Positions 1 to 64,000 of a stretch of 64,000 nt of DNA are shown here, piece after piece. The position numbers and the translations under genes were made by a program. Below the pieces are notes generated by a model, which worked only from the letters and a program-made list of their open reading frames with translations, ran no database searches and was not told the origin of the DNA. The stretch covers positions 1-64,000 of the forward strand of contig JAJPHI010000011.1 of assembly GCA_021325355.1 (NCBI GenBank). The letters run 5' to 3'. This stretch comes from Pseudomonadota bacterium (GTDB taxonomy: Bacteria; Desulfobacterota; Binatia; Binatales; Binataceae). Position 1 is the first letter of the stretch. Each line of letters starts with the position of its first letter.

Positions 1-2
1 AA

Positions 3-221
3 CCGGGGATGGCCCGACCCTTCCGAACGCCGCTGGTGCCCCTGGTGCCAATCCTTGGCGCCGGCTCGTGCGCGCTGATGATGTTCGGACTGGGCCGTGT
101 GACCTGGTTGCGCTTTGTTCTCTGGATGGCCGCCGGCTTCGCGATCTACTTCGGCTATGGCCGATCCCATAGCCGGCTGGGCGTCGAGCAGGCGGAACGG
201 CTATCCGCGACAGCCGATTAA
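3..221 (+). CDS. APC-family amino acid permease, C-terminal fragment
   Basis: The reading frame is open to the left edge, so only about the last 72 residues are visible. They start with the loop motif RPFRTPLVPLVPILG, which in APC transporters of the CAT/YhdG type precedes the last two membrane segments. Two hydrophobic helices follow, roughly PILGAGSCALMMFGL and TWLRFVLWMAAGFAIYFGYG, and then the short cytoplasmic tail YGRSHS. The family moves amino acids or polyamines across the inner membrane by antiport or proton symport; the substrate cannot be read from this fragment. The ATG at position 9 is an internal methionine and not the start. The stop codon overlaps the stop of the convergent minus-strand gene by a few bases. 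Confidence 0.8.
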   Translation, partial: PGMARPFRTPLVPLVPILGAGSCALMMFGLGRVTWLRFVLWMAAGFAIYFGYGRSHSRLGVEQAERLSATAD

Positions 222-1258
222 GCGGCGCTCTCGGCGAGGAGCCTCAGCGCCTCGCGTAGAGGCTCGGCCGCCGGCACCAGCATCCCGGACGCGATACGTG
301 CAGACTCGGCTTCGGCCTTGGCAATCAGTTTTCGAGCTTCGGCTATACCCTCCAGCGCCGCTCCGGAGCGAGGCGGCTCAGCTTCACCGGGCGCCGCGCG
401 GGGAAGCCCGGCTTCGGCGCGGGCCAGCGCCCGAATCGCGTCATAGTGCAGCAGGTTCGGAGTCGCTTTCGCGGCCTCGAGGAGGGTTTCGGGATCGGCG
501 CTGTCGCTGAGGTCATTAAGGATGAACACGCGATCCCAACTGATTGCCGCGCGGTCGAATATGGCGTGATATCGCGGGTCCTGAGCTTGCGACTCGTCGC
601 GATGACCATGGATGGTGATGCCGGCGCCGTTGCAGGACGCCGCGAATGCAAGGATACCGCGTTCGGGACGCTTACCGAGGATCAGCATTTCTTCCGCGAA
701 GGGGGCCAATTCGTCGAGCCGCACTGCGCCGCTGACCACCAGTTCCCGGCTGGTCTGCTCGACCGCATTGAGCGCCGGGACGAGCTGGCCGCGACATTCG
801 ACGGCCGCCGTCTCGCCCATAGTGCAGCACCAGTCGAGCGCGCGCGCCTGTTCATAATACCGGTGTCGGCGGCGCGACTCGTCCGCGTCTCGTTCGGCTT
901 CGTCGATCCAGACCGCAGCGTTCATCATCGCGGCGAGCGCGGTGTTCTGGCGATCGGGTGTAAGAAAGGCGCCGCCGGTATGGGTCGCCCATCGACGGAA
1001 CATCGCGCCGCGCTTGCGCACCTCTTCGACCGTGACCGGCACGATGAACGAGAGGCCGGCGCGACTCCCGTCCGCGAGCCGATACGTCATGGCCTCGGGA
1101 TGCTCCGCCTGCAGATCGTACAGGGACGCCAGCGCCCGCGCCCGTCGCACGAATGCCGGGTGGACGCTGGGGTCTGCGATACGCTCGTCGTCGAGCCAGA
1201 GACTGGCTTTGAGCTTGCGCAGTGCCGAGAGATAGTTATTGCCCGAGCGTGCTCCCAT
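218..1258 (-). CDS. 4-hydroxyphenylacetate 3-hydroxylase (HpaB)-like protein, C-terminally short
   Basis: 346 residues. The N-terminus (SGNNYLSALRKLKASLWLDDE, with HPAF near residue 35) and the middle region (ELVVSGAVRLDELAPFAEEMLI near 175, SWDRVFILND near 245) follow the pattern of HpaB/YoaI flavin monooxygenases, which use FADH2 supplied by a partner reductase to hydroxylate phenolic substrates. Family members are usually about 480-520 residues. Here the helical C-terminal domain stops after a segment resembling its first half (LHYDAIRALARAEA, then LVPAAEPLREALRLL), so about 150 residues are missing. The start overlaps the upstream membrane-protein gene by 23 bases, and the stop overlaps the convergent permease stop. 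It could be a functional short variant or a decayed gene; no flavin reductase partner is seen nearby. Confidence 0.6.
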   Translation of the reverse strand: MGARSGNNYLSALRKLKASLWLDDERIADPSVHPAFVRRARALASLYDLQAEHPEAMTYRLADGSRAGLSFIVPVTVEEVRKRGAMFRRWATHTGGAFLTPDRQNTALAAMMNAAVWIDEAERDADESRRRHRYYEQARALDWCCTMGETAAVECRGQLVPALNAVEQTSRELVVSGAVRLDELAPFAEEMLILGKRPERGILAFAASCNGAGITIHGHRDESQAQDPRYHAIFDRAAISWDRVFILNDLSDSADPETLLEAAKATPNLLHYDAIRALARAEAGLPRAAPGEAEPPRSGAALEGIAEARKLIAKAEAESARIASGMLVPAAEPLREALRLLAESAA

Positions 1259-2282
1259 CCAGAGACACCACCGCAGCGGAGGTCGGCGGCGCGACGACTC
1301 TTTTCGGAGCCGGCCACGGCAGAGGAGTCAGGAGAAACGGAATCAGCCCCGCGAGCCCGCCGAGCATCGTGCAGGAGAACCACAGGAGGCCGAGCGCGAT
1401 CGCGTCCTGATGGGCAACGCCGGCCGCCGCCAGCAACACCAGATAGGCGCCCTCGCGCAGGCCGAGTCCGTTGAGCGTGAGCGGCAGGGCCGCCACCACG
1501 TTCGCCATCGGCACGATCACCATGAACGCCGAAAGCGGCGCGTTCAAGCCGATTCCGAGAGCTATCAGGTATTGCGCATAGGCCAGCGAGACCTGGAGCA
1601 GCACGGATAAGGCCAGCGCCGGGACGAGCGCCAGCGGTCGCAGCAGGTATCGGATCACGGGAGCGAAGAGCTTTCCGAGTTTACCCGGTAATCGCGCCGC
1701 GAGGCGGCCGCAGAGCGGAGCGGCCACGTATCCCGCGAAGCTTGCGATCGCGATCAGTGCGCAAGTGTGCACGGCGATGGTCGGCAAGGCTGCCGTCGTG
1801 ATCAGCGCGCCGGCGGCCGCGGCGAACCAGATCAGCGCGATTAGGCCGATACCGCGATCCGCAGCCACCGAAGCGACGGCGTCGGCGAAACGTTCCTCGT
1901 GAAATCCCAGGTAAACGGCGCGGGCCGCATCGCCGCCCACCAGGCCCGGAACGAAGAGATTGGTAAACATGCCGATAAAGTACCAGCGCAGATGGTCACG
2001 CCAGCGCGCGCGCAACGCAAGGATTCGCGCCAGCAGCATCCATCGATAAGCGGACATCACCTGCCCGCCCACGTAAATTGCCAGGGCGAGAAGGAAGTAG
2101 CGCGGCTGCTCCCGGGCCAGCGAATGCACAATCGGCGCAAATCCGTAGAGTTTCAGCAGCAAAGCCAGAAGACCCAGCCCGAGCAGCCCGCGAATCGCGA
2201 ACGTGGTCATCGCGGAGCGACGCGCGGGGGACGGCGCGCCGTCGGCAAGGGCGGCTGGCTCGGGCGCGGCCGACTTACTCAT
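1236..2282 (-). CDS. YbhN/UPF0104-type integral membrane protein (flippase-like domain)
   Basis: 348 residues, mostly hydrophobic, with about eight membrane helices. Features typical of the lysylphosphatidylglycerol synthase transmembrane/YbhN family are visible: a YRWMLLARIL segment, the GMFTNLFVPGLVGGDAARAVYL motif and NGLGLREGAYLVLL near the C-terminus. Members are inner-membrane proteins linked to lipid or lipid-linked glycan movement or synthesis. I chose the ATG at 2282 because it overlaps the stop of the upstream glycosyltransferase by 8 bases (ATGAGTAA), a translational coupling arrangement; a longer open frame exists but lies inside the upstream gene. Pairing with an ArnT-like glycosyltransferase suggests a shared role in polyprenyl- or lipid-linked sugar handling (inference). 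Confidence 0.8.
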   Translation of the reverse strand: MSKSAAPEPAALADGAPSPARRSAMTTFAIRGLLGLGLLALLLKLYGFAPIVHSLAREQPRYFLLALAIYVGGQVMSAYRWMLLARILALRARWRDHLRWYFIGMFTNLFVPGLVGGDAARAVYLGFHEERFADAVASVAADRGIGLIALIWFAAAAGALITTAALPTIAVHTCALIAIASFAGYVAAPLCGRLAARLPGKLGKLFAPVIRYLLRPLALVPALALSVLLQVSLAYAQYLIALGIGLNAPLSAFMVIVPMANVVAALPLTLNGLGLREGAYLVLLAAAGVAHQDAIALGLLWFSCTMLGGLAGLIPFLLTPLPWPAPKRVVAPPTSAAVVSLDGSTLGQ

Positions 2283-3996
2283 CGGCTTTTGCTGCGGGCG
2301 GCGAGGCCTGCGTGACGGCGATTTTCCTGCCGTCCGAGGCGACCACCCGGTAGGCGCCGAGTGCGCCCTCGATGGTCCGAAAGGCCGGGCGATCGACGAC
2401 CAGCACAGAGGGCTCCGGCTCACGCCACAAGCGGATTACGTCGGCGCGGCGGTCAAAGAAATAGGCGGGGCCGTCGGCCGCGTGGGCGGCGCCATAAGCC
2501 AATTCCGTCTTCGGCCCGACCAGGATTACGCGCCGCTGCGTATAGAAGGGCAGGGCATCGATGTAGCGCGGATAGCAGATAAGACGCGCGTCCGGGGCGC
2601 GTCGGGCGATCGTGCGCGCCAGCGCCGCGTAAGAGCGGCTCGATTCCGCCGCGAGCCGCCCGTAGCTTGCGATAAGCAATACGACGGCCGCAGTTGCAGC
2701 AATCGCGCTTAGACCGGCTAACGGCGGGCGCCAACGGAACAGGACGAAAACCAAGGCTCCGCCGACCGTCAACACGCCACCGGCCGCGAGCAGTTCGGCG
2801 CGCACCAGTCCCGGATTGGGGCTGCTGAAGTCTGCCGCGACGAGTCCAACGACGATCGTCGCAAGGCCCGCCGCGCTCATCAGGCCACCGCCCCACGCCA
2901 ATCGTTTGCCGCCGTTGTTATCCGCAGAGGAAAGAAGCCGGTCCGCGAGAAGGATCGCAAGGCAGGGGAACGCGGGCAGCAGATACGGGATCAGTTTCGC
3001 GCTCGCGGCCGAAAAGATCGTGAAGATCACGGCGGTGGTCACGAGGCAGAAGCGGCGGGGCGGACTCGACGCCCATCCACGCCATCGCCAAAAGGGCGCG
3101 GTCAACGACCACGGCAGCGTCCCGGCAAAAATGATCGGCACATAATAGTAAAACGGTTCAGCGTGGCTGTAAGACGCGTCGAAGAACCGCCGCAAATGTT
3201 CGCCGACGAAGTAAAAGTCGAGAAAATCCGGCTGCCGCAAACCCATCGCGACAAACCACGGGCCGGTGATCAATAAAATGATCATGGCGCCGGCGACGAC
3301 GTGAAAGCGTCTGAACACGCCGCGCAAATCGCCCTCGAGCGCGAGGAAGATCAGTCCCGCCGCCGCCGGAATAACGGCGCCGATCGGGCCCTTGGTCAGC
3401 ACCGCCAGTCCGGCGCTGACATATATCAGCCACCACCATTGCCCGCCCTGACACCAATGCAGATATAGCGCGAACAGCGCGACGGTGACGGTCGCCGTCA
3501 GCAGCATGTCGGTGGTCAGCACCTGGGCCATCACGGCATAGAGCGCGCAGGTTGTGAGGATCAAACCGGCGAAGACCGCGTGCCGGCGGTCGAAGACCCG
3601 AAGCGTAAAATAATATACCGCAACCACCCCGATCAGGGCCGCGATCGCGTTGACCGAGCGGGCGGCGAACTCGTTGACGCCGAAGCCGCGCATCGAGAGG
3701 GCGGTCAGCCAGTAGAGCAGCGGAGGTTTCTCGACGTACGGCACGTAATTCATCTGCGGGACGAGGTAGTTGCCCGTCGCAAGCATCTCGCGCGCAATTT
3801 CGGCGTAACGGCCCTCATCCGGTTCCCAGAGACCGTAAGCGCCAAGATGGAAGAAGAAGAGCGCAGCAGCAGGCAACGCAACCATCAGGAAGGGCAGTAA
3901 CGCGTGCCAGGATGCGGCGCGCTCAAACCGGCCGGCGGCGGCGCGCTGATCAGCCGCTTCGAGGGTCGTGCGCAGGCTTCCGAGCACATCAGCCAC
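2275..3996 (-). CDS. ArnT-like family 39 glycosyltransferase
   Basis: 573 residues with a polytopic N-terminal two thirds and a soluble C-terminal region. Just after the first membrane helix is the motif LWEPDEGRYAEIAREML (about residues 56-72), the acidic periplasmic loop of GT-C/PMT family 39 transferases, followed by PYVEKPPLLYWL and a TTDMLLT loop. These enzymes transfer a sugar from a polyprenyl-phosphate donor to lipid A, protein or another glycan on the outer face of the inner membrane; ArnT itself adds 4-amino-4-deoxy-arabinose. No other arn genes are nearby, so the sugar is unknown. The gene is translationally coupled to the YbhN-like gene downstream. Confidence 0.8.
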   Translation of the reverse strand: MADVLGSLRTTLEAADQRAAAGRFERAASWHALLPFLMVALPAAALFFFHLGAYGLWEPDEGRYAEIAREMLATGNYLVPQMNYVPYVEKPPLLYWLTALSMRGFGVNEFAARSVNAIAALIGVVAVYYFTLRVFDRRHAVFAGLILTTCALYAVMAQVLTTDMLLTATVTVALFALYLHWCQGGQWWWLIYVSAGLAVLTKGPIGAVIPAAAGLIFLALEGDLRGVFRRFHVVAGAMIILLITGPWFVAMGLRQPDFLDFYFVGEHLRRFFDASYSHAEPFYYYVPIIFAGTLPWSLTAPFWRWRGWASSPPRRFCLVTTAVIFTIFSAASAKLIPYLLPAFPCLAILLADRLLSSADNNGGKRLAWGGGLMSAAGLATIVVGLVAADFSSPNPGLVRAELLAAGGVLTVGGALVFVLFRWRPPLAGLSAIAATAAVVLLIASYGRLAAESSRSYAALARTIARRAPDARLICYPRYIDALPFYTQRRVILVGPKTELAYGAAHAADGPAYFFDRRADVIRLWREPEPSVLVVDRPAFRTIEGALGAYRVVASDGRKIAVTQASPPAAKADE

Positions 3997-4109
3997 GAGG
4001 TCAGTCTAACGGTCGAGGGGTCTTAGGCCAATTCGATCGTAATCGACGCAACTATCGGCCCGCGTTCGCGTCGGCTATTTTGAAGATATCCGCGTCAGAG
4101 GGCGAGATC
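3997..4109. other. divergent intergenic region
   Basis: 113 bases between the minus-strand glycosyltransferase and the plus-strand hydrolase. It must hold both promoters, but I see no convincing -35/-10 pair and no hairpin. Confidence 0.3.
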
Positions 4110-4982
4110 ATGACGAATATTATCGGTCCGACTTCGCACTTCTATTATTCACAACGACTCAAGCTGCATTACGTGGATTGGGGGAATCAGCACAAACCGC
4201 CCGCGATACTGGTCCATGGTGGTCGCGATCATTGCCGGAGTTGGGATTTTATAGCGCTCGAATTGCGCGATCATTTTCATGTGATCGCCCCCGATCTGCG
4301 CGGTCATGGCGACTCGGACTGGGCGATCGGCGGCTCGTATTCGATAACTGACCATGTCCTTGACCTTGGTCAGTTGATAGCGGCGCTCGACCCGCGCGAG
4401 CCGGTCGTCCTGATTGGCCACTCGCTCGGTGCCGGGGTGGTGTTGCAACGGGCGGGCGTGTTTCCGCAAACGGTTCGCGCCGTTGTGGCGATCGAGGGCC
4501 TCGGGCCGCCGGGAGCGATGATTCGCGAAGTTCCGGCGCACGAACGGATGGAAAGCTGGGTCTCAGACATGCTTGCGCTGGCGCAGCGCAAGCCGCGCGA
4601 ATATGCGACGATCGAGCAGGCGATGGCGCGCATGCAGGAGGTCAATCCGCATATCGGACCCGAGCTGGCGCGGCATCTGACGACCTATGGCGTACGCCGG
4701 AACGAGAACGGCACCTATTCGTGGAAATACGACAATTACACGCGGGCGACCTCGCCGTATCTCTTTAATCTCAAGGATGCGATGGAGATCTGGTCGCGGA
4801 TCCGCTGTCCGGTGCTGCTTGTGCGCGGCGACGCGTCGTGGGCGGGTGACTGGGAGCGCGACGGTCGGCTCCAGGCTTTTCGCACCTCCGAACTGCGGAC
4901 GATCGCGAATGCGGGCCATTGGGTGCATCACGATCAGCGCGCGGAATTTCTCGCCGCGGTGCGCGCGTTCCTGAACCTTTAG
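4110..4982 (+). CDS. alpha/beta hydrolase
   Basis: 290 residues. The N-terminal strand LKLHYVDWG, the oxyanion motif HGGRDHCRSWD, the DLRGHGDSDW turn and the nucleophile elbow GHSLGAG (Ser near residue 109) are all standard for the alpha/beta hydrolase fold. The catalytic His lies in NAGHWVHHDQ near the C-terminus, and an acidic residue in RGDASWAGDW probably completes the triad. The fold covers esterases, epoxide and haloalkane hydrolases and C-C bond hydrolases; the sequence does not settle the substrate. The ATG at 4110 was chosen because the protein begins naturally there; the upstream in-frame extension is Arg-rich and unlike a signal peptide. Confidence 0.85.
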   Translation: MTNIIGPTSHFYYSQRLKLHYVDWGNQHKPPAILVHGGRDHCRSWDFIALELRDHFHVIAPDLRGHGDSDWAIGGSYSITDHVLDLGQLIAALDPREPVVLIGHSLGAGVVLQRAGVFPQTVRAVVAIEGLGPPGAMIREVPAHERMESWVSDMLALAQRKPREYATIEQAMARMQEVNPHIGPELARHLTTYGVRRNENGTYSWKYDNYTRATSPYLFNLKDAMEIWSRIRCPVLLVRGDASWAGDWERDGRLQAFRTSELRTIANAGHWVHHDQRAEFLAAVRAFLNL

Positions 4983-5058
4983 CCGGTCTGAGCGCCGCCG
5001 GATCGCGATGGGATCGCGATCTCAGGCGCAGGATGCGGAGCCGCGGGCGTGAGGACGG

Positions 5059-7122
5059 ATGGGGGCGGAAGCGCAGTTGGGAGTGGATGTGTTGAGACGG
5101 CTGGGAGCCTCGGTGCAGCGACTGTTGCAGTCGCTTCCCGCGCGCCAGAGTGAATACGCCCAGATGCTCGCCAGCGCCGGCGTGATCGGCGTGGCGACCG
5201 CGGTCGGCAGTTGGGTTTTTCGCGAGTTGATTCAGCTCTGCTCGCGAATCTTTCTCCAGGGCGAAGCAGCGTTGCTCCGCATCTGGCTTCATGTCGGAGT
5301 GCTCGCCATCCCACTGGTGCTGGTGAGCGGTGGGCTGGTGCTGCTGCTGCTCAACCACTTCTACCCGGGCGACGTGCTTGGCTATGGCTTCCCCAACTTT
5401 CTGGAGACGGTCAACCTCGGCAATGCGCGGTTGCGTCGGCGCTGGATTTTTTTGAAGGCGCTCGGCGCCGCATTGTCGCTCGGCAGCGGCGCCTCGGTCG
5501 GTCGCGAGGGCCCGATCGCCCAGATCGGCGGCGCGATCGGTTCGGCGCTGGCGCAGGTGCGCGACCTGACCGCGAGTCAGGCGCGGATCCTTATCGCCGC
5601 CGGCGCCGGGGCGGGTATCGCCACGACCTTCAATGCACCGCTCGGCGGGATGATGTTCGCTCAGGAGATCGTGCTGCTGGGCGAGGTTGAACTGAGTAAC
5701 CTGACCCTGGTGATCATCGCGACGACGACGGCGGTCGTCACCTCGCGTTCGATCATGGGCGTCGGCGCGGTTTTCCAGCCGCCGCCGTTCAGGATTGGGA
5801 CGCATGAACAGGGTTTAACCTACGGCGCGCTGGGGGTTGTGATCGGGCTGCTGGCCGCCGGTTATATCCGTCTGTTCCATCGCGTCGGTAGTTACCTTCG
5901 CGCGGTGCGCATCGCGCCGACCTGGCGTCTGCTGGCGGGATTGGCGCTGGTCGGTCTCATCGCCGTGCCGTTGCCGCAGAATCTCTCGGATGGCTATCCG
6001 GTTATCGATCTGGCATTGCATGGCCAGGTGCCGTTTGCGCGTTCGGCTTCGCTGACCGCCGCCAAGATGATCGCGAGCGCGCTCTCGCTACAGGCCGGGG
6101 CGCCCGGCGGCGTTTTCGGCCCGGTCTTTTTTATCGGCGCGATGGCCGGCACCACGTTCCGCGGGGTGGCGGCGACGCTGCTGCCGGGACGGACGGGGCC
6201 GCCCGGGTCGTACGCGCTGGTCGCGCTCGGCGCATTTCTCGGCGCGGTCACCAATGCCCCACTCACCGCGCTGCTGCTTTTGTTCGAGATGACCCGCGGC
6301 GACTGGACGGTCGTGCTGCCGGCGATGGTGGCGACGCTGGTGGCGTTGGTGGTCGCGCGTCTCATCGAACCCGATTCGATCGATACCTACGGCCTGACGC
6401 GTGAGGGCGAGAATCTCGAGATTGGCCGCGACCGACGCATCCTCGCGCAGTTACCCGTGTCGTCCGTGCTGCGGCGGAACGTGGTCACCGTGAACGAGGC
6501 GGCGCCCCTGCCGGAGATCATGCGCGCCGCCGGCGAAGGCGACCAAACCACGCTGCCGGTGTTGGATGCTGGGGGCAGGCTTTCGGGGGTTATCGTGATT
6601 CGCGATTTGCTGGAAATCGTCGGCGACGCCGGGGACCTCCGCCCCTTGGTCAACGCGGCCGACCTGAGCCGCCGCAATCCGCCGTTCCTGCGGGTCGATT
6701 CGAACCTCGATCGGGCGATCCAGACGATGGAATACGAACGGCTCGAGGATTTGCCGGTAGTGGATCAGGACTCCGAACGCAAGTTCCTGGGTCTGGTGAC
6801 GCGCCGCGAGATTGCCGCCTCGCTCAGCCGCATGCATCTGTCGCTCGCGCTTCTCTCCGAACGCGACGACAATATTTTGTGGGCGACGGGGTACCGGATC
6901 GCCAGATTTCACGTGCCGCCGTGGGCCGTGGGCAAGACCCTGCGCGACCTCGACCTGCGCGCGCGCTATGGGGTTACCGTCGTCGCCGTCGGTCGGGTTG
7001 ACGGCGACCACGGCTTTGAGCCGCCGAACGCCGACCGTCCCTTCAAACCCGGCGACATGGTGGTGATTGCCGGCAATTCGTCGATGCTGCGGCGGTTCGC
7101 GCGCGCCGCTCTGACTATCTGA
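5059..7122 (+). CDS. ClC-family chloride channel/antiporter with CBS pair and TrkA-C domain
   Basis: 687 residues. The membrane domain (about residues 30-450) carries the selectivity-filter motifs GSGASVGREGPIAQIGG, including the gating glutamate of GREGP, and GAPGGVFGPVFFIGA. It is followed by two CBS motifs (about 470-600, with SSVLRRNVVTV and PVVDQDSERKFLG), which usually bind adenosine nucleotides. The final 80 residues resemble a TrkA-C/RCK-C domain (VGKTLRDLDLRARYGVTVVAV, FKPGDMVVIAG), a ligand-sensing module. It moves chloride across the inner membrane as a channel or H+/Cl- exchanger, probably gated by cytoplasmic ligands. The start ATG has a weak GAGG-like site upstream. The gene is convergent with the following oxidoreductase, separated by four bases. 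Confidence 0.9.
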   Translation: MGAEAQLGVDVLRRLGASVQRLLQSLPARQSEYAQMLASAGVIGVATAVGSWVFRELIQLCSRIFLQGEAALLRIWLHVGVLAIPLVLVSGGLVLLLLNHFYPGDVLGYGFPNFLETVNLGNARLRRRWIFLKALGAALSLGSGASVGREGPIAQIGGAIGSALAQVRDLTASQARILIAAGAGAGIATTFNAPLGGMMFAQEIVLLGEVELSNLTLVIIATTTAVVTSRSIMGVGAVFQPPPFRIGTHEQGLTYGALGVVIGLLAAGYIRLFHRVGSYLRAVRIAPTWRLLAGLALVGLIAVPLPQNLSDGYPVIDLALHGQVPFARSASLTAAKMIASALSLQAGAPGGVFGPVFFIGAMAGTTFRGVAATLLPGRTGPPGSYALVALGAFLGAVTNAPLTALLLLFEMTRGDWTVVLPAMVATLVALVVARLIEPDSIDTYGLTREGENLEIGRDRRILAQLPVSSVLRRNVVTVNEAAPLPEIMRAAGEGDQTTLPVLDAGGRLSGVIVIRDLLEIVGDAGDLRPLVNAADLSRRNPPFLRVDSNLDRAIQTMEYERLEDLPVVDQDSERKFLGLVTRREIAASLSRMHLSLALLSERDDNILWATGYRIARFHVPPWAVGKTLRDLDLRARYGVTVVAVGRVDGDHGFEPPNADRPFKPGDMVVIAGNSSMLRRFARAALTI

Positions 7123-7126
7123 AGCG

Positions 7127-7978
7127 CTAGAGCCGCGCCATGATCTCGTCGCGAAACCGCTCCAGTTCGTCTTCGTTGAGCGCGCGCAGCGGCAGGCCGA
7201 CGAGCGTCCGCTGAACGCCCAGATCGGCCAGGCGCTTAATCTCGTCGAGCGTCAGCGGATGACCGGTGCGCAGACTGATCGTTACTTCGACCGGATTCGA
7301 ACGATTTGCCGCCCGGCGCTGACGCTCGAGCTGGGCGCAGAGCTCGCGGGCTTCATCCATGCTGCGAGCGACCGCGTACCATCCGTCGCCGTACCGGACC
7401 ACGCGTTTGATCGCCAGTTCGCTGGTGCCGCCGACCACGATCGGCGGATGGGGCTGCTGGATCGGTTTGGGATTGAAGCGCACGCCGCGGATGCTGACGG
7501 TCTTGCCTTCATAGACCGGATCGTCCTGCGTCCACAGGACCTTCATCAGCTCGATAAACTCGCGCGTCCGCAGCGCCCGATCGCGGAAGGGCGCGCCGAC
7601 GGCGGCAAATTCTTCGGCGAACCACCCGATTCCGACACCGAAGATAACCCGGCCGTTGCTCAGAACGTCGAGCGAGGCGATGGCCTTCGCGGTGGTTATC
7701 GGATTGCGGATCGGCACGACGAAGATGCCGGTCGCGAGCTTGATGGTACTGGTGACGGCGGCGGCGAAAGCCAGCGCCAGCAGCGGATCGTGGAACGGCA
7801 CGTCGGGTGGCGCCGGGAAGCGGCCGTCGGGAGAATAGGGATACTTCGAGGTGTACTCGACCGGCAGCAGAATATGCTCGCCGATCCAGGCTGATTCGAA
7901 ACCGCAGGCTTCGGCCTTGCGGATATTTGCGGCAATCCTGTCAGGTCGCTGACTCGTGATGAAGGTGCCGAATTTCAT
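7127..7978 (-). CDS. luciferase-like (LLM class) flavin/F420-dependent oxidoreductase
   Basis: 283 residues of a bacterial-luciferase TIM barrel. Recognisable elements are MKFGTFITSQRPD, FESAWIGEHILLP, DPLLALAFAAAVTSTIKLATGIFV and the highly conserved LDVLSNGRVIFGVGIGWFAEEF. The KPIQQPHPPIVVGG strand follows. This pattern is that of the probable F420-dependent oxidoreductases of the TIGR03619 type, abundant in actinobacteria and some environmental proteobacteria; FMN use is the alternative. A clear Shine-Dalgarno AAGGAGG lies just upstream of the ATG. The substrate is unknown and no F420 biosynthesis gene lies in the window. Confidence 0.8.
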   Translation of the reverse strand: MKFGTFITSQRPDRIAANIRKAEACGFESAWIGEHILLPVEYTSKYPYSPDGRFPAPPDVPFHDPLLALAFAAAVTSTIKLATGIFVVPIRNPITTAKAIASLDVLSNGRVIFGVGIGWFAEEFAAVGAPFRDRALRTREFIELMKVLWTQDDPVYEGKTVSIRGVRFNPKPIQQPHPPIVVGGTSELAIKRVVRYGDGWYAVARSMDEARELCAQLERQRRAANRSNPVEVTISLRTGHPLTLDEIKRLADLGVQRTLVGLPLRALNEDELERFRDEIMARL

Positions 7979-8042
7979 ACCGACCTCCTTGGCGCGATGA
8001 CCACGGCTGAGCGGTCCGCGCCGCGTTTGAGCACGCCGCCGA

Positions 8043-8687
8043 TCAGGACGGCCGCGTCCACCATCGCGCGCGCCCCGCCCGCAGCTCCGCGCATAGCTCC
8101 GCGACCGAGGTGACCGGACGTTCCAATTCCGTCGCGCAGGTCATGAACCATTTCGGCGAGGCAAAATGCGCGTCGCTGCCGCCCACCGGGGTCAAGCCCA
8201 GCTTCGCGCAGGCTGCCAGGGCGTCCTCATTCTGCAGCGGGCTGTTCTGTCCGTTGAGGGCCTCAACCACGCTGAGCGCCGGACCCAGTTTTGCGAGCAG
8301 GGCGTCGAGGCGGACGCCGAAGCCCGAATCGCGAAACGGATGGGCCGGAATCGCCACGCCGCCTTCGCCGTGAACGAACTCGATCAGCCGGTCCGCACGC
8401 AGCATCCGGCCGCTCAGGTCGAACCGCCGACGCAGTTCGTCGGTCACGCCGAAGATCAGCAGATGACCAAGATCGGTGTCGGCCTCGGTACCTTTGAAGA
8501 TGCGTATGTCATAGCGCTCGGCCAGCGCAGCGTAATGGTCATCGACCTCGAGCGGAAACAGCCGATGCTCGGTGAAGCAGATTGCATGCAGGCGATGCGG
8601 ACCGGCGGAGGCGGCCGCCAGATAGGCCTCCGGGTCAACATTCGAATCCGACGAGAGCCGCGTATGAACGTGGAGGTCAACGAGCAT
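8043..8687 (-). CDS. PHP-domain metal-dependent phosphoesterase
   Basis: 214 residues forming a small PHP barrel. The N-terminal motif DLHVHT supplies the HxH metal ligands, CFTEHRLFP the next ligand, then GTEADTDLGHLL, IPAHPFRD and near the C-terminus GGSDAHFASP, all characteristic positions of the trinuclear metal site. Stand-alone PHP proteins of this size hydrolyse small phosphate esters or nucleotides; no polymerase domain is attached. The gene sits between the luciferase-like gene and the kinase operon in the same orientation, with gaps of 64 and 44 bases, so co-transcription with the kinase is possible. Confidence 0.8.
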   Translation of the reverse strand: MLVDLHVHTRLSSDSNVDPEAYLAAASAGPHRLHAICFTEHRLFPLEVDDHYAALAERYDIRIFKGTEADTDLGHLLIFGVTDELRRRFDLSGRMLRADRLIEFVHGEGGVAIPAHPFRDSGFGVRLDALLAKLGPALSVVEALNGQNSPLQNEDALAACAKLGLTPVGGSDAHFASPKWFMTCATELERPVTSVAELCAELRAGRARWWTRPS

Positions 8688-8731
8688 GGCACAGTCTCAC
8701 GGGCGCCAATGATTTCCCACGGTGTGAGTGG

Positions 8732-10288
8732 CTAACCGGATGGCGTCGCCACGCGGAGATTATCATTCACGTATTGAAACTGCATCAGGAGGCATAGCTG
8801 CTGCACGGTCAGTCGATCCTCTTCGCTCGGGATCGTGCCCGACAGCACCAGCAGGTTGCCGTGGAGGCGAAGCTTGACCGTGTTGTACCCGTAAGCATCG
8901 AGGGCTTCGCGCAGCGCCAACAGCCGAAAGCGCGCCACGGGAGACAGCGCTTCGGGTTCCGGCACCACGGGTCGCGCGGGTGGCGGCGAGTCGTAATCCG
9001 CGGGCGGTGTGCCCTCCGGGATGGTTCGCGCCAGTTGCCGCATCACCAGAAAGCTGCCCATCAGGATAAGTCCGACGAAGAACCATGATCGATGGCGTCG
9101 CGCGCGCGAGCGGCGCCGGCGTCGCTCAGGGCGTCCGGCGGACTTGAAGCCGAACTCCGCCTGAGCCTGGTCGGCGGGCGAAAGGATGACCGTGGCGTCA
9201 GTCGGGCGCGCGCCGCTGTTCGCGTCGCTGCTGAGGGGTGCGGCGCAGTAAGAGCAGAAGCGCGAACCGGCCGGGATTATCCGCGCGCATTGCGGGCAGC
9301 GGATCTCCGGATTGGCGGTGACTACGGTCGGCGCGCTTGACGGCGGCGGCGCCGGACTCGCCGTTTCGGCGCCGGCGCGAGGCGCGTCGTTATCGTGGCC
9401 GAGCGGAAGCTGAAGCTGGGTCCGCGCGCTGTTGGGCGTCGGCTGTGCCATCGACGGCGTGGTCGTCGCGGGCTGAGCCGCAGGCGGCGCGGCGCGCAGA
9501 TCCACCAGACGGCGCCTGAATTCCGCGGCGTCGGCGATCCGCCGGTTGACGTCATAGGCCAGGGCCTGATCGACCGCTGCCGCTAATCCCGAGCTGATTT
9601 CCGGTGCGACCTTGCGCAGCGGCGGAAAGCTGAACGGCGGTTCGGTCGCCGGGTCGCGTCCCGAAAGCGCATGATGCATCGTGGCGCCGAGCGCATAAAG
9701 GTCGGAACGGGCCTCGACCTTGCCGCGGTACTGCTCGGGCGGCGCATAGCCCTGCGTGCCGATCATGGTCGCGTTGCTGAGGGGCGCGAAAAAGCGCGCG
9801 ATCCCGAAGTCAATCAGCTTGACGCGGCCGTCCCGGGTGATCATCACGTTTGAAGGCTTGAGGTCGCGATAGATGACCGGCGGCGTCAGACCATGGAGAT
9901 ACTCGAGGGTCTCGAGCACCTGGATCGCTACGTCGATCACGCGCTCGGGCGCGAGTTTGCCGCCGCCCCGGGTGATCTCGTCCTCGAGCGTGGTGCCGTC
10001 AATGTATTCCATCACCAGGTAGTGATGGTTCGCCTCGCTGAAACGATCGATTACGCGCGGGATGTGCTCGTTATTGAGCCGTGCGAGCATGTCGGCTTCG
10101 CGCTCGAACGAGGCGATCGCATTCTGCTGGGCGTCCGGACTGCTGAAGGTATCGACCATCTCGGCCAGGGCGCACGGCCGCGACGATAGCCGCTGGTCGG
10201 CGGCCAGGTAGACGAGCTTCATCCCGCCGCCGCCGAGCACGCGAATTACCCGGTAGCGTCCCCCGACGAGCGTGTTCGGCGCAATCAT
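8732..10288 (-). CDS. Ser/Thr protein kinase with zinc ribbon, membrane anchor and BON-like domain
   Basis: 518 residues from the ATG at 10288; an upstream in-frame GTG at 10336 would add 16 residues. The kinase domain spans about 10-270, with YRDLKPSNVM as the catalytic loop and IDFGIARFF as the DFG segment. The glycine-rich loop reads LGGGGMKLVY, so the third Gly position is Lys24, and the usual subdomain II VAIK lysine is replaced (CALAEM, Ala42), as in WNK kinases. After a Pro-rich linker come a zinc ribbon (CPQC...CSYC, near 335-355), a membrane helix (WFFVGLILMGSFLVM, about 400) and a C-terminal BON-like region (YNTVKLRLHGNLLVLSGTI). The single helix implies a cytoplasmic kinase with an extracytoplasmic BON module. 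It is last in an operon with a zinc-ribbon membrane protein and a double-FHA protein, its likely partners. Confidence 0.85.
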   Translation of the reverse strand: MIAPNTLVGGRYRVIRVLGGGGMKLVYLAADQRLSSRPCALAEMVDTFSSPDAQQNAIASFEREADMLARLNNEHIPRVIDRFSEANHHYLVMEYIDGTTLEDEITRGGGKLAPERVIDVAIQVLETLEYLHGLTPPVIYRDLKPSNVMITRDGRVKLIDFGIARFFAPLSNATMIGTQGYAPPEQYRGKVEARSDLYALGATMHHALSGRDPATEPPFSFPPLRKVAPEISSGLAAAVDQALAYDVNRRIADAAEFRRRLVDLRAAPPAAQPATTTPSMAQPTPNSARTQLQLPLGHDNDAPRAGAETASPAPPPSSAPTVVTANPEIRCPQCARIIPAGSRFCSYCAAPLSSDANSGARPTDATVILSPADQAQAEFGFKSAGRPERRRRRSRARRHRSWFFVGLILMGSFLVMRQLARTIPEGTPPADYDSPPPARPVVPEPEALSPVARFRLLALREALDAYGYNTVKLRLHGNLLVLSGTIPSEEDRLTVQQLCLLMQFQYVNDNLRVATPSG

Positions 10289-10305
10289 AAGCGAGCGTCG
10301 CGGCT

Positions 10306-10683
10306 CTAGCGCGGCGACGTCATCGGGACCGACCACGAATTAGCGCGGCGTCCGCGGCGCGTCGAACCCGCGTTTCTGAAGACCGAGTTGGCGGCGCATA
10401 TCAGATGCATCACCAGGCCGAGCGGCCAGACCGCCGCATAAAAAAACATCACCAGCAGAAACCACAGGATTCCGAGACCGGGGTGTCCAACGTACCAGTG
10501 ACCGAGGCCCGGCACGATGCTCAGGACGAGCGCGGTACCGGAATTTTTCGGCCATCGATGAACCAGCGGGACGGTTCTCGGCAAAGCGCGGCCGCAGTCC
10601 TTGCAGTAGATCGCGTCGGGCACGACGACCGGATTGCCGCAGTGCGAACAAAAGCGCGGTCGCTCGGCGTCGCGGCTAGGCAT
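10306..10683 (-). CDS. small zinc-ribbon membrane protein
   Basis: 125 residues. The N-terminus has a zinc ribbon with two CxxC knuckles (FCSHCGNP and YCKDCGRAL). Two hydrophobic segments follow (ALVLSIVPGLGHWYVGHPGLGI and LWFLLVMFFYAAVWPLGLVMHLI), resembling the TM2-type domain with its GxGxxYxG turn. The start overlaps the stop of the FHA gene by 8 bases and the kinase begins about 17 bases downstream, so the three are very probably one operon. The kinase has a similar zinc ribbon, suggesting a common function. No enzymatic motif is seen. Confidence 0.75.
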   Translation of the reverse strand: MPSRDAERPRFCSHCGNPVVVPDAIYCKDCGRALPRTVPLVHRWPKNSGTALVLSIVPGLGHWYVGHPGLGILWFLLVMFFYAAVWPLGLVMHLICAANSVFRNAGSTRRGRRANSWSVPMTSPR

Positions 10684-11995
10684 GATAGGTCAGAACGGCA
10701 TCACCGACGCGGATCGTCATACCGTTCGTCAAGGTACCGTCGGTGATGCGTGCGTCGCCCAGCCAGGTGCCGTTTTGACTGCCGAGATCGCGGATGCGGC
10801 AAACGCCGTTATGCAATTCGACGACAGCATGATGGCGCGACACCGAAGCATCGTTCAGCACGAGATCGTTGTCGAGCGCCCGTCCGATACGCGTCGCGGC
10901 GCCGACGCGCAGGTTGAGGCGTTCCCCGTCGCTGCGGATCAGACAGGGCACGGTCGCGGCGTTGCTGGTGCTCGGCGAGGTCGGTGTGCCGGCCACGGCC
11001 GCCGGCGGCGGCGCTTGATTCGCCTCGGGCCGCCGGGTTTCGACGATGCTGCGAAAGCGGAGTTCATATCCGCCGATCTGCACGCGATCGCCGTCGTGAA
11101 GCTCGCTGCTCTCGACTCTCGCGCCGTTGACGAAAACGCCCGCCTGAACCGCAAGATTGCGAACCGTATAGTGCTGTCCGCGATGCTCGATTACGGCGTG
11201 ACGCGGCGCGACCGTCTGATCGCCGAACAGGCCGACGGCGTTTTCTTCGGCGCGTCCGACGGTAATCGTATTGGCGTCCAGACGAAATTGGCGGCCTCTC
11301 AGCCGTCCCGCCTCGACCACGAGCCAGGCCGTCTTGGTCAGTTCCTGCACGAGCCCGATGAACAGTCCGATCGCCAGACCGAGAACCGAAAACCCGAGCA
11401 GCCGCGAAACCAGGCCGGTCTGGCTCAGCGAACCGATCGGATCGAACAGCACTCCGCCGACCAGTCCGCCCACCAACCCGCCGAGGGCTCCCTTGGTCAC
11501 ATTGGCGATCGAGAAATTGGCGAGAGCTGCGCCGATTCCCACCATCAGTCCCATCAGGGACCATCCGACCACGCGGCCAACGAACAGATAGGTCATCGAA
11601 CCGGGATGGTCGTACCCCCATCCGCCGGCGCTCAGAATCGAGTTGAACAGCGCATTGGAGTAGTAGGTCCCGGGAATCGAGATCGCGAGGCAAATCAGGA
11701 AGCCCTTCAGGAAGCGCCGTCGATTGGCCGAACCCGCGTTGAAGCTGCCGGAGGCGGCGGCATTGATCATTCCGCCGATCATCCCGGCCATCATAGCCAG
11801 AGCGACGAGACCGCCGATCTGCGACCAGGTCGTTGCCGCTTCGGTCAGGCCATGACCATGGCTGGTAATCTCGACCGGGATCCATCCGAGCGCACCACCA
11901 ATCAGGCCGGCCAGCGCTTTGGACACCAGTTCGCGCCGGTCGATTGCGGCCCCGGCCCTGACACCGATTCCCGGGAACTCTGTGACCCGCTCCAT
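10676..11995 (-). CDS. membrane protein with two C-terminal FHA domains
   Basis: 439 residues. The N-terminal 220 residues form several Gly/Ala-rich membrane helices (GGLVALAMMAGMIGGMI, GALGGLVGGLVGGVLF, LLGFSVLGLAIGLFIGLVQEL). Two forkhead-associated domains follow. The first, about 230-315, has ITVGRAEENAVGLFGD, APRHAVIEH and VFVNGARV. The second, about 345-435, has a full consensus: RIGRALDNDLVLNDASVSRHHAVVE followed by GSQNGTWLGDARI. FHA domains bind phosphothreonine peptides, so the protein is a plausible membrane-bound receptor or scaffold for the kinase encoded two genes downstream. The first domain is less canonical, lacking the SxRH spacing of the second. It heads the operon, divergent from the CoA-transferase gene. 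Confidence 0.85.
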   Translation of the reverse strand: MERVTEFPGIGVRAGAAIDRRELVSKALAGLIGGALGWIPVEITSHGHGLTEAATTWSQIGGLVALAMMAGMIGGMINAAASGSFNAGSANRRRFLKGFLICLAISIPGTYYSNALFNSILSAGGWGYDHPGSMTYLFVGRVVGWSLMGLMVGIGAALANFSIANVTKGALGGLVGGLVGGVLFDPIGSLSQTGLVSRLLGFSVLGLAIGLFIGLVQELTKTAWLVVEAGRLRGRQFRLDANTITVGRAEENAVGLFGDQTVAPRHAVIEHRGQHYTVRNLAVQAGVFVNGARVESSELHDGDRVQIGGYELRFRSIVETRRPEANQAPPPAAVAGTPTSPSTSNAATVPCLIRSDGERLNLRVGAATRIGRALDNDLVLNDASVSRHHAVVELHNGVCRIRDLGSQNGTWLGDARITDGTLTNGMTIRVGDAVLTYHA

Positions 11996-12122
11996 TGGTG
12001 CTCTCTATGGTAACCCGCCGAGCGCGAAGGTTAAACGCCTTTGTGCGGTGCCGGTTGCCGATGCGTCGGCAAAAGCGGCATGATTCACAGGCAAACGCTG
12101 GAGCCGAGGGAGTCGCCTCACG

Positions 12123-13358
12123 ATGGAAGGGAAACCGCTGATAGCTGAACCGTTTGGACCGTTACAGGGCGTTCGGATTCTATCGAGCGGCACGCTTATC
12201 GCGCAGCCCTTTGCCGGCGAACTGGCCGCCGAGATGGGCGCCGAAGTGATCCAGATTGAGCGGCCCGAGGTTGGCGACGCGGGTTGGCGCACCATCGGTA
12301 TCAGACTGGAAACCCGGGATGGCGGCGAAATCGCCACGAACTGGGTGCAGGAGCGCCGCAATGTCTTCTGCGTCACGCTGGATCTTTCCCAGGAACGCGG
12401 CCGCGAAATCTTTCTGAAGCTCATCCCGACCTGCGATATCTGGATGGAAAGCTCCAAGCCGGGAACCTACGCCAAATGGGGCATTACCGATGAGGCCCTT
12501 TGGCAGATCAATCCCAAACTGGTGATCACGCACGTTTCCGGCTTTGGTCAATATGGCGAGCCGAACTACGTTACGCGCGCCTCCTATGACATTGTCGGCC
12601 AGGCCTTCGGCGGCATGATGTACCAGACCGGCTTTCCTGAAACCCCGCCGTCGCGCGCCGCGCCGTGGACCGGCGACTATATCACGGCGCTGTTTACGAT
12701 GTGGTCGTCGCTCGCGGCACTGACGCACGCGCGTGCCTACGGCAAGGGCCAGGCGATCGATCTGGCGCAGTACGAGGCGATCCATCGCACGCTCGGTGGC
12801 ACCATGGTCGAGTACTTTCAGAAAGGGGTGGTGCGCGAACGCTCCGGCAACCGCGCGCAGGGCTTCCAGCCTCTCGACAGCTTTCAGACGAGCGACGGCT
12901 TCGTCGTTATCGGCGCGATTGCCGACGTCTTTAACCGCCTGCTGCGCGCCATCGGCTTCGACGAAAAGGACCCTCGATGGCAAAAGGCGCGCAACGATAT
13001 CGAGTCAATCGAAGGTATCGAATTTGACGCGATGCTGCGCGGATGGGTGGCGGAACGCACCACCGCCGAGGTGGTGAAGCATCTGAACGAGTTTCAGGTG
13101 CCGTGCTCCCCGATCATGACCTCCCGGGATATCGCCGAAGATCCGCATTATCGCGCGCGCCAGATGCATATCGAGTGGGAGGATCTGCAGGCCGGCCCGG
13201 TCAAAGGTATCGGCGTGGTGCCCAAGTTTTCCCATACGCCGGGCAAGGTCTGGCGTGGCGCGCCGGCTATCGGCCACGACAATCAACGGATCTACGGCGA
13301 GTTGCTCGGGCTCAGCGCCGGCGAGATCGAGGCCTTGCGGCGCGACCGGGTCATCTAG
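12123..13358 (+). CDS. family III CoA transferase (CaiB/BaiF type)
   Basis: 411 residues covering the full family length. Diagnostic segments are LQGVRILSSGTLIAQPFAGELAAEMGAEVIQIERP at the N-terminus (given here as a description of residues 9-43), NVFCVTLDLSQERG, LVITHVSGFGQYGE, the SYDIVGQAFGGMM loop and GDYITALFTMWSSLAAL. The expected active-site Asp is in the region that reads RASYDIVGQ near residue 158. These enzymes move CoA between carboxylic acids without a covalent protein-CoA thioester, for example in carnitine, aromatic or oxalate metabolism; the acid here is unknown. A GAGGGAG ribosome site precedes the ATG. The TAG stop overlaps the TAG stop of the convergent murF. Confidence 0.85.
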   Translation: MEGKPLIAEPFGPLQGVRILSSGTLIAQPFAGELAAEMGAEVIQIERPEVGDAGWRTIGIRLETRDGGEIATNWVQERRNVFCVTLDLSQERGREIFLKLIPTCDIWMESSKPGTYAKWGITDEALWQINPKLVITHVSGFGQYGEPNYVTRASYDIVGQAFGGMMYQTGFPETPPSRAAPWTGDYITALFTMWSSLAALTHARAYGKGQAIDLAQYEAIHRTLGGTMVEYFQKGVVRERSGNRAQGFQPLDSFQTSDGFVVIGAIADVFNRLLRAIGFDEKDPRWQKARNDIESIEGIEFDAMLRGWVAERTTAEVVKHLNEFQVPCSPIMTSRDIAEDPHYRARQMHIEWEDLQAGPVKGIGVVPKFSHTPGKVWRGAPAIGHDNQRIYGELLGLSAGEIEALRRDRVI

Positions 13359-14794
13359 TCCGCGACCCGGGCGCAAAGCGCTTCGACAATCCGCTCCATC
13401 GCGATGCCGCGCGAGCCTTTGACGAGCACCACGTCGCCGCTGCGGACGCTGGCAGTCACCAGGCTCGCGGCGGCGGCGCTGTCGGGACTCGTTGCCACGT
13501 CGCCGCGCCGCAGGTCGCTGTGGGCGGCGGCGCTGCAGAATTCGGCGCCCACCAGAATGATCGTCGCTGGCTGCACCGCGCGCAGATCTTCGATGGCTTC
13601 AAGATGCGCCACGGCGGCGAGCTCGCCGAGCTCGAGCATGTCGCCGATAACGAGGATAAGCCGCGCCCGGCGCGCCTCGGCGAGCTCCCGCGCCGTCGCG
13701 AGGGCCGCACGCAACGAGCGCGGATTGGAATTGTAGGTATCGTCGAGCACCACCGCGCCGGCGCACGCGCGCAGTTGCAGGCGCCCCGGGACCGCCTGCA
13801 CCGAGCCGAGCGCCGCGGCGATTGCGGCGGTCTCTTCCCGGCGGAGCGGCCGCTTCACGGCGGCGCAACCTGCGGCAAGCGCCGCGGCGGCGTTCGACGC
13901 CGCGCTCGCACCGAGCAGGCGCAGCGCGACGGTCAATTCGCGTTCCGCTGAATCCGCCAGCAAACCGTCCCGCAGATGCAGCCGGATGGTCTGGGCGCCG
14001 TCCCCGTCGAGGGTGCGAGAGACAAGCCGCACGTCGGCTGAAGCGCTTTCACCGAAGGTCAGCCGCCGCAAACCGGACGGTACGCGCTCGCACAGCATCG
14101 GCTCTTCGGTCGAGACGACAGCGCACTGCGCGCGACAAAAGAGCGCGGCCTCTTCGTCCGCGACGCCAGCGAGCGAACCGAGTCCGGCGGTATGCTCGAG
14201 GTCCACATTGAGCACCAGGGCCGCGTCCGGCTGCACCATCTCTGCGAGAGCTGCGATCTCGCCGCGCTGATTCGTGCCGCACTCGATAACTGCCGCCTGG
14301 TGCTCGCCCGTCAGTTGGAAGAGCGTCATCGGTACGCCGATACGGTTGTTCAGGTTGCCGAAGGTCGCGAGCGTGGGACCGCATAAGGCGCGCATCACCG
14401 CCGCCGTCAACTCTTTGGTGGTGGTTTTGCCCGCGGCGCCGCCGATCGCTATCACCGGCAACGGCCGCAGGCGGCGACGGCGCTCGAGATGGGCGCGGGC
14501 GAGCGCTCCCAGTGCACGCAGGGTATCGTCAACTTCGAAGCAGGGCAGCGACGGGACCGCGCGGCCGCGTTCAACCACCGCGGCCGCCGCACCCGCTTGC
14601 CGGGCCGCTTCGACGAATTCGTGACCGTCGCGCAGGCCGCGCAGGGCGACGAATAAGGCACCGGGTCTGCACGACCGCGAATCGATCGCGACGCTCAGGG
14701 TGCGGAGACCAGCGACCGCCGAGCGCGCGCCCGTTGCCGCGGCGATCTCCTGTGCATCAAACCCGCAGTCATTACTCGGAATCGGCGTCGCCAT
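13355..14794 (-). CDS. murF: UDP-N-acetylmuramoyl-tripeptide--D-alanyl-D-alanine ligase
   Basis: 479 residues of cytoplasmic peptidoglycan synthesis enzyme that adds D-Ala-D-Ala to UDP-MurNAc-tripeptide using ATP. Visible Mur-ligase features: SVAIDSRSCRPGALFVAL in the N-terminal uridine-binding domain, the P-loop IAIGGAAGKTTTKE, FGNLNNRIGVPMTL, the ECGTNQRGEIAALAEM strand, and DDTYNSNPRSLRAAL in the C-terminal domain, which is the MurF rather than MurE pattern. I chose the ATG at 14794, which has a GGGAG site upstream; the longer frame would add 49 residues unlike the family. It stands alone rather than in a dcw cluster. It ends by overlapping the CoA-transferase stop codon on the opposite strand. 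Confidence 0.9.
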   Translation of the reverse strand: MATPIPSNDCGFDAQEIAAATGARSAVAGLRTLSVAIDSRSCRPGALFVALRGLRDGHEFVEAARQAGAAAAVVERGRAVPSLPCFEVDDTLRALGALARAHLERRRRLRPLPVIAIGGAAGKTTTKELTAAVMRALCGPTLATFGNLNNRIGVPMTLFQLTGEHQAAVIECGTNQRGEIAALAEMVQPDAALVLNVDLEHTAGLGSLAGVADEEAALFCRAQCAVVSTEEPMLCERVPSGLRRLTFGESASADVRLVSRTLDGDGAQTIRLHLRDGLLADSAERELTVALRLLGASAASNAAAALAAGCAAVKRPLRREETAAIAAALGSVQAVPGRLQLRACAGAVVLDDTYNSNPRSLRAALATARELAEARRARLILVIGDMLELGELAAVAHLEAIEDLRAVQPATIILVGAEFCSAAAHSDLRRGDVATSPDSAAAASLVTASVRSGDVVLVKGSRGIAMERIVEALCARVAD

Positions 14795-14894
14795 CGTTCT
14801 TCTGCTCCCGCCCCGACCCCCGCCATCTTGACAGCATTCCGTCAGCCTAGCAGGCTCGGATGCTCGGAACAGTACAAGGGAGGCTTCAAGGCTA

Positions 14895-15389
14895 ATGGCT
14901 GCTGCAGGGTCCGTGACGGTCGGCGTGGTGATGGGAAGCAAGAGCGACTGGGAACATATGTCGGCTGCGGCCGAGGTGATGAACGAGCTGCAGATCGCGC
15001 ACGAAGTGCGAGTGCTGTCGGCTCATCGCACCCCGGATCTCACACTGGAATATGCAGCCTCGGCGCGCAGTCGCGGCCTCAAGGTGATTATCGCGGGCGC
15101 CGGTGGCGCCGCTCATCTTGCCGGCGTGATTGCCGCTAAAACGATCCTGCCGGTGATCGGCGTGCCGATGCCGACGACTTCCCTCAATGGCATGGACTCG
15201 CTTTTGTCCATCGTGCAGATGCCGAAGGGTGTCCCGGTCGCGACCATGGCAATCGGGAAGGCGGGCGCGGCTAATGCAGGCCTTTATGCCGCCGCCCTGA
15301 TCGCGCTCAACGACGCAGCTTTGGCTGATCGTCTGGAAAAATGGCGCGCGGCGCGCGTTCGCGAGCTGCTCGAGACCAAGCTGCCGTGA
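14895..15389 (+). CDS. purE: 5-(carboxyamino)imidazole ribonucleotide mutase
   Basis: 164 residues, the usual class I PurE length. The motifs GVVMGSKSDWEHM near the N-terminus and VLSAHRTPDL around residue 40 contain the Ser/Asp and His residues of the nucleotide site, and IIAGAGGAAHLAGVIAAKT is a family signature. It converts N5-CAIR to CAIR in de novo purine synthesis. No purK follows: the next gene overlaps the stop by four bases (GTGA) and encodes an unrelated exported protein. The gene is divergent from murF with about 100 bases between, where the promoters should lie. Confidence 0.93.
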   Translation: MAAAGSVTVGVVMGSKSDWEHMSAAAEVMNELQIAHEVRVLSAHRTPDLTLEYAASARSRGLKVIIAGAGGAAHLAGVIAAKTILPVIGVPMPTTSLNGMDSLLSIVQMPKGVPVATMAIGKAGAANAGLYAAALIALNDAALADRLEKWRAARVRELLETKLP

Positions 15390-16150
15390 TCGATCTGCGG
15401 AAAGCCGCGGCGGTCCTGCTCGGGACTGTTATCTGCGTGTTCGCGGCGCGCGCTTATGGCGAGGTGCGCCAGGCCGGAACGTTGAAGGCGCCGCCCGGTG
15501 CCGCCCTGATGCCGTTCTCGACGGATCCGGTGATCCAGCAGGTGCTCCGCGATGATATCCGCGCCGCGCAGCGCTGGCCAAGTGCCGGCAGCACTTCGGT
15601 GCTGACCCTGACGGTCACCGTCACGCAGCAGCTCCTCAAGCCCGGCGTGTCCTTCGAGCAGGTCGCGCCGGGCGATCCTCAGGTGGCCGGTCTGTTGAAG
15701 CAGGCCGGAGCGACCCCGCCGCCGATCGGCGACACCGGCAGCGAGACGGATTACGCTGCCGTCGCGCGCGCCCAGGAGTTGAACGGCGTTCACGTCGAAA
15801 GCGCCTCGCCGATGCAGGAGTTCATGGATCACATCAAGGAGCAGGCGACGGATCCCAGTCAACAGCCCTGTAACGGACCGTCCGATCCGAACGGCGGATG
15901 CGCCCAGGCGACTCCCAAACCCGCGCTCGGCGACCCCAACTACACCGGCGACGTTGCCGATTACCTGCACGATACGCGCAGCGGCGCCGCTCGCGACGCC
16001 CACGCCTACGATACCGCTATCGTGGCGCGATCCTCGCTCGGTGGCTTGCCCGACGAGTTGACGGTAGTCGCCGTCGTGCATCCCGGCGAAGACGTCGATG
16101 ATGCCAAGAAACTGGTCGGTGAGGCTATCGCCAACGCCGTCCTTCATTAG
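15386..16150 (+). CDS. exported protein of unknown function
   Basis: 254 residues from a GTG that overlaps the purE stop (GTGA), which suggests translational coupling. Residues 1-24 look like a cleavable signal peptide: a short basic start (DLRK), then a hydrophobic stretch AAAVLLGTVICVFA and a small-residue site before EVRQ. The mature part has TSVLTLTVTVTQQLLKPG, a Pro/Gly-rich middle with two Cys (PCNGPSDPNGGC) that may form a disulfide, and an Ala/Asp-rich C-terminus (HPGEDVDDAKKLVGEAI). I recognise no domain. It is probably periplasmic or secreted. An alternative start at 15341 would lie inside purE and destroy the signal peptide. Confidence 0.6.
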   Translation: MIDLRKAAAVLLGTVICVFAARAYGEVRQAGTLKAPPGAALMPFSTDPVIQQVLRDDIRAAQRWPSAGSTSVLTLTVTVTQQLLKPGVSFEQVAPGDPQVAGLLKQAGATPPPIGDTGSETDYAAVARAQELNGVHVESASPMQEFMDHIKEQATDPSQQPCNGPSDPNGGCAQATPKPALGDPNYTGDVADYLHDTRSGAARDAHAYDTAIVARSSLGGLPDELTVVAVVHPGEDVDDAKKLVGEAIANAVLH

Positions 16151-16180
16151 ACGCCCGCTGGCACCGATAATAGCGGGAAC

Positions 16181-16525
16181 TCAGTGATGCGGTCGGACGT
16201 GTCGCGTGAAGAAATCTCCCGGAAGCTGGACCTGGAGATCGTAGCCCATGTCGAGCAGTGCGCGTCGGAGCTCTCCGGTGTTCCGCACGCGATAGAGCGC
16301 TGAGAGGTTATCTTTGCGGCCGCGGTCAACACGCTCGAGGATGCCGCAAAGCAGAGGACGCGCCAGCGGGTGCGCATCAGTACACTGCGCCAGATTCTGT
16401 GCGGAAACTCCCCAAAAGATGCTGTCGTTATCGGCCTCGGCGAGGCGCAGGCAGGCGATAAGTATCAGCGCCAGGTCGGGTCGCTGGCGCAGGAGGTTCT
16501 GGGTGTGAGCATAAATCGAGCTCAT
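16181..16525 (-). CDS. hypothetical protein downstream of ftsH
   Basis: 114 residues from the ATG at 16525; two further in-frame upstream starts are possible, to 16561. The sequence is helical in appearance (AHTQNLLRQRPDLALILIACLRLAEADN, listed as residues 6-33 of the protein), with no signal peptide or recognisable motif. Third codon positions are strongly G/C, like neighbouring real genes. It follows ftsH by about 90 bases on the same strand and is convergent with the exported-protein gene. I do not recognise the family, and the gene call itself is moderate. Confidence 0.45.
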   Translation of the reverse strand: MSSIYAHTQNLLRQRPDLALILIACLRLAEADNDSIFWGVSAQNLAQCTDAHPLARPLLCGILERVDRGRKDNLSALYRVRNTGELRRALLDMGYDLQVQLPGDFFTRHVRPHH

Positions 16526-16616
16526 GCTGCCAACTGCCCCCATCACCACGCGGGGCCGCAATCAGCCCCTTGGTGGCGGAGCGCATGACCGGAGGCCCGG
16601 CACATCGGCCGACGCT

Positions 16617-18545
<1,929 letters not shown>

Positions 18546-18596
18546 TGTTACCTAAAGGCTATCACGCGACTAAATTTTCAGGCAATGACGCGTGAG

Positions 18597-20000
18597 TCAT
18601 CCGTGGTCGGGCATAAACGCCCGTACATGGGCGACCCTGGCGGTCGCCGCGCTCACCAGAGCGAAGCGGCTGCGTGCCACGCCCGGCACCCAAACGATCT
18701 TATCATCCATGGCCACCACCGGCCATGTGATTCGCTGCATTCGCGGAACCTTGCGATCGACAAAGAGATCGTGCAGCTTGCGCGATCCCTTCAAGCCGAG
18801 AAGCTCGAGGCGATCGCCCGGACCGGCGCTGCGCACGATAAGCGGCGGGCGGAGGCTCGCGAGATCGAACAATGCTTCCATCGGACCGACCTGCAAGGCA
18901 TGCGGCCAGAACGAAGCCGAAAGCTGGCGCGCCTCGAAGGTGCAGTGGGCCGCCAGGACCCGGGTTGGACCATCGAGATTGAGCGCGACGGCAAAGCCGG
19001 AGGTCCTGCAGCTTCGGCTTTGAGGCTCGATCAGCGCGTAATCGTAGTCGCGGCGTAATTGCCGCCCGCCCGGTAAGGCGATAAGCGCGCTCGGCTGCCG
19101 GCCCGTACAGATACGCATCGCCGCCGCCACATGATCGCGCGTGACCGCACGCAGATCGGGCAGCTCGATGCGGATGAATTCGCGCAGCACCGCACCCCCG
19201 AGCGCGGCGGGGAGTTGCGCGAACCCGCGCAGATCGAGCCTGCGCGCATGCAGCCGGCGTTCGAGCTCGACGCGCGCGGCCTGCCGCAGATAGTCGTCCA
19301 CGGCACGCATCTCGGCGGCCAGCTCGACCAGCCGCCGCGTCAGTCCCGGCGCATAATCGCGTTCGAGCAGCGGCAGCAGGTCGCGACGGAGGCGATTACG
19401 CAGATGGCGCGGCGACCGATTGCTCGCATCCTCGATAAAGGGGGCGGCGATCGCGCGCAGATAGCCGGTAATCGCCGGCCGGCTTACCGACAGCAGTGGG
19501 CGCCACAGCTTTCCCGGCCCGCGCTCGGCCATCGCGGCGAGGCCGTGCGCTCCGCTGCCGCGCAACAGGCGCATCAGCACCGTCTCCGCCTGATCATCCG
19601 CGTGATGAGCCAGGGCGACTAAGTCGGCCTGCGCGTCGTCGGCAGCGCGCTGCAGGAAGTCGTGACGAGCAAGACGCGCGCGTTCCTCGAAATTCGGGCC
19701 GTGGGCGTCAAGGTTGGCGGCGCGGCTGACGACAAGGTCGAGTCCGAGGTTGGCGGCGAGGGTGCGCACGAACTCCTCTTCGCGATCGGCCTCGGCGCGC
19801 GCGCGATGGTTGAAGTGAGCCAGAACCAAGCGAAATCGGAGATGCCGCCGGAGTTCCGTCAGCGCGTAAGTCAGCGCCACGGAATCCGGGCCGCCGGAGA
19901 GCGCCATCAGCACCGTATCGCGGCGATCGAGTCCGACGCGCCGGGCGGCGCCGGCAACCGCTTCGCGCACCGCGGCGGTGGCCCGACCGTGCCCTGGCAT
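18597..20000 (-). CDS. tilS: tRNA(Ile)-lysidine synthase
   Basis: 467 residues. The PP-loop motif ALSGGPDSVALTYAL (about residues 33-47) marks the N-type ATP pyrophosphatase domain; LAHFNHRARAEADREEEFV and LVALAHHADDQAETVLMRLLRGSG are typical TilS segments. The C-terminal part (RSAGPGDRLELLGLKGSRKLHDLFVDRKVPR, summarised as about 385-415) is the TilS C-domain that grips tRNA. It converts C34 of tRNA-Ile(CAU) to lysidine, an essential reaction. The ATG immediately follows the stop of the preceding CbpM-like gene (TAGATG). Confidence 0.93.
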   Translation of the reverse strand: MPGHGRATAAVREAVAGAARRVGLDRRDTVLMALSGGPDSVALTYALTELRRHLRFRLVLAHFNHRARAEADREEEFVRTLAANLGLDLVVSRAANLDAHGPNFEERARLARHDFLQRAADDAQADLVALAHHADDQAETVLMRLLRGSGAHGLAAMAERGPGKLWRPLLSVSRPAITGYLRAIAAPFIEDASNRSPRHLRNRLRRDLLPLLERDYAPGLTRRLVELAAEMRAVDDYLRQAARVELERRLHARRLDLRGFAQLPAALGGAVLREFIRIELPDLRAVTRDHVAAAMRICTGRQPSALIALPGGRQLRRDYDYALIEPQSRSCRTSGFAVALNLDGPTRVLAAHCTFEARQLSASFWPHALQVGPMEALFDLASLRPPLIVRSAGPGDRLELLGLKGSRKLHDLFVDRKVPRMQRITWPVVAMDDKIVWVPGVARSRFALVSAATARVAHVRAFMPDHG

Positions 20001-20294
20001 CTACCTGCCGTCGAATTGATCGAGCAGATGGAGAATGACGTCGATACCGGGCGTATTGACCTCGAGTTCGTCAGCCAGGGTGCGGATGAGGCGCACGCGA
20101 CGCAACGCCGCCGCATCGTAGAGCGGCTCAGCGGCGTCACCGGATGCGTCATAGTCCACTGGCTCGATCCACTGTTCGCGCTCCCACAGGACGAGCTCGT
20201 GTTCGCTCACGCCGCTCAGCAGACGAAGGGCGGAGCGCCCGATAAGCATCACGTCCCGTGCCGCGGAGGTTTTGCGTCTTACGCGCCGCTTCAT
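20001..20294 (-). CDS. MerR-like chaperone modulator (CbpM-like)
   Basis: 97 residues. A basic N-terminus (KRRVRRKTSA) is followed by a MerR-type helix-turn-helix region: LRLLSGVSEHELVLWEREQWIEP, then LYDAAALRRVRLIRTLADELEVNTPGIDVILHLLDQ (described as about 55-90). The pattern NTPGIDVILHLL is typical of CbpM/MerR-like modulators paired with DnaJ or CbpA. It sits three bases after dnaJ and directly before tilS, so it probably tunes the adjacent co-chaperone or the expression of the heat-shock operon. It is too short to be a normal effector-binding MerR regulator. Confidence 0.75.
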   Translation of the reverse strand: MKRRVRRKTSAARDVMLIGRSALRLLSGVSEHELVLWEREQWIEPVDYDASGDAAEPLYDAAALRRVRLIRTLADELEVNTPGIDVILHLLDQFDGR

Positions 20295-20297
20295 CGC

Positions 20298-21407
20298 CTA
20301 TTCCCGCATCATCTCGGCGCGTGGGTCCGCCACGCCGCGCGCCTTGCGTCGGTCGGCCAGTTGCTGCATCAACTGGCGTTCGTCGTTGGTGAGGTCGGTT
20401 GGTGCCAGCACCCTGAGTTCGTAGAGCAAATCGCCGGCCGGTTCCTTGCCGCGCGCCGGCAGACCTTTGCCGCGAAGCCGCAGGACCCGTCCGCTCTGGC
20501 TGCCGGCCGGGATCTTGAGGGCGATTCTGCCGGTGGGCGTGGGCGCGGTGATCTCCGCTCCCAGCGCCGCTTCGTAATCCCATATGGGCAGCGAGCAACG
20601 CACGTCGCGACCGTCGAGGGTAAAGCCACCGCCGGGCTGCACGCGGATGGTCAGCATCAGATCCCCCGCACCGTCGGCGCCGGCAGCCTTGCCGCCCTGA
20701 CCGCGCAAACGCATCCGCGAGCCGTTGGCCATGCCGGGAGGGATGGTGACTTCGAGCGTGCGCTGAGTTCGGATCGTGCCACGGCCGGCGCATTGATCGC
20801 AGGGTTCGGCGGAATGAATGATCCGCGTATTGCCGCGCCGTTCCTGCCGCGCCCGGATACCGGTGCCGTTGCAGGTCGGGCACTCATCGTCGGCCGGGAT
20901 GGTTAGACGACGTTTGCCGCCGTTGATCGCTTCATGCAGAGAGATCTCGGCGACCGCTTCAACATCCGGAGCCTGCGCGGCGCGCCGTCCGCGGCGGGCG
21001 CCGCTTACCTCATCGAAACCCAGATCGTCGAAATGGCGCGGGCCGCCGCTGAAGCCGCCGGCAAAACCGCCGCCGAAGAAACGCGCGAAAAAGTCGCTGA
21101 AGTCACCGGCGTCGCCGGCGTAACCGCCGGCCCCGCCGCCACCACTCTGGGCATATCGGCGGAAGATGTCCTCCTGCGGCGCCCGATCCCAGTTGGCGCC
21201 GAGTTCGTCGTACTTCTTGCGTTTTTCAGGGTCGCCAAGCACCTGATACGCCTCGTTGATCTCCTTGAACCTCTTCTCGGCGTCCTTGTTGCCTGGATTA
21301 ACGTCGGGGTGAAACTTGCGGGCGAGCTTGCGATAGGCGCTCTTGATTTCCGCTTCCGAAGCCGACGGCTCGACCCCGAGCGTTTTGTAATATTCGCGAA
21401 ATTCCAT
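20298..21407 (-). CDS. dnaJ: DnaJ-type co-chaperone with a half zinc-finger
   Basis: 369 residues. The J domain (residues 4-70) has the HPD motif ([10 protein letters not shown]) and [16 protein letters not shown] Gly/Phe-rich linker follows ([16 protein letters not shown]). Only two CxxCxGxG zinc motifs are present, CPTCNGTG and CDQCAGRG, instead of the usual four of DnaJ or none of CbpA. C-terminal substrate-binding domains follow ([40 protein letters not shown]). It stimulates Hsp70 ATPase in the cytoplasm. The neighbouring CbpM-like gene suggests a CbpA-like role, so the gene symbol is approximate. An upstream gap of 120 bases to ccmD is likely to contain its own promoter. Confidence 0.9.
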
Positions 21408-21527
21408 CCGATTGTTTTATCCGTTGAACGGCTGGCGCGGCCGCCGCCCAACCTCCGGTCGCCTTACCGTCTCCTGATAAGAGAACATGCGCATCACCGG
21501 CGCTCGCTGCAACATCGCCGTGCCCAT

Positions 21528-21710
21528 CTAGGACGAAGCGGCGTCGCGCGGCCGACGGGCGACGGTTTCGTCGAGGCGGGCAAGCCGCGCTTCGGCGGCG
21601 CGAATCCGGTTGCGCAGCCGGGCCTGGCGGCTCTGGAGAAAAATGACATAAAGCGCGATGAGCACGAAGATAATGCTGTAGGCGGCTAACAGGTAGGGAA
21701 AGTGTTCCAA
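21528..21710 (-). CDS. ccmD: haem exporter protein CcmD
   Basis: 60 residues: one N-terminal membrane helix (LLAAYSIIFVLIALYVIFL) followed by a basic, coiled-coil-like tail (RQARLRNRIRAAEARLARLDE). Size, topology and position just after ccmC (one base between stop and start) identify CcmD, the small subunit that releases holo-CcmE from the CcmABC haem exporter. Sequence conservation in this family is weak, so context carries the call. Confidence 0.8.
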   Translation of the reverse strand: MEHFPYLLAAYSIIFVLIALYVIFLQSRQARLRNRIRAAEARLARLDETVARRPRDAASS

Positions 21711-21711
21711 G

Positions 21712-22416
21712 CTAATCCTCCAGCGCGGCCTCGGCGAGCGCGATGTTGCGCATCAGCGTCTGCAGCCGGTCAGCATCGCGCAGCATCGCCATCCTGAGCG
21801 TCAGGAACCACACCAGCAGCGCGGTAAAGGCCGCCAGTGATACCAGCAGAGTTATCACCATGCGCGGGTCCTCGAGACCGTGAGTACCTTCGCGAGTGAC
21901 GATCACTGCCGGATGGATGGTGCGCCAGAGACGGACCGAGACGATAATCACGGGAACGTCAGCGGCGGCGACGATACCGAAGACCGCGGCGAAACGCGCG
22001 ATTTGCGGCGTGGGTTCGCTCAGCGCCCGCAGCAACAAATAGCCGCCGTAGAGCATCCACAGAATCAAGGTCGTGGTCAGGCGCGAATCCCACGTCCACC
22101 AGGTGCCCCAGATGGGTTTGGCCCAGATCGAGCCGGTGATCAGCACGAGCGTGCAAAACAACATCCCGGTTTCCGCTGCCGCATAGGCGAGGTCATCGAA
22201 GACCGTCTGCCCCAGCCACAGGAAGAAAATTCCACCGACGGCGACCAGAGCAAAGGCGGCGAAAGCGACCCAGGCGCAGGCGACGTGAAAATAGAAGATG
22301 CGCTGGACGAGACCCTGCTCGGCCTCATTCGGCACCCACGCGAAGACCATGAAGATAGCCGTCAGCATCAGGAGGACGGTAAGCAGACGGCCAAGCACCG
22401 ACAGTGAACGCGCCAT
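21712..22416 (-). CDS. ccmC: haem exporter protein CcmC
   Basis: 234 residues with six membrane helices. The periplasmic tryptophan-rich loop WGTWWTWDSRLTTTLILW (about residues 122-139) is the WWD signature, and conserved His residues flank it (FYFHVACAWVAF near 43 and RTIHPAV near 185). CcmC presents haem to CcmE in the periplasm. The order in this operon is ccmE-F-H-I-A-B-C-D reading along the minus strand. Confidence 0.93.
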   Translation of the reverse strand: MARSLSVLGRLLTVLLMLTAIFMVFAWVPNEAEQGLVQRIFYFHVACAWVAFAAFALVAVGGIFFLWLGQTVFDDLAYAAAETGMLFCTLVLITGSIWAKPIWGTWWTWDSRLTTTLILWMLYGGYLLLRALSEPTPQIARFAAVFGIVAAADVPVIIVSVRLWRTIHPAVIVTREGTHGLEDPRMVITLLVSLAAFTALLVWFLTLRMAMLRDADRLQTLMRNIALAEAALED

Positions 22417-22425
22417 CAGAGAGTC

Positions 22426-23100
22426 TCAGCCTTCGGTAACCACGCTTTCGAACAGCATATAGCCGGCACTCGTAAAGAGTACGTCAAAAGCGACGAGGAT
22501 TTTGAACCAGATGAGGCGATCGGCGAGCGGCGCGCCGGCCAACGCCAAAGCGCTCGCCTTGACCCCCGCGATAAGCGCGGGAACGAACAGCGGCACGGCG
22601 AGAAGCGGCAGGAGCAGGGCGCCGGCGCGGAGCCGACCGGCGATGCCGGCGAGCAGGGTGGTCAGGGCGGCGAAGCCGATGATCCCGAGCGCCAGCGGCA
22701 GCGCCATCGCGGCCAGTCGCCGATCGAAATCAAGATTGAAGAAGAGCACCAGGATAATTACCGCGACGGTCTGCCCCACCGCGATAAAGACCAGATCGGC
22801 GGTCATCTTGGCAAAGAACAGCAGCGCGCGATCCAGCGGACTGACCAGCAGCGCGCGCAGGCATCCGTTCTCGCGTTCGGCGGCGAGCGCCTGCGTGGCT
22901 CCGGCGGTGCCGGCAAAAATCATCGCCACCCATAGAGCGCCGGCGGCGGTCGCGGCGTCCTGTGCGCCGCCGACTGGATTAAACGCAAAGACGATCGCCA
23001 CCAGGATCAAGATGGAGAGACCAATCAACGTCAGCACGGTTTCGCCCGCGCGCAGTTCGAGCCGCAGATCCTTGCGCAGCAGGGCCCCGAATGCGCCCAT
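22426..23100 (-). CDS. ccmB: haem exporter permease CcmB
   Basis: 224 residues, six predicted membrane helices, beginning with the short amphipathic LLRKDLRLELRAGETV typical of CcmB. The loop GTAGATQALAAERENGCLRALLVSPLDR (about residues 60-87) carries the conserved family stretch. CcmB is the permease partner of CcmA in the CcmABCD complex that powers release of haem-loaded CcmE. It starts two bases after ccmA stops. Confidence 0.92.
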   Translation of the reverse strand: MGAFGALLRKDLRLELRAGETVLTLIGLSILILVAIVFAFNPVGGAQDAATAAGALWVAMIFAGTAGATQALAAERENGCLRALLVSPLDRALLFFAKMTADLVFIAVGQTVAVIILVLFFNLDFDRRLAAMALPLALGIIGFAALTTLLAGIAGRLRAGALLLPLLAVPLFVPALIAGVKASALALAGAPLADRLIWFKILVAFDVLFTSAGYMLFESVVTEG

Positions 23101-23102
23101 CG

Positions 23103-23822
23103 CTAGGCGGCCCCGAAGCTGACCCGGGCGCCGGCGGGGTCGACCACGAGGGCGCGAGCATGTGGTCGGGTGTCGGGAGCGATCAGTCTGCCCCGATGCA
23201 ATTCACGAAAGTCCGGGGCGAGTCCCGCCGGCGCGGTGGCCTGATGCGCCGTCAGCACGACGGCCGCGCCGCGAGCGAGCGCCCGGTTCAGCAGCGCGAC
23301 GGCCAGCTCGACGCCTTCGGCGTCAAGCGCCGTGAAGGGTTCGTCGATCAGGAGGATCTGCGGATCGGGCAGCATCAGGCGCGCCCACGCCAGCCGCTGT
23401 TCCATCCCGCGCGAGAGGCTGCGCACGAGTTCATTGGCGGCGGCGGCGAGACCGACCCGCGCGAGCCAGTCTGCGATGAGGGGGCGGGGGCGCGAGATGT
23501 CGTAAAGCCGCGCGAAGAACTCGAGGTTTTCCCGGGCGGTCAGGTTCGCATAGAGGAAGCTCTGATGGGTCAGCAGGCCAAGCTGACGACGCTTTGCGGG
23601 TTCCAGGCGATAGGCCGCCTCGCCGAACAACAGCGCCACGCCCGCCGTCGGTCTGAGCAGACCTGCCAACAGGCCGAGGAGGGTCGATTTCCCGGCGCCG
23701 TTGCGTCCGTGAATCAGCAGCGCGCGGCCCGCTCCGACCGACAGGTCAATCTGACGAAGTATCGGCTCGGTGCCGAAACTTTTGCCAAGACCGTCGGTTG
23801 CGATAAGCGGCGCGGAACTCAC
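23103..23822 (-). CDS. ccmA: haem exporter ATP-binding protein CcmA
   Basis: 239 residues. ABC ATPase motifs are complete: Walker A HGRNGAGKSTLLGLLAGL near residue 40, signature LSRGMEQRLAWARL near 140, Walker B ILLIDEPFTALD near 160 and a switch histidine in VLTAHQA. Its short size and place before ccmB identify CcmA. The start overlaps the stop of the ccmI-like gene by four bases. Confidence 0.93.
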   Translation of the reverse strand: MSSAPLIATDGLGKSFGTEPILRQIDLSVGAGRALLIHGRNGAGKSTLLGLLAGLLRPTAGVALLFGEAAYRLEPAKRRQLGLLTHQSFLYANLTARENLEFFARLYDISRPRPLIADWLARVGLAAAANELVRSLSRGMEQRLAWARLMLPDPQILLIDEPFTALDAEGVELAVALLNRALARGAAVVLTAHQATAPAGLAPDFRELHRGRLIAPDTRPHARALVVDPAGARVSFGAA

Positions 23823-24127
23823 GACTGCCCTGAAGGCGCGGCGGCGTTTGGCTGTGCGAAACGGGCCAGCGCGGCCATCGCGGTCAATGCGCGGGTCTCG
23901 AAGCGATGGCGCAGCATCTGATATTCGCTGTCGCTGATTTTGCCCATCGCGTGGTCGAAATCGATTTCGCGGATAGCGGCCAGCGCCAGGCGATGCTCAT
24001 GTTCGAGTTGGGCGATCTCGGCCTCGCGACTGCGGCTTTGCGGGCGGATGGCAAAACCCTCGGCCAGTGGCGCGGCCACGAACAGCGCCACGGCAATCAT
24101 CAGCATCAGCGCCGCGATCCAAACCAT
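23819..24127 (-). CDS. short CcmI-like cytochrome c biogenesis protein
   Basis: 102 residues. One N-terminal membrane helix (WIAALMLMIAVALFVAAPLAEGF) is followed by a soluble region with EIAQLEHEHRLALAAIREIDFDHAMGKISDSEYQMLRHRFE (about residues 35-75), resembling the N-terminal CcmI/CycH region found just after the first helix. The TPR domain of full CcmI is absent. Placement between ccmH and ccmA with 3- and 4-base junctions makes a role in apocytochrome handling likely (inference). Confidence 0.7.
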   Translation of the reverse strand: MVWIAALMLMIAVALFVAAPLAEGFAIRPQSRSREAEIAQLEHEHRLALAAIREIDFDHAMGKISDSEYQMLRHRFETRALTAMAALARFAQPNAAAPSGQS

Positions 24128-24130
24128 GGT

Positions 24131-24625
24131 CTAAGCGTCTTTGCGCACTTCGTCGTCGAGCCGACGCCTCAGTGCGGCATCAAAATTCTGCTCGTCCAGC
24201 CGAGCGGGCAGGGATGGTTGACCGCTGGTCCATCGTGAGAACACCATCACCAGCAAAGCTCCGCCGATGGCAATCACGCCGAAGGGAGTTATCCAGGCGA
24301 GCAGATTGAAGCCGCTCGTGGTCGGGGCCGAAAGGATTTTTTCGCCGTATTTGACGCGGAAAGCCTCGATAATCTGTTCGCGGCTCCGTCCTTGCGCGAT
24401 CATTTTCTCGATCTGGTCGCGCACCGGCACCGAGAACTCGCACTGCGGATGGTTGCAGTTGGCGACCGTCAACCCGCATCCGCATTGGCAGGTCAGACCT
24501 TCCGCCACCGAATCCACGCTGGGCTTGACCGCGGCGCGGGCGTAGTAGGCGCCGCCCAGCGCGAGCGCGAACAGGAGGAGCGCGCCAGGCGCGCGGAACC
24601 GCCGAGATGACGATGCGGGAGGCAT
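24131..24625 (-). CDS. ccmH: cytochrome c maturation thiol protein CcmH
   Basis: 164 residues: an N-terminal signal/anchor helix (APGALLLFALALGG), a periplasmic domain and a C-terminal helix (LLAWITPFGVIAIGGALLVMVF). The thiol motif is LTCQCGCGLTVANCNHPQC rather than the enterobacterial LRCxxCQN. Extra Cys residues of this kind are seen in environmental and deltaproteobacterial homologues. The helical segment IEKMIAQGRSREQIIEAFRVKYGEKIL is typical. CcmH reduces the apocytochrome CxxCH cysteines before ligation. The ATG at 24625 lies four bases after the ccmF stop, with GGAGGCGAG upstream; longer frames would run into ccmF. Confidence 0.88.
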   Translation of the reverse strand: MPPASSSRRFRAPGALLLFALALGGAYYARAAVKPSVDSVAEGLTCQCGCGLTVANCNHPQCEFSVPVRDQIEKMIAQGRSREQIIEAFRVKYGEKILSAPTTSGFNLLAWITPFGVIAIGGALLVMVFSRWTSGQPSLPARLDEQNFDAALRRRLDDEVRKDA

Positions 24626-24629
24626 CGAT

Positions 24630-26645
24630 TCACTCGCCTCCGGGCGCCATCTGCGCTTCGAGAGCAGCCTCATCGCCGGCGCGCACCACGGCGGCGATAG
24701 CTGCGCGTTCACGTACGTTGGGCCACATCACGATTACGGTACCCAGCGCCATGATAAGACCGCCGGCCCAGAGCCAAAAGACCAGCGGCGTCAGAAAGAC
24801 CTGAAAGGTCGCCTGGCCGGTGGCTTCATCCACCCCGGCAAAGACGACATAGAGATCGTGAAGCGGGGTTGAGCGCAGCGCGACCACGGTCGCCGGCTGC
24901 TGCTGGCGGGCATAGAACAGTTTGGCCGGCAGCATCACCGCGAGCGGCCGCCCGTCGCGCATCACCTCGATTCGGGCCTGCAGACTTTCCACGTGGGGGT
25001 CCATCGAGCTGCGCGTGCCGAGGTACACCAGCTCGTACGGGCCGACGTCGATACTGTCGCCCTGGCGGACGGAGCGTTTGACCTCGAGGCGGAAGAAGGA
25101 AGAGGCAACGATCCCGACGAAGGCGAGGACCACGCCCAGATGGATGACGTAACCGCCATAGCGGCGATTGTTCTTGGCCACGAGATTGACCATCGCGCGG
25201 GCCGAGCTTTCGCCGACCAGATGGCGGCGCGCGGTGACGCCATGGCGGAACTCGGCGAGGATCGTGCCGAGGACAAAGGCGGCGAGCGAGAACGCCGTCA
25301 GCACATACCACTGATGTAATCCCGCCAGCGCGACGCAGAGACCGGTCCCGAGACCGATTAGCAACGGCGCGGCGAAGGTTCTAAGCAGATTGCGCGCGGT
25401 TGAGCGGCGCCACGCGATAAGCGGTCCCACACCCATCAGGAAGATCAGGAGCAGCGCCAGCGGGCCGTTGACTTTATCGAAGAACGGCGGGCCGACGGTG
25501 ATCTTGACCCCGCGCACGGCCTCGGAAATCACCGGAAAGATCGTGCCCCAGAAGACCGCGAACGCGATTCCGACCAGCACCAGATTGTTAAAGAGGAAGG
25601 CCGCCTCGCGCGACAGATAGGACTCGAACTCGGCCGGCGTGCGCAGCATCTTGAGCCGGCCGACGAGCAGTGCCGTATAGGCGCTCGCCACGATCGCGAG
25701 GAAGGTCAGGAAGTAAGGTCCGAGGCCTGACTGGGTGAACGAATGCACCGAGGAGATAACGCCGCTGCGCGTGAGGAAGGTGCCGAAGAGCGTCAGTTCG
25801 AAGGCGAGACCGATCAGCGCGAGGTTCCACACCTTGAGCATGTCCTTGCGCTCCTGGATCATGACCGAATGGAGGTAGGCGGTCATCACCAGCCAGGGCA
25901 TGAAGGCGGCGTTTTCGACCGGATCCCAGGCCCAATAACCGCCCCATCCGAGGACCTCGTAGGCCCAGCGCGCGCCGAACAGATTGCCGAGCGTTAGAAA
26001 GAACCACGAAAAGATTGCCCAGCGCCGTGTCGTGCGAATCCAGCTATCGTCGAGTTTGCCGGTAATCAGGGCGGCGGCGCCGAAGGCGAACGGGACACTC
26101 GCGCTGACGTAACCCGTATACAGCGACGGCGGATGGATGGCCATCCAGTAGTTCTGCAGCAACGGATTGAGGTCCTGCCCGTCGCCCGGCACGCGCGCGA
26201 CGAGATCAAACGGCCGCGTGACGAAGTTCAGCATCCCGAGAAAGAAGATCGCGAGCACGGCCAGGACGGCGAGCGCGTATGGCGTGATTTCCGGGTTGCG
26301 GCGGCGGTTCTGCCAGGCCACGATCGAGCTGAAGACCGACAGCAGCCAGGTCCATAGCAGCAGCGAGCCCTGCTGGCCTCCCCAGAGCGCGGTGAACTTG
26401 TAAATCGGCGGCAGCGTGAGGCTGCTGTAGGAAGCGACGTAATGGAGGGTGAAGTCGCTGTGCAGCAGGCTTGACCAGAGGACCACGATCGCGACGGTGA
26501 TCATCGCGGACATGGCCCATAGGGCGTGCCGTCCGCTGACTACCAGCGCCGAAAGCCGGCGGCGCGCGCCGATCACATTCGCGAGGACGGAATAGAATGC
26601 GAGCAACAGCGCGAAGGCGAGTGCAAATGGACCAATGAGTGGCAT
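24630..26645 (-). CDS. ccmF: cytochrome c haem lyase CcmF
   Basis: 671 residues with about 14 membrane helices. The tryptophan-rich haem motif WGGYWAWDPVENAAFMPWL (about residues 236-254) is diagnostic, preceded by HPPSLYTGYVSASVPFAFG. The protein joins haem carried by CcmE to apocytochromes in the periplasm. The start codon overlaps the ccmE stop (TGATG), which fixes the ATG at 26645 rather than the 12-residue longer frame. Confidence 0.95.
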   Translation of the reverse strand: MPLIGPFALAFALLLAFYSVLANVIGARRRLSALVVSGRHALWAMSAMITVAIVVLWSSLLHSDFTLHYVASYSSLTLPPIYKFTALWGGQQGSLLLWTWLLSVFSSIVAWQNRRRNPEITPYALAVLAVLAIFFLGMLNFVTRPFDLVARVPGDGQDLNPLLQNYWMAIHPPSLYTGYVSASVPFAFGAAALITGKLDDSWIRTTRRWAIFSWFFLTLGNLFGARWAYEVLGWGGYWAWDPVENAAFMPWLVMTAYLHSVMIQERKDMLKVWNLALIGLAFELTLFGTFLTRSGVISSVHSFTQSGLGPYFLTFLAIVASAYTALLVGRLKMLRTPAEFESYLSREAAFLFNNLVLVGIAFAVFWGTIFPVISEAVRGVKITVGPPFFDKVNGPLALLLIFLMGVGPLIAWRRSTARNLLRTFAAPLLIGLGTGLCVALAGLHQWYVLTAFSLAAFVLGTILAEFRHGVTARRHLVGESSARAMVNLVAKNNRRYGGYVIHLGVVLAFVGIVASSFFRLEVKRSVRQGDSIDVGPYELVYLGTRSSMDPHVESLQARIEVMRDGRPLAVMLPAKLFYARQQQPATVVALRSTPLHDLYVVFAGVDEATGQATFQVFLTPLVFWLWAGGLIMALGTVIVMWPNVRERAAIAAVVRAGDEAALEAQMAPGGE

Positions 26646-27094
26646 CAGCTCGTTTTCTCGGGTGAGTATTTGGAAGGGCAACTGGTAAGGACCTGGCGCG
26701 CTTCGATCGTGCCATCGGCGCCGAGACGGCCCTCGACGATTACGTCGCGTCCGACCGCGAACATATCGGGCTTGGGTTGGCCGCGCGCGATTACGCGAAA
26801 CGACGCCGGCGCGACATCGTTGATCGCGACCTTTTGCACACCCGTCTGGGTTGCTTGCGGCGGCTGCACGATTGAAAACGCGAGCGTCAGGCTGGCGGCA
26901 TCCCAGGTGATATTGCCGGGAGCGACGCGTCCGGCAACTCGCACCATCTGGCCGGCGAGCTCGGTCCGGCGCTGCTGAGCCTCATTGACCGTCAGGTAAT
27001 ATTCCGAGGTGGTGCGGACGGCGGCGACGATCAGGTAAGCGATCGCTGCGGTCATCAGCGCAACGCCGACTACGAATTTATATTTTTTGTTCAT
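26645..27094 (-). CDS. ccmE: periplasmic haem chaperone CcmE, cysteine type
   Basis: 149 residues. An N-terminal anchor (YKFVVGVALMTAAIAYLIVAAV) is followed by the OB-fold domain with YYLTVNEAQQRRTELAGQMVRVAGRV. The haem-attachment segment reads LTSCPSKYSP at residues 136-145. Cys139 and Tyr143 form the CxxxY motif in place of the usual HxxxY. Cys-type CcmE is known from deltaproteobacteria and archaea. It receives haem from CcmABCD and passes it to CcmF. It begins the ccm operon, with the ATG at 27094 preceded by GGGG; the longer frame upstream has no signal-like features. Confidence 0.92.
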   Translation of the reverse strand: MNKKYKFVVGVALMTAAIAYLIVAAVRTTSEYYLTVNEAQQRRTELAGQMVRVAGRVAPGNITWDAASLTLAFSIVQPPQATQTGVQKVAINDVAPASFRVIARGQPKPDMFAVGRDVIVEGRLGADGTIEARQVLTSCPSKYSPEKTS

Positions 27095-27397
27095 CCCCGA
27101 CTTCCGCAGGACAGTCTTCGCGTTGCCTCCCGTGCCTATTCTCGACTGCGCCGCCCCGATGGGCAAGCCGTGGCGCTCGACCAGCCTTCAGCCGAGGCGA
27201 GATTCGAGAGAGGATTCGATTGCGCCTTGTTTCCGCGCATGTTCTATGATGTTCCGCGCATTTGCCAAATAGGACAAGCAAAAACGCAATTAAAGGAGTT
27301 GAATAAGCTTACAAGTTTAGCTAATAGTGTTTGCCGCAAGGTAGCACTACGCTCTCAGGTGGCGAATACACGGTCGCACCAAAGGGGGCGGTTCGAC
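27095..27397. promoter_or_regulatory. divergent regulatory region between ccmE and the beta-helix gene
   Basis: 303 bases, noticeably more AT-rich than the surroundings between about 27250 and 27340. It contains two copies of TTCCGCGCAT around 27230-27262, an AAAGGAG not followed by a usable start (27292-27298), and a hairpin at 27358-27380 (GGT-GCGA stem pairing with TCGC-ACC, one bulged G). This hairpin sits just before the AAGGGGG ribosome site of the downstream gene. Promoters for both flanking genes should be here; no strong consensus pair was found. Confidence 0.4.
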
Positions 27398-28342
27398 GTG
27401 GCTTATCACCGAGCGGGGAAACAGCCGGCGCTGTTCGCGCTTGCCGCGCTTATGCTCGTGGCCGCGCCGGGGTCTGCGCAGCCGCCGCAGTCGGTAAGCT
27501 CCTGCACCACGCTCAACAAGGCCGGCCTCTACGTTCTCGATGCCGGGTCTGCGCCGGTCTCGCCGTCAGTGCCGGGCGATTGCTTTGTCATCACCGCCTC
27601 GAAAGTGGTCTTCGATCTGAACAGCGCGATGCTGGTGGGACTGGGGACGGGGGCGGGGATACATGTGATGTCGTCGGCGACCGACGTTCTGATCGAAGGG
27701 CATAATTCGGTCATCAGCGGCTTCAACGAGGGAATCGAGATCGACGGTTCGAAGAATATTGCCGAGAACTTCACGGTCACGCGCAACTTCGACGCCGGTG
27801 TGCTGCTGAACCGGGTCAAGCAGACCAAGCTCAACAACTTCATGGCGAGCTACAACGGCACCGACGGCGTGCGCATTTCCAAGGGATCCTACAACAGCAT
27901 CGCGGGGGCGGCGAATCCGGGCGTCGATGGTTCGGTTACGCTCGAACAGAACGGACGCTACGGGCTATGGCTCTTCGCCACCAGCTACAACAGTATCGGC
28001 GGCTTCACCGCGGAAAATAATGCTGTCGCGGGGGTGTACCTGGGATGCTCGACGGCTTTCCCCAGCCCGTGCAGCAAAAATTCCACGAGCAATTACAATT
28101 CAATTTTCGACGGCGACGTGATCGCGGTAAACGGCGGTTCGGAGCCCTACGGGGTCGCGATTGACCTTGGTGACGGCAACAACCGCGTGACCAATATCTC
28201 GAGTCTCGGCGAGGACCTCGCGGCGGTCACCGACGATTTAATCGACCAGAACAGCGACTGCGGCACCAACGACTGGTTCGCCAACAGTATCAGTGGACAG
28301 ACGTCGCCCTCCTGGGATCACACCTCCGGCTGCATGGATTGA
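27398..28342 (+). CDS. exported right-handed beta-helix protein
   Basis: 314 residues from a GTG preceded by AAGGGGG about 10 bases upstream. The first 28 residues form a signal peptide (AYHRAGKQPALFALAALMLVAAPGSAQ). The body shows the repetitive Asn/Gly/Val pattern of parallel beta-helix (NosD/PbH1) proteins: DVLIEGHNSVISGFNEGIEID, NIAENFTVTRNFDAGVLL, NNFMASYNGTDGVRIS, then GRYGLWLFATSYNSIGGFTAENN, each about 22-25 residues. Cys pairs near both ends may be disulfides. Such folds bind or cleave polysaccharides, or serve as surface proteins; no catalytic lyase residues can be assigned. The open frame continues upstream to 27170 but lacks secretion features there. Confidence 0.75.
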   Translation: MAYHRAGKQPALFALAALMLVAAPGSAQPPQSVSSCTTLNKAGLYVLDAGSAPVSPSVPGDCFVITASKVVFDLNSAMLVGLGTGAGIHVMSSATDVLIEGHNSVISGFNEGIEIDGSKNIAENFTVTRNFDAGVLLNRVKQTKLNNFMASYNGTDGVRISKGSYNSIAGAANPGVDGSVTLEQNGRYGLWLFATSYNSIGGFTAENNAVAGVYLGCSTAFPSPCSKNSTSNYNSIFDGDVIAVNGGSEPYGVAIDLGDGNNRVTNISSLGEDLAAVTDDLIDQNSDCGTNDWFANSISGQTSPSWDHTSGCMD

Positions 28343-28444
28343 GGACGCCGCCGCAGTTTGCGGATTGGGGCAGGCGGCGCTAATAGAAAATCGTTGATCG
28401 TGACCGTGTTGCCTTGTGCGGCACGCATCCAGAGGAGGTCTGCC

Positions 28445-29557
28445 ATGGCCGAGGAACTGCTGATTTCCGCCGATTCCCATTTCGTCGAACCGCCTTCGAT
28501 GTGGGTCGAGCGGGTTGACAAGAAGTTTCGCGATCGCGCGCCGCGCACGGTCAAGGGCCTTAACGGGCGCGAGGGTGAATGGTTCGTCTGCGAAAATATC
28601 ACGCCGATGTCGGTGGCCGGATTCTTCGGCGCCGGGGTGCCCTCGCAGGAGCTGCCGGCCCATAACCGGAAGACCTTTGACGAGGCCCCGAAGAGCGTCT
28701 GGGATGCCAAATATCGCATCGCGGATCAGGACCGGGACGGCGTGCTGGCCGAGGTTATCTACACCTCGATGGGGATGCCGCTGTTTGGGCTTGACGACGC
28801 CGAGCTGCGCGCGGCCCTGTTCCGCGCCTTCAACGACTGGGCCTGCGATTATTGCAGCTATGATCTGAAGCGCCTCATTCCGCTGGGGCTCATCACGCTC
28901 GAAGACGTTCCGGGTGCGGTCGAGGAGCTGCAGCGGATCGCGAAAAAAGGGATGCGCGGCGCCATGATCTGGGCCGAGCCGCCGAGCGACAAGCCCTACA
29001 GCGATCCGGCGTACGAGCCGTTCTGGGCGGCGGCGCAGGATCTCAACATGCCGCTCTCCCTGCATATCCTGACGGCCCGCGGCGGTACCGGGGCGAACCA
29101 GGCGGCGGGGCGGAACTTCCTGCTCTCGCTCGCCAATCTCCATCATCAGATCGAACGGTCGATTTCGGTGCTGGTGTTCGGCGGGGTGCTCGAGAAGTTT
29201 CCCAAGCTGCGGATCGTCTCGGCCGAGAACGACGTCGGCTGGATGGCCTACTTCATGTATCGTCTCGATACGATTCAGAACCGGCTTGGCGCCCTGGGCG
29301 GTCTCAAGCTGCCGTTGCGGGCGAGCGAATATATCAAGCGCCAGGTGTTTGCGACGTTCATCTCCGATCCGGTGTTTTCGGATTCGCTCCATCGGTACGG
29401 CCCGGACAACATCATGTGGTCGTCCGATTATCCGCATACGGCGGCGACGTTTCCGCGTTCGCGCGAGATCGTGGCGAAGCGCTTCGGCGCGCTGCCGGAC
29501 GAGCAGCGGCGCAAGATTATCCGCGATACCGCGGCGCGGGTTTACGGGATCAACTGA
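28445..29557 (+). CDS. amidohydrolase-2 family metal-dependent hydrolase
   Basis: 370 residues, TIM barrel. The N-terminal ISADSHFVEPPSMW supplies the metal-binding DxH region; SLHILTARG near residue 210 and IMWSSDYPHTAATFPRS near 325 carry the later His and the catalytic Asp. The family (ACMSD-like) performs decarboxylation or hydrolysis of aromatic or carboxylate substrates. The ATG at 28445 is fixed by AGAGGAGG upstream. A paralogous enzyme lies at 49.4 kb. A GC-rich hairpin follows the stop. Confidence 0.85.
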   Translation: MAEELLISADSHFVEPPSMWVERVDKKFRDRAPRTVKGLNGREGEWFVCENITPMSVAGFFGAGVPSQELPAHNRKTFDEAPKSVWDAKYRIADQDRDGVLAEVIYTSMGMPLFGLDDAELRAALFRAFNDWACDYCSYDLKRLIPLGLITLEDVPGAVEELQRIAKKGMRGAMIWAEPPSDKPYSDPAYEPFWAAAQDLNMPLSLHILTARGGTGANQAAGRNFLLSLANLHHQIERSISVLVFGGVLEKFPKLRIVSAENDVGWMAYFMYRLDTIQNRLGALGGLKLPLRASEYIKRQVFATFISDPVFSDSLHRYGPDNIMWSSDYPHTAATFPRSREIVAKRFGALPDEQRRKIIRDTAARVYGIN

Positions 29558-29570
29558 GCAGGAGGCGGCG

Positions 29571-29594
29571 GGCCCCCCGCCTTAGCGGGGGACC
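29571..29594 (+). terminator. GC-rich hairpin after the amidohydrolase gene
   Basis: CCCCCGC and GCGGGGG pair around a four-base CTTA loop, with flanking GG/CC extending the stem. No T-run follows, so it is a weak candidate for intrinsic termination. Confidence 0.4.
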
Positions 29595-29794
29595 GCCGGC
29601 GCCCTTCGCGTCGCGTTGACGGTGCCGAGCAAGGCTAAATCACCCTGCGGCGCGTCGATGAGCGGCGTTTTCAACTGCCCGTCGAGGTGAGATCCCGGGG
29701 CGCCTCCTCCGCCGTCGCAGCCGCGTACTATCAGGTCGGTTGCGAGAGCGGCGGGTAGTCGCTATGTTCGTGGACTCGCCGCTCTTTTACGGGT
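29595..29794. other. intergenic region upstream of tRNA-Phe
   Basis: About 200 bases without a supported gene. It should include the tRNA promoter, but no clear consensus was recognised. Confidence 0.3.
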
Positions 29795-29870
29795 GGGCAG
29801 GTAGCTCAGTCGGTAGAGCAGAAGACTGAAAATCTTCGTGTCGGCAGTTCGATTCTGCCCCTGCCCACCA
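29795..29870 (+). tRNA. tRNA-Phe (GAA)
   Basis: A 76-base cloverleaf can be drawn by hand. The acceptor stem GGGCAGG pairs perfectly with CCTGCCC, the D stem is GCTC/GAGC, the anticodon stem GAAGA/TCTTC has loop CTGAAAA (anticodon GAA), and the T stem GGCAG/CTGCC has loop TTCGATT. Discriminator A and an encoded CCA end complete it. It reads UUC/UUU codons. Confidence 0.97.
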
Positions 29871-30085
29871 GAGACCTTGAGCATGGAAATCTATCGCTTC
29901 CGGCGCTCGGCGAGACATCTCGTCGCCGTTCTGAGCATGATGCCGCCGTTACGGATCTGAACATCGGGCGCCGAACGCAATCACGCCTCGGTTTTGTCGC
30001 CAGTCGCGTCTCCCTTCGGTCGTCGCAAAGTTACTTCCTTCCTGTCCTTCGCCGCGCCGCCCGCAGGGCGGAAGCTGGAGCCGGC
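29871..30085. other. intergenic region after tRNA-Phe
   Basis: 215 bases between the tRNA and the convergent ABC permease stop. No gene, integrase or repeated tRNA end (attachment-site-like duplication) was seen. Confidence 0.4.
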
Positions 30086-31825
30086 TTAGCGGTAGGCGCG
30101 GGAGGCGGCGGCGAGGCCGACGATAACGAAGCCGAAACCGAGGGCGGTCGCCGCGAGCGAGGGCCATATGGCGCTGGATGGGGGCAGGCCACGAATCATC
30201 AGATTGTTGAAGGCGATCATCGTCCAGGTGGTGGGGAGAAAATCGGCCACGGTGCGCATCCAGGTCGGCTCGAAATCGAGCGGCCACCAGCATCCGCCGA
30301 TTGCCGACATCGCCATCGCGCTGACCGTCCCGATGGGCATCACCGAGTCGTGGGTGCGGGCGACGCAGGCGACGACGAGGCTGAAGGCGGCCGCGGCGAA
30401 GGCAATCGCGGCGGCCGGCACGAGGAGCATCGCTGGGGTCTGACCCAGGGAAACGTCGAACAGCCAGCGGCCGAAGACGAGCAGCGCGATCATCTGCAGG
30501 TAACCGACGAGAAAACGCGCCGTGAGCTTGCCGATTACGGTGCCGCTGAGCGGAGCACCGCTTACGCGGAGGCGGCTGAGTGTGCCCCAGTCGCGCTCGT
30601 CGATAAGACCCATCGCGAGGCCCATCAGCATCGCGATTAGGAGAAACGTGATGCCGAAGCCGGGCACGTACTGATCGAAGGCGTTGACGTTGAGACTGGC
30701 ACCGGCGGCCGGCGCCTCCTCCCATCCGAGGACACCGGGGACCACCGGGACCGGCAGGGTTGCGATCGCCGCAAGATCGTTGCGAAGCCGATCGAGCGGG
30801 AGTTGCGGCAGAGGCGGGGCCGGAGGGAGTGCCACGGTTATCGATTGATCGCGGAACGGAGCGACCGGAGACGCTTCCGACAGGGGCCGCTCGGCCTCGG
30901 ACAGATCGAGCGGCTGGGTGAGCGCCGCCACCGTTGCGGCCGACGGTGCAGGCGGAAAGGCCGGCGGGGCAGGAATCGCGCTCGCATGTGGACCGGCGGC
31001 TTCCTTGAGCTGCGTAAGCCATCGCGCGAACGCGGCCTCGCTGCGCTGCAAGGCGAGCAGGTAGCTCGCGATCGCCTGAGCGGCCTGGCTGCGCACTGCC
31101 AGCTCGTGGGTCAAAGTGGCCTCGGTGCGAGCCGCGGCCTGCCTGATGGCAAGTTCGGTCTGTTGGCGCGCCTGTGCGATGGCGGCCTGCATCCGGCGTT
31201 CGAGCTGGGCCTTAACCAGGGCCTCGGCGCGATTGCGCGCGCCTGCGGCCTGCTCCTGATAAGCGGCGAGCGTCTTCTGTACCTCCGCGACCGTTGCGGC
31301 GACGCGGCGCGAGCGGGCGCGCAGGTCGGCGGCAGCCTGAGCGTCGCGATCGGCGGCCTCGGCACGGGCGGCAATCGTAACCGCACGGCAGAGCGCATCG
31401 ATTTGGAACTCCAGCGGCGATAACTCCACCCGTTTGATCGGGTCGATATAGAGGCGCAGGCGCGCGTCGCCGCCGCGCGCGATCGCCGCCGAGGTGCCCC
31501 TGGGGATGATGAGGGCGAGCGGAGCGCGCACCGTGCCGTTGACAATCGCGCGCGCGGCCTCAACGGTGGGCACCTGCACCGGCTTGAGGCCGGGCGCGCG
31601 TGCCAGCGCCCGCGCGAGGGCGTCGGCGACCGGACCGCCGTCATCGTTGACAATCGGCAGCGTGTAGAGGGTGTCGCGAGGCTGGGCGCCGAAGAGATTG
31701 CTCAGGGAAAAACCGGCGACGGCGATAATCACGAGGGGGGCCAGGACGAGCATGAAGAGGCCGATCGCGTCGCGCGCGAGCAGGCGGAATTCATTGACCA
31801 CGGTGAGAGCGATCGTGCGCAGCAT
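30086..31825 (-). CDS. ABC-2 type transporter permease with long periplasmic coiled coil
   Basis: 579 residues. A single N-terminal helix (FMLVLAPLVIIAVAGFSL) is followed by a large soluble loop of about 330 residues. Its second half is Ala/Arg/Gln-rich and coiled-coil-like (RNRAEALVKAQLERRMQAA). Five C-terminal helices begin at FGITFLLIAMLMGLAMGLIDE, with the ABC-2 signature region RDWGTLSRLRVSGAPLSG. The topology matches YhgE/DrrB-type exporters of drugs, lipids or polymers. It is 16 bases downstream of its ATPase gene, and the two form an operon. No HlyD-type adaptor is next to it. Confidence 0.85.
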   Translation of the reverse strand: MLRTIALTVVNEFRLLARDAIGLFMLVLAPLVIIAVAGFSLSNLFGAQPRDTLYTLPIVNDDGGPVADALARALARAPGLKPVQVPTVEAARAIVNGTVRAPLALIIPRGTSAAIARGGDARLRLYIDPIKRVELSPLEFQIDALCRAVTIAARAEAADRDAQAAADLRARSRRVAATVAEVQKTLAAYQEQAAGARNRAEALVKAQLERRMQAAIAQARQQTELAIRQAAARTEATLTHELAVRSQAAQAIASYLLALQRSEAAFARWLTQLKEAAGPHASAIPAPPAFPPAPSAATVAALTQPLDLSEAERPLSEASPVAPFRDQSITVALPPAPPLPQLPLDRLRNDLAAIATLPVPVVPGVLGWEEAPAAGASLNVNAFDQYVPGFGITFLLIAMLMGLAMGLIDERDWGTLSRLRVSGAPLSGTVIGKLTARFLVGYLQMIALLVFGRWLFDVSLGQTPAMLLVPAAAIAFAAAAFSLVVACVARTHDSVMPIGTVSAMAMSAIGGCWWPLDFEPTWMRTVADFLPTTWTMIAFNNLMIRGLPPSSAIWPSLAATALGFGFVIVGLAAASRAYR

Positions 31826-31841
31826 CGGCGGATGATCGCGC

Positions 31842-32828
31842 TCAGGCCGGATCGCGCAACTCGTGGCCGGTCAACGCGATAAAGGCGTCCGACAGATTCG
31901 GATTGTGCACGCTGAATTCGACCACTTGCGCGCCGGCGGCGCGGGCGCGGGCCAGAACCGTATCGACCAGCGCGACGCTTTCGATCTGCACCTGGAGCCT
32001 GCCGTTGGTGTAGGCGCGGGCGAGCGGGGCCACGCCGCTAAGGCCGGCAAAACAGTTGGTCGCGGGCGCATTGCGACAATTGATTTCCATCACCGGGCGC
32101 GCGCCGCCCATCGCGATCAATTCGGCGATCGAGCCGGCGGCGACCACGCGTCCGCGATCGATGAGATAGGCGCGGGTGCAAATCCGTTCAACCTCTTCCA
32201 TGTAATGGGTGCTGTAGATGACGCCGGCGCCGTTTGCCGCGGCCCGGCTGATGGTGCCGAGAATCTGCTCGCGCGATTGCGGATCGACGCCGACGGTGGG
32301 CTCGTCGAGAAGCAGAAGCTGCGGCCGATGGACCATCCCGCAGGCAAGATTCAAACGTCGCTGCATGCCGCCGGATAACACCGCAACGGTGTCGCGATAG
32401 CGCTCGGCGAGGCCCACGTCGTCGAGCGCGCGCCGCGTCGCCTCGCGCGCTTCGCGGCGTGACATGCCGTGGAGACGGGCAAACAGCGCGAGATTCTGCG
32501 CGGCGCTGAGCGAGCGGTAAAGCGCGATCGCCTGCGGCACGTAACCGATGGCCCGTAGCTGATCGCTCGCGCCGCGCAGACGCCGGCCGCCAAGCCGCAC
32601 CTCGCCGGCGTCCGGCGCAAGGAGCGTCGCCAGGATCGAGAGCGTGGTGGTTTTGCCCGCGCCATTGGGCCCGAGCAGTCCCACGATCTCACCGGCGGCG
32701 AGCCGCAGACTGACGCAATCCAGCACCTGCCGAGCGCCGAAGGATTTGCTCAACGTGGCGGCCTCAAGCAGGACGGGAGGGTTTGACGTCACGGCCTCAT
32801 TCTCGCCCATCGCGGTCGCGAAGGCCAT
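31842..32828 (-). CDS. ABC transporter ATP-binding protein (DrrA type)
   Basis: 328 residues from the ATG at 32828; ATG 32810 is an alternative start. Walker A GLLGPNGAGKTTTLS, signature LSGGMQRRLNLACG, Walker B LLLLDEPTVGVD and switch region IYSTHYMEEVERIC are intact. The C-terminal 90 residues after the ATPase domain (VMEINCRNAP through VEFSVHNPNLSDAFIALTGHEL) match the extension of exporter ATPases of the DrrA/NodI group. It energises the adjacent ABC-2 permease. Confidence 0.88.
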   Translation of the reverse strand: MAFATAMGENEAVTSNPPVLLEAATLSKSFGARQVLDCVSLRLAAGEIVGLLGPNGAGKTTTLSILATLLAPDAGEVRLGGRRLRGASDQLRAIGYVPQAIALYRSLSAAQNLALFARLHGMSRREAREATRRALDDVGLAERYRDTVAVLSGGMQRRLNLACGMVHRPQLLLLDEPTVGVDPQSREQILGTISRAAANGAGVIYSTHYMEEVERICTRAYLIDRGRVVAAGSIAELIAMGGARPVMEINCRNAPATNCFAGLSGVAPLARAYTNGRLQVQIESVALVDTVLARARAAGAQVVEFSVHNPNLSDAFIALTGHELRDPA

Positions 32829-33063
32829 TGGCTGTTCCGGGAGCGCCGGATTAGCGCCGCTGACGCAACGGCCGTCCGTCTCACCCAAGCGGTCGCGAGC
32901 GCCGGCGAAGCCTGATATATCTCGATAGGTCCGTCGGGGCATGCGCGCGTTGTTCCGGCTGATTTTGATGCCGGCGGTCGTCGAGCCATCGTCAGAAAAC
33001 CCGAAGCAGTAACCGCCGAAACACGACCGGCAAACGCAGGCTCAGAACTCAACAGGATAATCT
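32829..33063. other. divergent intergenic region
   Basis: 235 bases between the ABC exporter operon and the polyketide synthase gene, expected to hold two promoters. No strong promoter motif is evident. The PKS gene has CAGGATAATCT before its ATG. Confidence 0.3.
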
Positions 33064-34113
33064 ATGAAAATTGTTGGCGTGGGCAGCGCCTTTCCCGAAT
33101 ACTTGTATCCGCAGGCGGCGATCACCGACGCGATCAAACAGCATTGGGGGCGGCGTTTGACCAACCCCGACCTGCTCGAGCGTTTGCATCTGCGCGCCGG
33201 TGTGACGCAGCGCTATCTGACGTTTCCCATTGCGGATTACGCGCGGCCCGCGAGCTTCGGTGAGACCAACCGCGCGTGGCTCGAGGCGGGCAGTATGCTG
33301 GGCGAGCGTGCGCTCGACGACGCGCTGGCGCGGGCCGGGCTGGTGCGCCGTGATATCGACGCGCTGTATGTGGTCTCGGTTACCGGCATTGCGAGCCCTT
33401 CGCTCGATGCGCGGCTGATCAACCGGATGGGGCTGCGGAGCGATATCAAGCGCACGACGATCTTCGGCGTCGGCTGCGTCGGTGGGGCCCTCGGCCTCAC
33501 GCGCGCGGCAGATTACGCTCGCGCCTACCCCGACCAGGTCGCGGCCCTGGTGTCAGTCGAGCTCTGTTCGCTGACGATCCAGCGCGACGATCTTTCGACC
33601 GTCAACATGATTGCGCTGGGGTTATTTTCCGACGGCGCAGCGGCAGCGCTGGTCGGCGGCGCACAGCGCGGCGAGCCGGGGCCGACGATCCTCGCCACCC
33701 GATCGGTGTTTTTTCCCGCGACCGAGCAGATCATGGGATGGAATATTTCGGAGGCGGGTTTCGGCATCGTGCTGTCGGCCGAGCTGCCGGCGCTAATCGC
33801 GCGCGAGCTGCCGCACTGCCTCGACGGCTTCCTCGCCGACAACGGCCTCGAGCGGTCGCAGGTCGCGAGCTGGATTGTGCATCCCGGGGGGCCGAAAATC
33901 CTGCGCGCGATCGAAACCGCGCTCGCGCTCAAACCATGCGACCTCGCGCTGTCGTGGGAGATGCTGGCGGAGTATGGCAACTTTTCTTCCGGCTCGGTGC
34001 TGAAGGTCCTCGAAGCAACGCTGAGCCGACCGCATCCGCCGGCCGGCGCCTACGGACTTATCCTTGCGGTCGGGCCGGGCTTCTCCGGCGAGATGCTGCT
34101 GCTGCGCTGGTAG
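33064..34113 (+). CDS. type III polyketide synthase (chalcone/stilbene synthase family)
   Basis: 349 residues in the two-domain thiolase fold. The catalytic triad is visible: Cys138 in FGVGCVGGALGL, His273 in WIVHPGGPKILRAI and Asn306 in EYGNFSSGSVL. The spacing and the HPGGPKIL motif match CHS-like type III synthases rather than FabH. Such enzymes condense malonyl-CoA onto acyl-CoA starters to give pyrones, alkylresorcinols or naphthalene-type products. No tailoring gene is adjacent. The next gene (80 bases on) starts the redox module, which may be chance. Confidence 0.88.
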   Translation: MKIVGVGSAFPEYLYPQAAITDAIKQHWGRRLTNPDLLERLHLRAGVTQRYLTFPIADYARPASFGETNRAWLEAGSMLGERALDDALARAGLVRRDIDALYVVSVTGIASPSLDARLINRMGLRSDIKRTTIFGVGCVGGALGLTRAADYARAYPDQVAALVSVELCSLTIQRDDLSTVNMIALGLFSDGAAAALVGGAQRGEPGPTILATRSVFFPATEQIMGWNISEAGFGIVLSAELPALIARELPHCLDGFLADNGLERSQVASWIVHPGGPKILRAIETALALKPCDLALSWEMLAEYGNFSSGSVLKVLEATLSRPHPPAGAYGLILAVGPGFSGEMLLLRW

Positions 34114-34192
34114 GGCTCAATAACGTCGGCCGGCCCGGCGATCCCTTTTAGCGGTTGCCACTGCCGCCCGATTGCGCCAAAGTCCGCTTCGG

Positions 34193-35746
34193 ATGACTGC
34201 ACAATCAGCGGCGACCGCGCCCGATGAACTGTGGCGACTGCTGCAGCAATGCGACGCGCTGCGTACGTTCAGCGAGCGTGAACGCGAGGCGCTCCTGACC
34301 GCGATTCCGCACGAACCCGGTATGGGTGTTCGCCGGTTCGCGGCGCGTGAGCTCATCTGCCGCAAGGGCGAATACGAGCTGAGCTTATGCATCGTGCTCG
34401 AGGGCTGTGCGGCCGTGGTTAACGACGTTGACCCGGCTCTGCCGCCGACGGCGATCTTCATGCCGGGCAGTATCTTCGGTGAACTCGGTGCGATGCGGGG
34501 ACGGCCGCGTTCGTCGGATGTGGCAGCGCTCGCGCCGACCCTGGTCTTTTTCGTTCCGCGTCACGCCCTCAAGTACCTCGAAGTCAACGAATACGCGCGC
34601 AACCTCCTCGCCGAGCGTTATCGCGAGCATGCGGTGCGCGCGATGATGCATCAGGTGGATCTCTTCGCCGCGTTGCCGCGCGAATTCATCGACCGCCTGA
34701 TCCCCCACTGTCGTATCGAGCGCCACGATTTGCGCGGCGTGCCGGTCGTCCAGCAGGGCGCCGAAGGCACGGGTTTTTATATCGTTCTCGACGGTTTCGT
34801 GCAGGTCGTGCGCCAGCGCGACGACCAGCAGAATCGCGTGCTCGCCTACCTCCGCGAGGGTGAATGCTTCGGCGAGATGTCGCTGCTTGGTTCGGGCTTT
34901 GCCTGGGCCAGCGTGCTGACAGCGGGCAAATGCGAACTGATCAAAATCGACAAGGACGGGTTTCGCGAACTCTGTCGCGACTTTCCGGCGGTCGAGCAGC
35001 GCCTGCGGGAAGTGATCGCGCGCCGTCAGGAGCAGGAGAATCGCGTTACCGCGGAACTGTCCGAGCTGCTCGAAAAAAGCGGCCAGCTCGGCATCATTCA
35101 AGCCGAGGCGCTGCTGGTGATGGATCTCGATCGCTGCACCGGTTGCGACAATTGCGTCAGCGCCTGCGAATCGCTGCATGGCCGCAGCCGTCTCATCCGC
35201 AACGGCGTGCAGATCGGCCAGTACCTCGTGCCGGCCGCCTGTCGTCACTGCGACGATCCGAAATGTATGAACGCGTGTCCCACGGGTGCCGTGCGGCGGC
35301 GTGCCGAGGGGGAGATTTACTTCGATTACGAGGCCTGTATCGGATGCGGCAACTGCGCGATCGCATGTCCCTTCGATACGATCATGATGATCGACACGCC
35401 GGTGTTCGACGCGGCGCAGGCGCGCAAGAGCGCAATCATGGGGCGCGAGTTCTTTCGCCCGCCGGCGCCGGAGTCGCGCGAAGAGCCGGTGGGCCTGCTG
35501 GGACAGCTTCTCGGGCGCGGCCGCCGCAAACCGCTCACACGACCGCAGCCGGCTCCCGCAGAAGCAACGCACGTCCCATCGAGTTACCCGATCAAATGTG
35601 ACCTGTGCGACGGTCTGCCCTTCATGGGATGCGTGCATAGCTGTCCGACCGGCGCCGCGATGCGGATCGAAGCGGCCGAACTGTTCGCGAATCTTCATGT
35701 GGTGACGAGCCGTGCTCACGTCCGCAGGGTCGAGGAGGCCGGATAG
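34193..35746 (+). CDS. double cyclic-nucleotide-binding-domain ferredoxin (four-cluster type)
   Basis: 517 residues from the ATG at 34193; the frame extends to a TTG at 34172. Two cNMP-binding (Crp-like) domains cover about 20-145 (FMPGSIFGELGAMRGRPRSSDV) and 155-290 (GFYIVLDGFVQVV, YLREGECFGEMSLL). No helix-turn-helix follows. Instead there is a ferredoxin domain with four Cys groups: CTGCDNCVSAC, CRHCDDPKCMNACP, CIGCGNCAIACP and CDLCDGLPFMGCVHSCP, the DmsB/HycB-type pattern for four [4Fe-4S] clusters. It looks like a cytoplasmic electron carrier whose activity is set by a ligand on the cNMP domains. It is followed 12 bases later by a cytochrome b and then a multihaem flavoprotein, in one operon. 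Confidence 0.85.
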   Translation: MTAQSAATAPDELWRLLQQCDALRTFSEREREALLTAIPHEPGMGVRRFAARELICRKGEYELSLCIVLEGCAAVVNDVDPALPPTAIFMPGSIFGELGAMRGRPRSSDVAALAPTLVFFVPRHALKYLEVNEYARNLLAERYREHAVRAMMHQVDLFAALPREFIDRLIPHCRIERHDLRGVPVVQQGAEGTGFYIVLDGFVQVVRQRDDQQNRVLAYLREGECFGEMSLLGSGFAWASVLTAGKCELIKIDKDGFRELCRDFPAVEQRLREVIARRQEQENRVTAELSELLEKSGQLGIIQAEALLVMDLDRCTGCDNCVSACESLHGRSRLIRNGVQIGQYLVPAACRHCDDPKCMNACPTGAVRRRAEGEIYFDYEACIGCGNCAIACPFDTIMMIDTPVFDAAQARKSAIMGREFFRPPAPESREEPVGLLGQLLGRGRRKPLTRPQPAPAEATHVPSSYPIKCDLCDGLPFMGCVHSCPTGAAMRIEAAELFANLHVVTSRAHVRRVEEAG

Positions 35747-35758
35747 CGGCGCTCCCGG

Positions 35759-36664
35759 ATGGAGGCGCAAGGCGCACTCGGCGCGAGCATCGACGCGGTC
35801 CGCAGGACGCCTCAGGGCCGCCTGAGCGTCTGGCTCGCGGGATGCCTGGCGGCGCTGGTCGCGTTCTATCTTTCCGGTTTTCGGCATCCGCCCGGATGGG
35901 GTTCATTGCGCACCGGCTGCCTGACGCTGGCCGTCTTCGCGCTGGCGGCGCTGTATCGGGTGCGCAAACGCTGGACCTGGTGGGACCTGCGCACGATGTG
36001 GTTCGGAGCGCGGCTGCCGGCCCGGCTCGGCGGATGGTGGCGGCGCGCCGACCGCCTGGAGACCTGGCGCCACGTCCACATCGCCGCAGGCCTCGGCGTG
36101 ATGATTCCGCTCTGGTGGCACATCCAGGAAGGAGCGGGCGCATCGCGGCTCGAAATCGTTCTGCTCGCGATCGTCGGATTGCTCCTTGTGAGTGGTGTAA
36201 GCGGCGTTCTTATCCAGGATTTTCTGCCGCATGCGATGCGCATACGGCCCGGCTACGAGGTGCGCCTCGAAGATATCGAGGGCGCGCTGCATGACCTATA
36301 CGTTGAGGCGGAAGAGGCCATCCTGGGCCGTCCCGAAGCTTTCGTGCAGACCTACCTGCGCGATATCAGACCGCTGATGCTCGGGTCGCCGCGATCAGCA
36401 GCGCTCTTATGGGCGACGCTGACCGGATCTGATCCGACGACGGCGGTTACCGACCGTCTCGCCCACCGCCAGCCGGAAACGTCGGATCCCGCCGCGTGGG
36501 AGCGCCTGACGAAGCTGGTCGAGCGCAAACTTCGCCTGGATCACAACCGTGTCAACCTCAGGCTCAGTCGTGGATGGGTATCGGCTCATCTCGTGCTCGT
36601 CGTGCTGCTGGCGGTGCTGGTGAGTTTTCATATTGCCGGCGCACTCTATTTCGCCGGGCTATGA
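35759..36664 (+). CDS. dihaem cytochrome b-like membrane protein
   Basis: 301 residues with about five membrane helices. Two helices each hold a His pair at i/i+14 spacing: His107/His121 (VHIAAGLGVMIPLWWHIQ) and His277/His291 (AHLVLVVLLAVLVSFHIAG). Four such His would bind two b haems across the membrane, as in other dihaem cytochromes b. A soluble middle segment (about 170-260) is acidic and helical. The protein would pass electrons between the cytoplasmic ferredoxin encoded upstream and the multihaem protein encoded downstream. Its stop overlaps the next start (ATGA). No close family name is recognised. Confidence 0.75.
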   Translation: MEAQGALGASIDAVRRTPQGRLSVWLAGCLAALVAFYLSGFRHPPGWGSLRTGCLTLAVFALAALYRVRKRWTWWDLRTMWFGARLPARLGGWWRRADRLETWRHVHIAAGLGVMIPLWWHIQEGAGASRLEIVLLAIVGLLLVSGVSGVLIQDFLPHAMRIRPGYEVRLEDIEGALHDLYVEAEEAILGRPEAFVQTYLRDIRPLMLGSPRSAALLWATLTGSDPTTAVTDRLAHRQPETSDPAAWERLTKLVERKLRLDHNRVNLRLSRGWVSAHLVLVVLLAVLVSFHIAGALYFAGL

Positions 36665-38853
36665 TCGTTCGGTACGCGCGGCTCGGCGTCGGATGGTTGG
36701 TGCTGATCGGTCTGGGAGTTCTGCTCTATTCGCGTCGCAGCTACCAGCCCGGTCCGCTGCTTGCGGGGCACGTCAGCGTCGCGTCGCGCTGCGCCGCATG
36801 CCATCAGCCATGGCGCGGCCCGCAAAACACCAACTGCATCGCTTGTCACGGTAATTTTGCCGCGAGGAACCCGCACGGGAGTCTGCTCGTGCGGCACGAT
36901 GGTCGGCAAGGGAGCGACGTGCGACTGCTCGCGTTCGAGGGCAAGCTGAGCTGCCTCAGTTGTCACCACGAGCATCGCGGTTCCAATGCCGATTTCCGCG
37001 CGGCAGCCGCCGTCAACTGCGATGGCTGTCATGCCCACGCGTCGGTCAGCGGGGTCAGCGCTCATCGTGGCGCGATACTCATGCGGCCGGCGAGTGCGAA
37101 AGCGCTGTTCCCGCAGGTGCCGTTCAATCACTTCGAGCACAAACTCCTCATCGAGGCGCAGCCGGACGCGTTTCCCAAAGGCGCCGCATGCATCACGTGT
37201 CATCAAGTGACTGGCGCTGATCCCGGCGACGACGATCGCACCGTTATCCTGTGGTCAGGGTGCAAGCCCTGCCACGCCAATCCGCAGGATCCTCCGTTGG
37301 GATTGCCGCAGCGGCTTGGCGCCGCGCCGATGGCCTTGCCCTACGCGACGCTCGCGCGCCTGCGCCATATCAACGCGATCTTTAACCATTCCACCCGTCA
37401 TCTGGCGACACCCTGCGTGAATTGCCACGCCAAGGTTGCGGCGAGCGTGGATCCGGGCGACGCCGATGCGCGAGCCGTCACCCAATGTTTCACCTGCCAC
37501 GCCCATCAGACCGCGCCGACGCGGGCGGCGAACGCCGAAAAGCGGTCCGCGATGGCGCTGCGACCGCACCTGGTCGCCGCCGCTTTCGCCGAGGTCGGCG
37601 CGCAGTCCGGAACGGTCGTGGCCTGCGGCGATTGCCATTGGTTCCATCGCCATGGAGCGACGCCGACGCTCGACTTCGTGCGGCCGGCGCTGCGCCAAGC
37701 CCCGCACGGCGCCGACGGCGGATCGGCAGCACCGTGGGTGATCGGGATGGCAGCCCTGGTCCTGATAGTCGCTGGCGGTATCGCGTGGACGGTTTCGCTA
37801 CCGGCGCCTGACGATCGCTCCCATCACGCGGTCGCCGACACCGCGCCGCAACGGATGATCAAAACCCCGATTCTCGACGATACCTTTCAAACCAGCATCA
37901 AGGGCCTGTACATCGTCGGCGAGATGGCCGGGACGGCCTCGATCAATCTGGCGATGCGCTCGGGACGACAGATCATCGAGACGATCGCCGCGCAAATCAA
38001 GCAGCCGTCCGCGCTATCGGACGCCCACACGCACGATGTGCTGATTGTTGGGTGCGGCCCCGCTGGCTTGAGCGCTACGGCGACGGCCAAGGCGTTCGGA
38101 CTGCGCTACATAACGCTCGAACGCATGACGCCGGCAAGTACGCTCCGCACCTATCCGCGCACGAAGCTGGTCCAGGCGACGCCGATCGATATCAGCGAGT
38201 ACGGATCTTTTTATCTCGAGGGCGACGCGACCCGCGAAGACCTGGTGCGGGAATGGGAAAAGATAATTGTTCAGGGCGATTTGAAGATAAGCGACCGTCA
38301 GGAGGTCGTCGCGATCCTTCCGCAGGAGGGTCATTTTCTCGTCAGAACGGCCCGACAGGAGGAATTTCGTGCGCGCTTCGTGGTATTGGCCATGGGCGTG
38401 CGGGGCCATCCGCGCAAACTGGGCGTGGCCGGGGAAAACAGCTCGCGGGTGCGCTACCAATTGATCGAACCGGGCGAATTTCGCCACCAGCGCATCCTGG
38501 TGGTCGGCGGCGGCAATGCCGGCGCCGAAGTCAGCGTCGCCCTGGCCGAACCGAGCCTGGGCAATCGGGTAAGCTACTCGATTCGCGATGCCGTCCTGAC
38601 CAAGGTCAATTACGAGAACGCCGCCAGAGTGGTGGCGATGCAGCGTTCCGGTCATCTCGCGTTCTACCCGAATACGCAAGTTGCCGAAATTGCTGAGGGC
38701 ACCGTCGTGTTGAGCAGCGCCGAGACGACCTCAGCCGCTAAAGCACTGCGCGTCGAGCTTGAGAATGATGTAGTTTTTGCGATGGTCGGCGCGGAATTGC
38801 CGACGCGGTTTCTCGAGGCGATCGGGATCAGAATGAAGGTTTTGCGGCGCTAG
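36661..38853 (+). CDS. nine-haem cytochrome c fused to FAD/NAD(P) oxidoreductase
   Basis: 730 residues. An N-terminal helix (LGVGWLVLIGLGVLLYS) acts as anchor or signal. Nine CxxCH motifs lie at about 44, 59, 98, 120, 177, 201, 252, 276 and 322. A second helix (about 359-380, WVIGMAALVLIVAGGIAW) leads to a flavoprotein domain with the FAD motif IVGCGPAGLSA at about 463 and the NAD(P) motif VVGGGNAGAEVS at about 613. The block resembling the C-terminal FAD site of thioredoxin reductases (TSIKGLYIVGEMAG) precedes the first Rossmann motif. If the topology is as drawn, the haems are periplasmic and the flavin cytoplasmic. The ATG at 36661 overlaps the cytochrome b stop (ATGA). The protein should need the ccm system encoded 10 kb away. 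Substrate and direction are unknown. Confidence 0.85.
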   Translation: MIVRYARLGVGWLVLIGLGVLLYSRRSYQPGPLLAGHVSVASRCAACHQPWRGPQNTNCIACHGNFAARNPHGSLLVRHDGRQGSDVRLLAFEGKLSCLSCHHEHRGSNADFRAAAAVNCDGCHAHASVSGVSAHRGAILMRPASAKALFPQVPFNHFEHKLLIEAQPDAFPKGAACITCHQVTGADPGDDDRTVILWSGCKPCHANPQDPPLGLPQRLGAAPMALPYATLARLRHINAIFNHSTRHLATPCVNCHAKVAASVDPGDADARAVTQCFTCHAHQTAPTRAANAEKRSAMALRPHLVAAAFAEVGAQSGTVVACGDCHWFHRHGATPTLDFVRPALRQAPHGADGGSAAPWVIGMAALVLIVAGGIAWTVSLPAPDDRSHHAVADTAPQRMIKTPILDDTFQTSIKGLYIVGEMAGTASINLAMRSGRQIIETIAAQIKQPSALSDAHTHDVLIVGCGPAGLSATATAKAFGLRYITLERMTPASTLRTYPRTKLVQATPIDISEYGSFYLEGDATREDLVREWEKIIVQGDLKISDRQEVVAILPQEGHFLVRTARQEEFRARFVVLAMGVRGHPRKLGVAGENSSRVRYQLIEPGEFRHQRILVVGGGNAGAEVSVALAEPSLGNRVSYSIRDAVLTKVNYENAARVVAMQRSGHLAFYPNTQVAEIAEGTVVLSSAETTSAAKALRVELENDVVFAMVGAELPTRFLEAIGIRMKVLRR

Positions 38854-38877
38854 CCCGAGGGTCGGAAGAGGCCGCGC

Positions 38878-38912
38878 GGGTCTTCCGCCATCGCCAGACT
38901 GGCGGAAGACCC
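38878..38912. terminator. bidirectional hairpin terminator
   Basis: A perfect 13-base-pair inverted repeat, GGGTCTTCCGCCA / TGGCGGAAGACCC, with a 9-base loop, lies between the convergent flavoprotein and GlsB-like genes. It is a strong stem without a long T-run, suited to ending transcription from both sides. Confidence 0.7.
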
Positions 38913-38930
38913 ATATCAAGAGCGCACGAA

Positions 38931-39290
38931 TTACACGGCGCGGTGCCGCTGGCCGGTGATGGCGTGATAGATGACGAGGAGCACCACCGCGCCGATAAAA
39001 GCCACTAAAATGCTCCACAGGTTAAAGCCGGTAACACCTGCACTGCCGAAAGCGCGAAAAATTACGCCGCCGATAATCCCACCGATAATGCCGAGAATTA
39101 TATCTCGTAGCATCCCTTCACCGCTTTTGTTGACGGTCAGACTCGCAAGCCATCCAGCGATCAAACCGACGACGATCCAGGCGATCCAGCCGGCGCTCGC
39201 CGTGACAGCGTCATTTTCCGACTGCGCGAAGGCCGGAGTCGCAGCCATCGCGACTGCCGTTGCCGGCACCATCCATCTGAACGGTCTCAT
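38931..39290 (-). CDS. GlsB/YeaQ/YmgE-family membrane protein with signal peptide
   Basis: 119 residues. The core (GWIAWIVVGLIAGWLAS, DIILGIIGGIIGGVIFRAFG and FNLWSILVAFIGAVVLLVIY) is the three-helix transglycosylase-associated/GlsB family. Ahead of it is a stretch like a cleavable signal peptide (MVPATAVAMAATPAFAQS), which the short family members lack. An AGGA site lies about 9 bases before the ATG. The family is linked to stress response; the mechanism is not known. Confidence 0.85.
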   Translation of the reverse strand: MRPFRWMVPATAVAMAATPAFAQSENDAVTASAGWIAWIVVGLIAGWLASLTVNKSGEGMLRDIILGIIGGIIGGVIFRAFGSAGVTGFNLWSILVAFIGAVVLLVIYHAITGQRHRAV

Positions 39291-39440
39291 ATAAAATCCT
39301 CCCATTGGGGCTGTTTTCGAGGTGAGCAAGCGATTGCCGTGCCATCGATGAGCGGGCGGCGCCGTCGCGGTTTGCCGCACTGCGCCGAGCTCTCTTGGGA
39401 GCGCGTAAACAAAACCAATAAGCCTTACGTCTGCTCACGC

Positions 39441-39752
39441 ATGGAACAGATGACTGGATCGAGCACGGCGGTCGCCTCAGGCCGCTGGCAACTGTTGGGG
39501 CTTGGCGCTCTGGCGCTGATGCTGATCGCGGTGCCGTCGATACGCACGTCAGGGTTACAGGCGAGCCTCGAAGCGCCAGGTCCGGTCATCGCGAGCCATC
39601 CCGAAGCTCGACCCGCGCCGGTTTCCTTCGTCTCGTCCGGTGGACCGGCCGGCGCCAATTATGGCCATGCGGAACCCGCCGAGGCGGACGCGGTATTGCT
39701 CGCGGCTCTGGCGGCGCACTATCGCAACGCGCGACCGCCGGTTGCGCGTTAG
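39441..39752 (+). CDS. hypothetical single-helix protein
   Basis: 103 residues with one hydrophobic helix near the N-terminus (WQLLGLGALALMLIAVP) and a Pro/Ala-rich remainder ending in ALAAHYRNARPPVAR. No motif is recognised. It is preceded by an unremarkable leader, with no clear ribosome site. It may be a small exported or anchored protein, or not a gene at all. Confidence 0.35.
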   Translation: MEQMTGSSTAVASGRWQLLGLGALALMLIAVPSIRTSGLQASLEAPGPVIASHPEARPAPVSFVSSGGPAGANYGHAEPAEADAVLLAALAAHYRNARPPVAR

Positions 39753-40145
39753 GAAATGCCCCACAGCGCGATTCAGGCGGCGCCGGCCGGACGCAGTCGC
39801 GTTTTGCCGGGAGCCGTGGCGACCCTTTGGCGGATTGGCGGCGCCGCTCCGTATGCGACCGATCGCCGATCCTGACCACGACCCCTTTTCGACCCTAACC
39901 GATAACGTTGCGCATCGGCGCTTCCGATTCGGCGGCGTTTCCCTTGAGCGGCGGCGCCGATCGACGTTGCAGGGGCGGCGGCGCGCGCGATTAATAATCG
40001 GGCGAGTTGTCGGATAACCGGCCGACCGCTGCAAAGGCCGGGGTTAACAGTTTCGGCGAGTGCGGATCGAGGCGAACGCGGTTCTATCGACGTTGGCGGC
40101 GGTCTAGGATAAAAACGTCTTGCCGGCAGTCTCGGAAAGCGGCGT
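39753..40145. other. intergenic region without supported gene
   Basis: About 390 bases ahead of the acyl-CoA dehydrogenase. Open frames here are short or Arg/Pro-rich shadows. I see no RNA structure or repeat of note. A GGAAAG about 10 bases before 40146 may be the ribosome site of the next gene. Confidence 0.4.
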
Positions 40146-41295
40146 TTGCAAGTGGAAATCGACCTGACAGAAGCCCAGATTGGAGCGCGGGACCTGGCGC
40201 GTAGATTCGCTCGCGAACGACTCGAGGCGGTGGGCGTGGAGATTGACCGCACGCATCGGTTTCCGCGCGAAGCTATCGCCGAGCTTGCGAGACTCGGACT
40301 GCTCGGGGTTTTCATTCCCGAGCAATACGGCGGCGCTGGTCTCGACAACGTCGCCTACGCCCTCGTGATCGAAGAGCTATCGGTCGCCTGTGCCGCGACC
40401 GCGGTTATCGTGTCAGCGCACTGCTCGCTGGGAGCATGGCCGATTCTCGGGACGGGCACGGAAGAGCAGCGGCGGCGCTATCTGCCCAGGATGGCTTCCG
40501 GGGAGTGGCTCGGCTGCTTCGCCCTGACCGAACCCCAGGCCGGATCCGACGCGGCGGGCCAGCGCACGCGCGCGGTGCTGGACGGCGACAGCTATGTGAT
40601 CAACGGCACCAAGAATTTTATCACCAACGGGCCGGAAGCCGGGATCTGTATCCTGTTCGCCAACACTCAGCCTGACAAAGGCACGAAAGGCATCAGCGCC
40701 TTTATTGCCGAAACGAGCGCGCCGGGATTCCAGGTGACGCGGATCGAAGACAAAATGGGTATCCACGGCGCGCACAGCGCGCAGCTCAGCTTTGCGGACC
40801 TCCGCGTGCCGCGTGAAAATCTTCTGTTGAACGAAGGAGAGGGTTTCAAGGTCGCGATGAAGACCCTTGACGGCGGCCGGATCGGGATTGCGGCGCAGGC
40901 GGTCGGAATCGGTCGCGCTGCGCTCGAAGCCTCCCTCAGATACGCGCAGGAACGGCGCACTTTCGGCCAGCCGCTCGCGAGCTATCAGGCGATTCAATGG
41001 AAGCTCGCCGACATGGCGGTCGAGCTCGACGCGGCGCGGCTGCTGACCCTGCGCGCGGCGGTGCTCAAAGATCGCGGCGAGCCTTGCACGACGCAATCGG
41101 CGATGGAAACTGTTCGCGGCCGAGGCCGCCATGAAAGCCGCCAGCGAGGCGGTCCAGATTCACGGCGGTTACGGATATACTAAGGAGTTCAAGGTTGAAC
41201 GATATTTTCGCGATGCGAAGATCACGGAAATCTACGAGGGGACCTCAGAAATTCAGCGCCTAGTGATCGCGGGACACGTTCTTCAGACTCGGTAA
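40146..41295 (+). pseudogene. acyl-CoA dehydrogenase, disrupted by a frameshift
   Basis: The first 320 codons (TTG 40146 or GTG 40152 to about 41105) encode an ordinary acyl-CoA dehydrogenase: GLLGVFIPEQYGGAGLDN, CFALTEPQAGSDA, FITNGPEAGI, ERRTFGQPLASYQAIQW. The frame then shifts at 41103-41107 (ATGGAAA). Dropping the G at 41106, or restoring two bases, recovers the rest in another frame: [24 protein letters not shown], then [18 protein letters not shown] and a stop at 41293. That tail (62 residues) includes the catalytic Glu of YEGTSE. The combined length of about 382 fits the family. As written the protein would lack its active-site base, so it is either a pseudogene or an assembly error. 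It precedes the mutase genes in what looks like one operon. Confidence 0.85.
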
Positions 41296-41315
41296 GCAGA
41301 TTGGCAGGGGCAACG

Positions 41316-42941
41316 ATGACCAAGCAGGAATGGCTCGAACAAATCTACCAGCGCGGCAAGGAACGCCCGGTGCGCTTCACGACGCTCTCCGACATGCCGG
41401 TGCAGCCGCTCTACACCCCTGAGGACGTTAACGGCTACGACGCGATCGGCTATCCCGGCCAGTTTCCCTATACCCGCGGCGTGTATGAGTCGATGTATCG
41501 CGGCCGGCTCTGGACGATGCGTCAGTTCGCCGGCTTCGGTCTCGCCGAGGAAACCAACGCCCGCTTCCGCTTTCTGCTGTCGCAGGGGCAGGACGGTCTG
41601 TCGACCGCCTTCGACATGCCTACGCTGATGGGCTACGACGCCGATCACGAGCGCGCGATGGGCGAAGTCGGGCGCGAAGGCGTCTCGGTTTCGTCGATTC
41701 ATGACATGGCGAGACTGTTCGACCAGATCCCGATTGCCAAGGTTTCGACCTCGATGACGGTAAACTGCTCGGCCTCGGTGCTGCTCGCGGCCTACCTGGT
41801 CGTGGCCGAGCGCCAGGGAGTGCCGTGGGAGCAGGTTAACGGCACGATCCAGAACGATATGCTCAAGGAGTATATCGCGCAGAAGGAGTGGATCTGCCCG
41901 CCCGGACCGGCCCTGCGCGTGGTGACCGATATGGTCGAGTTCTGCGCCAAGAAGGCCCGCCGGTTCCATCCGATATCGATCTCCGGCTACCACATCCGCG
42001 AGGCCGGATCGACCGCGGTCCAGGAGCTCGCCTTCACGATTGCCGACGGACTCTGCTACGTGCAGGCGGCGGTCGAGCGCGGTCTCGATGTCGATGACTT
42101 CGCGCCGCAGTTGTCCTTCTTCTGGGATCTGCACAGCGATTTCCTCGAAGAGATCGCCAAGCTGCGCGCGGGCCGGCGGATGTGGGCGCGTCTGATGCGG
42201 GATCGCTTCGGCGCCAAAAATCCGAAGTCGCTGATGCTGCGGACGCACGCGCAGACCGCAGGCGTCTCGCTGACGGCGCAGCAGCCGATGAATAACGTGG
42301 TGCGCGTGGCGCTGCAGGCGCTCGCCGGCGTGCTCGGCGGCGTGCAGTCGCTGCATACCAACTCGATGGATGAAACGCTGGCGCTGCCGACCGAAAATGC
42401 GGTGATGGTGGCGTTGCGCACGCAGCAGATTATCGCCGAAGAGACCGGCGTCACGAATACGATCGATCCGCTCGGCGGCAGCTACGCTATCGAGGCGCTG
42501 ACCGACCAGATGGAAGCCGAGGCGATGGAGTATATCCGCAAGATCGACGAGATGGGCGGGATGCTCAAGGCGATCGATCGCGGCTATCCGCAACGCGAAA
42601 TTGCCGAGGCCGCCTTCAATTATCAGCGACAACTCGAGCAGGGCATCAAGACCGTGGTCGGGGTCAACAAGTACTCGATTCCCGAAGAGATCCCCATCGA
42701 GACGCTGAAAATCAACCGCGAGCTCGAGGAGCGCCAGGTCCAGCGGGTCCGCAAGATGAAGCGCGAGCGCAACAGCGTCGCGGTCCGGGAAGCGCTCAAG
42801 CGCGTTGCCGAGGCCTGCCGCTCGGGCGAAAATCTCATGGAGCCAATCTGCGAGGCGGTGCGTCGCGAAGCCACGGTTGGCGAAATCAGTGACATTTACC
42901 GCGCGGAATTCGGCGTCTATACCGATCCGGGCTGGATTTGA
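41316..42941 (+). CDS. methylmalonyl-CoA mutase, large (substrate-binding) subunit
   Basis: 541 residues. The split-subunit mutase pattern is clear: [24 protein letters not shown] near residue 52, [61 protein letters not shown] and [25 protein letters not shown] is the version seen in archaeal and similar split methylmalonyl-CoA mutases; an isobutyryl-CoA or ethylmalonyl-CoA mutase is less likely. It needs adenosylcobalamin, bound by the separate small subunit encoded next. It interconverts methylmalonyl-CoA and succinyl-CoA. AGGGG lies 7 bases before the ATG at 41316. Confidence 0.92.
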
Positions 42942-42992
42942 ACGGTTTGATTGAGCTTAAGCCTTCATTAGAGGAGCGGCTTACTAAGAGAC

Positions 42993-43397
42993 GTGTCAGA
43001 CAAACGCCTTCGTATCCTGGTGGCCAAGCCCGGTCTCGACGGTCATGACCGTGGGGCCAAAATAATCGCCCGCGCTCTCCGCGACGGCGGTTTCGAAGTG
43101 ATCTATACGGGACTGCATCAGACGCCCGAGATGATCGCTGAAGCCGCGATCCAGGAGGACGTGGACGCGATCGGCTTGAGCATACTCTCCGGCGCGCATA
43201 TGACGCTTTTTCCCGAGGTGATGCGCCTGCTCAAGGAAAAGGGTGTCGACGATGTCGCGCTGTTCGGCGGCGGGATCATTCCCGACGAGGACGCCGCCCG
43301 GCTGAAGTCGATGGGCGTCAAGGAGATTTTCACGCCCGGCGCCTCGACCGAGGATATCGTCAAGTGGGTGCGGGAGAACGTGCAGCCGCGTCAGTAG
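42993..43397 (+). CDS. methylmalonyl-CoA mutase, cobalamin-binding subunit
   Basis: 134 residues. The B12-binding motif [10 protein letters not shown] places the DxHxxG ligand set at Asp16-His18-Gly21, and the later SILSGAH and [14 protein letters not shown] segments finish the Rossmann-like domain. His18 is the cobalt lower ligand. It starts at a GTG, 51 bases after the large subunit. Together they form the heterodimeric or tetrameric mutase. Confidence 0.93.
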
Positions 43398-43480
43398 ACG
43401 GCTCGCCGCGGCGCCGCAGTTCCGCGCTCTCTCCCTGAGATCAACGCGCAGCAGAGGCCAACGAATACCGGGGTCGCGTC

Positions 43481-44638
43481 ATGAACTTCGAACTGACTGA
43501 CGAGCAGCGGCAGATTCGCCAGACCCTGACCGATTTCGCCGAACGCGAGATCAAGCCGCACGCGGCGCGGTGGGACCGCGACCAAGCCTTTCCGCGTGAA
43601 GTCTTCGGCCAACTTGGCAGTCTCGGCTTCCTCGGCGTCGCCTTCCCCGAACCATACGGTGGCGCGGGCGCCGACACGCTTACCCAGGTGGTGGTGGTCG
43701 AGGGCCTTGCGCGCTACGACGCCGGACTTGCGCTCGCCTGCGCCGCCCATATGTCGCTCGCGAGCGGTCATCTGGCCGGGTTTGGATCCGACGCCCAGCG
43801 TGCGCGCTACCTGCCGGATCTGGTGGCGGGTCGGAAAATCGGCGCATGGTGCCTGACCGAGCCCGGTTCCGGTTCCGATGCCGCGGCGATGACCACTCGA
43901 GCAACTCGCAAGGGTGACAACTTTATTCTTAACGGCACCAAGATGTTCATCACCAACGGCGGCGTTGCCGATGTCTATGTGGTGATGGCGGTCAGCGATC
44001 CGGGTGCCGCGCGGACGGGTATCTCGGCCTTTATCGTCGAGCGCGGTGCCAAAGGCCTCAGCACCGGGCGCAAGATCGAAAAGCTGGGCCTGCGCTCTTC
44101 CGATACTGCGGAAGTGATCCTGGATAATGTCGCGGTGCCGGCGGCGAGTCTCATCGGCGAGCCCGGTGCCGGCTATGCGCAGGCGCTCAAGGTGCTCGAA
44201 GCGGGACGGATCGGAATCGCCGGATGGGCCACCGGAATCGCGCGCGGGGCCATGGAAGAGGCCGCGGCCTATGCGAAAGAACGCCGCCAATTCGGTCAAC
44301 CGATCGCGAGTTTTCAGGCGATCCAGTGGATGATTGCCGACATGGCAACGCGAATCGATGCGGCGTGGCTCCTGACCGGTCGCGCTGCCGCCCTGAGGGA
44401 CGCCGGCAAGCCCTTCGCTCGGGAAGCCTCGGCGGCCAAGCTCTTCGCGTCGGAGACCGCCATGTGGGCGACCACCAAAGCGGTGCAAATCCACGGCGGC
44501 TACGGCTATGTGACCGATTTCCCCGTCGAACGTTACATGCGCGATGCGAAGCTGGCCGAGATCGGCGAAGGCACCAGCGAGGTCCAGCGCATGATTATCG
44601 CCAAGTCCCTGATTAAAGAAGGCTACCTGCCCGCATAA
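43481..44638 (+). CDS. acyl-CoA dehydrogenase
   Basis: 385 residues, complete. FAD and substrate motifs: LGVAFPEPYGGAGADT, WCLTEPGSGSDAAAM, MFITNGGVADVYVVMA, ERRQFGQPIASFQAIQWMIADMA and the active-site region AEIGEGTSEVQRMII. It oxidises a short-chain or branched acyl-CoA and passes electrons to ETF. Being next to methylmalonyl-CoA mutase suggests propionate, branched amino acid or odd-chain degradation. It is similar in plan to the frameshifted copy at 40.1 kb but not close enough to be a recent duplicate. Confidence 0.92.
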   Translation: MNFELTDEQRQIRQTLTDFAEREIKPHAARWDRDQAFPREVFGQLGSLGFLGVAFPEPYGGAGADTLTQVVVVEGLARYDAGLALACAAHMSLASGHLAGFGSDAQRARYLPDLVAGRKIGAWCLTEPGSGSDAAAMTTRATRKGDNFILNGTKMFITNGGVADVYVVMAVSDPGAARTGISAFIVERGAKGLSTGRKIEKLGLRSSDTAEVILDNVAVPAASLIGEPGAGYAQALKVLEAGRIGIAGWATGIARGAMEEAAAYAKERRQFGQPIASFQAIQWMIADMATRIDAAWLLTGRAAALRDAGKPFAREASAAKLFASETAMWATTKAVQIHGGYGYVTDFPVERYMRDAKLAEIGEGTSEVQRMIIAKSLIKEGYLPA

Positions 44639-44804
44639 TCAGTCGGACTCTCGCTGAAGCGCGCCGGCGCTGCCGTACCGTTAGAGCGGGCCGCTGCGGC
44701 GCATCCCTTTTTTCGACCGCGTCTTTAGGCTGGAGCGCGGCGCGGTGCGCTCAAGAGTTGGCTCCGCCGAGGTCGCCACGATATGATGCCCGAACGGAAA
44801 CGCA
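44639..44804. other. intergenic region before hisH
   Basis: 166 bases. A short T-run (CCCTTTTTTCG) lies near 44704-44714, without a clear preceding hairpin. The hisHF-ribH promoter is expected here but is not obvious. Confidence 0.3.
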
Positions 44805-45425
44805 ATGATCGCGATTGTCGATTATCGCGCCGGTAACCTTGCCAGCGTGGCGCGCGCCCTCGAACATCTCGGCCATCGCTCCGAGATTACGGACAAGCCC
44901 GAGCGCATCCGCGCAGCCGATCGCGTGATTCTGCCGGGCGTCGGCGCGGCCGGCGCGACCATGACCAATCTGCGCGCGCTGGGTCTTGAGGAAGTGCTGC
45001 GCGAGGACGTTGCGCGGGCCGGCACGCCGTTTCTCGGCATCTGCATCGGTATCCAGGTATTGATGGAGTACAGCGAGGAGGATGACATGCGCTGCCTCGC
45101 GATTATCCCCGGTGAGGTTCGGCGTTATCCGGCGGCGGTCGGCGGCCGGGCCCTGAAGGTTCCGCAAATCGGTTGGAACCGGGTCCATCAGACGCGCGCC
45201 CATCCACTGTTCGCAGGCGTGCCGAATGATAGCCATTTCTATTTCGTGAACTCGTACTATCCAGTTCCGCGCAGTGCCGACGTGACTATAGCGACCAGTG
45301 AGTATGGATTGCCGTTCGCCGCGGCGATCGCCGGCGACAACGTCATCGCCACCCAGTTCCATCTGGAAAAAAGCGGCGCGGTCGGGCTCCGACTGCTCGA
45401 TAATTTCTGCCGGATGAGCTTCTGA
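44805..45425 (+). CDS. hisH: glutamine amidotransferase subunit HisH
   Basis: 206 residues. The class I glutaminase triad is intact: Cys80 in FLGICIGIQ, His186 and Glu188 in ATQFHLEKSG (family usually HPEK). PGVGAAGATM and the N-terminal IAIVDYRAGNLASV are also typical. It supplies ammonia from glutamine to HisF, which starts directly after its stop codon. No other his genes are in view. Confidence 0.92.
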   Translation: MIAIVDYRAGNLASVARALEHLGHRSEITDKPERIRAADRVILPGVGAAGATMTNLRALGLEEVLREDVARAGTPFLGICIGIQVLMEYSEEDDMRCLAIIPGEVRRYPAAVGGRALKVPQIGWNRVHQTRAHPLFAGVPNDSHFYFVNSYYPVPRSADVTIATSEYGLPFAAAIAGDNVIATQFHLEKSGAVGLRLLDNFCRMSF

Positions 45426-46214
45426 ATGCTGGCCAAACGGATTATCCCCTGCCTTGACGTGCGCGACGGCAAGGTCACCAAGGGCGTGCAGTTCCTCGAA
45501 AATATCGATATCGGCGATCCGGTCGCGATGGCGCGCCATTACTATGAGCAGGGCGCCGACGAAATCGTTTTCTACGACATCACCGCCTCGAACGAAAAGC
45601 GCGGAATCATCCTCGAGGTCGTGGCCAAAGTGGCGCGCGAGATCTTTATTCCCTTCAGCGTCGGCGGCGGTCTCCGCAGCGTCGAGGATATGCGCGCGGT
45701 GCTGCTGGCGGGAGCGGAGAAGATCTCGATCGATTCAGGCGCGGTGCGCAATCCCGAGATCATAGCCCAGGGCGCTCGCGCATTCGGCAGCCAGTGTATC
45801 GTGCTTTCGATGCAGGTGCGCCGCCGTCCCCCGAGCGAGGCTTTTCCCTCCGGATGCGAGGTGGTAATTGATGGCGGCCGCACGCCCACCGGGCGTGACG
45901 CACTGCGCTGGGCGCAGGAAGGGGTGCGCCTCGGCGCCGGCGAGCTCTGTATCAACTCGATCGACCGCGACGGCACCAAGCTCGGCTACGATCTCGAAAT
46001 CACGCGCCTTATCAGCGAAGCGGTGCCGGTGCCGGTGATTGCGTCGGGCGGGGCCGGCGAACCGCGTCACGTGCTCGAGGCCTTTGCCGACGGCGCCGCC
46101 GATGCTGCGATTGTTGCGTCGATCGTGCATTATGGCGAATATCCGATCCCGGCCTTGAAGCGGTATCTTAAGGCCAATGGAGTCGAGATCCGCGAGACCG
46201 AGGAACGACCGTGA
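45426..46214 (+). CDS. hisF: imidazole glycerol phosphate synthase subunit HisF (atypical active site)
   Basis: 262 residues of a TIM barrel with both phosphate-binding halves ([15 protein letters not shown] and [17 protein letters not shown]) and Asp11 in [11 protein letters not shown]. The position equivalent to catalytic Asp130 (family pattern VxxIDAK) reads VLSMQVRRR, so residue 130 is Gln. Family members normally need both Asp11 and Asp130 for cyclase activity. The SIDRDGTK stretch is kept. The context is hisH upstream, end to end, and ribH downstream, overlapping by four bases. It may be a working variant of a divergent HisF clade, or a HisH-HisF pair used for a different amidation. Confidence 0.88.
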
Positions 46215-46624
46215 AGATTGGCCTGCTCGTTTCGGACTTTAACTTCGATGTGACCGCGCTGATGCTCGAACGGGCGCGGCGCCATGCCGAATTCCTCGGC
46301 CTGGAAGTCAGCCACGTGGTCCACGTTCCGGGCGTTTTCGATATGCCGCTCGTGCTGCGCCAACTCCTCAAGCGCCGCGACGTCGATGGCGTCGCGATCC
46401 TCGGCGCAGTGATCAAGGGCGAGACCAAACACGATGAGTTGATCACCGGACCGGTGGCCGGCACGGCGATCCAGCTCGCGCTCGAATTCAACAAGCCGGT
46501 CGGACTCGGGATCACGGGCCCGGGGATGGACCGGCTGCAAGCGCTGGATCGTATCGACAATGCGAAGAACGCGGTCGAATCGGTCGCGCGCCTCCTCAAG
46601 TTGATCAAGGAACCGGCCGACTGA
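46211..46624 (+). CDS. ribH: 6,7-dimethyl-8-ribityllumazine synthase
   Basis: 137 residues, close to the short archaeal-type length. [13 protein letters not shown] at the N-terminus, [30 protein letters not shown] (with the catalytic His) and [23 protein letters not shown] are diagnostic. It makes the riboflavin precursor from ribitylaminouracil and dihydroxybutanone phosphate. Its GTG overlaps the hisF stop (GTGA). Confidence 0.9.
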
Positions 46625-46641
46625 TGCGTCCGTCGGGGCAG

Positions 46642-46690
46642 TTGACAACTTGTTCAAAAATCGCCGGCCTGCGCGTTGAGACTGTATAAT
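46642..46690 (+). promoter_or_regulatory. possible promoter elements upstream of the MerR-TPR gene
   Basis: A perfect TATAAT at 46685-46690 lies about 47 bases before the start codon. A TTGACA occurs at 46642-46647, but the 37-base gap is too long for the pair to act together. Only the -10 element is convincing. Confidence 0.35.
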
Positions 46691-46737
46691 CCGCTGCCTA
46701 TACTCACGGCGTGGTGGGGACGATGGGAGAAGGGCGG

Positions 46738-47547
46738 ATGGCGCAGACGCAGACCTTCTCGACGCGCGCGGCCGCGCGCATTCTAGCGGTTTCGCCCGAC
46801 CGTATCCGCTACTGGGTCAAGCGTCGGCTGATCAGCCCCACGGCGCCGCACGGACGCCGCTATCGTTTCGCCTTCAGCGATCTGTTGCTGATGCGGATGG
46901 CGAAGGAACTCCTGCCCACTCGGCGCCATCTCGAACCGTTCCGGCGATGTTTCGACAGCGTGCGCCGCAAGTTCGACGGCGCTCGTCCGGTCACCGCGCT
47001 GCGTCTGCGCAACGAAGACGGCCGCATCGTCGTGCGCGACCACGGTTGTATCTACGAGGCGGAAAGCGGCCAACTGCTGCTCTTCGGCGATTCGGAACGG
47101 CCGGCGGGGTGCGTCGAAAACGGCTTCGGTCCGGCGCGAATCCGCACGCGCTTCGATGAGGCTCGCCGACTGGCGGAATCGAATCCGTTGCGGGCGCTGA
47201 TGCTTTACAGCGATCTGATTGATCGCGAACCGCAGAACTTCGAGGCCCATCTGCGGATGGCGGCGCTGCTCGAAACCGAGGGCGATCTGGGCGACGCCCT
47301 GCGGCATCTGCAGGCGGCGGCGCTGATTGTCCCCGGCAATGCCGAGGTTCATCTGCGGCTCGGCCTGTTGTATCGCCAGCGCGAAGAGCTCGAACTGGCG
47401 GTGCAGAGCTTCGTGCGCGCGCTCGATTGCGATGCCACGCTGGTCGAGGCCCATCGCAATCTGGCCGACCTCTATGAGCGCCTGGGCCGCAAGCGCGACG
47501 CGCTGCGCCATCTGAGCGCGCTCAGCCGGTTCGGCCGCGATCGCTGA
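46738..47547 (+). CDS. MerR-type DNA-binding protein with TPR repeats
   Basis: 269 residues. The N-terminal 70 residues are a MerR-like winged helix (TRAAARILAVSPDRIRYWVKRRLISP, with YRFAFSDLLLMR). The C-terminal half consists of TPR-like helices (LYSDLIDREPQNFEAHLRMAALLETEGDLGDAL; NAEVHLRLGLLYRQREELELAVQSFVRAL; LVEAHRNLADLYERLGRKRDAL), each beginning at about 34-residue intervals. MerR plus TPR is a recognised architecture in deltaproteobacteria, probably a transcription regulator responding to a protein partner. ATG 46738 was chosen because GGAGAAGGG precedes it; GTG 46711 and ATG 46723 are alternatives. Confidence 0.8.
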   Translation: MAQTQTFSTRAAARILAVSPDRIRYWVKRRLISPTAPHGRRYRFAFSDLLLMRMAKELLPTRRHLEPFRRCFDSVRRKFDGARPVTALRLRNEDGRIVVRDHGCIYEAESGQLLLFGDSERPAGCVENGFGPARIRTRFDEARRLAESNPLRALMLYSDLIDREPQNFEAHLRMAALLETEGDLGDALRHLQAAALIVPGNAEVHLRLGLLYRQREELELAVQSFVRALDCDATLVEAHRNLADLYERLGRKRDALRHLSALSRFGRDR

Positions 47548-47595
47548 ACGTCCGGCGGCGGTGCACAATCTCCCGTCGTCGAATAGGATCGTTGC

Positions 47596-48351
47596 GTGGA
47601 GCGCTTTATCGAGAATCTTCGCGCCGCCGGCGCGCCGTTCGGACTTAATCTCATCGCGGCCGTGCCCATCCGGGTCTACCTCGAGCAAACCCGATCGGCG
47701 CGACCGCCGAGCTTCGCGCCGCAGATGCGGTCGATCGTCGTGGTGGCTAACGGCGGCGGCGATTTCTGGCGCGCTTTCAGCCGTTATCGCGACGCGCACC
47801 CTGGTTGGGACGAGCGTCAGAATCCGCTCGACGATTTCACCCGGATCGTGACCGAGCAGCACCTGCTCCAAGTCGCGCATGCCGAAGGAATCGATTGTGC
47901 GGCGGCCTACCCGTTTGTCACTCAGCCGGTGACCGTCAACTTCATGGCGCTGGGTCGGGCCGCCGGAGTCGCCGGGCCGAGTCTGCTCGGCGTGCTGGTG
48001 CATCCGACGTATGGTCCCTGGATCGCCTTCCGCGCCGCTCTGCTGCTCGATCGCGAACTGGACGCGCCGGGCGACGCGCGCGCCTTCGATCCCTGTCCCG
48101 GATGCGTCACGCGATCCTGTATCAGCGCTTGTCCGGCGGCGGCCGTGAGCTATCCGCAGGGTTGGGATATCCCCCGATGCCTGTGTTATCGGGTCGAGAA
48201 CGAAGCCGCGTGCGCGCCCGTTTGTCATGCGCGCGCGGCGTGCGTCCTCGGCCCCGAGCATCGCTATCCCCCGGACGCGCTCGCCTACCATCAGAGGCGC
48301 GCGCTGCAGGCGATGCGTCCCTACTATGATCAGGTGCGAAGTTCCGGGTAG
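47596..48351 (+). CDS. QueG-like ferredoxin-type protein
   Basis: 251 residues from a GTG. The N-terminal half (LNLIAAVPIRVYLE, then LGVLVHPTYGPWIAFRAALLL) is reminiscent of the corrinoid-binding half of epoxyqueuosine reductases and reductive dehalogenase-like proteins. Near residues 165-215 are Cys groups for iron-sulfur clusters: CPGCVTRSCISACP, then CLCYR and CAPVCHARAAC. QueG itself is longer (about 350-380 residues) and reduces epoxyqueuosine in tRNA with cobalamin; this shorter protein may have another role. It ends two bases from the convergent lipoprotein gene. Confidence 0.6.
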   Translation: MERFIENLRAAGAPFGLNLIAAVPIRVYLEQTRSARPPSFAPQMRSIVVVANGGGDFWRAFSRYRDAHPGWDERQNPLDDFTRIVTEQHLLQVAHAEGIDCAAAYPFVTQPVTVNFMALGRAAGVAGPSLLGVLVHPTYGPWIAFRAALLLDRELDAPGDARAFDPCPGCVTRSCISACPAAAVSYPQGWDIPRCLCYRVENEAACAPVCHARAACVLGPEHRYPPDALAYHQRRALQAMRPYYDQVRSSG

Positions 48352-48353
48352 GT

Positions 48354-49085
48354 CTAGCCAAGCGGGGTCGTTGCGTCGTCCTGATAGCAGGCCGTCGTCG
48401 CGCCAATCCGCGAATCGTCGGCGAAGCAGCGCACGGGGCGATTGTAAGCTGCGCGATAACTGAAGTAGGCGGCACCCAAGGCGAGCGCCTTGGCGAGGTT
48501 CGCGCCCGTCGCGGCGGACGGGGCCGCCGACGAACACTGCGGATGCGCCACGCGATTCGCCGCGTTCGATAAATCGGACTCGGCAAAACCCTGGCCGCAC
48601 GCAAAGCCGACATAGGCGATCGTATCGGTGGTCAGGTCGGTCACCTGGAACAGCGTCGAGCTCAGGACCAGCCGACTGTCGAGCGTGGCCACTTCGTAAC
48701 GGTTTCCGCTCGGCCGACAGTCGTTCCATGAAGGGTTCAGGACGAAGGTCGCGCGCCGACATTCGAGGTAATTGGCGCAGTCGTTGTCGTTGTAGTAAGG
48801 CTTGCCCCAAACCGACGTTCCGTCATTCAGATTGATCACGAAGAACTTCGGCTGAGCTCGGGGCGGCAGGCTCGGGTACGCATCGATTGATGCGCCGGGA
48901 AGAAAGACCGTGTCGTGTGCGCCGTCGCAGCCTGCGGCGTCTTTGTGCGCAACCGTCGGGGCGACCAGCGGCACCGTGATCGGTTGCGGCGGCGGAGGCG
49001 GCGGCACGTGGCTGCAGCCGGAGCCGTTCACGAGCACGGCGGCAAGCGCTGCCGAGATGGTTGTGGCGATGCGTCTCTTGCTCAA
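48354..49085 (-). CDS. putative lipoprotein
   Basis: 243 residues from a TTG at 49085 with GGGAGGAAG seven bases upstream. The start SKRRIATTISAALAAVLVNGSGC is a lipoprotein signal with a lipobox ending at a Cys near residue 24. It is followed by a Pro-rich stretch (HVPPPPPPQPITVPL). The rest holds many Cys residues (AAGCDGAHD, NDCANYLECRRA, WNDCRPSG, GFACGQGF), likely disulfides, and no known domain. It is probably anchored in the outer membrane, facing the periplasm. Confidence 0.6.
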   Translation of the reverse strand: MSKRRIATTISAALAAVLVNGSGCSHVPPPPPPQPITVPLVAPTVAHKDAAGCDGAHDTVFLPGASIDAYPSLPPRAQPKFFVINLNDGTSVWGKPYYNDNDCANYLECRRATFVLNPSWNDCRPSGNRYEVATLDSRLVLSSTLFQVTDLTTDTIAYVGFACGQGFAESDLSNAANRVAHPQCSSAAPSAATGANLAKALALGAAYFSYRAAYNRPVRCFADDSRIGATTACYQDDATTPLG

Positions 49086-49365
49086 GCGATCTTCCTCCCG
49101 TGTGACCGATCGACGTGCTGCATCCGGGTAGGACCTATTTTGCACCTGCATTCGGGCGCAGAACAGTTCAAACAGTTCAGTGCGCCGCTACGATCGCGCG
49201 CCGACGGCGCCGCCGCAACAAAATCGAGTTGGAGACGGGACCGCTGCGCGATACCGACCGTCGTCGGAGCCCTCCCGGCGTTAGCGGTGTTCGCCCGACT
49301 TGACAGCCAAACAGAGCGCTCGCTAGCACTGGCGGTAGTTTCACTATCGCCTTGAGGAAAGGACC
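49086..49365. other. divergent intergenic region
   Basis: 280 bases between the lipoprotein gene and the amidohydrolase operon. It contains the direct repeat CAGTTCAAACAGTTCA around 49165-49180 and otherwise nothing recognised. AGGAAAGG precedes the ATG at 49366. Confidence 0.35.
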
Positions 49366-50841
49366 ATGTCGGGAAACCACGATGCGGACCCTGCGGCGAT
49401 CCGCGCGAAACTCAACCATCCGGTGATCGATTCCGACGGCCATTGGGTCGAGTATCACCCGATTATCCTTGACTACCTGCGGAAGGTAGCCGGCAACAAA
49501 GCTGCGGAGGGACTCAAATCGCGCGACGACGTCGTGGGCAAAATCCTCGCCATGACCAATGAGCAGCGGTACGAGGAAGGCCGCGCGCAGCAGGCGTGGT
49601 GGCCGTTTCCCACGAAAAACACGCTCGATCGGGCAACCGCGATGGCGCCGAAGCTGCTCTATCAACGGCTCGACGAACTCGGCTTTGATTTCACCGTGCT
49701 CTACCCGACGACCGGGCTCGGACTCTATTCGATCAACGACGCCGAGATGCGCCAGGCGACCCATCGGGCCTTCAACATGTATATCGCCGAGGCGTTCGCC
49801 GAGTACGCCGATCGGATGACGCCGGTGGCCGCCATTCCGATGCATACGCCGGAGGAAGCGATCGCCGAGCTCGAACACGTCAAGTCGCTGGGGCTGAAGG
49901 CGATCGTGATGGGCAGTCTGATCAGGCGGCCGATTCCGGCGTTGGCGCGGCGCGGCGAGCGCAGTCGCGCCATGATGTATGACATGCTCGGCCTCGACAG
50001 CGCATACGATTACGATCCGGTATGGGCCAAGTGCGTGGAGTTGGGCCTGGCGCCGACCTTCCACAGCGCCGGCCGCAGCGCGGGTTTCCGGATGTCGCCG
50101 TCGAATTTCACCTACAATCATATCGGGCATTTCGCGAGCGCCGGCGAAGCCGTTTGCAAAGCGATCTTCATGGGCGGCGTAACGCGGCGTTTTCCGCGTC
50201 TGCGCATGGCTTTTCTCGAGGGCGGGGTCGGCTACGCCTGCCAGCTCTACGCCGACCTGATCGGTCATTGGAAGAAGCGCAATCCGCGGGCGCTCGAAGA
50301 GGTCAATCCGGCGAACCTCGATCGCAAGCTGCTGCGCGAGCTCTTCGAAAAATACTGGAGTCATGAGGCGGCGGCCGCCGTCGATCACTGGGAGGCGGTG
50401 CCGGAAGGCGACGCCGTCGCGGCGCGATGGGCCGCGCTCGGCCCGCAGGTGATCGATGACTATGCGGCGTGCGGTATCGAAAAGCCCGCCGATTTCCGCG
50501 AGCTGTTCGCCGAACGCTTCTATTTCGGTTGCGAGGCCGACGACCCCATGAACGCCTGGGGCTTTAATGCGAAGGTCAATCCTTACGGCGCGCGACTCAA
50601 GATGCTGTTCGGATCGGATATCGGACACTTCGACGTTCCCGACATGCGCGAGGTGCTGATCGAAGCGCACGAAATGGTTGACGATGGGCTGATCAGCGAC
50701 CGCGACTTTCAGGATTTCGTGTTCGGCTATCCGGTGGAATTCTGGACCGCGCTCAATCCCGACTTCTTCAAGGGCACACGCGTCGAATCCCAGGTGCGGA
50801 GCGTCATCGAGCAACGCCACGCCGGCGCACAACGAGTCTGA
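49366..50841 (+). CDS. amidohydrolase-2 family protein
   Basis: 491 residues, longer than the paralogue at 28.4 kb. The metal-site entry VIDSDGHWVEYHPI near residue 20, AAIPMHTPEEAIAELEHV in the middle, LAPTFHSAGRS near 230 and LFGSDIGHFDVPDMREV near 415 carry the expected His and Asp residues. The family hydrolyses or decarboxylates small carboxylic or aromatic compounds. It heads an operon with an SDR dehydrogenase and a VOC-fold protein (gaps of 18 and 19 bases), which suggests a short degradative pathway. Confidence 0.85.
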   Translation: MSGNHDADPAAIRAKLNHPVIDSDGHWVEYHPIILDYLRKVAGNKAAEGLKSRDDVVGKILAMTNEQRYEEGRAQQAWWPFPTKNTLDRATAMAPKLLYQRLDELGFDFTVLYPTTGLGLYSINDAEMRQATHRAFNMYIAEAFAEYADRMTPVAAIPMHTPEEAIAELEHVKSLGLKAIVMGSLIRRPIPALARRGERSRAMMYDMLGLDSAYDYDPVWAKCVELGLAPTFHSAGRSAGFRMSPSNFTYNHIGHFASAGEAVCKAIFMGGVTRRFPRLRMAFLEGGVGYACQLYADLIGHWKKRNPRALEEVNPANLDRKLLRELFEKYWSHEAAAAVDHWEAVPEGDAVAARWAALGPQVIDDYAACGIEKPADFRELFAERFYFGCEADDPMNAWGFNAKVNPYGARLKMLFGSDIGHFDVPDMREVLIEAHEMVDDGLISDRDFQDFVFGYPVEFWTALNPDFFKGTRVESQVRSVIEQRHAGAQRV

Positions 50842-50859
50842 GCAACGAGGGCAAAAACG

Positions 50860-51831
50860 ATGGCTGAAGCGAAGGGCGGCGGACGGTTGAAGGGCAGGGT
50901 GGCGATCGTGACCGGCTCCGGACGGGGAATCGGCGCGGCTGAAGCAAAGCTCCTGGCGGCGGAAGGCGCCAGGGTGGTCGTCAACGATGTCTTTCTCGAA
51001 AAACGCGGCGAGCCGGATGAGAAGGCGATCGCTGACGACGTCGTCCGCGAAATTCGCGCGGCGGGCGGCGAGGCGGTGGCCAGTACCGCCAGCGTGACCT
51101 CGCTCGACGGCGCTCAGCGGATCGTGAACACGGCGCTGAACGAGTACGGCCAGCTCGACATCCTGATTAACAACGCCGGCAACGTGCGGCCGGGGGCGAT
51201 CTACGAGATGCCGGAGACGGACTGGGACCGCGTCATCCAGGTGCATCTTAAGGGCGCGTTCAACATGATTCGCGCGGCTAGCCCGACGCTCTGTAAGCAA
51301 GGCAGCGGCGTTATCATCAACACCGGCTCGGAATCCGGCCTGGGCCATCCCGGGATGGCGAACTATTCCGCGGCGAAGGAGGGGGTTATCGGACTGACGC
51401 GGGCGGTCGCGCGGGAGCTCGGCCGCTTCGGTGTGCGCTGCAATGCCATCCGCCCGCGTGCCTTGACCCGCTCGGTGCAGAATTTTTCGAGCACCAGCTT
51501 CAGCCCGTGGCGCGCGCTCGAAACAGCGCTCGGCCGATACTCACTCGGCGATCGCGGCCATATCCCGACCAATGGCAGTCCGGAGCAGGTCGCGCCGCTG
51601 GTCGTGTGGCTCTGCACCGACGCCGCGAAGAACGTGAACGGCCGCACGTTTTTCGTCGGCGGCGACGAAATCGGCCTGTTCAGCGAACCGGCCGTCGAAT
51701 GCAGTCTCAGCCGCATGGGCGGCTGGGACCTTGACGCGCTGGACGGCTACGCTCGGCAGCGCTTGATCGGCGATCTGGTGAATCAATTCGCGCTCGATGA
51801 TCATCCGGAGCTGAAGAAGTATCCGGGGTGA
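50860..51831 (+). CDS. short-chain dehydrogenase/reductase
   Basis: 323 residues. The cofactor motif VTGSGRGIGAAEAK, the NNAGNVRPG segment, catalytic Ser in NTGSESGLG and the YSAAK pair (about residue 169) are all in place, so it is a classical NAD(P)-dependent SDR. It has a longer C-terminal tail (about 60 residues) than average. Its operon partners suggest oxidation of an alcohol or hydroxyacyl intermediate of the same unknown pathway. Confidence 0.9.
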   Translation: MAEAKGGGRLKGRVAIVTGSGRGIGAAEAKLLAAEGARVVVNDVFLEKRGEPDEKAIADDVVREIRAAGGEAVASTASVTSLDGAQRIVNTALNEYGQLDILINNAGNVRPGAIYEMPETDWDRVIQVHLKGAFNMIRAASPTLCKQGSGVIINTGSESGLGHPGMANYSAAKEGVIGLTRAVARELGRFGVRCNAIRPRALTRSVQNFSSTSFSPWRALETALGRYSLGDRGHIPTNGSPEQVAPLVVWLCTDAAKNVNGRTFFVGGDEIGLFSEPAVECSLSRMGGWDLDALDGYARQRLIGDLVNQFALDDHPELKKYPG

Positions 51832-51850
51832 TCGCCGCTTAGGAGAAGCC

Positions 51851-52309
51851 ATGAAAGCAGTGTCGCATATCGCAATCGGCGTCAGTGACATGGAACGCTC
51901 GCTGCGCTTTTATCGCGATCTTCTCGGTCTGAAGGTCTGCCTCGACACGATGGAGAACGTCGGCGGCCTCAAGACGCTCTTCGCCAATCCGCAAAAGGGT
52001 CGGCGCCGCGCGGTGTACCTGCGCTTCGACGAGGGTCCCCACGCGAGCTTCCTCGTGCTCTCCCAGCATGGGGAAGGAGCGGCGAGCGCCGCTATCAAAC
52101 TCGATCAGGTCGGGGTCCATCATTTTTCGTTCTGGGTGGACGATCTCCGCGAGCGCATCGCGCGGTTGGAGGCCGCCGGCGTGCCGATCCTCGTTCGTCC
52201 CACGGAGTCCGATACGGTTGCTTACGGCGAGCCGCCGGGAGGCAAGGTGCTCACGAGCCTCTTTCAAGATCCGGACGGCATCATCGTCCAGTTCGATCAG
52301 CGCATGTGA
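51851..52309 (+). CDS. VOC-family (glyoxalase/dioxygenase fold) protein
   Basis: 152 residues of the paired beta-alpha-beta-beta-beta modules. SHIAIGVSDMERSLRFYRDLLGL starts the first (the His is a metal ligand) and VGVHHFSFWVDDLRERIARLEAAG the second; LFQDPDGIIVQFDQ ends it. Members include glyoxalase I, methylmalonyl-CoA epimerase and extradiol dioxygenases. The size suits a lyase or epimerase, but its function here is not settled. It is last in the amidohydrolase operon, with GGAGAAGCC before the ATG. Confidence 0.85.
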   Translation: MKAVSHIAIGVSDMERSLRFYRDLLGLKVCLDTMENVGGLKTLFANPQKGRRRAVYLRFDEGPHASFLVLSQHGEGAASAAIKLDQVGVHHFSFWVDDLRERIARLEAAGVPILVRPTESDTVAYGEPPGGKVLTSLFQDPDGIIVQFDQRM

Positions 52310-52409
52310 TCGCGAGTTATCCGGCGCGGGGCGACATTCCGAACCGCATCAGCTCAGCCCGTCGATGGGCCGCTCGCGGAAAATCGCTGCTCGCCCGGAC
52401 GTCCTTCGC

Positions 52410-53003
52410 TTAGCTGCCGGGGCTGATCTTCTCCTGGTACACCAGGATCTCGACGCGGCGATTGGTCCGGCGGCCGCTCGCCGTGCGGTTATCGGCCACC
52501 GGCTTGCTCGCGCCATATGAAATGACGCGAACCTGCATCGGATCGACACCCTCTTTGCCGATCAGGTAGCCGGCGACGCTATCGGCGCGCCGCTGTCCGA
52601 GCGTGTAGTTGTAGTCGTTCGAGCCGACGCTATCGGTGTGTCCGGCAACGACAAAGACACGCTGAGCAGTGGGTCCGGGAGTGTTGGCTTCGGCGAGATC
52701 ATCCATGAAGCCGTCGATCTTGCGCTTGGCGTTGGGCGTCAGGGACGCCGAATCGAAGCCGAACGTCGGCCCATTCTGCGAGTTCAAGACCAGGCGTCGC
52801 TCGAGATGAAGATTCTGCAGACCCGCCAGTGCCTGGTCGGCCTTGGCGTCGGTGGTCTTCAACTGACTGTTGATTGGCGTCAGTTGGCTCTGCACCCAGT
52901 TTCGCGTCGCGAGGCATCCGTTCAAGGCAAACATCGCCAGGACGCCGATCGCCGTAGCTACCGAGCGGGACACATGTGTCGCTGAATCTCGGGCCATGCT
53001 CAT
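52410..53003 (-). CDS. OmpA-family peptidoglycan-associated lipoprotein
   Basis: 197 residues. The signal region ends with the lipobox FALNGCLA. The mature part has a short helical stretch (QLTPINSQLKTTDAKADQALAGL) and then a complete OmpA C-domain: GHTDSVGSNDYNYTLGQRRADSV, VRVISYGASKPVADN and RRVEILVYQ. It binds peptidoglycan and tethers the outer membrane. AGGAGG lies eight bases before the ATG at 53003. Confidence 0.9.
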   Translation of the reverse strand: MSMARDSATHVSRSVATAIGVLAMFALNGCLATRNWVQSQLTPINSQLKTTDAKADQALAGLQNLHLERRLVLNSQNGPTFGFDSASLTPNAKRKIDGFMDDLAEANTPGPTAQRVFVVAGHTDSVGSNDYNYTLGQRRADSVAGYLIGKEGVDPMQVRVISYGASKPVADNRTASGRRTNRRVEILVYQEKISPGS

Positions 53004-53172
53004 AAGACTCCTCCTCGCATGGGGGCAACCGCGCAGGGAGTTACTAGTGTTCGGTCGGCTGCTTGTCAAGGCAGATAGGAGTGATATTGCCGACGTTGGG
53101 TGCTTATTGACGACCGTTCGCACTCGCCGCGACTCTTTTTGTCACTAATTGGCGGATGCGATCTCATGGCGC
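53004..53172. other. intergenic region between ABC ATPase and OmpA genes
   Basis: 169 bases, moderately AT-rich around 53040-53100. No permease gene, which one might expect after the ATPase, is present. The ompA-like gene probably has its promoter here. Confidence 0.4.
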
Positions 53173-54228
53173 TCATTTCATGTCGCTGGGGCGCGGCATC
53201 CCCATGTTCAGGCTGAAGAAGCCGCCACCTTTGCGCGCGGGCTCGTCCCGCAGGCGGCGCCCGGTGAAACGAATGAAAACATCCTCGAGCGAAATTCGTT
53301 CAAGGCGAATCGACGTGATCCGGGCGCCGGCACTCTCGACCTGATCCATGACGCGTGGCACCATCCGGGCGCCGTCGTCGCAGGAAATGATCAGCAGCCC
53401 GGTGCTGTCGCGCGTCACGTCGTGGATATCCGGCTGGGCGCGCAGGCGCTCGATGGTGAGGGTATCGTCGCCGCTGATTTCGAGTTCGATCCGGTCCGAG
53501 CCTTTGACCATCGCCTTGAGTTCCGAGGGGGTGCCGAGCGCGATAATTTTGCCGCCATCGACGATGGCGATACGATCACAGAGCGTTTCGGCTTCATCCA
53601 TGTAGTGCGTGGTCAAAGAGATCGTGAGGCCAGTCTCGCTGCGCAACTGGCGCAGCAGCTCCCAAACGGCGCGCCGACTCTGCGGGTCGAGCCCGATCGT
53701 CGGTTCGTCGAGGAAGAGAACGCGCGGTGAATGGATGAGACCGCGGGCGATTTCCAGGCGTCGGCGCATCCCGCCCGAGTAGGTTCCCACCAGGTCGTTG
53801 GCGCGTTCACTGAGCCCGACCATCTGCAGCAGATGGCGTGCGCGCTCGCGGCGAACGCGCCGTGCGAGTCCGTAGAACTCGCCGTAGATATCGACATTCT
53901 CCCATCCTGTCAGATCAAGGTCCGAGGTGAGAGCCTGCGGAATCACGCCGATCACTTCGCGCACCTGCGCCGATTCGCGCACGATATCGAAGCCGGCGAC
54001 CAGGGCTGATCCGGAGGTGGGCGCGAGCAGCGTCGTGAGCATCCGGGTCAGCGTGGTTTTGCCGGCGCCGTTGGGACCGAGGAGTCCGAAGAGCTCGCCC
54101 GGCCGCACCTCAAGGCTGACGCCGTCGACGGCGGTAAATTCGCCGAAGCGCTTGACCAGATCGTGGGCTTTGATCGCCCCGCGGGCAGCATCTGCGGCGC
54201 GGCCATTGGCGAACTCAGCGCTCATCAC
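53173..54228 (-). CDS. ABC exporter ATP-binding protein
   Basis: 351 residues. Walker A GLLGPNGAGKTTLTRM, signature YSGGMRRRLEIARG, Walker B LFLDEPTIGLD, switch TTHYMDEAETLC and the DrrA-type C-terminal extension are complete. It starts one codon after the HlyD gene. No permease follows: the next gene on this strand is an OmpA lipoprotein. The partner permease must be elsewhere; the ABC-2 pair at 30-33 kb lacks an adaptor, which makes a split system conceivable but unproven. Confidence 0.88.
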   Translation of the reverse strand: MMSAEFANGRAADAARGAIKAHDLVKRFGEFTAVDGVSLEVRPGELFGLLGPNGAGKTTLTRMLTTLLAPTSGSALVAGFDIVRESAQVREVIGVIPQALTSDLDLTGWENVDIYGEFYGLARRVRRERARHLLQMVGLSERANDLVGTYSGGMRRRLEIARGLIHSPRVLFLDEPTIGLDPQSRRAVWELLRQLRSETGLTISLTTHYMDEAETLCDRIAIVDGGKIIALGTPSELKAMVKGSDRIELEISGDDTLTIERLRAQPDIHDVTRDSTGLLIISCDDGARMVPRVMDQVESAGARITSIRLERISLEDVFIRFTGRRLRDEPARKGGGFFSLNMGMPRPSDMK

Positions 54229-54230
54229 GC

Positions 54231-55139
54231 CTACCGTGGCGCCGGGTTCCCGACGGTCGCAGCGGGCGCCGGATCTCGATTCGTCAGCCGCACGGCTTGC
54301 TGGAGCGGAAAGGAAACTTCGGCCGTCATCCCGGGCTTGAGTTCCTGACCGGCCTGCAGGACGCGCACCTTGACGTAGAAGGTCCGGATATCCTGACGGC
54401 CGCGCCGCACGTCGGTCTCAGTCGCGAATTGTCCCTCCTGTCCAATCGCCATCACCTGTCCACTATAGACCTGCGGCGGATGAGTCGGCAGGGTCACCGT
54501 GGCCGGGCTGCCGATCGCGATCGCGCCAAGGTCGGTCTCTTCGAGATCCACCCGCGCCCACACGGTCGCAAGATCATCGACCGTCAGGATTGCTGTACCG
54601 GGTGTGACCCACTCGCCGACTTCGAGGTTCTTGCTCACGACGATGCCGGTGATCGGCGAGCGGATGACGGTGTCGTTGAGCTGATCGGTGTAAAAGCGCA
54701 CCTGCGCCTGCGCCGCGATGACGCTGCCGCGGCTCCGTTCGAGATGGGTAATCGCGTCGTCGCGATCCTTGGCTGAGATCACGTTGGCGGCGAAGAGCTT
54801 CTGATACCGCGCCATCGTGCGTTCAGCATCGTGCAGGTCGCCGATCGCATTGGCGAGATTGCCCTGCGCCTGTGCCAGTTGATTGCGGATATCGATGTCT
54901 TCGATGCGACAGACGATAGCGCCGCGCTCGACGTGATCGCCTTCGAGCAGACTGAGTTCGGCGATACGGCCGGCGATCCGGCTCGTGATATTCACCTCGG
55001 GTGCTTCGAGGATACCGACGGTGTCGATGGTGTCGTTGGCGGGGACCGGCCAGATGTACCGGCTTCCCAGCAAATAGAAGGCCGCGAGGATCGCGACGAC
55101 GATCGCAATACCGACGAGGCGGCGGATCCGAGGTTTCAT
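54231..55139 (-). CDS. HlyD-family periplasmic adaptor (membrane fusion protein)
   Basis: 302 residues. An N-terminal anchor (LVGIAIVVAILAAFYLLGS) is followed by a lipoyl-like half motif (APEVNITSRIAGRIAELSLLEGD), a helical hairpin (LAQAQGNLANAIGDLHDAER), the second half (ITGIVVSKNLEVGEWVTPGT) and a beta-barrel domain. It links an inner-membrane exporter to the outer membrane. It is followed directly by an ABC ATPase but no permease. Confidence 0.9.
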   Translation of the reverse strand: MKPRIRRLVGIAIVVAILAAFYLLGSRYIWPVPANDTIDTVGILEAPEVNITSRIAGRIAELSLLEGDHVERGAIVCRIEDIDIRNQLAQAQGNLANAIGDLHDAERTMARYQKLFAANVISAKDRDDAITHLERSRGSVIAAQAQVRFYTDQLNDTVIRSPITGIVVSKNLEVGEWVTPGTAILTVDDLATVWARVDLEETDLGAIAIGSPATVTLPTHPPQVYSGQVMAIGQEGQFATETDVRRGRQDIRTFYVKVRVLQAGQELKPGMTAEVSFPLQQAVRLTNRDPAPAATVGNPAPR

Positions 55140-55169
55140 CCGGACGGCGGCCTGGCTCTCAAGCGCGGA

Positions 55170-55952
55170 TTACCACAGGTTCGGGATGCACTTATAGGTG
55201 ACCCGTTGGTAGGCCGCGTACTCATCGCCGAAACGCGCGGCGAGGTCGGCCTCCTCGACGCTGATGCGCTGGGCCATCACGAGGATGCCGACGATGGAAC
55301 CGAGGACGAGCGTAATTGGCGCGCCGAATTCGAGCGGCCATCCGAAGAGCACGACGAACTCGCCGAAATAGATCGGATGCCGAATCAGGCGATAGAGCCC
55401 GTTGCGCACCAGGACGGGTTCGCCGCTCGCTCCCGTCGTGGGCATGAAGAAACCGAGTTGGATGCGCGCGGCGAGCACCATCCAGAGTCCGATCAGCGAG
55501 ATCAGCAGGCCGAGTCCCTGCGACCAGTCGGGCGGTTCACCGCCGTAAATATACGTCCGTTCGAAGGGAGCCGCGAAAAAAAACACCAGCAGCACGAGCT
55601 CGTAAAGCATGCGCCGCGAGAAACCCTCGCGATCCAGTTCCAACGCCGCCGCATCGCGGACCATCAGATCAGCGAGCCGAAAGACGCCGTAGGCGAACAG
55701 ATAGGCCGTGATGAAGCGATGCTCGCGCAGGTAGGCGCTGAGGCCCAGGCCCAACGCCATCGCGCCGACGATCGCCGCCATCAGGATCAGCAGCTCGGCC
55801 AGCCGGACCATCAGTCCGCGCGAGATCGACGGGGCGGCGGCGCGTGGCAGTTGCGGGGCGATCTCGCCGAGGGTCATGGTGGGGGCGGTTGCCCCGACGT
55901 CAGGCTGCGGATCGACGGCGGCCGACGGGCTCGACCAAGTCTGATCGGCCAT
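55170..55952 (-). CDS. isoprenylcysteine carboxyl methyltransferase-like membrane protein
   Basis: 260 residues with several membrane helices. The C-terminal region (NGLYRLIRHPIYFGEFVVLFGWPLEFGAP, about 175-203) contains the RHPxYxGE motif of ICMT/PEMT-type SAM-dependent methyltransferases, followed by RISVEEADLAARFGDEYAAYQ. It probably methylates a carboxyl or lipid-like substrate at the membrane. ATG 55952 lies two bases after the trxB stop; the longer frame would overlap it. Confidence 0.8.
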   Translation of the reverse strand: MADQTWSSPSAAVDPQPDVGATAPTMTLGEIAPQLPRAAAPSISRGLMVRLAELLILMAAIVGAMALGLGLSAYLREHRFITAYLFAYGVFRLADLMVRDAAALELDREGFSRRMLYELVLLVFFFAAPFERTYIYGGEPPDWSQGLGLLISLIGLWMVLAARIQLGFFMPTTGASGEPVLVRNGLYRLIRHPIYFGEFVVLFGWPLEFGAPITLVLGSIVGILVMAQRISVEEADLAARFGDEYAAYQRVTYKCIPNLW

Positions 55953-55954
55953 CG

Positions 55955-56893
55955 CTAACCGTGACGGCTTTCGAGCCATCGCTCGGCATCGATGGCGGCC
56001 ATGCAGCCCGCTCCGGCTGCGGTTACGGCCTGGCGATAGACGCGGTCGGCGACGTCGCCGGCAGCAAACACGCCCTCGATATTGGTGTAGGTCGAGCCGC
56101 TGCGCACCCGCAGGTAGCCGAGTTCATCGAGGTCCAGTTGACCCTTGAACAGAGCGGTGTTCGGCTGATGGCCGATCGCCACGAACACGCCGTCGGCTTT
56201 CAAATCAGTGGTCGTGCCGGTCTTGACGTTCTTCAGCCGCGCACCGCTGACGCCCGTGCGCGGTTCACCGTAGATCTCCTCGATCACGGAATCCCAGACG
56301 AAGGCGATGCGGGGATTCCTGCGCGCCCGATCCTGCATAATCTTCGAGGCGCGAAGCTGGTCGCGCCGATGGATAAGCGTTACCTTGGTGCAGAAGCGCG
56401 TGAGAAACGTCGCCTCTTCGATCGCCGTATCGCCGCCCCCAACCACCAGCACTTCCTTGTCCTTGAAGAACGCCCCATCGCAGGTTGCGCACGCACTGAC
56501 GCCATAGCCCATCAGCCGTTTCTCCGATTCCAGGCCGAGAAGCTTTGCGGTCGCCCCGGTCGCGATAATCAGCGCTTCGCAGCGGATGGTCGTGTCCTCG
56601 AGCGCCAGCACAAACGGATGCTCGCGCAGCCGCACCGCCATCACGTCGCCGCTCACGAAGCGCGTGCCGAAGCGCGCGGCCTGGCGGCGAAAAACCTCCA
56701 TCAACTCGGGACCCTGGATGCCGTGTTCGAACCCCGGATAGTTCTCGACTTCGGTGGTGATCGTAAGCTGACCGCCGGGCGAAACGCCTTCGATCACCAC
56801 CGGATTAAGATTCGCCCGGGCGCTGTACAGGGCTGCTGTCAGGCCTGCGGGTCCGGAGCCAAGAATCACAAGCTGATGCGCTTCCTCCGCCAT
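55955..56893 (-). CDS. trxB: thioredoxin reductase
   Basis: 312 residues. FAD motif [20 protein letters not shown], redox-active Cys pair in [11 protein letters not shown] (near residue 135), NAD(P) motif [18 protein letters not shown] and the C-terminal FAD site [15 protein letters not shown]. It reduces thioredoxin with NADPH in the cytoplasm. The ATG at 56893 is preceded by GAGAGGAACG; the four-residue longer start is a TTG. Confidence 0.92.
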
Positions 56894-56987
56894 CGTTCCT
56901 CTCAAGTTGCGGATGTCGGTTAATCCAACGTACCGTCGTTGACTTCATTATATATATGCGGAGGCATAACGTCTGAAAGTAAATGCC
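56894..56987. promoter_or_regulatory. divergent promoter region of trxB and moaC
   Basis: 94 bases containing an AT-rich block TTATATATAT at about 56947-56956 that could be a -10 region for moaC. TTGACT overlaps just upstream, but its spacing is too short for a -35/-10 pair. Confidence 0.35.
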
Positions 56988-57518
56988 ATGGCGGGACGAA
57001 CTCGACAGAATAAAGCGCGGGCGACCGATCAGTTGACCCATCTTGACCGCGACGGGCGCGTGCGGATGGTCGATATCGGCGGCAAGGACGTAACGCGTCG
57101 CGAGGCGGTGGCGCGCGCCGAGGTACGGATGGAAACGGCAACGCTCGCGGCGATACTGCGCGGCGGCTTGAAGAAGGGCGAGGCGTTGGCCGCGGCGCGG
57201 ATCGCCGGAATCATGGCGGCCAAACAGACGCATCAGCTCATCCCGCTCTGTCATCAGCTTCCGCTCGAAAGCGTAAGCGTCGAGTTCAGTCCCGACACCG
57301 AGCGCGGCGTCCTCGAAATTATTGCCGCGGCGGCTACACAGGCGCGCACCGGCGTCGAGATGGAAGCGCTGGTCGCCGCGAGTGTGGCGGCGCTGACCAT
57401 CTATGATATGGCCAAGGCTCTCGACCGCGCGATGGTCATCGGCAATATCCGCCTGATGCGCAAGAGCGGCGGCCGCAGCGGCGAGTTCGTCCGCGCCGAA
57501 CCGCTCGCCAAATCCTGA
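56988..57518 (+). CDS. moaC: cyclic pyranopterin monophosphate synthase MoaC
   Basis: 176 residues. [40 protein letters not shown] and [31 protein letters not shown] contain the conserved His and Lys residues of MoaC. It makes cPMP from the MoaA product in molybdenum cofactor biosynthesis. moaA is not in the window. The N-terminus has a short basic extension ([12 protein letters not shown]). Confidence 0.9.
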
Positions 57519-57564
57519 CGGGTCGGGGCGCGGATCGATGTCGGTATCGCTGCGAGGCGTTTAA

Positions 57565-58848
57565 TTGAAACTGCGCGGGCGCGTGACGCTTAAGCCCGAC
57601 CGCGAGCGGACGCTTCGCGGCGGCAATCCGTGGATCTTCTCGCACGCGGTCGCGCGGATCGATCCGCCCGATCTGCGGCCTGGTGACGGCGTTGCCGTTC
57701 ACGACGCCTCGGACAACCCGCTCGGCTACGGCTACTATCATTCGGCGACCACGATCGCGGTGCGGATGCTGGCCATGGGCGACGCCGTCGCGCCCGATCG
57801 CATCGTCGATTATCGCGTAGCCGGCGCGCTGCGCTTGCGCTCGCGCCTCATACGCTCCGACACCAACTGCTACCGCCTGATTAACGGCGAGGGTGACGGC
57901 CTGCCGGGGATCGTCGTCGAGCGCTACGCCGACGTGATCGTGCTGCAGATTCTGACCGCCGGCGCCGAGGCTTTGCGCGACGAAGTTATCGACGCACTCA
58001 ACTCGCGGCTCCGGCCGCGCGCGATCATTGAACGCAGTCAGGGAGCGGTGCGCCGCCGCGAGGGACTCGCCGATCGCGTTGGTATCGCAAGCGGCGCGGC
58101 GATAACCGAGGTGCGGGTCTTCGAGAACGGCATCCCGCTGCTGATCGATCTGGCGCACGGCCAGAAGACCGGCTGGTTCATGGACCAGCGCGAGAATCGC
58201 CTGCGCGTAAGAGCGCTCGCAAGGGATGCGCGCGTGCTCGACCTCTACTGTTACGGCGGCGGCTTCGCTTTGAACGCCCTGAGAGGCGGCGCGCGCGAAG
58301 TGGTCGGTGTCGATAGCTCGGCGCCGGCGCTGGATTGGGCGCGCCGCAACCTCGCCCTGGCAAGTTCGCACAATCAGGACAGCCGTCCGGACCGCGGCGA
58401 GCCGAAGCAGGGAGTCGCGATGCTCGGACCGAGCGATTCGGCCGTCGCGAGCGATCGTTGCCGTTTCGTCCAGGACGACGTCGCCAGGTTTCTCGCGAAC
58501 CCGGAGCCCCGCTTCGACATCGTCGTGATGGATCCGCCGCCGCTCGCCCGCAGTCAGAAGGACGCGGAGCGCGCCGGCCGCCTGTATATATGGCTCAATG
58601 CGCAGGCGATGCGGACCGTGGCACCTGGGGGAACCTTATTTACATTCAGTTGCTCGGCGCATTTTCGCGGCGAGGAATTTGTTCGCGCAGTGCGTATCGC
58701 TCAGGGACTGGCGGGCAGGCATTTCCGCGTGATCGAGCATCTCGGTGCGGCACCCGATCATCCGCAATTGCTGGGTCATCCCGAAGCCGAGTATCTGACC
58801 GGGCTATGGCTCGAAGATCTCGGTGCCGCTAGTTCGCCCGCGCGATGA
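57565..58848 (+). CDS. rlmI: 23S rRNA (cytosine-C5) methyltransferase, RlmI type
   Basis: 427 residues from a TTG. An N-terminal PUA-like domain (LKPDRERTLRGGNPWIFSHAV) is followed by a Rossmann methyltransferase: LLIDLAHGQKTGWFMDQRENR, VLDLYCYGGGFALNAL, VVGVDSSAPALDWARRN, then VMDPPPLARSQKDAE and FTFSCSAHF with the catalytic Cys. Between the acidic SAM motif and the next strand there is an insertion of about 30 residues rich in Asp, Ser and Gly, which makes it longer than E. coli RlmI (396). Confidence 0.85.
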   Translation: MKLRGRVTLKPDRERTLRGGNPWIFSHAVARIDPPDLRPGDGVAVHDASDNPLGYGYYHSATTIAVRMLAMGDAVAPDRIVDYRVAGALRLRSRLIRSDTNCYRLINGEGDGLPGIVVERYADVIVLQILTAGAEALRDEVIDALNSRLRPRAIIERSQGAVRRREGLADRVGIASGAAITEVRVFENGIPLLIDLAHGQKTGWFMDQRENRLRVRALARDARVLDLYCYGGGFALNALRGGAREVVGVDSSAPALDWARRNLALASSHNQDSRPDRGEPKQGVAMLGPSDSAVASDRCRFVQDDVARFLANPEPRFDIVVMDPPPLARSQKDAERAGRLYIWLNAQAMRTVAPGGTLFTFSCSAHFRGEEFVRAVRIAQGLAGRHFRVIEHLGAAPDHPQLLGHPEAEYLTGLWLEDLGAASSPAR

Positions 58849-58924
58849 TAAGCGCGCGGCAAAAAATCTTGGAAATTCTTCGCCGCGCCGTTGCAGCACG
58901 ATACAGGGTCTGGGCCGCGGCTTC

Positions 58925-61741
<2,817 letters not shown>

Positions 61742-61798
61742 CCCCCGTCTCTCCGCTAGCCAACCTTCCGCAATAGCGAGTATCTGTCAACCCCTCGT

Positions 61799-61814
61799 AC
61801 GCAATATATAGTGT
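61799..61814 (-). promoter_or_regulatory. NrdR box 1 upstream of nrdJ
   Basis: ACGCAATATATAGTGT matches the NrdR consensus ACACWATATATWGTGT at 15 of 16 positions. It lies 58 bases before the nrdJ start. On the coding strand, TATATT inside the box may double as the -10 element, with TTATCA about 17 bases upstream as a weak -35 (inference). Confidence 0.75.
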
Positions 61815-61829
61815 TCAGCACCTGTTGAT

Positions 61830-61845
61830 AATCAATATATAGCCT
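61830..61845 (-). promoter_or_regulatory. NrdR box 2 upstream of nrdJ
   Basis: AATCAATATATAGCCT shares the CAATATATAG core with box 1. The cores are 31 bases apart, about three helical turns, the usual spacing of paired NrdR boxes. CCTGTTGATAA is also repeated at 61821-61831 and 61843-61853; its complement TTATCAACA is one base from a DnaA box. Confidence 0.65.
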
Positions 61846-61940
61846 GTTGATAAGCTTACGCCTTTCTTTCGTATCAGGCCAGGCACGCTGGCTTTTGCTG
61901 ACTTTTGTAAACATCGCGGCCGATCAGCAATCCCTGGAGG

Positions 61941-62008
61941 TTGTCGCGGAACTGTGGAAAGTCCGCGGCGTCGATTCCGCCTGAGCAGCAATTGTCGCGA
62001 AACTGTGG
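61941..62008 (+). repeat. direct repeat upstream of the DciA-like gene
   Basis: TTGTCGCGGAACTGTGG (61941-61957) recurs with one mismatch at 61992-62008, 51 bases apart. The second copy ends 17 bases before the chosen ATG. It might be a tandem operator. As the frame is open it could also be coding, although the predicted peptide is not family-like. Confidence 0.5.
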
Positions 62009-62024
62009 CATGCTCCGCTGCAGC

Positions 62025-62471
62025 ATGAGCGTCGTCAAACGCACGTTGCCGCAGCCGATTGGCCTCACGATTTGTGAATTGCTGACGCGCTTCGATGCGG
62101 AAGGTCGTTTCGATTTGGTGCGCCTGCTGCGGGTGTGGCCGGAGGTGGTCGGCGAAGGTATCGCCCGTCGCACCGAGGTCGTGCAGCTCAAGTTCAATGT
62201 CGCGACCGTAAAAGTGGCGGGCGCGATGTGGCTGCAGGAGCTGAGCCTGATGAAACCGCAGATTCTCGAGCGTCTGCATCAGGTGCTCGGCGCCACGACC
62301 ATCAAGGACCTGCGTTTCGTGCAGGGGCGGCTCAGCCGCCGCCAAACTCCACGCTTGCAGCCGCTGGCGCGCGGCCTGCGACGCGCCATCGCCTTGCCCG
62401 AACTGGCGGACCCAGGGTTGCGACAGGCATTTGATTCGTTGATTGAAGCGTGGGGGCGCGCTCCGCGCTGA
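62025..62471 (+). CDS. DciA-like DUF721 protein
   Basis: 148 residues from ATG 62025 (ATG 62010 would add five). LTRFDAEGRFDLVRLLRVWPEVVGEGIARRTEVVQL is the DUF721 core (about residues 19-54), with the W-P-E-V-V-G motif, and LKFNVATVKVAGAMWLQELSLMKPQILERLHQ its second half. The family includes DciA, the ancestral loader of the replicative helicase. This member keeps the N-terminal domain and has a basic tail (RRQTPRLQPLARGLRRA). Its position opposite nrdJ is suggestive of replication but not proof. Confidence 0.8.
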   Translation: MSVVKRTLPQPIGLTICELLTRFDAEGRFDLVRLLRVWPEVVGEGIARRTEVVQLKFNVATVKVAGAMWLQELSLMKPQILERLHQVLGATTIKDLRFVQGRLSRRQTPRLQPLARGLRRAIALPELADPGLRQAFDSLIEAWGRAPR

Positions 62472-62539
62472 TCCAGAGAGATGGTTGGGAGCGCTGTAAA
62501 CTCTCGCGCTCCCGCTGCGTCTATTAAGGAGGAACGAGG

Positions 62540-62935
62540 ATGAAAAAACGGTTTGGTTGGAAACAGGTGGTGGCGACCGGGATGATGAGTCTGTTCGCGG
62601 CTACGGCTTCGGCGCAGATGGCGCAGGCGCCGCCGGTGCCCAATGCACCGCATCCTTATGTCAATCCCAATGCGCCGCATCCCTATGCGAATCCCAGCGC
62701 GCCGCATCGCTATTACGACAAGCATCACCCCTACGCCACGCGGTTCGGCGACTTTCTCGACAGCCATCCGTCAATCGAATCGGACCTGACCAAGAACCCG
62801 CGCCTGGCCGACAACCCGAAGTATCTGGAGGAGCATCCGGAACTGCGCGCATACCTCAAGGATCATCCCGACGTCCGGGCCCAGCTACACTCCGATCCTT
62901 ACAGGTTCATGCATCGCGTGCATCACACGCAATAA
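62540..62935 (+). CDS. small exported repeat protein
   Basis: 131 residues. A signal peptide (MKKRFGWKQVVATGMMSLFA, cleaved after ASAQ) leads into three tandem N-A-P-H-P-Y-like repeats (residues 34-60). A second region then repeats a helical HP unit: SHPSIESDLTKNPRLADNP, EHPELRAYLKDHPDVRAQL. AAGGAGGAACGAGG before the ATG is a strong ribosome site. It resembles hypothetical periplasmic proteins with HPxLxxxLxxxP repeats; no function is known. Confidence 0.75.
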   Translation: MKKRFGWKQVVATGMMSLFAATASAQMAQAPPVPNAPHPYVNPNAPHPYANPSAPHRYYDKHHPYATRFGDFLDSHPSIESDLTKNPRLADNPKYLEEHPELRAYLKDHPDVRAQLHSDPYRFMHRVHHTQ

Positions 62936-63005
62936 AGGCTGCGCGCTTCCGCGCCTCGCGGCAGAAGAGTAGTGGGCCGCCCGGGGGCACGATGGAATAA
63001 TCGAG

Positions 63006-64000
63006 ATGAGCGCGATTGGCGTCGCAAAACAGCCGCTGCACTTGGTTAACCGTCTTGCCTTCGGTCCACGCCCCGGCGATCTCGAGACTGTCGCGCGCCT
63101 GAAGCCGCAAGCGTGGCTGGCGCAGCAGCTTCATCCGGAGTCTTTGCCCGAGCCGCCGGCGCTGACCGAGGCTATCGCGCAGCTCGATACGCTGCGGATG
63201 ACGCCGCCCGAGCTTTTCGCCCAGTTTGGACCGCCGATGGCGGTGATGGGCGTCAAGCCGGATCCGGCGGTAGTCAAAGCCGCGCGCCGGGCCGCGCGCG
63301 TCGTGGTTCAGCAGGCGATGGCGGCGCGGGTTTATCGGGCGGTACTCGAAACGCGGCAATTGCGCGAGGTGATGGTCGCCTTCTGGTTCAATCACTTCAA
63401 CATTTTTGCCGATAAGGGCCTCGATTATCTGTGGGTCGGCGCATTCGAAGAGGACGCGATTCGCCCCCATGTCTTCGGCCGCTTTCGCGATTTGCTGGGT
63501 GCCACTGCCAGGCATCCGGCGATGCTGTTCTATCTCGACAACTGGCAGAACACGGCGCCTGACGCTCCCGGCGCGCGCCGTCGCTTCGAAGGAATCAACG
63601 AAAATTACGCGCGCGAGCTGATGGAGCTGCACACGCTGGGGGTCAACGGCGGCTACACCCAGGCCGACGTCACGGCGCTCGCGCATATCCTGACCGGATG
63701 GGGCATCGTACGACGCGAGAACCCGGCGCGACCCAACTTTGCCCGGCGCCAGCGGCGCCTCGCCGCGATGGGCGCGGTGCGCACGCGCGAGGGGTTTTTC
63801 TTCGATCCGACCCGCCACGATTTTGCCGATAAGGTCTGGCTCGGGCGCACGATCCACGGCAGCGGTATCGAGGAAGGCGAGAAGGCGCTCGACGTTCTGG
63901 CGCAAAGCCCGGCGACCGCCCATCATCTGAGCTTCAAGCTCTGCCAGTATTTCGTTGCCGACAATCCGCCCGCGGACCTGGTTGGGCGGCTCGCCCAACG
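63006..64000 (+). CDS. DUF1800 family protein, N-terminal part
   Basis: At least 331 residues; the gene runs off the right edge. LHLVNRLAFGPRPGDLETVARLKPQAWLAQQLHPE opens with the family motif (residues 12-46). REVMVAFWFNHFNIFADKG, MLFYLDNWQ, GINENYARELMELHTLGVNGGYTQADV and LTGWGI with FDPTRHDFADKVWLG are diagnostic of DUF1800. These proteins of unknown function are often encoded next to a DUF1501 sulfatase-like gene, which would lie outside the window. No signal peptide is seen. The minus-strand open frame over this region is a shadow. Confidence 0.9.
   Translation, partial: MSAIGVAKQPLHLVNRLAFGPRPGDLETVARLKPQAWLAQQLHPESLPEPPALTEAIAQLDTLRMTPPELFAQFGPPMAVMGVKPDPAVVKAARRAARVVVQQAMAARVYRAVLETRQLREVMVAFWFNHFNIFADKGLDYLWVGAFEEDAIRPHVFGRFRDLLGATARHPAMLFYLDNWQNTAPDAPGARRRFEGINENYARELMELHTLGVNGGYTQADVTALAHILTGWGIVRRENPARPNFARRQRRLAAMGAVRTREGFFFDPTRHDFADKVWLGRTIHGSGIEEGEKALDVLAQSPATAHHLSFKLCQYFVADNPPADLVGRLAQ

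Follow-up and report, generated by a model that had tools for sequence, protein, structure and literature searches.

A conserved three-gene unit of the Binataceae predicted to connect cytoplasmic NAD(P)H with periplasmic multihaem cytochrome c

The sequence studied is a 64,000-nt window of contig JAJPHI010000011.1 (assembly GCA_021325355.1), from a Pseudomonadota bacterium of the GTDB family Binataceae. Three consecutive plus-strand frames, which we call P1 (34193-35746, 517 aa, with an in-frame TTG upstream at 34172), P2 (35759-36664, 301 aa) and P3 (36661-38853, 730 aa), had been described beforehand as tightly coupled, and indeed 12 bases separate the P1 stop from the P2 ATG, while an ATGA is common to the P2 stop and the P3 start. 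Genes for cytochrome c maturation (CcmC-type, CcmB, an ABC ATPase at the place of CcmA, CcmH, CcmF and CcmE; 21712-27166, minus strand) lie outside the unit, about 7 kb away, and the genome also encodes a haem-copper oxidase.

P1, predicted to be cytoplasmic and present in 16 family genomes, contains two cNMP_binding stretches (PF00027, 1.9e-34) and matches several Fer4 models. Sixteen cysteines at residues 315-484 (35135-35644), the predicted ligands of four [4Fe-4S] clusters, fall into four groups (C315/318/321/325, C350/353/358/362, C382/385/388/392 and C469/472/480/484) and are invariant in 17/17 family rows. Fourteen of them are also kept in all 11 distant rows, with C469 retained in ten and C472 in nine. 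The Pfam matches and the cysteine groups together support the view, put forward in the preliminary description, of a four-cluster ferredoxin with two cNMP domains. The ferredoxin part resembles subunits of the DmsB, DsrO and HycB type (DsrO 66 bits, DmsB 60 bits; PDB 7qv7); however, these scores are far under the DsrO and DmsB cut-offs of 200 and 214, and P1 differs from such subunits in being fused to two cNMP domains and in having no adjoining catalytic subunit.

The phosphate-binding cassette of a cNMP domain requires a Glu and an Arg. By this rule P1 qualifies as a cNMP-binding protein through domain 1, where the cassette (Glu97 to Arg106; 34481-34510) is intact and both residues are kept in 16/16 family rows with residues there. 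Domain 2 (residues 182-262; 34736-34978; Pfam match and alignment) retains Glu228 and has lost the Arg to Ala237 in the window copy. Alanine also occupies this position in three relatives (G018, G004 and G064); each of the 12 remaining family rows with residues there, and each of the 11 distant rows, has Arg. The cassette Glu is gone from both domains in the distant P1 versions of G035 and G028. Control by a cyclic nucleotide is possible, given the conservation of Glu97 and Arg106 in domain 1.

No Pfam or NCBIfam model matched P2 at E 0.1, and two of 17 P2-family members matched Ni_hydr_CYTB weakly (best 1.1e-4). Four histidines, H107, H121, H277 and H291, are invariant in 16/16 family rows and 11/11 distant rows; they form two pairs, the members of each 14 residues apart, within or beside hydrophobic segments. 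The earlier proposal of a bis-His dihaem membrane cytochrome is consistent with this pattern, which points to a cytochrome b with five helices and two predicted haems. The helix around H107-H121 is above the hydropathy threshold in relatives but below it in the window copy. We infer that H107/H277 would bind a haem on the cytoplasmic side and H121/H291 one on the periplasmic side, and that a loop of about 120 residues would be cytoplasmic. The topology of P2 and P3 was taken from hydropathy because the structure models were poor (mean pLDDT 62 for P2 and 39.6 for P3, each from three rows: the window, L002 and L003). At a mean pLDDT of 62, the P2 model had no Foldseek match to solved structures with E <= 0.001, and VIA-align returned b6f chains (7r0w_A, Z 9.1; 4h0l_A, Z 8.8) mixed with unrelated helical rows. 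A profile search of solved structures with P2 gave no cytochrome among the matches, and P2 matched no plasmid record at E 0.01.

P3 (36661-38853) carries nine CxxCH motifs and a Pyr_redox_3 match (7.5e-30, residues 461-723), confirming the fusion of a multihaem part to an FAD/NAD(P) domain that had been noticed at the outset. Motifs, Pfam and hydropathy point to a transmembrane nonahaem cytochrome c-flavoprotein. A first helix (residues 6-24; 36676-36732), its N terminus probably inside, precedes the predicted periplasmic domain (residues 44-326; 36790-37638), in which the nine motif positions are kept in 16/16 family rows, the sixth as CX4CH in 12 of them. A second hydrophobic segment (residues 360-378; 37738-37794) sits between the haem and flavin parts and would cross from outside to inside. 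Hydropathy thus predicts c-haems outside and flavin inside.

The cytoplasmic domain of P3 (38032-38838) is YpdA/thioredoxin-reductase-like according to Pfam, NCBIfam and its best solved relatives, 7a7b and 7a76. Judged by profile matches it is circularly permuted: the FAD-contact segment (residues 401-447, GLYIVGE...; 37861-38001) is usually C-terminal, and its profile matches the C-terminal end of the unpermuted flavin domains of Sphingobium and G026 (i-E 1.3e-9 and 4.8e-10, respectively). YpdA/Bdr has a similar FAD/NAD(P) domain, and TIGR04018 is the best NCBIfam match of P3; however, the score of 130.1 bits is below the cut-off of 339.9, and P3 is permuted and without a CxxC. The only Cys of the window's flavin domain stands in GCGPAG, and the redox-active CxxC of thioredoxin reductase is absent. 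The missing CxxC and the sub-cut-off score rule out an ordinary thioredoxin or bacillithiol reductase. The position that we take to be the active-site cysteine of YpdA is Ala in the window's P3 and Cys in G027. A TrxB is encoded separately in the window (55958-56944, minus strand).

P1 (E 1e-30) and strong P2 matches were found in an identical set of 16 family genomes, with P3 adjoining. Class-wide, the co-occurrence of P1 and P2 gave a Fisher p of 1.4e-16 without the two weakest P2 matches and 8.8e-15 with them (ignoring relatedness). The P1-P2-P3 order is kept in the window and 15 other loci, some of them cut by contig ends, with homologues about 40-67% identical; such repetition argues that the arrangement is not due to chance. 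The distance matrices of the parts also agree (Mantel r 0.88-0.95, 0/2000 permutations each, 14 of 16 loci). No further flanking frame was common to more than three of seven genera (greedy frame list, up to contig ends), and the single frame common to three is antisense to P1/P2. By this comparison the three genes are a self-contained unit, whose flanks otherwise have little in common. Both P1 and P3 are missing from G001, the window's nearest relative and a member of its genus. The conserved neighbourhood anticipated in the preliminary description was recovered in 16 loci, with haem and cluster ligand positions invariant; separate encoding or ligand loss, either of which had been named beforehand as refuting the idea, was not seen within the family.

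In distant relatives, including one on a Sphingobium herbicidovorans plasmid, P1, P2 and a multihaem cytochrome lie near barrel-like, LVIVD multihaem and HbpS-like proteins, a set that probably forms an outer-membrane conduit. The operon on the plasmid consists of a flavin-P1 fusion, P2 and a cytochrome c3. The LVIVD protein is present in 8/9 distant P1 genomes vs. 18/148 overall. A barrel-like gene, assigned from aromatic C-termini, is on the unit's contig in G003, Sphingobium and seven distant genomes of the class (G035, G072, G086, G027, G026, G028 and G099); for the Sphingobium protein, no Pfam model matched at 0.001 and no relative of solved structure was found at E 1. A search of the window's genome with two G003 proteins, LVIVD and barrel, as queries found no conduit there, where a PF14537 search matched P3 alone. 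Among the 16 family genomes, including the window's, the LVIVD protein was not found in 14 and the barrel in 15 at the thresholds used.

The position of the flavin domain also varies. It is fused to P3 in the family and in G027, and to P1 in Sphingobium, G026 and, with a frame break, G111; the Sphingobium fusion is an argument for electrons entering the clusters from NAD(P)H/FAD. None was found in the fetched stretches of G086 and G072 (that of G036 has a weak one), and P1, P2 and the multihaem protein may therefore work without flavin. In the wider phylum, P2 and multihaem c were found without P1, and the P2-family profile located a P2-like protein beside a multihaem c in 11/12 fetched stretches. 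From these comparisons, the window's unit represents a single branch within a larger family.

Among known systems, CbcBA of Geobacter likewise pairs a membrane cytochrome b with a multihaem c. CbcL does so too, and both move electrons between inner membrane and periplasm, according to the available text of PMC12307469 and PMC10553843. The four invariant histidines and nine haem motifs seen here agree with a cytochrome b with conserved His plus a multihaem c, a likeness of composition. However, the same excerpts describe CbcL/CbcBA as quinone-linked and mention neither an NAD(P)H flavin domain nor a cNMP-ferredoxin subunit. Our best reading, by analogy, is that P1-P2-P3 would function as CbcL/CbcBA do, supplemented by a module for a soluble donor. 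The ext cluster of Geobacter (ExtHIJKLMNOPQS) joins porin, multihaem c, cytochrome b and Fe-S protein and, in the part of PMC5877670 available, includes a Rieske protein and a rhodanese-like one rather than a cNMP-ferredoxin or flavoprotein. The barrel-like and LVIVD proteins recall such porin-cytochrome conduits in distant relatives but were not found in the window's genome, and the Sphingobium LVIVD protein matches NCBIfam ExtM weakly (64 bits, cut-off 800). The P1-P2-P3 composition was not found described in the open-licence literature searched for it. The interpretation given in the preliminary description is supported in part and has to be extended to a larger family that elsewhere is accompanied by a probable conduit.

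We consider it probable that P1, P2 and P3 assemble into a single oxidoreductase of the inner membrane, linking cytoplasmic NAD(P)H to the periplasm by electron transfer, with outward flow and perhaps a cNMP gate. The path would run from NAD(P)H to FAD, four [4Fe-4S] clusters, two haems b, nine haems c and the periplasm. The P3 FAD domain would oxidise NAD(P)H and pass single electrons to the P1 clusters, as the natural fusions suggest; these would reduce the inner and then the outer haem b of P2, and from there electrons would reach the c-haems of P3 and then an acceptor in the periplasm or outer membrane. For distant relatives this acceptor is probably the barrel-cytochrome conduit encoded nearby. 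The cNMP domains of P1 may act as an allosteric gate. Cofactors, transfer order, outward direction, partners and gating ligand are all predicted from sequence, which does not settle the direction of electron flow. A more specific proposal, in which a cyclic-nucleotide-gated NAD(P)H:multihaem-cytochrome oxidoreductase with its gate on the ferredoxin bypasses the quinone pool and, in relatives, delivers straight on to the conduit, is tentative.

The quinone pool could instead be central, P2 oxidising or reducing quinone like CbcL/CbcBA. In that case the haems of P3 would trade electrons with the periplasm, and the flavin and ferredoxin parts would couple the pool to NAD(P). CbcBA is composed of a cytochrome b and a seven-CxxCH multihaem c, and seven-CxxCH cytochromes partner four of the 11 P2-like proteins found beside multihaem c in the phylum; CbcL and CbcBA are themselves inner-membrane quinone-linked cytochromes in the available text (PMC12307469, PMC10553843). 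Simple quinol oxidation would, however, need neither four clusters nor a conserved flavin domain, and we regard this explanation as rather unlikely.

Slightly less probable still is reverse flow, in which periplasmic or extracellular electrons would enter the c-haems and the membrane potential would drive reduction of the clusters and NAD(P)+. Every carrier is reversible in principle, and CbcBA is predicted to run backwards in syntrophs in the text available (PMC10553843); however, the window's genome has its haem-copper oxidase and the relatives' conduit was not found there, leaving an external donor not evident. We give very little weight to a redox sensor in which the cNMP protein would read a cyclic nucleotide, with the haem chain serving to feed in a signal and not for respiration. 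The two cNMP domains of P1 and three FHA domains in the P3 of G027 are in keeping with sensing, as are an FHA-type match of the Sphingobium cytochrome that falls below the cut-off and, by visual inspection, FHA-like stretches in G028 and G035. However, P1-P3 show no DNA-binding, kinase or cyclase domain (Pfam; NCBIfam among the best 25 of 82 families for P1 and 25 of 57 for P3), and nine haems plus four clusters exceed a sensor's needs.

The inner-membrane entries to multihaem chains, ImcH, CbcL, CbcBA and CymA, are described as quinone-linked in the available portions of the literature (among PMC12307469, PMC10553843, PMC12133095, PMC5877670 and PMC6148476). If the proposed outward path is correct, the unit would be an entry point unlike these, supplying periplasmic multihaems with NAD(P)H electrons by way of a regulated ferredoxin, and second-messenger signalling would be tied directly to electron export. 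The Sphingobium plasmid version could make the unit testable in a culturable soil bacterium.

The three reading frames, their 12-base gap and the ATGA overlap were all confirmed as placed in the preliminary description. The cNMP-domain ferredoxin P1 (517 aa; window 34193-35746) carries two stretches of cNMP-binding type and matches several 4Fe-4S models, and the nonahaem cytochrome c-flavoprotein P3 (730 aa) contains nine CxxCH motifs, cytochrome c3/c7-type matches and Pyr_redox_3 across residues 461-723, bearing out the domain make-up proposed for both. The membrane cytochrome b, P2 (301 aa), matched no model of either Pfam or NCBIfam at 0.1; Ni_hydr_CYTB was weakly matched by 2 of 17 P2-family members. 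A gene for a transglycosylase-associated small membrane protein (PF04226; window 38931-39380, minus strand) converges on the unit.

Of 148 class genomes, 25 carry P1 at E <= 1e-30, including 16 from the window's family (f1), and 21 carry P2 at 0.001; the 16 strong f1 matches to P2 came from the identical 16 genomes. One of two tests of P1/P2 co-occurrence was run without the weakest P2 matches, G001 and G030. P3, searched in 38 genomes, matched strongly in 10 of 24 f1 genomes, with no strong match in G001, the window's nearest relative, of the same genus. The predicted conserved neighbourhood was indeed seen, the P1-P2-P3 order holding in all 16 loci compared (the window and L047-L061, G003 being represented twice); contig ends cut P1 in G019 and P3 in G006, G062 and G063. 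The last of these, seen only as L030, is a 17th locus with all three parts present. A tandem duplicate of P1 lies ahead of P2 in G022 (L055, 7801-11250). Within contig reach, three of seven genera was the widest spread of any other flanking frame cluster, and the one cluster that reached it is antisense to P1/P2. The expected ligands were likewise kept: 16 cluster Cys of P1 in 17/17 rows, four His of P2 in 16/16, and the nine haem motif positions of P3 in 16/16, the sixth reading CX4CH in 12 of these. Mantel r among the parts was 0.88-0.95 (14 loci, leaving out L052 and L055); the genomes' shared ancestry alone could account for much of this agreement.

Four segments of P2 exceeded the hydropathy threshold (22-40, 50-68, 133-151 and 278-296), with a fifth around H107-H121 in the G027, Emticicia and Sphingobium relatives. 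The four invariant His form two pairs with 14-residue spacing (107/121 and 277/291). Judging by the positive residues that follow segment 2, the loops preceding H107 and H277 (the latter about 120 residues long) appear to be cytoplasmic, from which we infer one haem close to each membrane face. In P3, hydropathy segments 6-24 and 360-378 would leave the nine haems on the outer side of the membrane and the flavin domain on the inner side. A weaker P3 segment, 304-322, within the haem domain, and two weak P1 segments were flagged at low threshold and were not accepted as membrane helices.

The P3 flavin domain is nearest to YpdA and thioredoxin reductases, but it scores under their cut-offs and lacks a CxxC. 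The segment that contacts FAD (GLYIVGE, residues 401-447) precedes the domain instead of following it. A profile of this segment, built from the family, G027 and Emticicia, matched the C-terminal position of flavin domains outside the seed, in Sphingobium (i-E 1.3e-9) and G026 (4.8e-10), and this is sequence evidence for circular permutation of the P3 domain. The putatively permuted domain is also fused with a membrane ferredoxin part (L068, 7989-10343; L004, 1784-4225), recognised via Pfam Fer4_5 in a Candidatus Eisenbacteria MAG and by eye in Pseudoalteromonas. A thioredoxin reductase lies elsewhere in the window (55958-56944, minus strand; TIGR01292, 401 bits, over cut-off).

In cNMP domain 1 of P1, Glu97 and Arg106 are present in every one of the 16 family rows with residues. 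In domain 2, four of these rows (the window, G018, G004 and G064) carry Ala in place of Arg; the remaining 12 family rows and 11/11 distant rows retain the Arg. His takes the domain 1 Arg position in distant rows G027 and G049, which keep the domain 2 Arg, so that every row with residues has at least one Arg; Glu is missing from both domains in G035 and G028. Within the cNMP domains, Cys 66, 173 and 247 occur in 16/16 family rows with residues and are absent in distant rows, and C56 and C261 are present in 15 family rows; these cysteines may form a redox switch or an extra metal site.

Nine non-family genomes carry P1 at 1e-30. Profile searches placed P1 beside P2 in G027, G035, Sphingobium, G072, G028, G099, G036 and G049, and at about 9 kb in G086 and 12 kb in G026, the short G111 contig standing outside this count. 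In G072 a multihaem protein was found about 12 kb from P2. On Sphingobium herbicidovorans plasmid pMSHV (L098, NZ_CP020539.1 800880-830175; 12852-29141), genes for a flavin-cNMP-ferredoxin fusion, a P2-like protein and a cytochrome c3 lie near those for an LVIVD-repeat multihaem cytochrome, a barrel-like protein, an HbpS-like protein (PF03928) and a four-CxxCH c554-like protein, the LVIVD and barrel-like proteins together being a probable outer-membrane conduit. P1 also matches eleven further Sphingobium plasmids. The Sphingobium LVIVD protein (L098:19977-23963, minus strand) weakly matches, at 64 bits against a cut-off of 800, NCBIfam ExtM from the Geobacter selenite/tellurite operon. In G003 (L054, 654-6998 and 11951-13564) the unit adjoins LVIVD multihaem, barrel-like, four-CxxCH c554-like and GlcG/HbpS-like proteins. 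Barrel-like gene and unit share a contig, up to about 25 kb apart, in G003, Sphingobium, G035, G072, G086, G027, G026, G028 and G099, and lie on separate contigs in G036 and G049. Outer-membrane barrels typically end in Tyr or Phe, as do the barrel-like proteins of 11/11 distinct complete loci. Among the 148 class genomes, 18 have LVIVD and 17 the barrel, and all 17 have both; LVIVD is in 10 of 25 P1 genomes vs. 3.0 expected (p 6e-5, in a test that ignores relatedness). Within f1, LVIVD is confined to G003 and G022, and the barrel to G003.

The fusion partner of the flavin domain varies: it is P3 in G027, as in the family, and P1 in Sphingobium, G026 and G111 (the last with a frame break). The domain stands alone in G028 and G035 (with FHA-like stretches by eye in G035), is weak in G036 and was not found in the sequence retrieved from G086 and G072; contig ends remove G049 and G099 from the comparison. 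Such alternative natural fusions fit a single electron path shared by P1 and P3, and for this reason we prefer a route in which NAD(P)H would reduce FAD, FAD the clusters, the clusters haems b, and haems b haems c, with outward flow. The main rival is a quinone-linked role, as in CbcL and CbcBA. These two are described as inner-membrane quinone-linked cytochromes (PMC12307469, PMC10553843), and ImcH likewise. As far as the cited excerpts describe them, neither these nor the ext cluster, with its porin, multihaems, cytochrome b and Rieske protein (PMC5877670), has the P1-P2-P3 composition, and targeted searches of open-licence literature found no complex that does. Genes for c-type cytochrome maturation are present in the window's genome, which is 95% complete; six lie within the window (CcmE, F, H, ABC ATPase, B and C-type; 21712-27166, minus strand, 7 kb from the unit). 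The genome also has one COX1 match and no PF14537 match other than P3.

Across the wider phylum, a 17-row profile detected P2-like proteins at 1e-8 in 21 of 395 genomes. Eleven of the 21 supplied the 12 stretches examined; three more were already known loci, and the other seven (G032, G163, G189, G224, G240, G343 and G370) are not in this set. A multihaem c (7 to 51 CxxCH) adjoins P2 in 11/12 stretches, that of G005 C1 having none. The P3-type flavin domain is strong in L137, L138, L141 and L142 and weak in L147, and P1 was not found in the 12 stretches bar a 6e-5 match to its ferredoxin part in L142. Emticicia pEMTOL02 carries consecutive genes for a P2-like protein, a ferredoxin-flavoprotein and two multihaem c. 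We infer that P2 with a multihaem c is the old core, with the flavoprotein a frequent partner, and that P1 would be an addition, seen here in the window's class and in Sphingobium.
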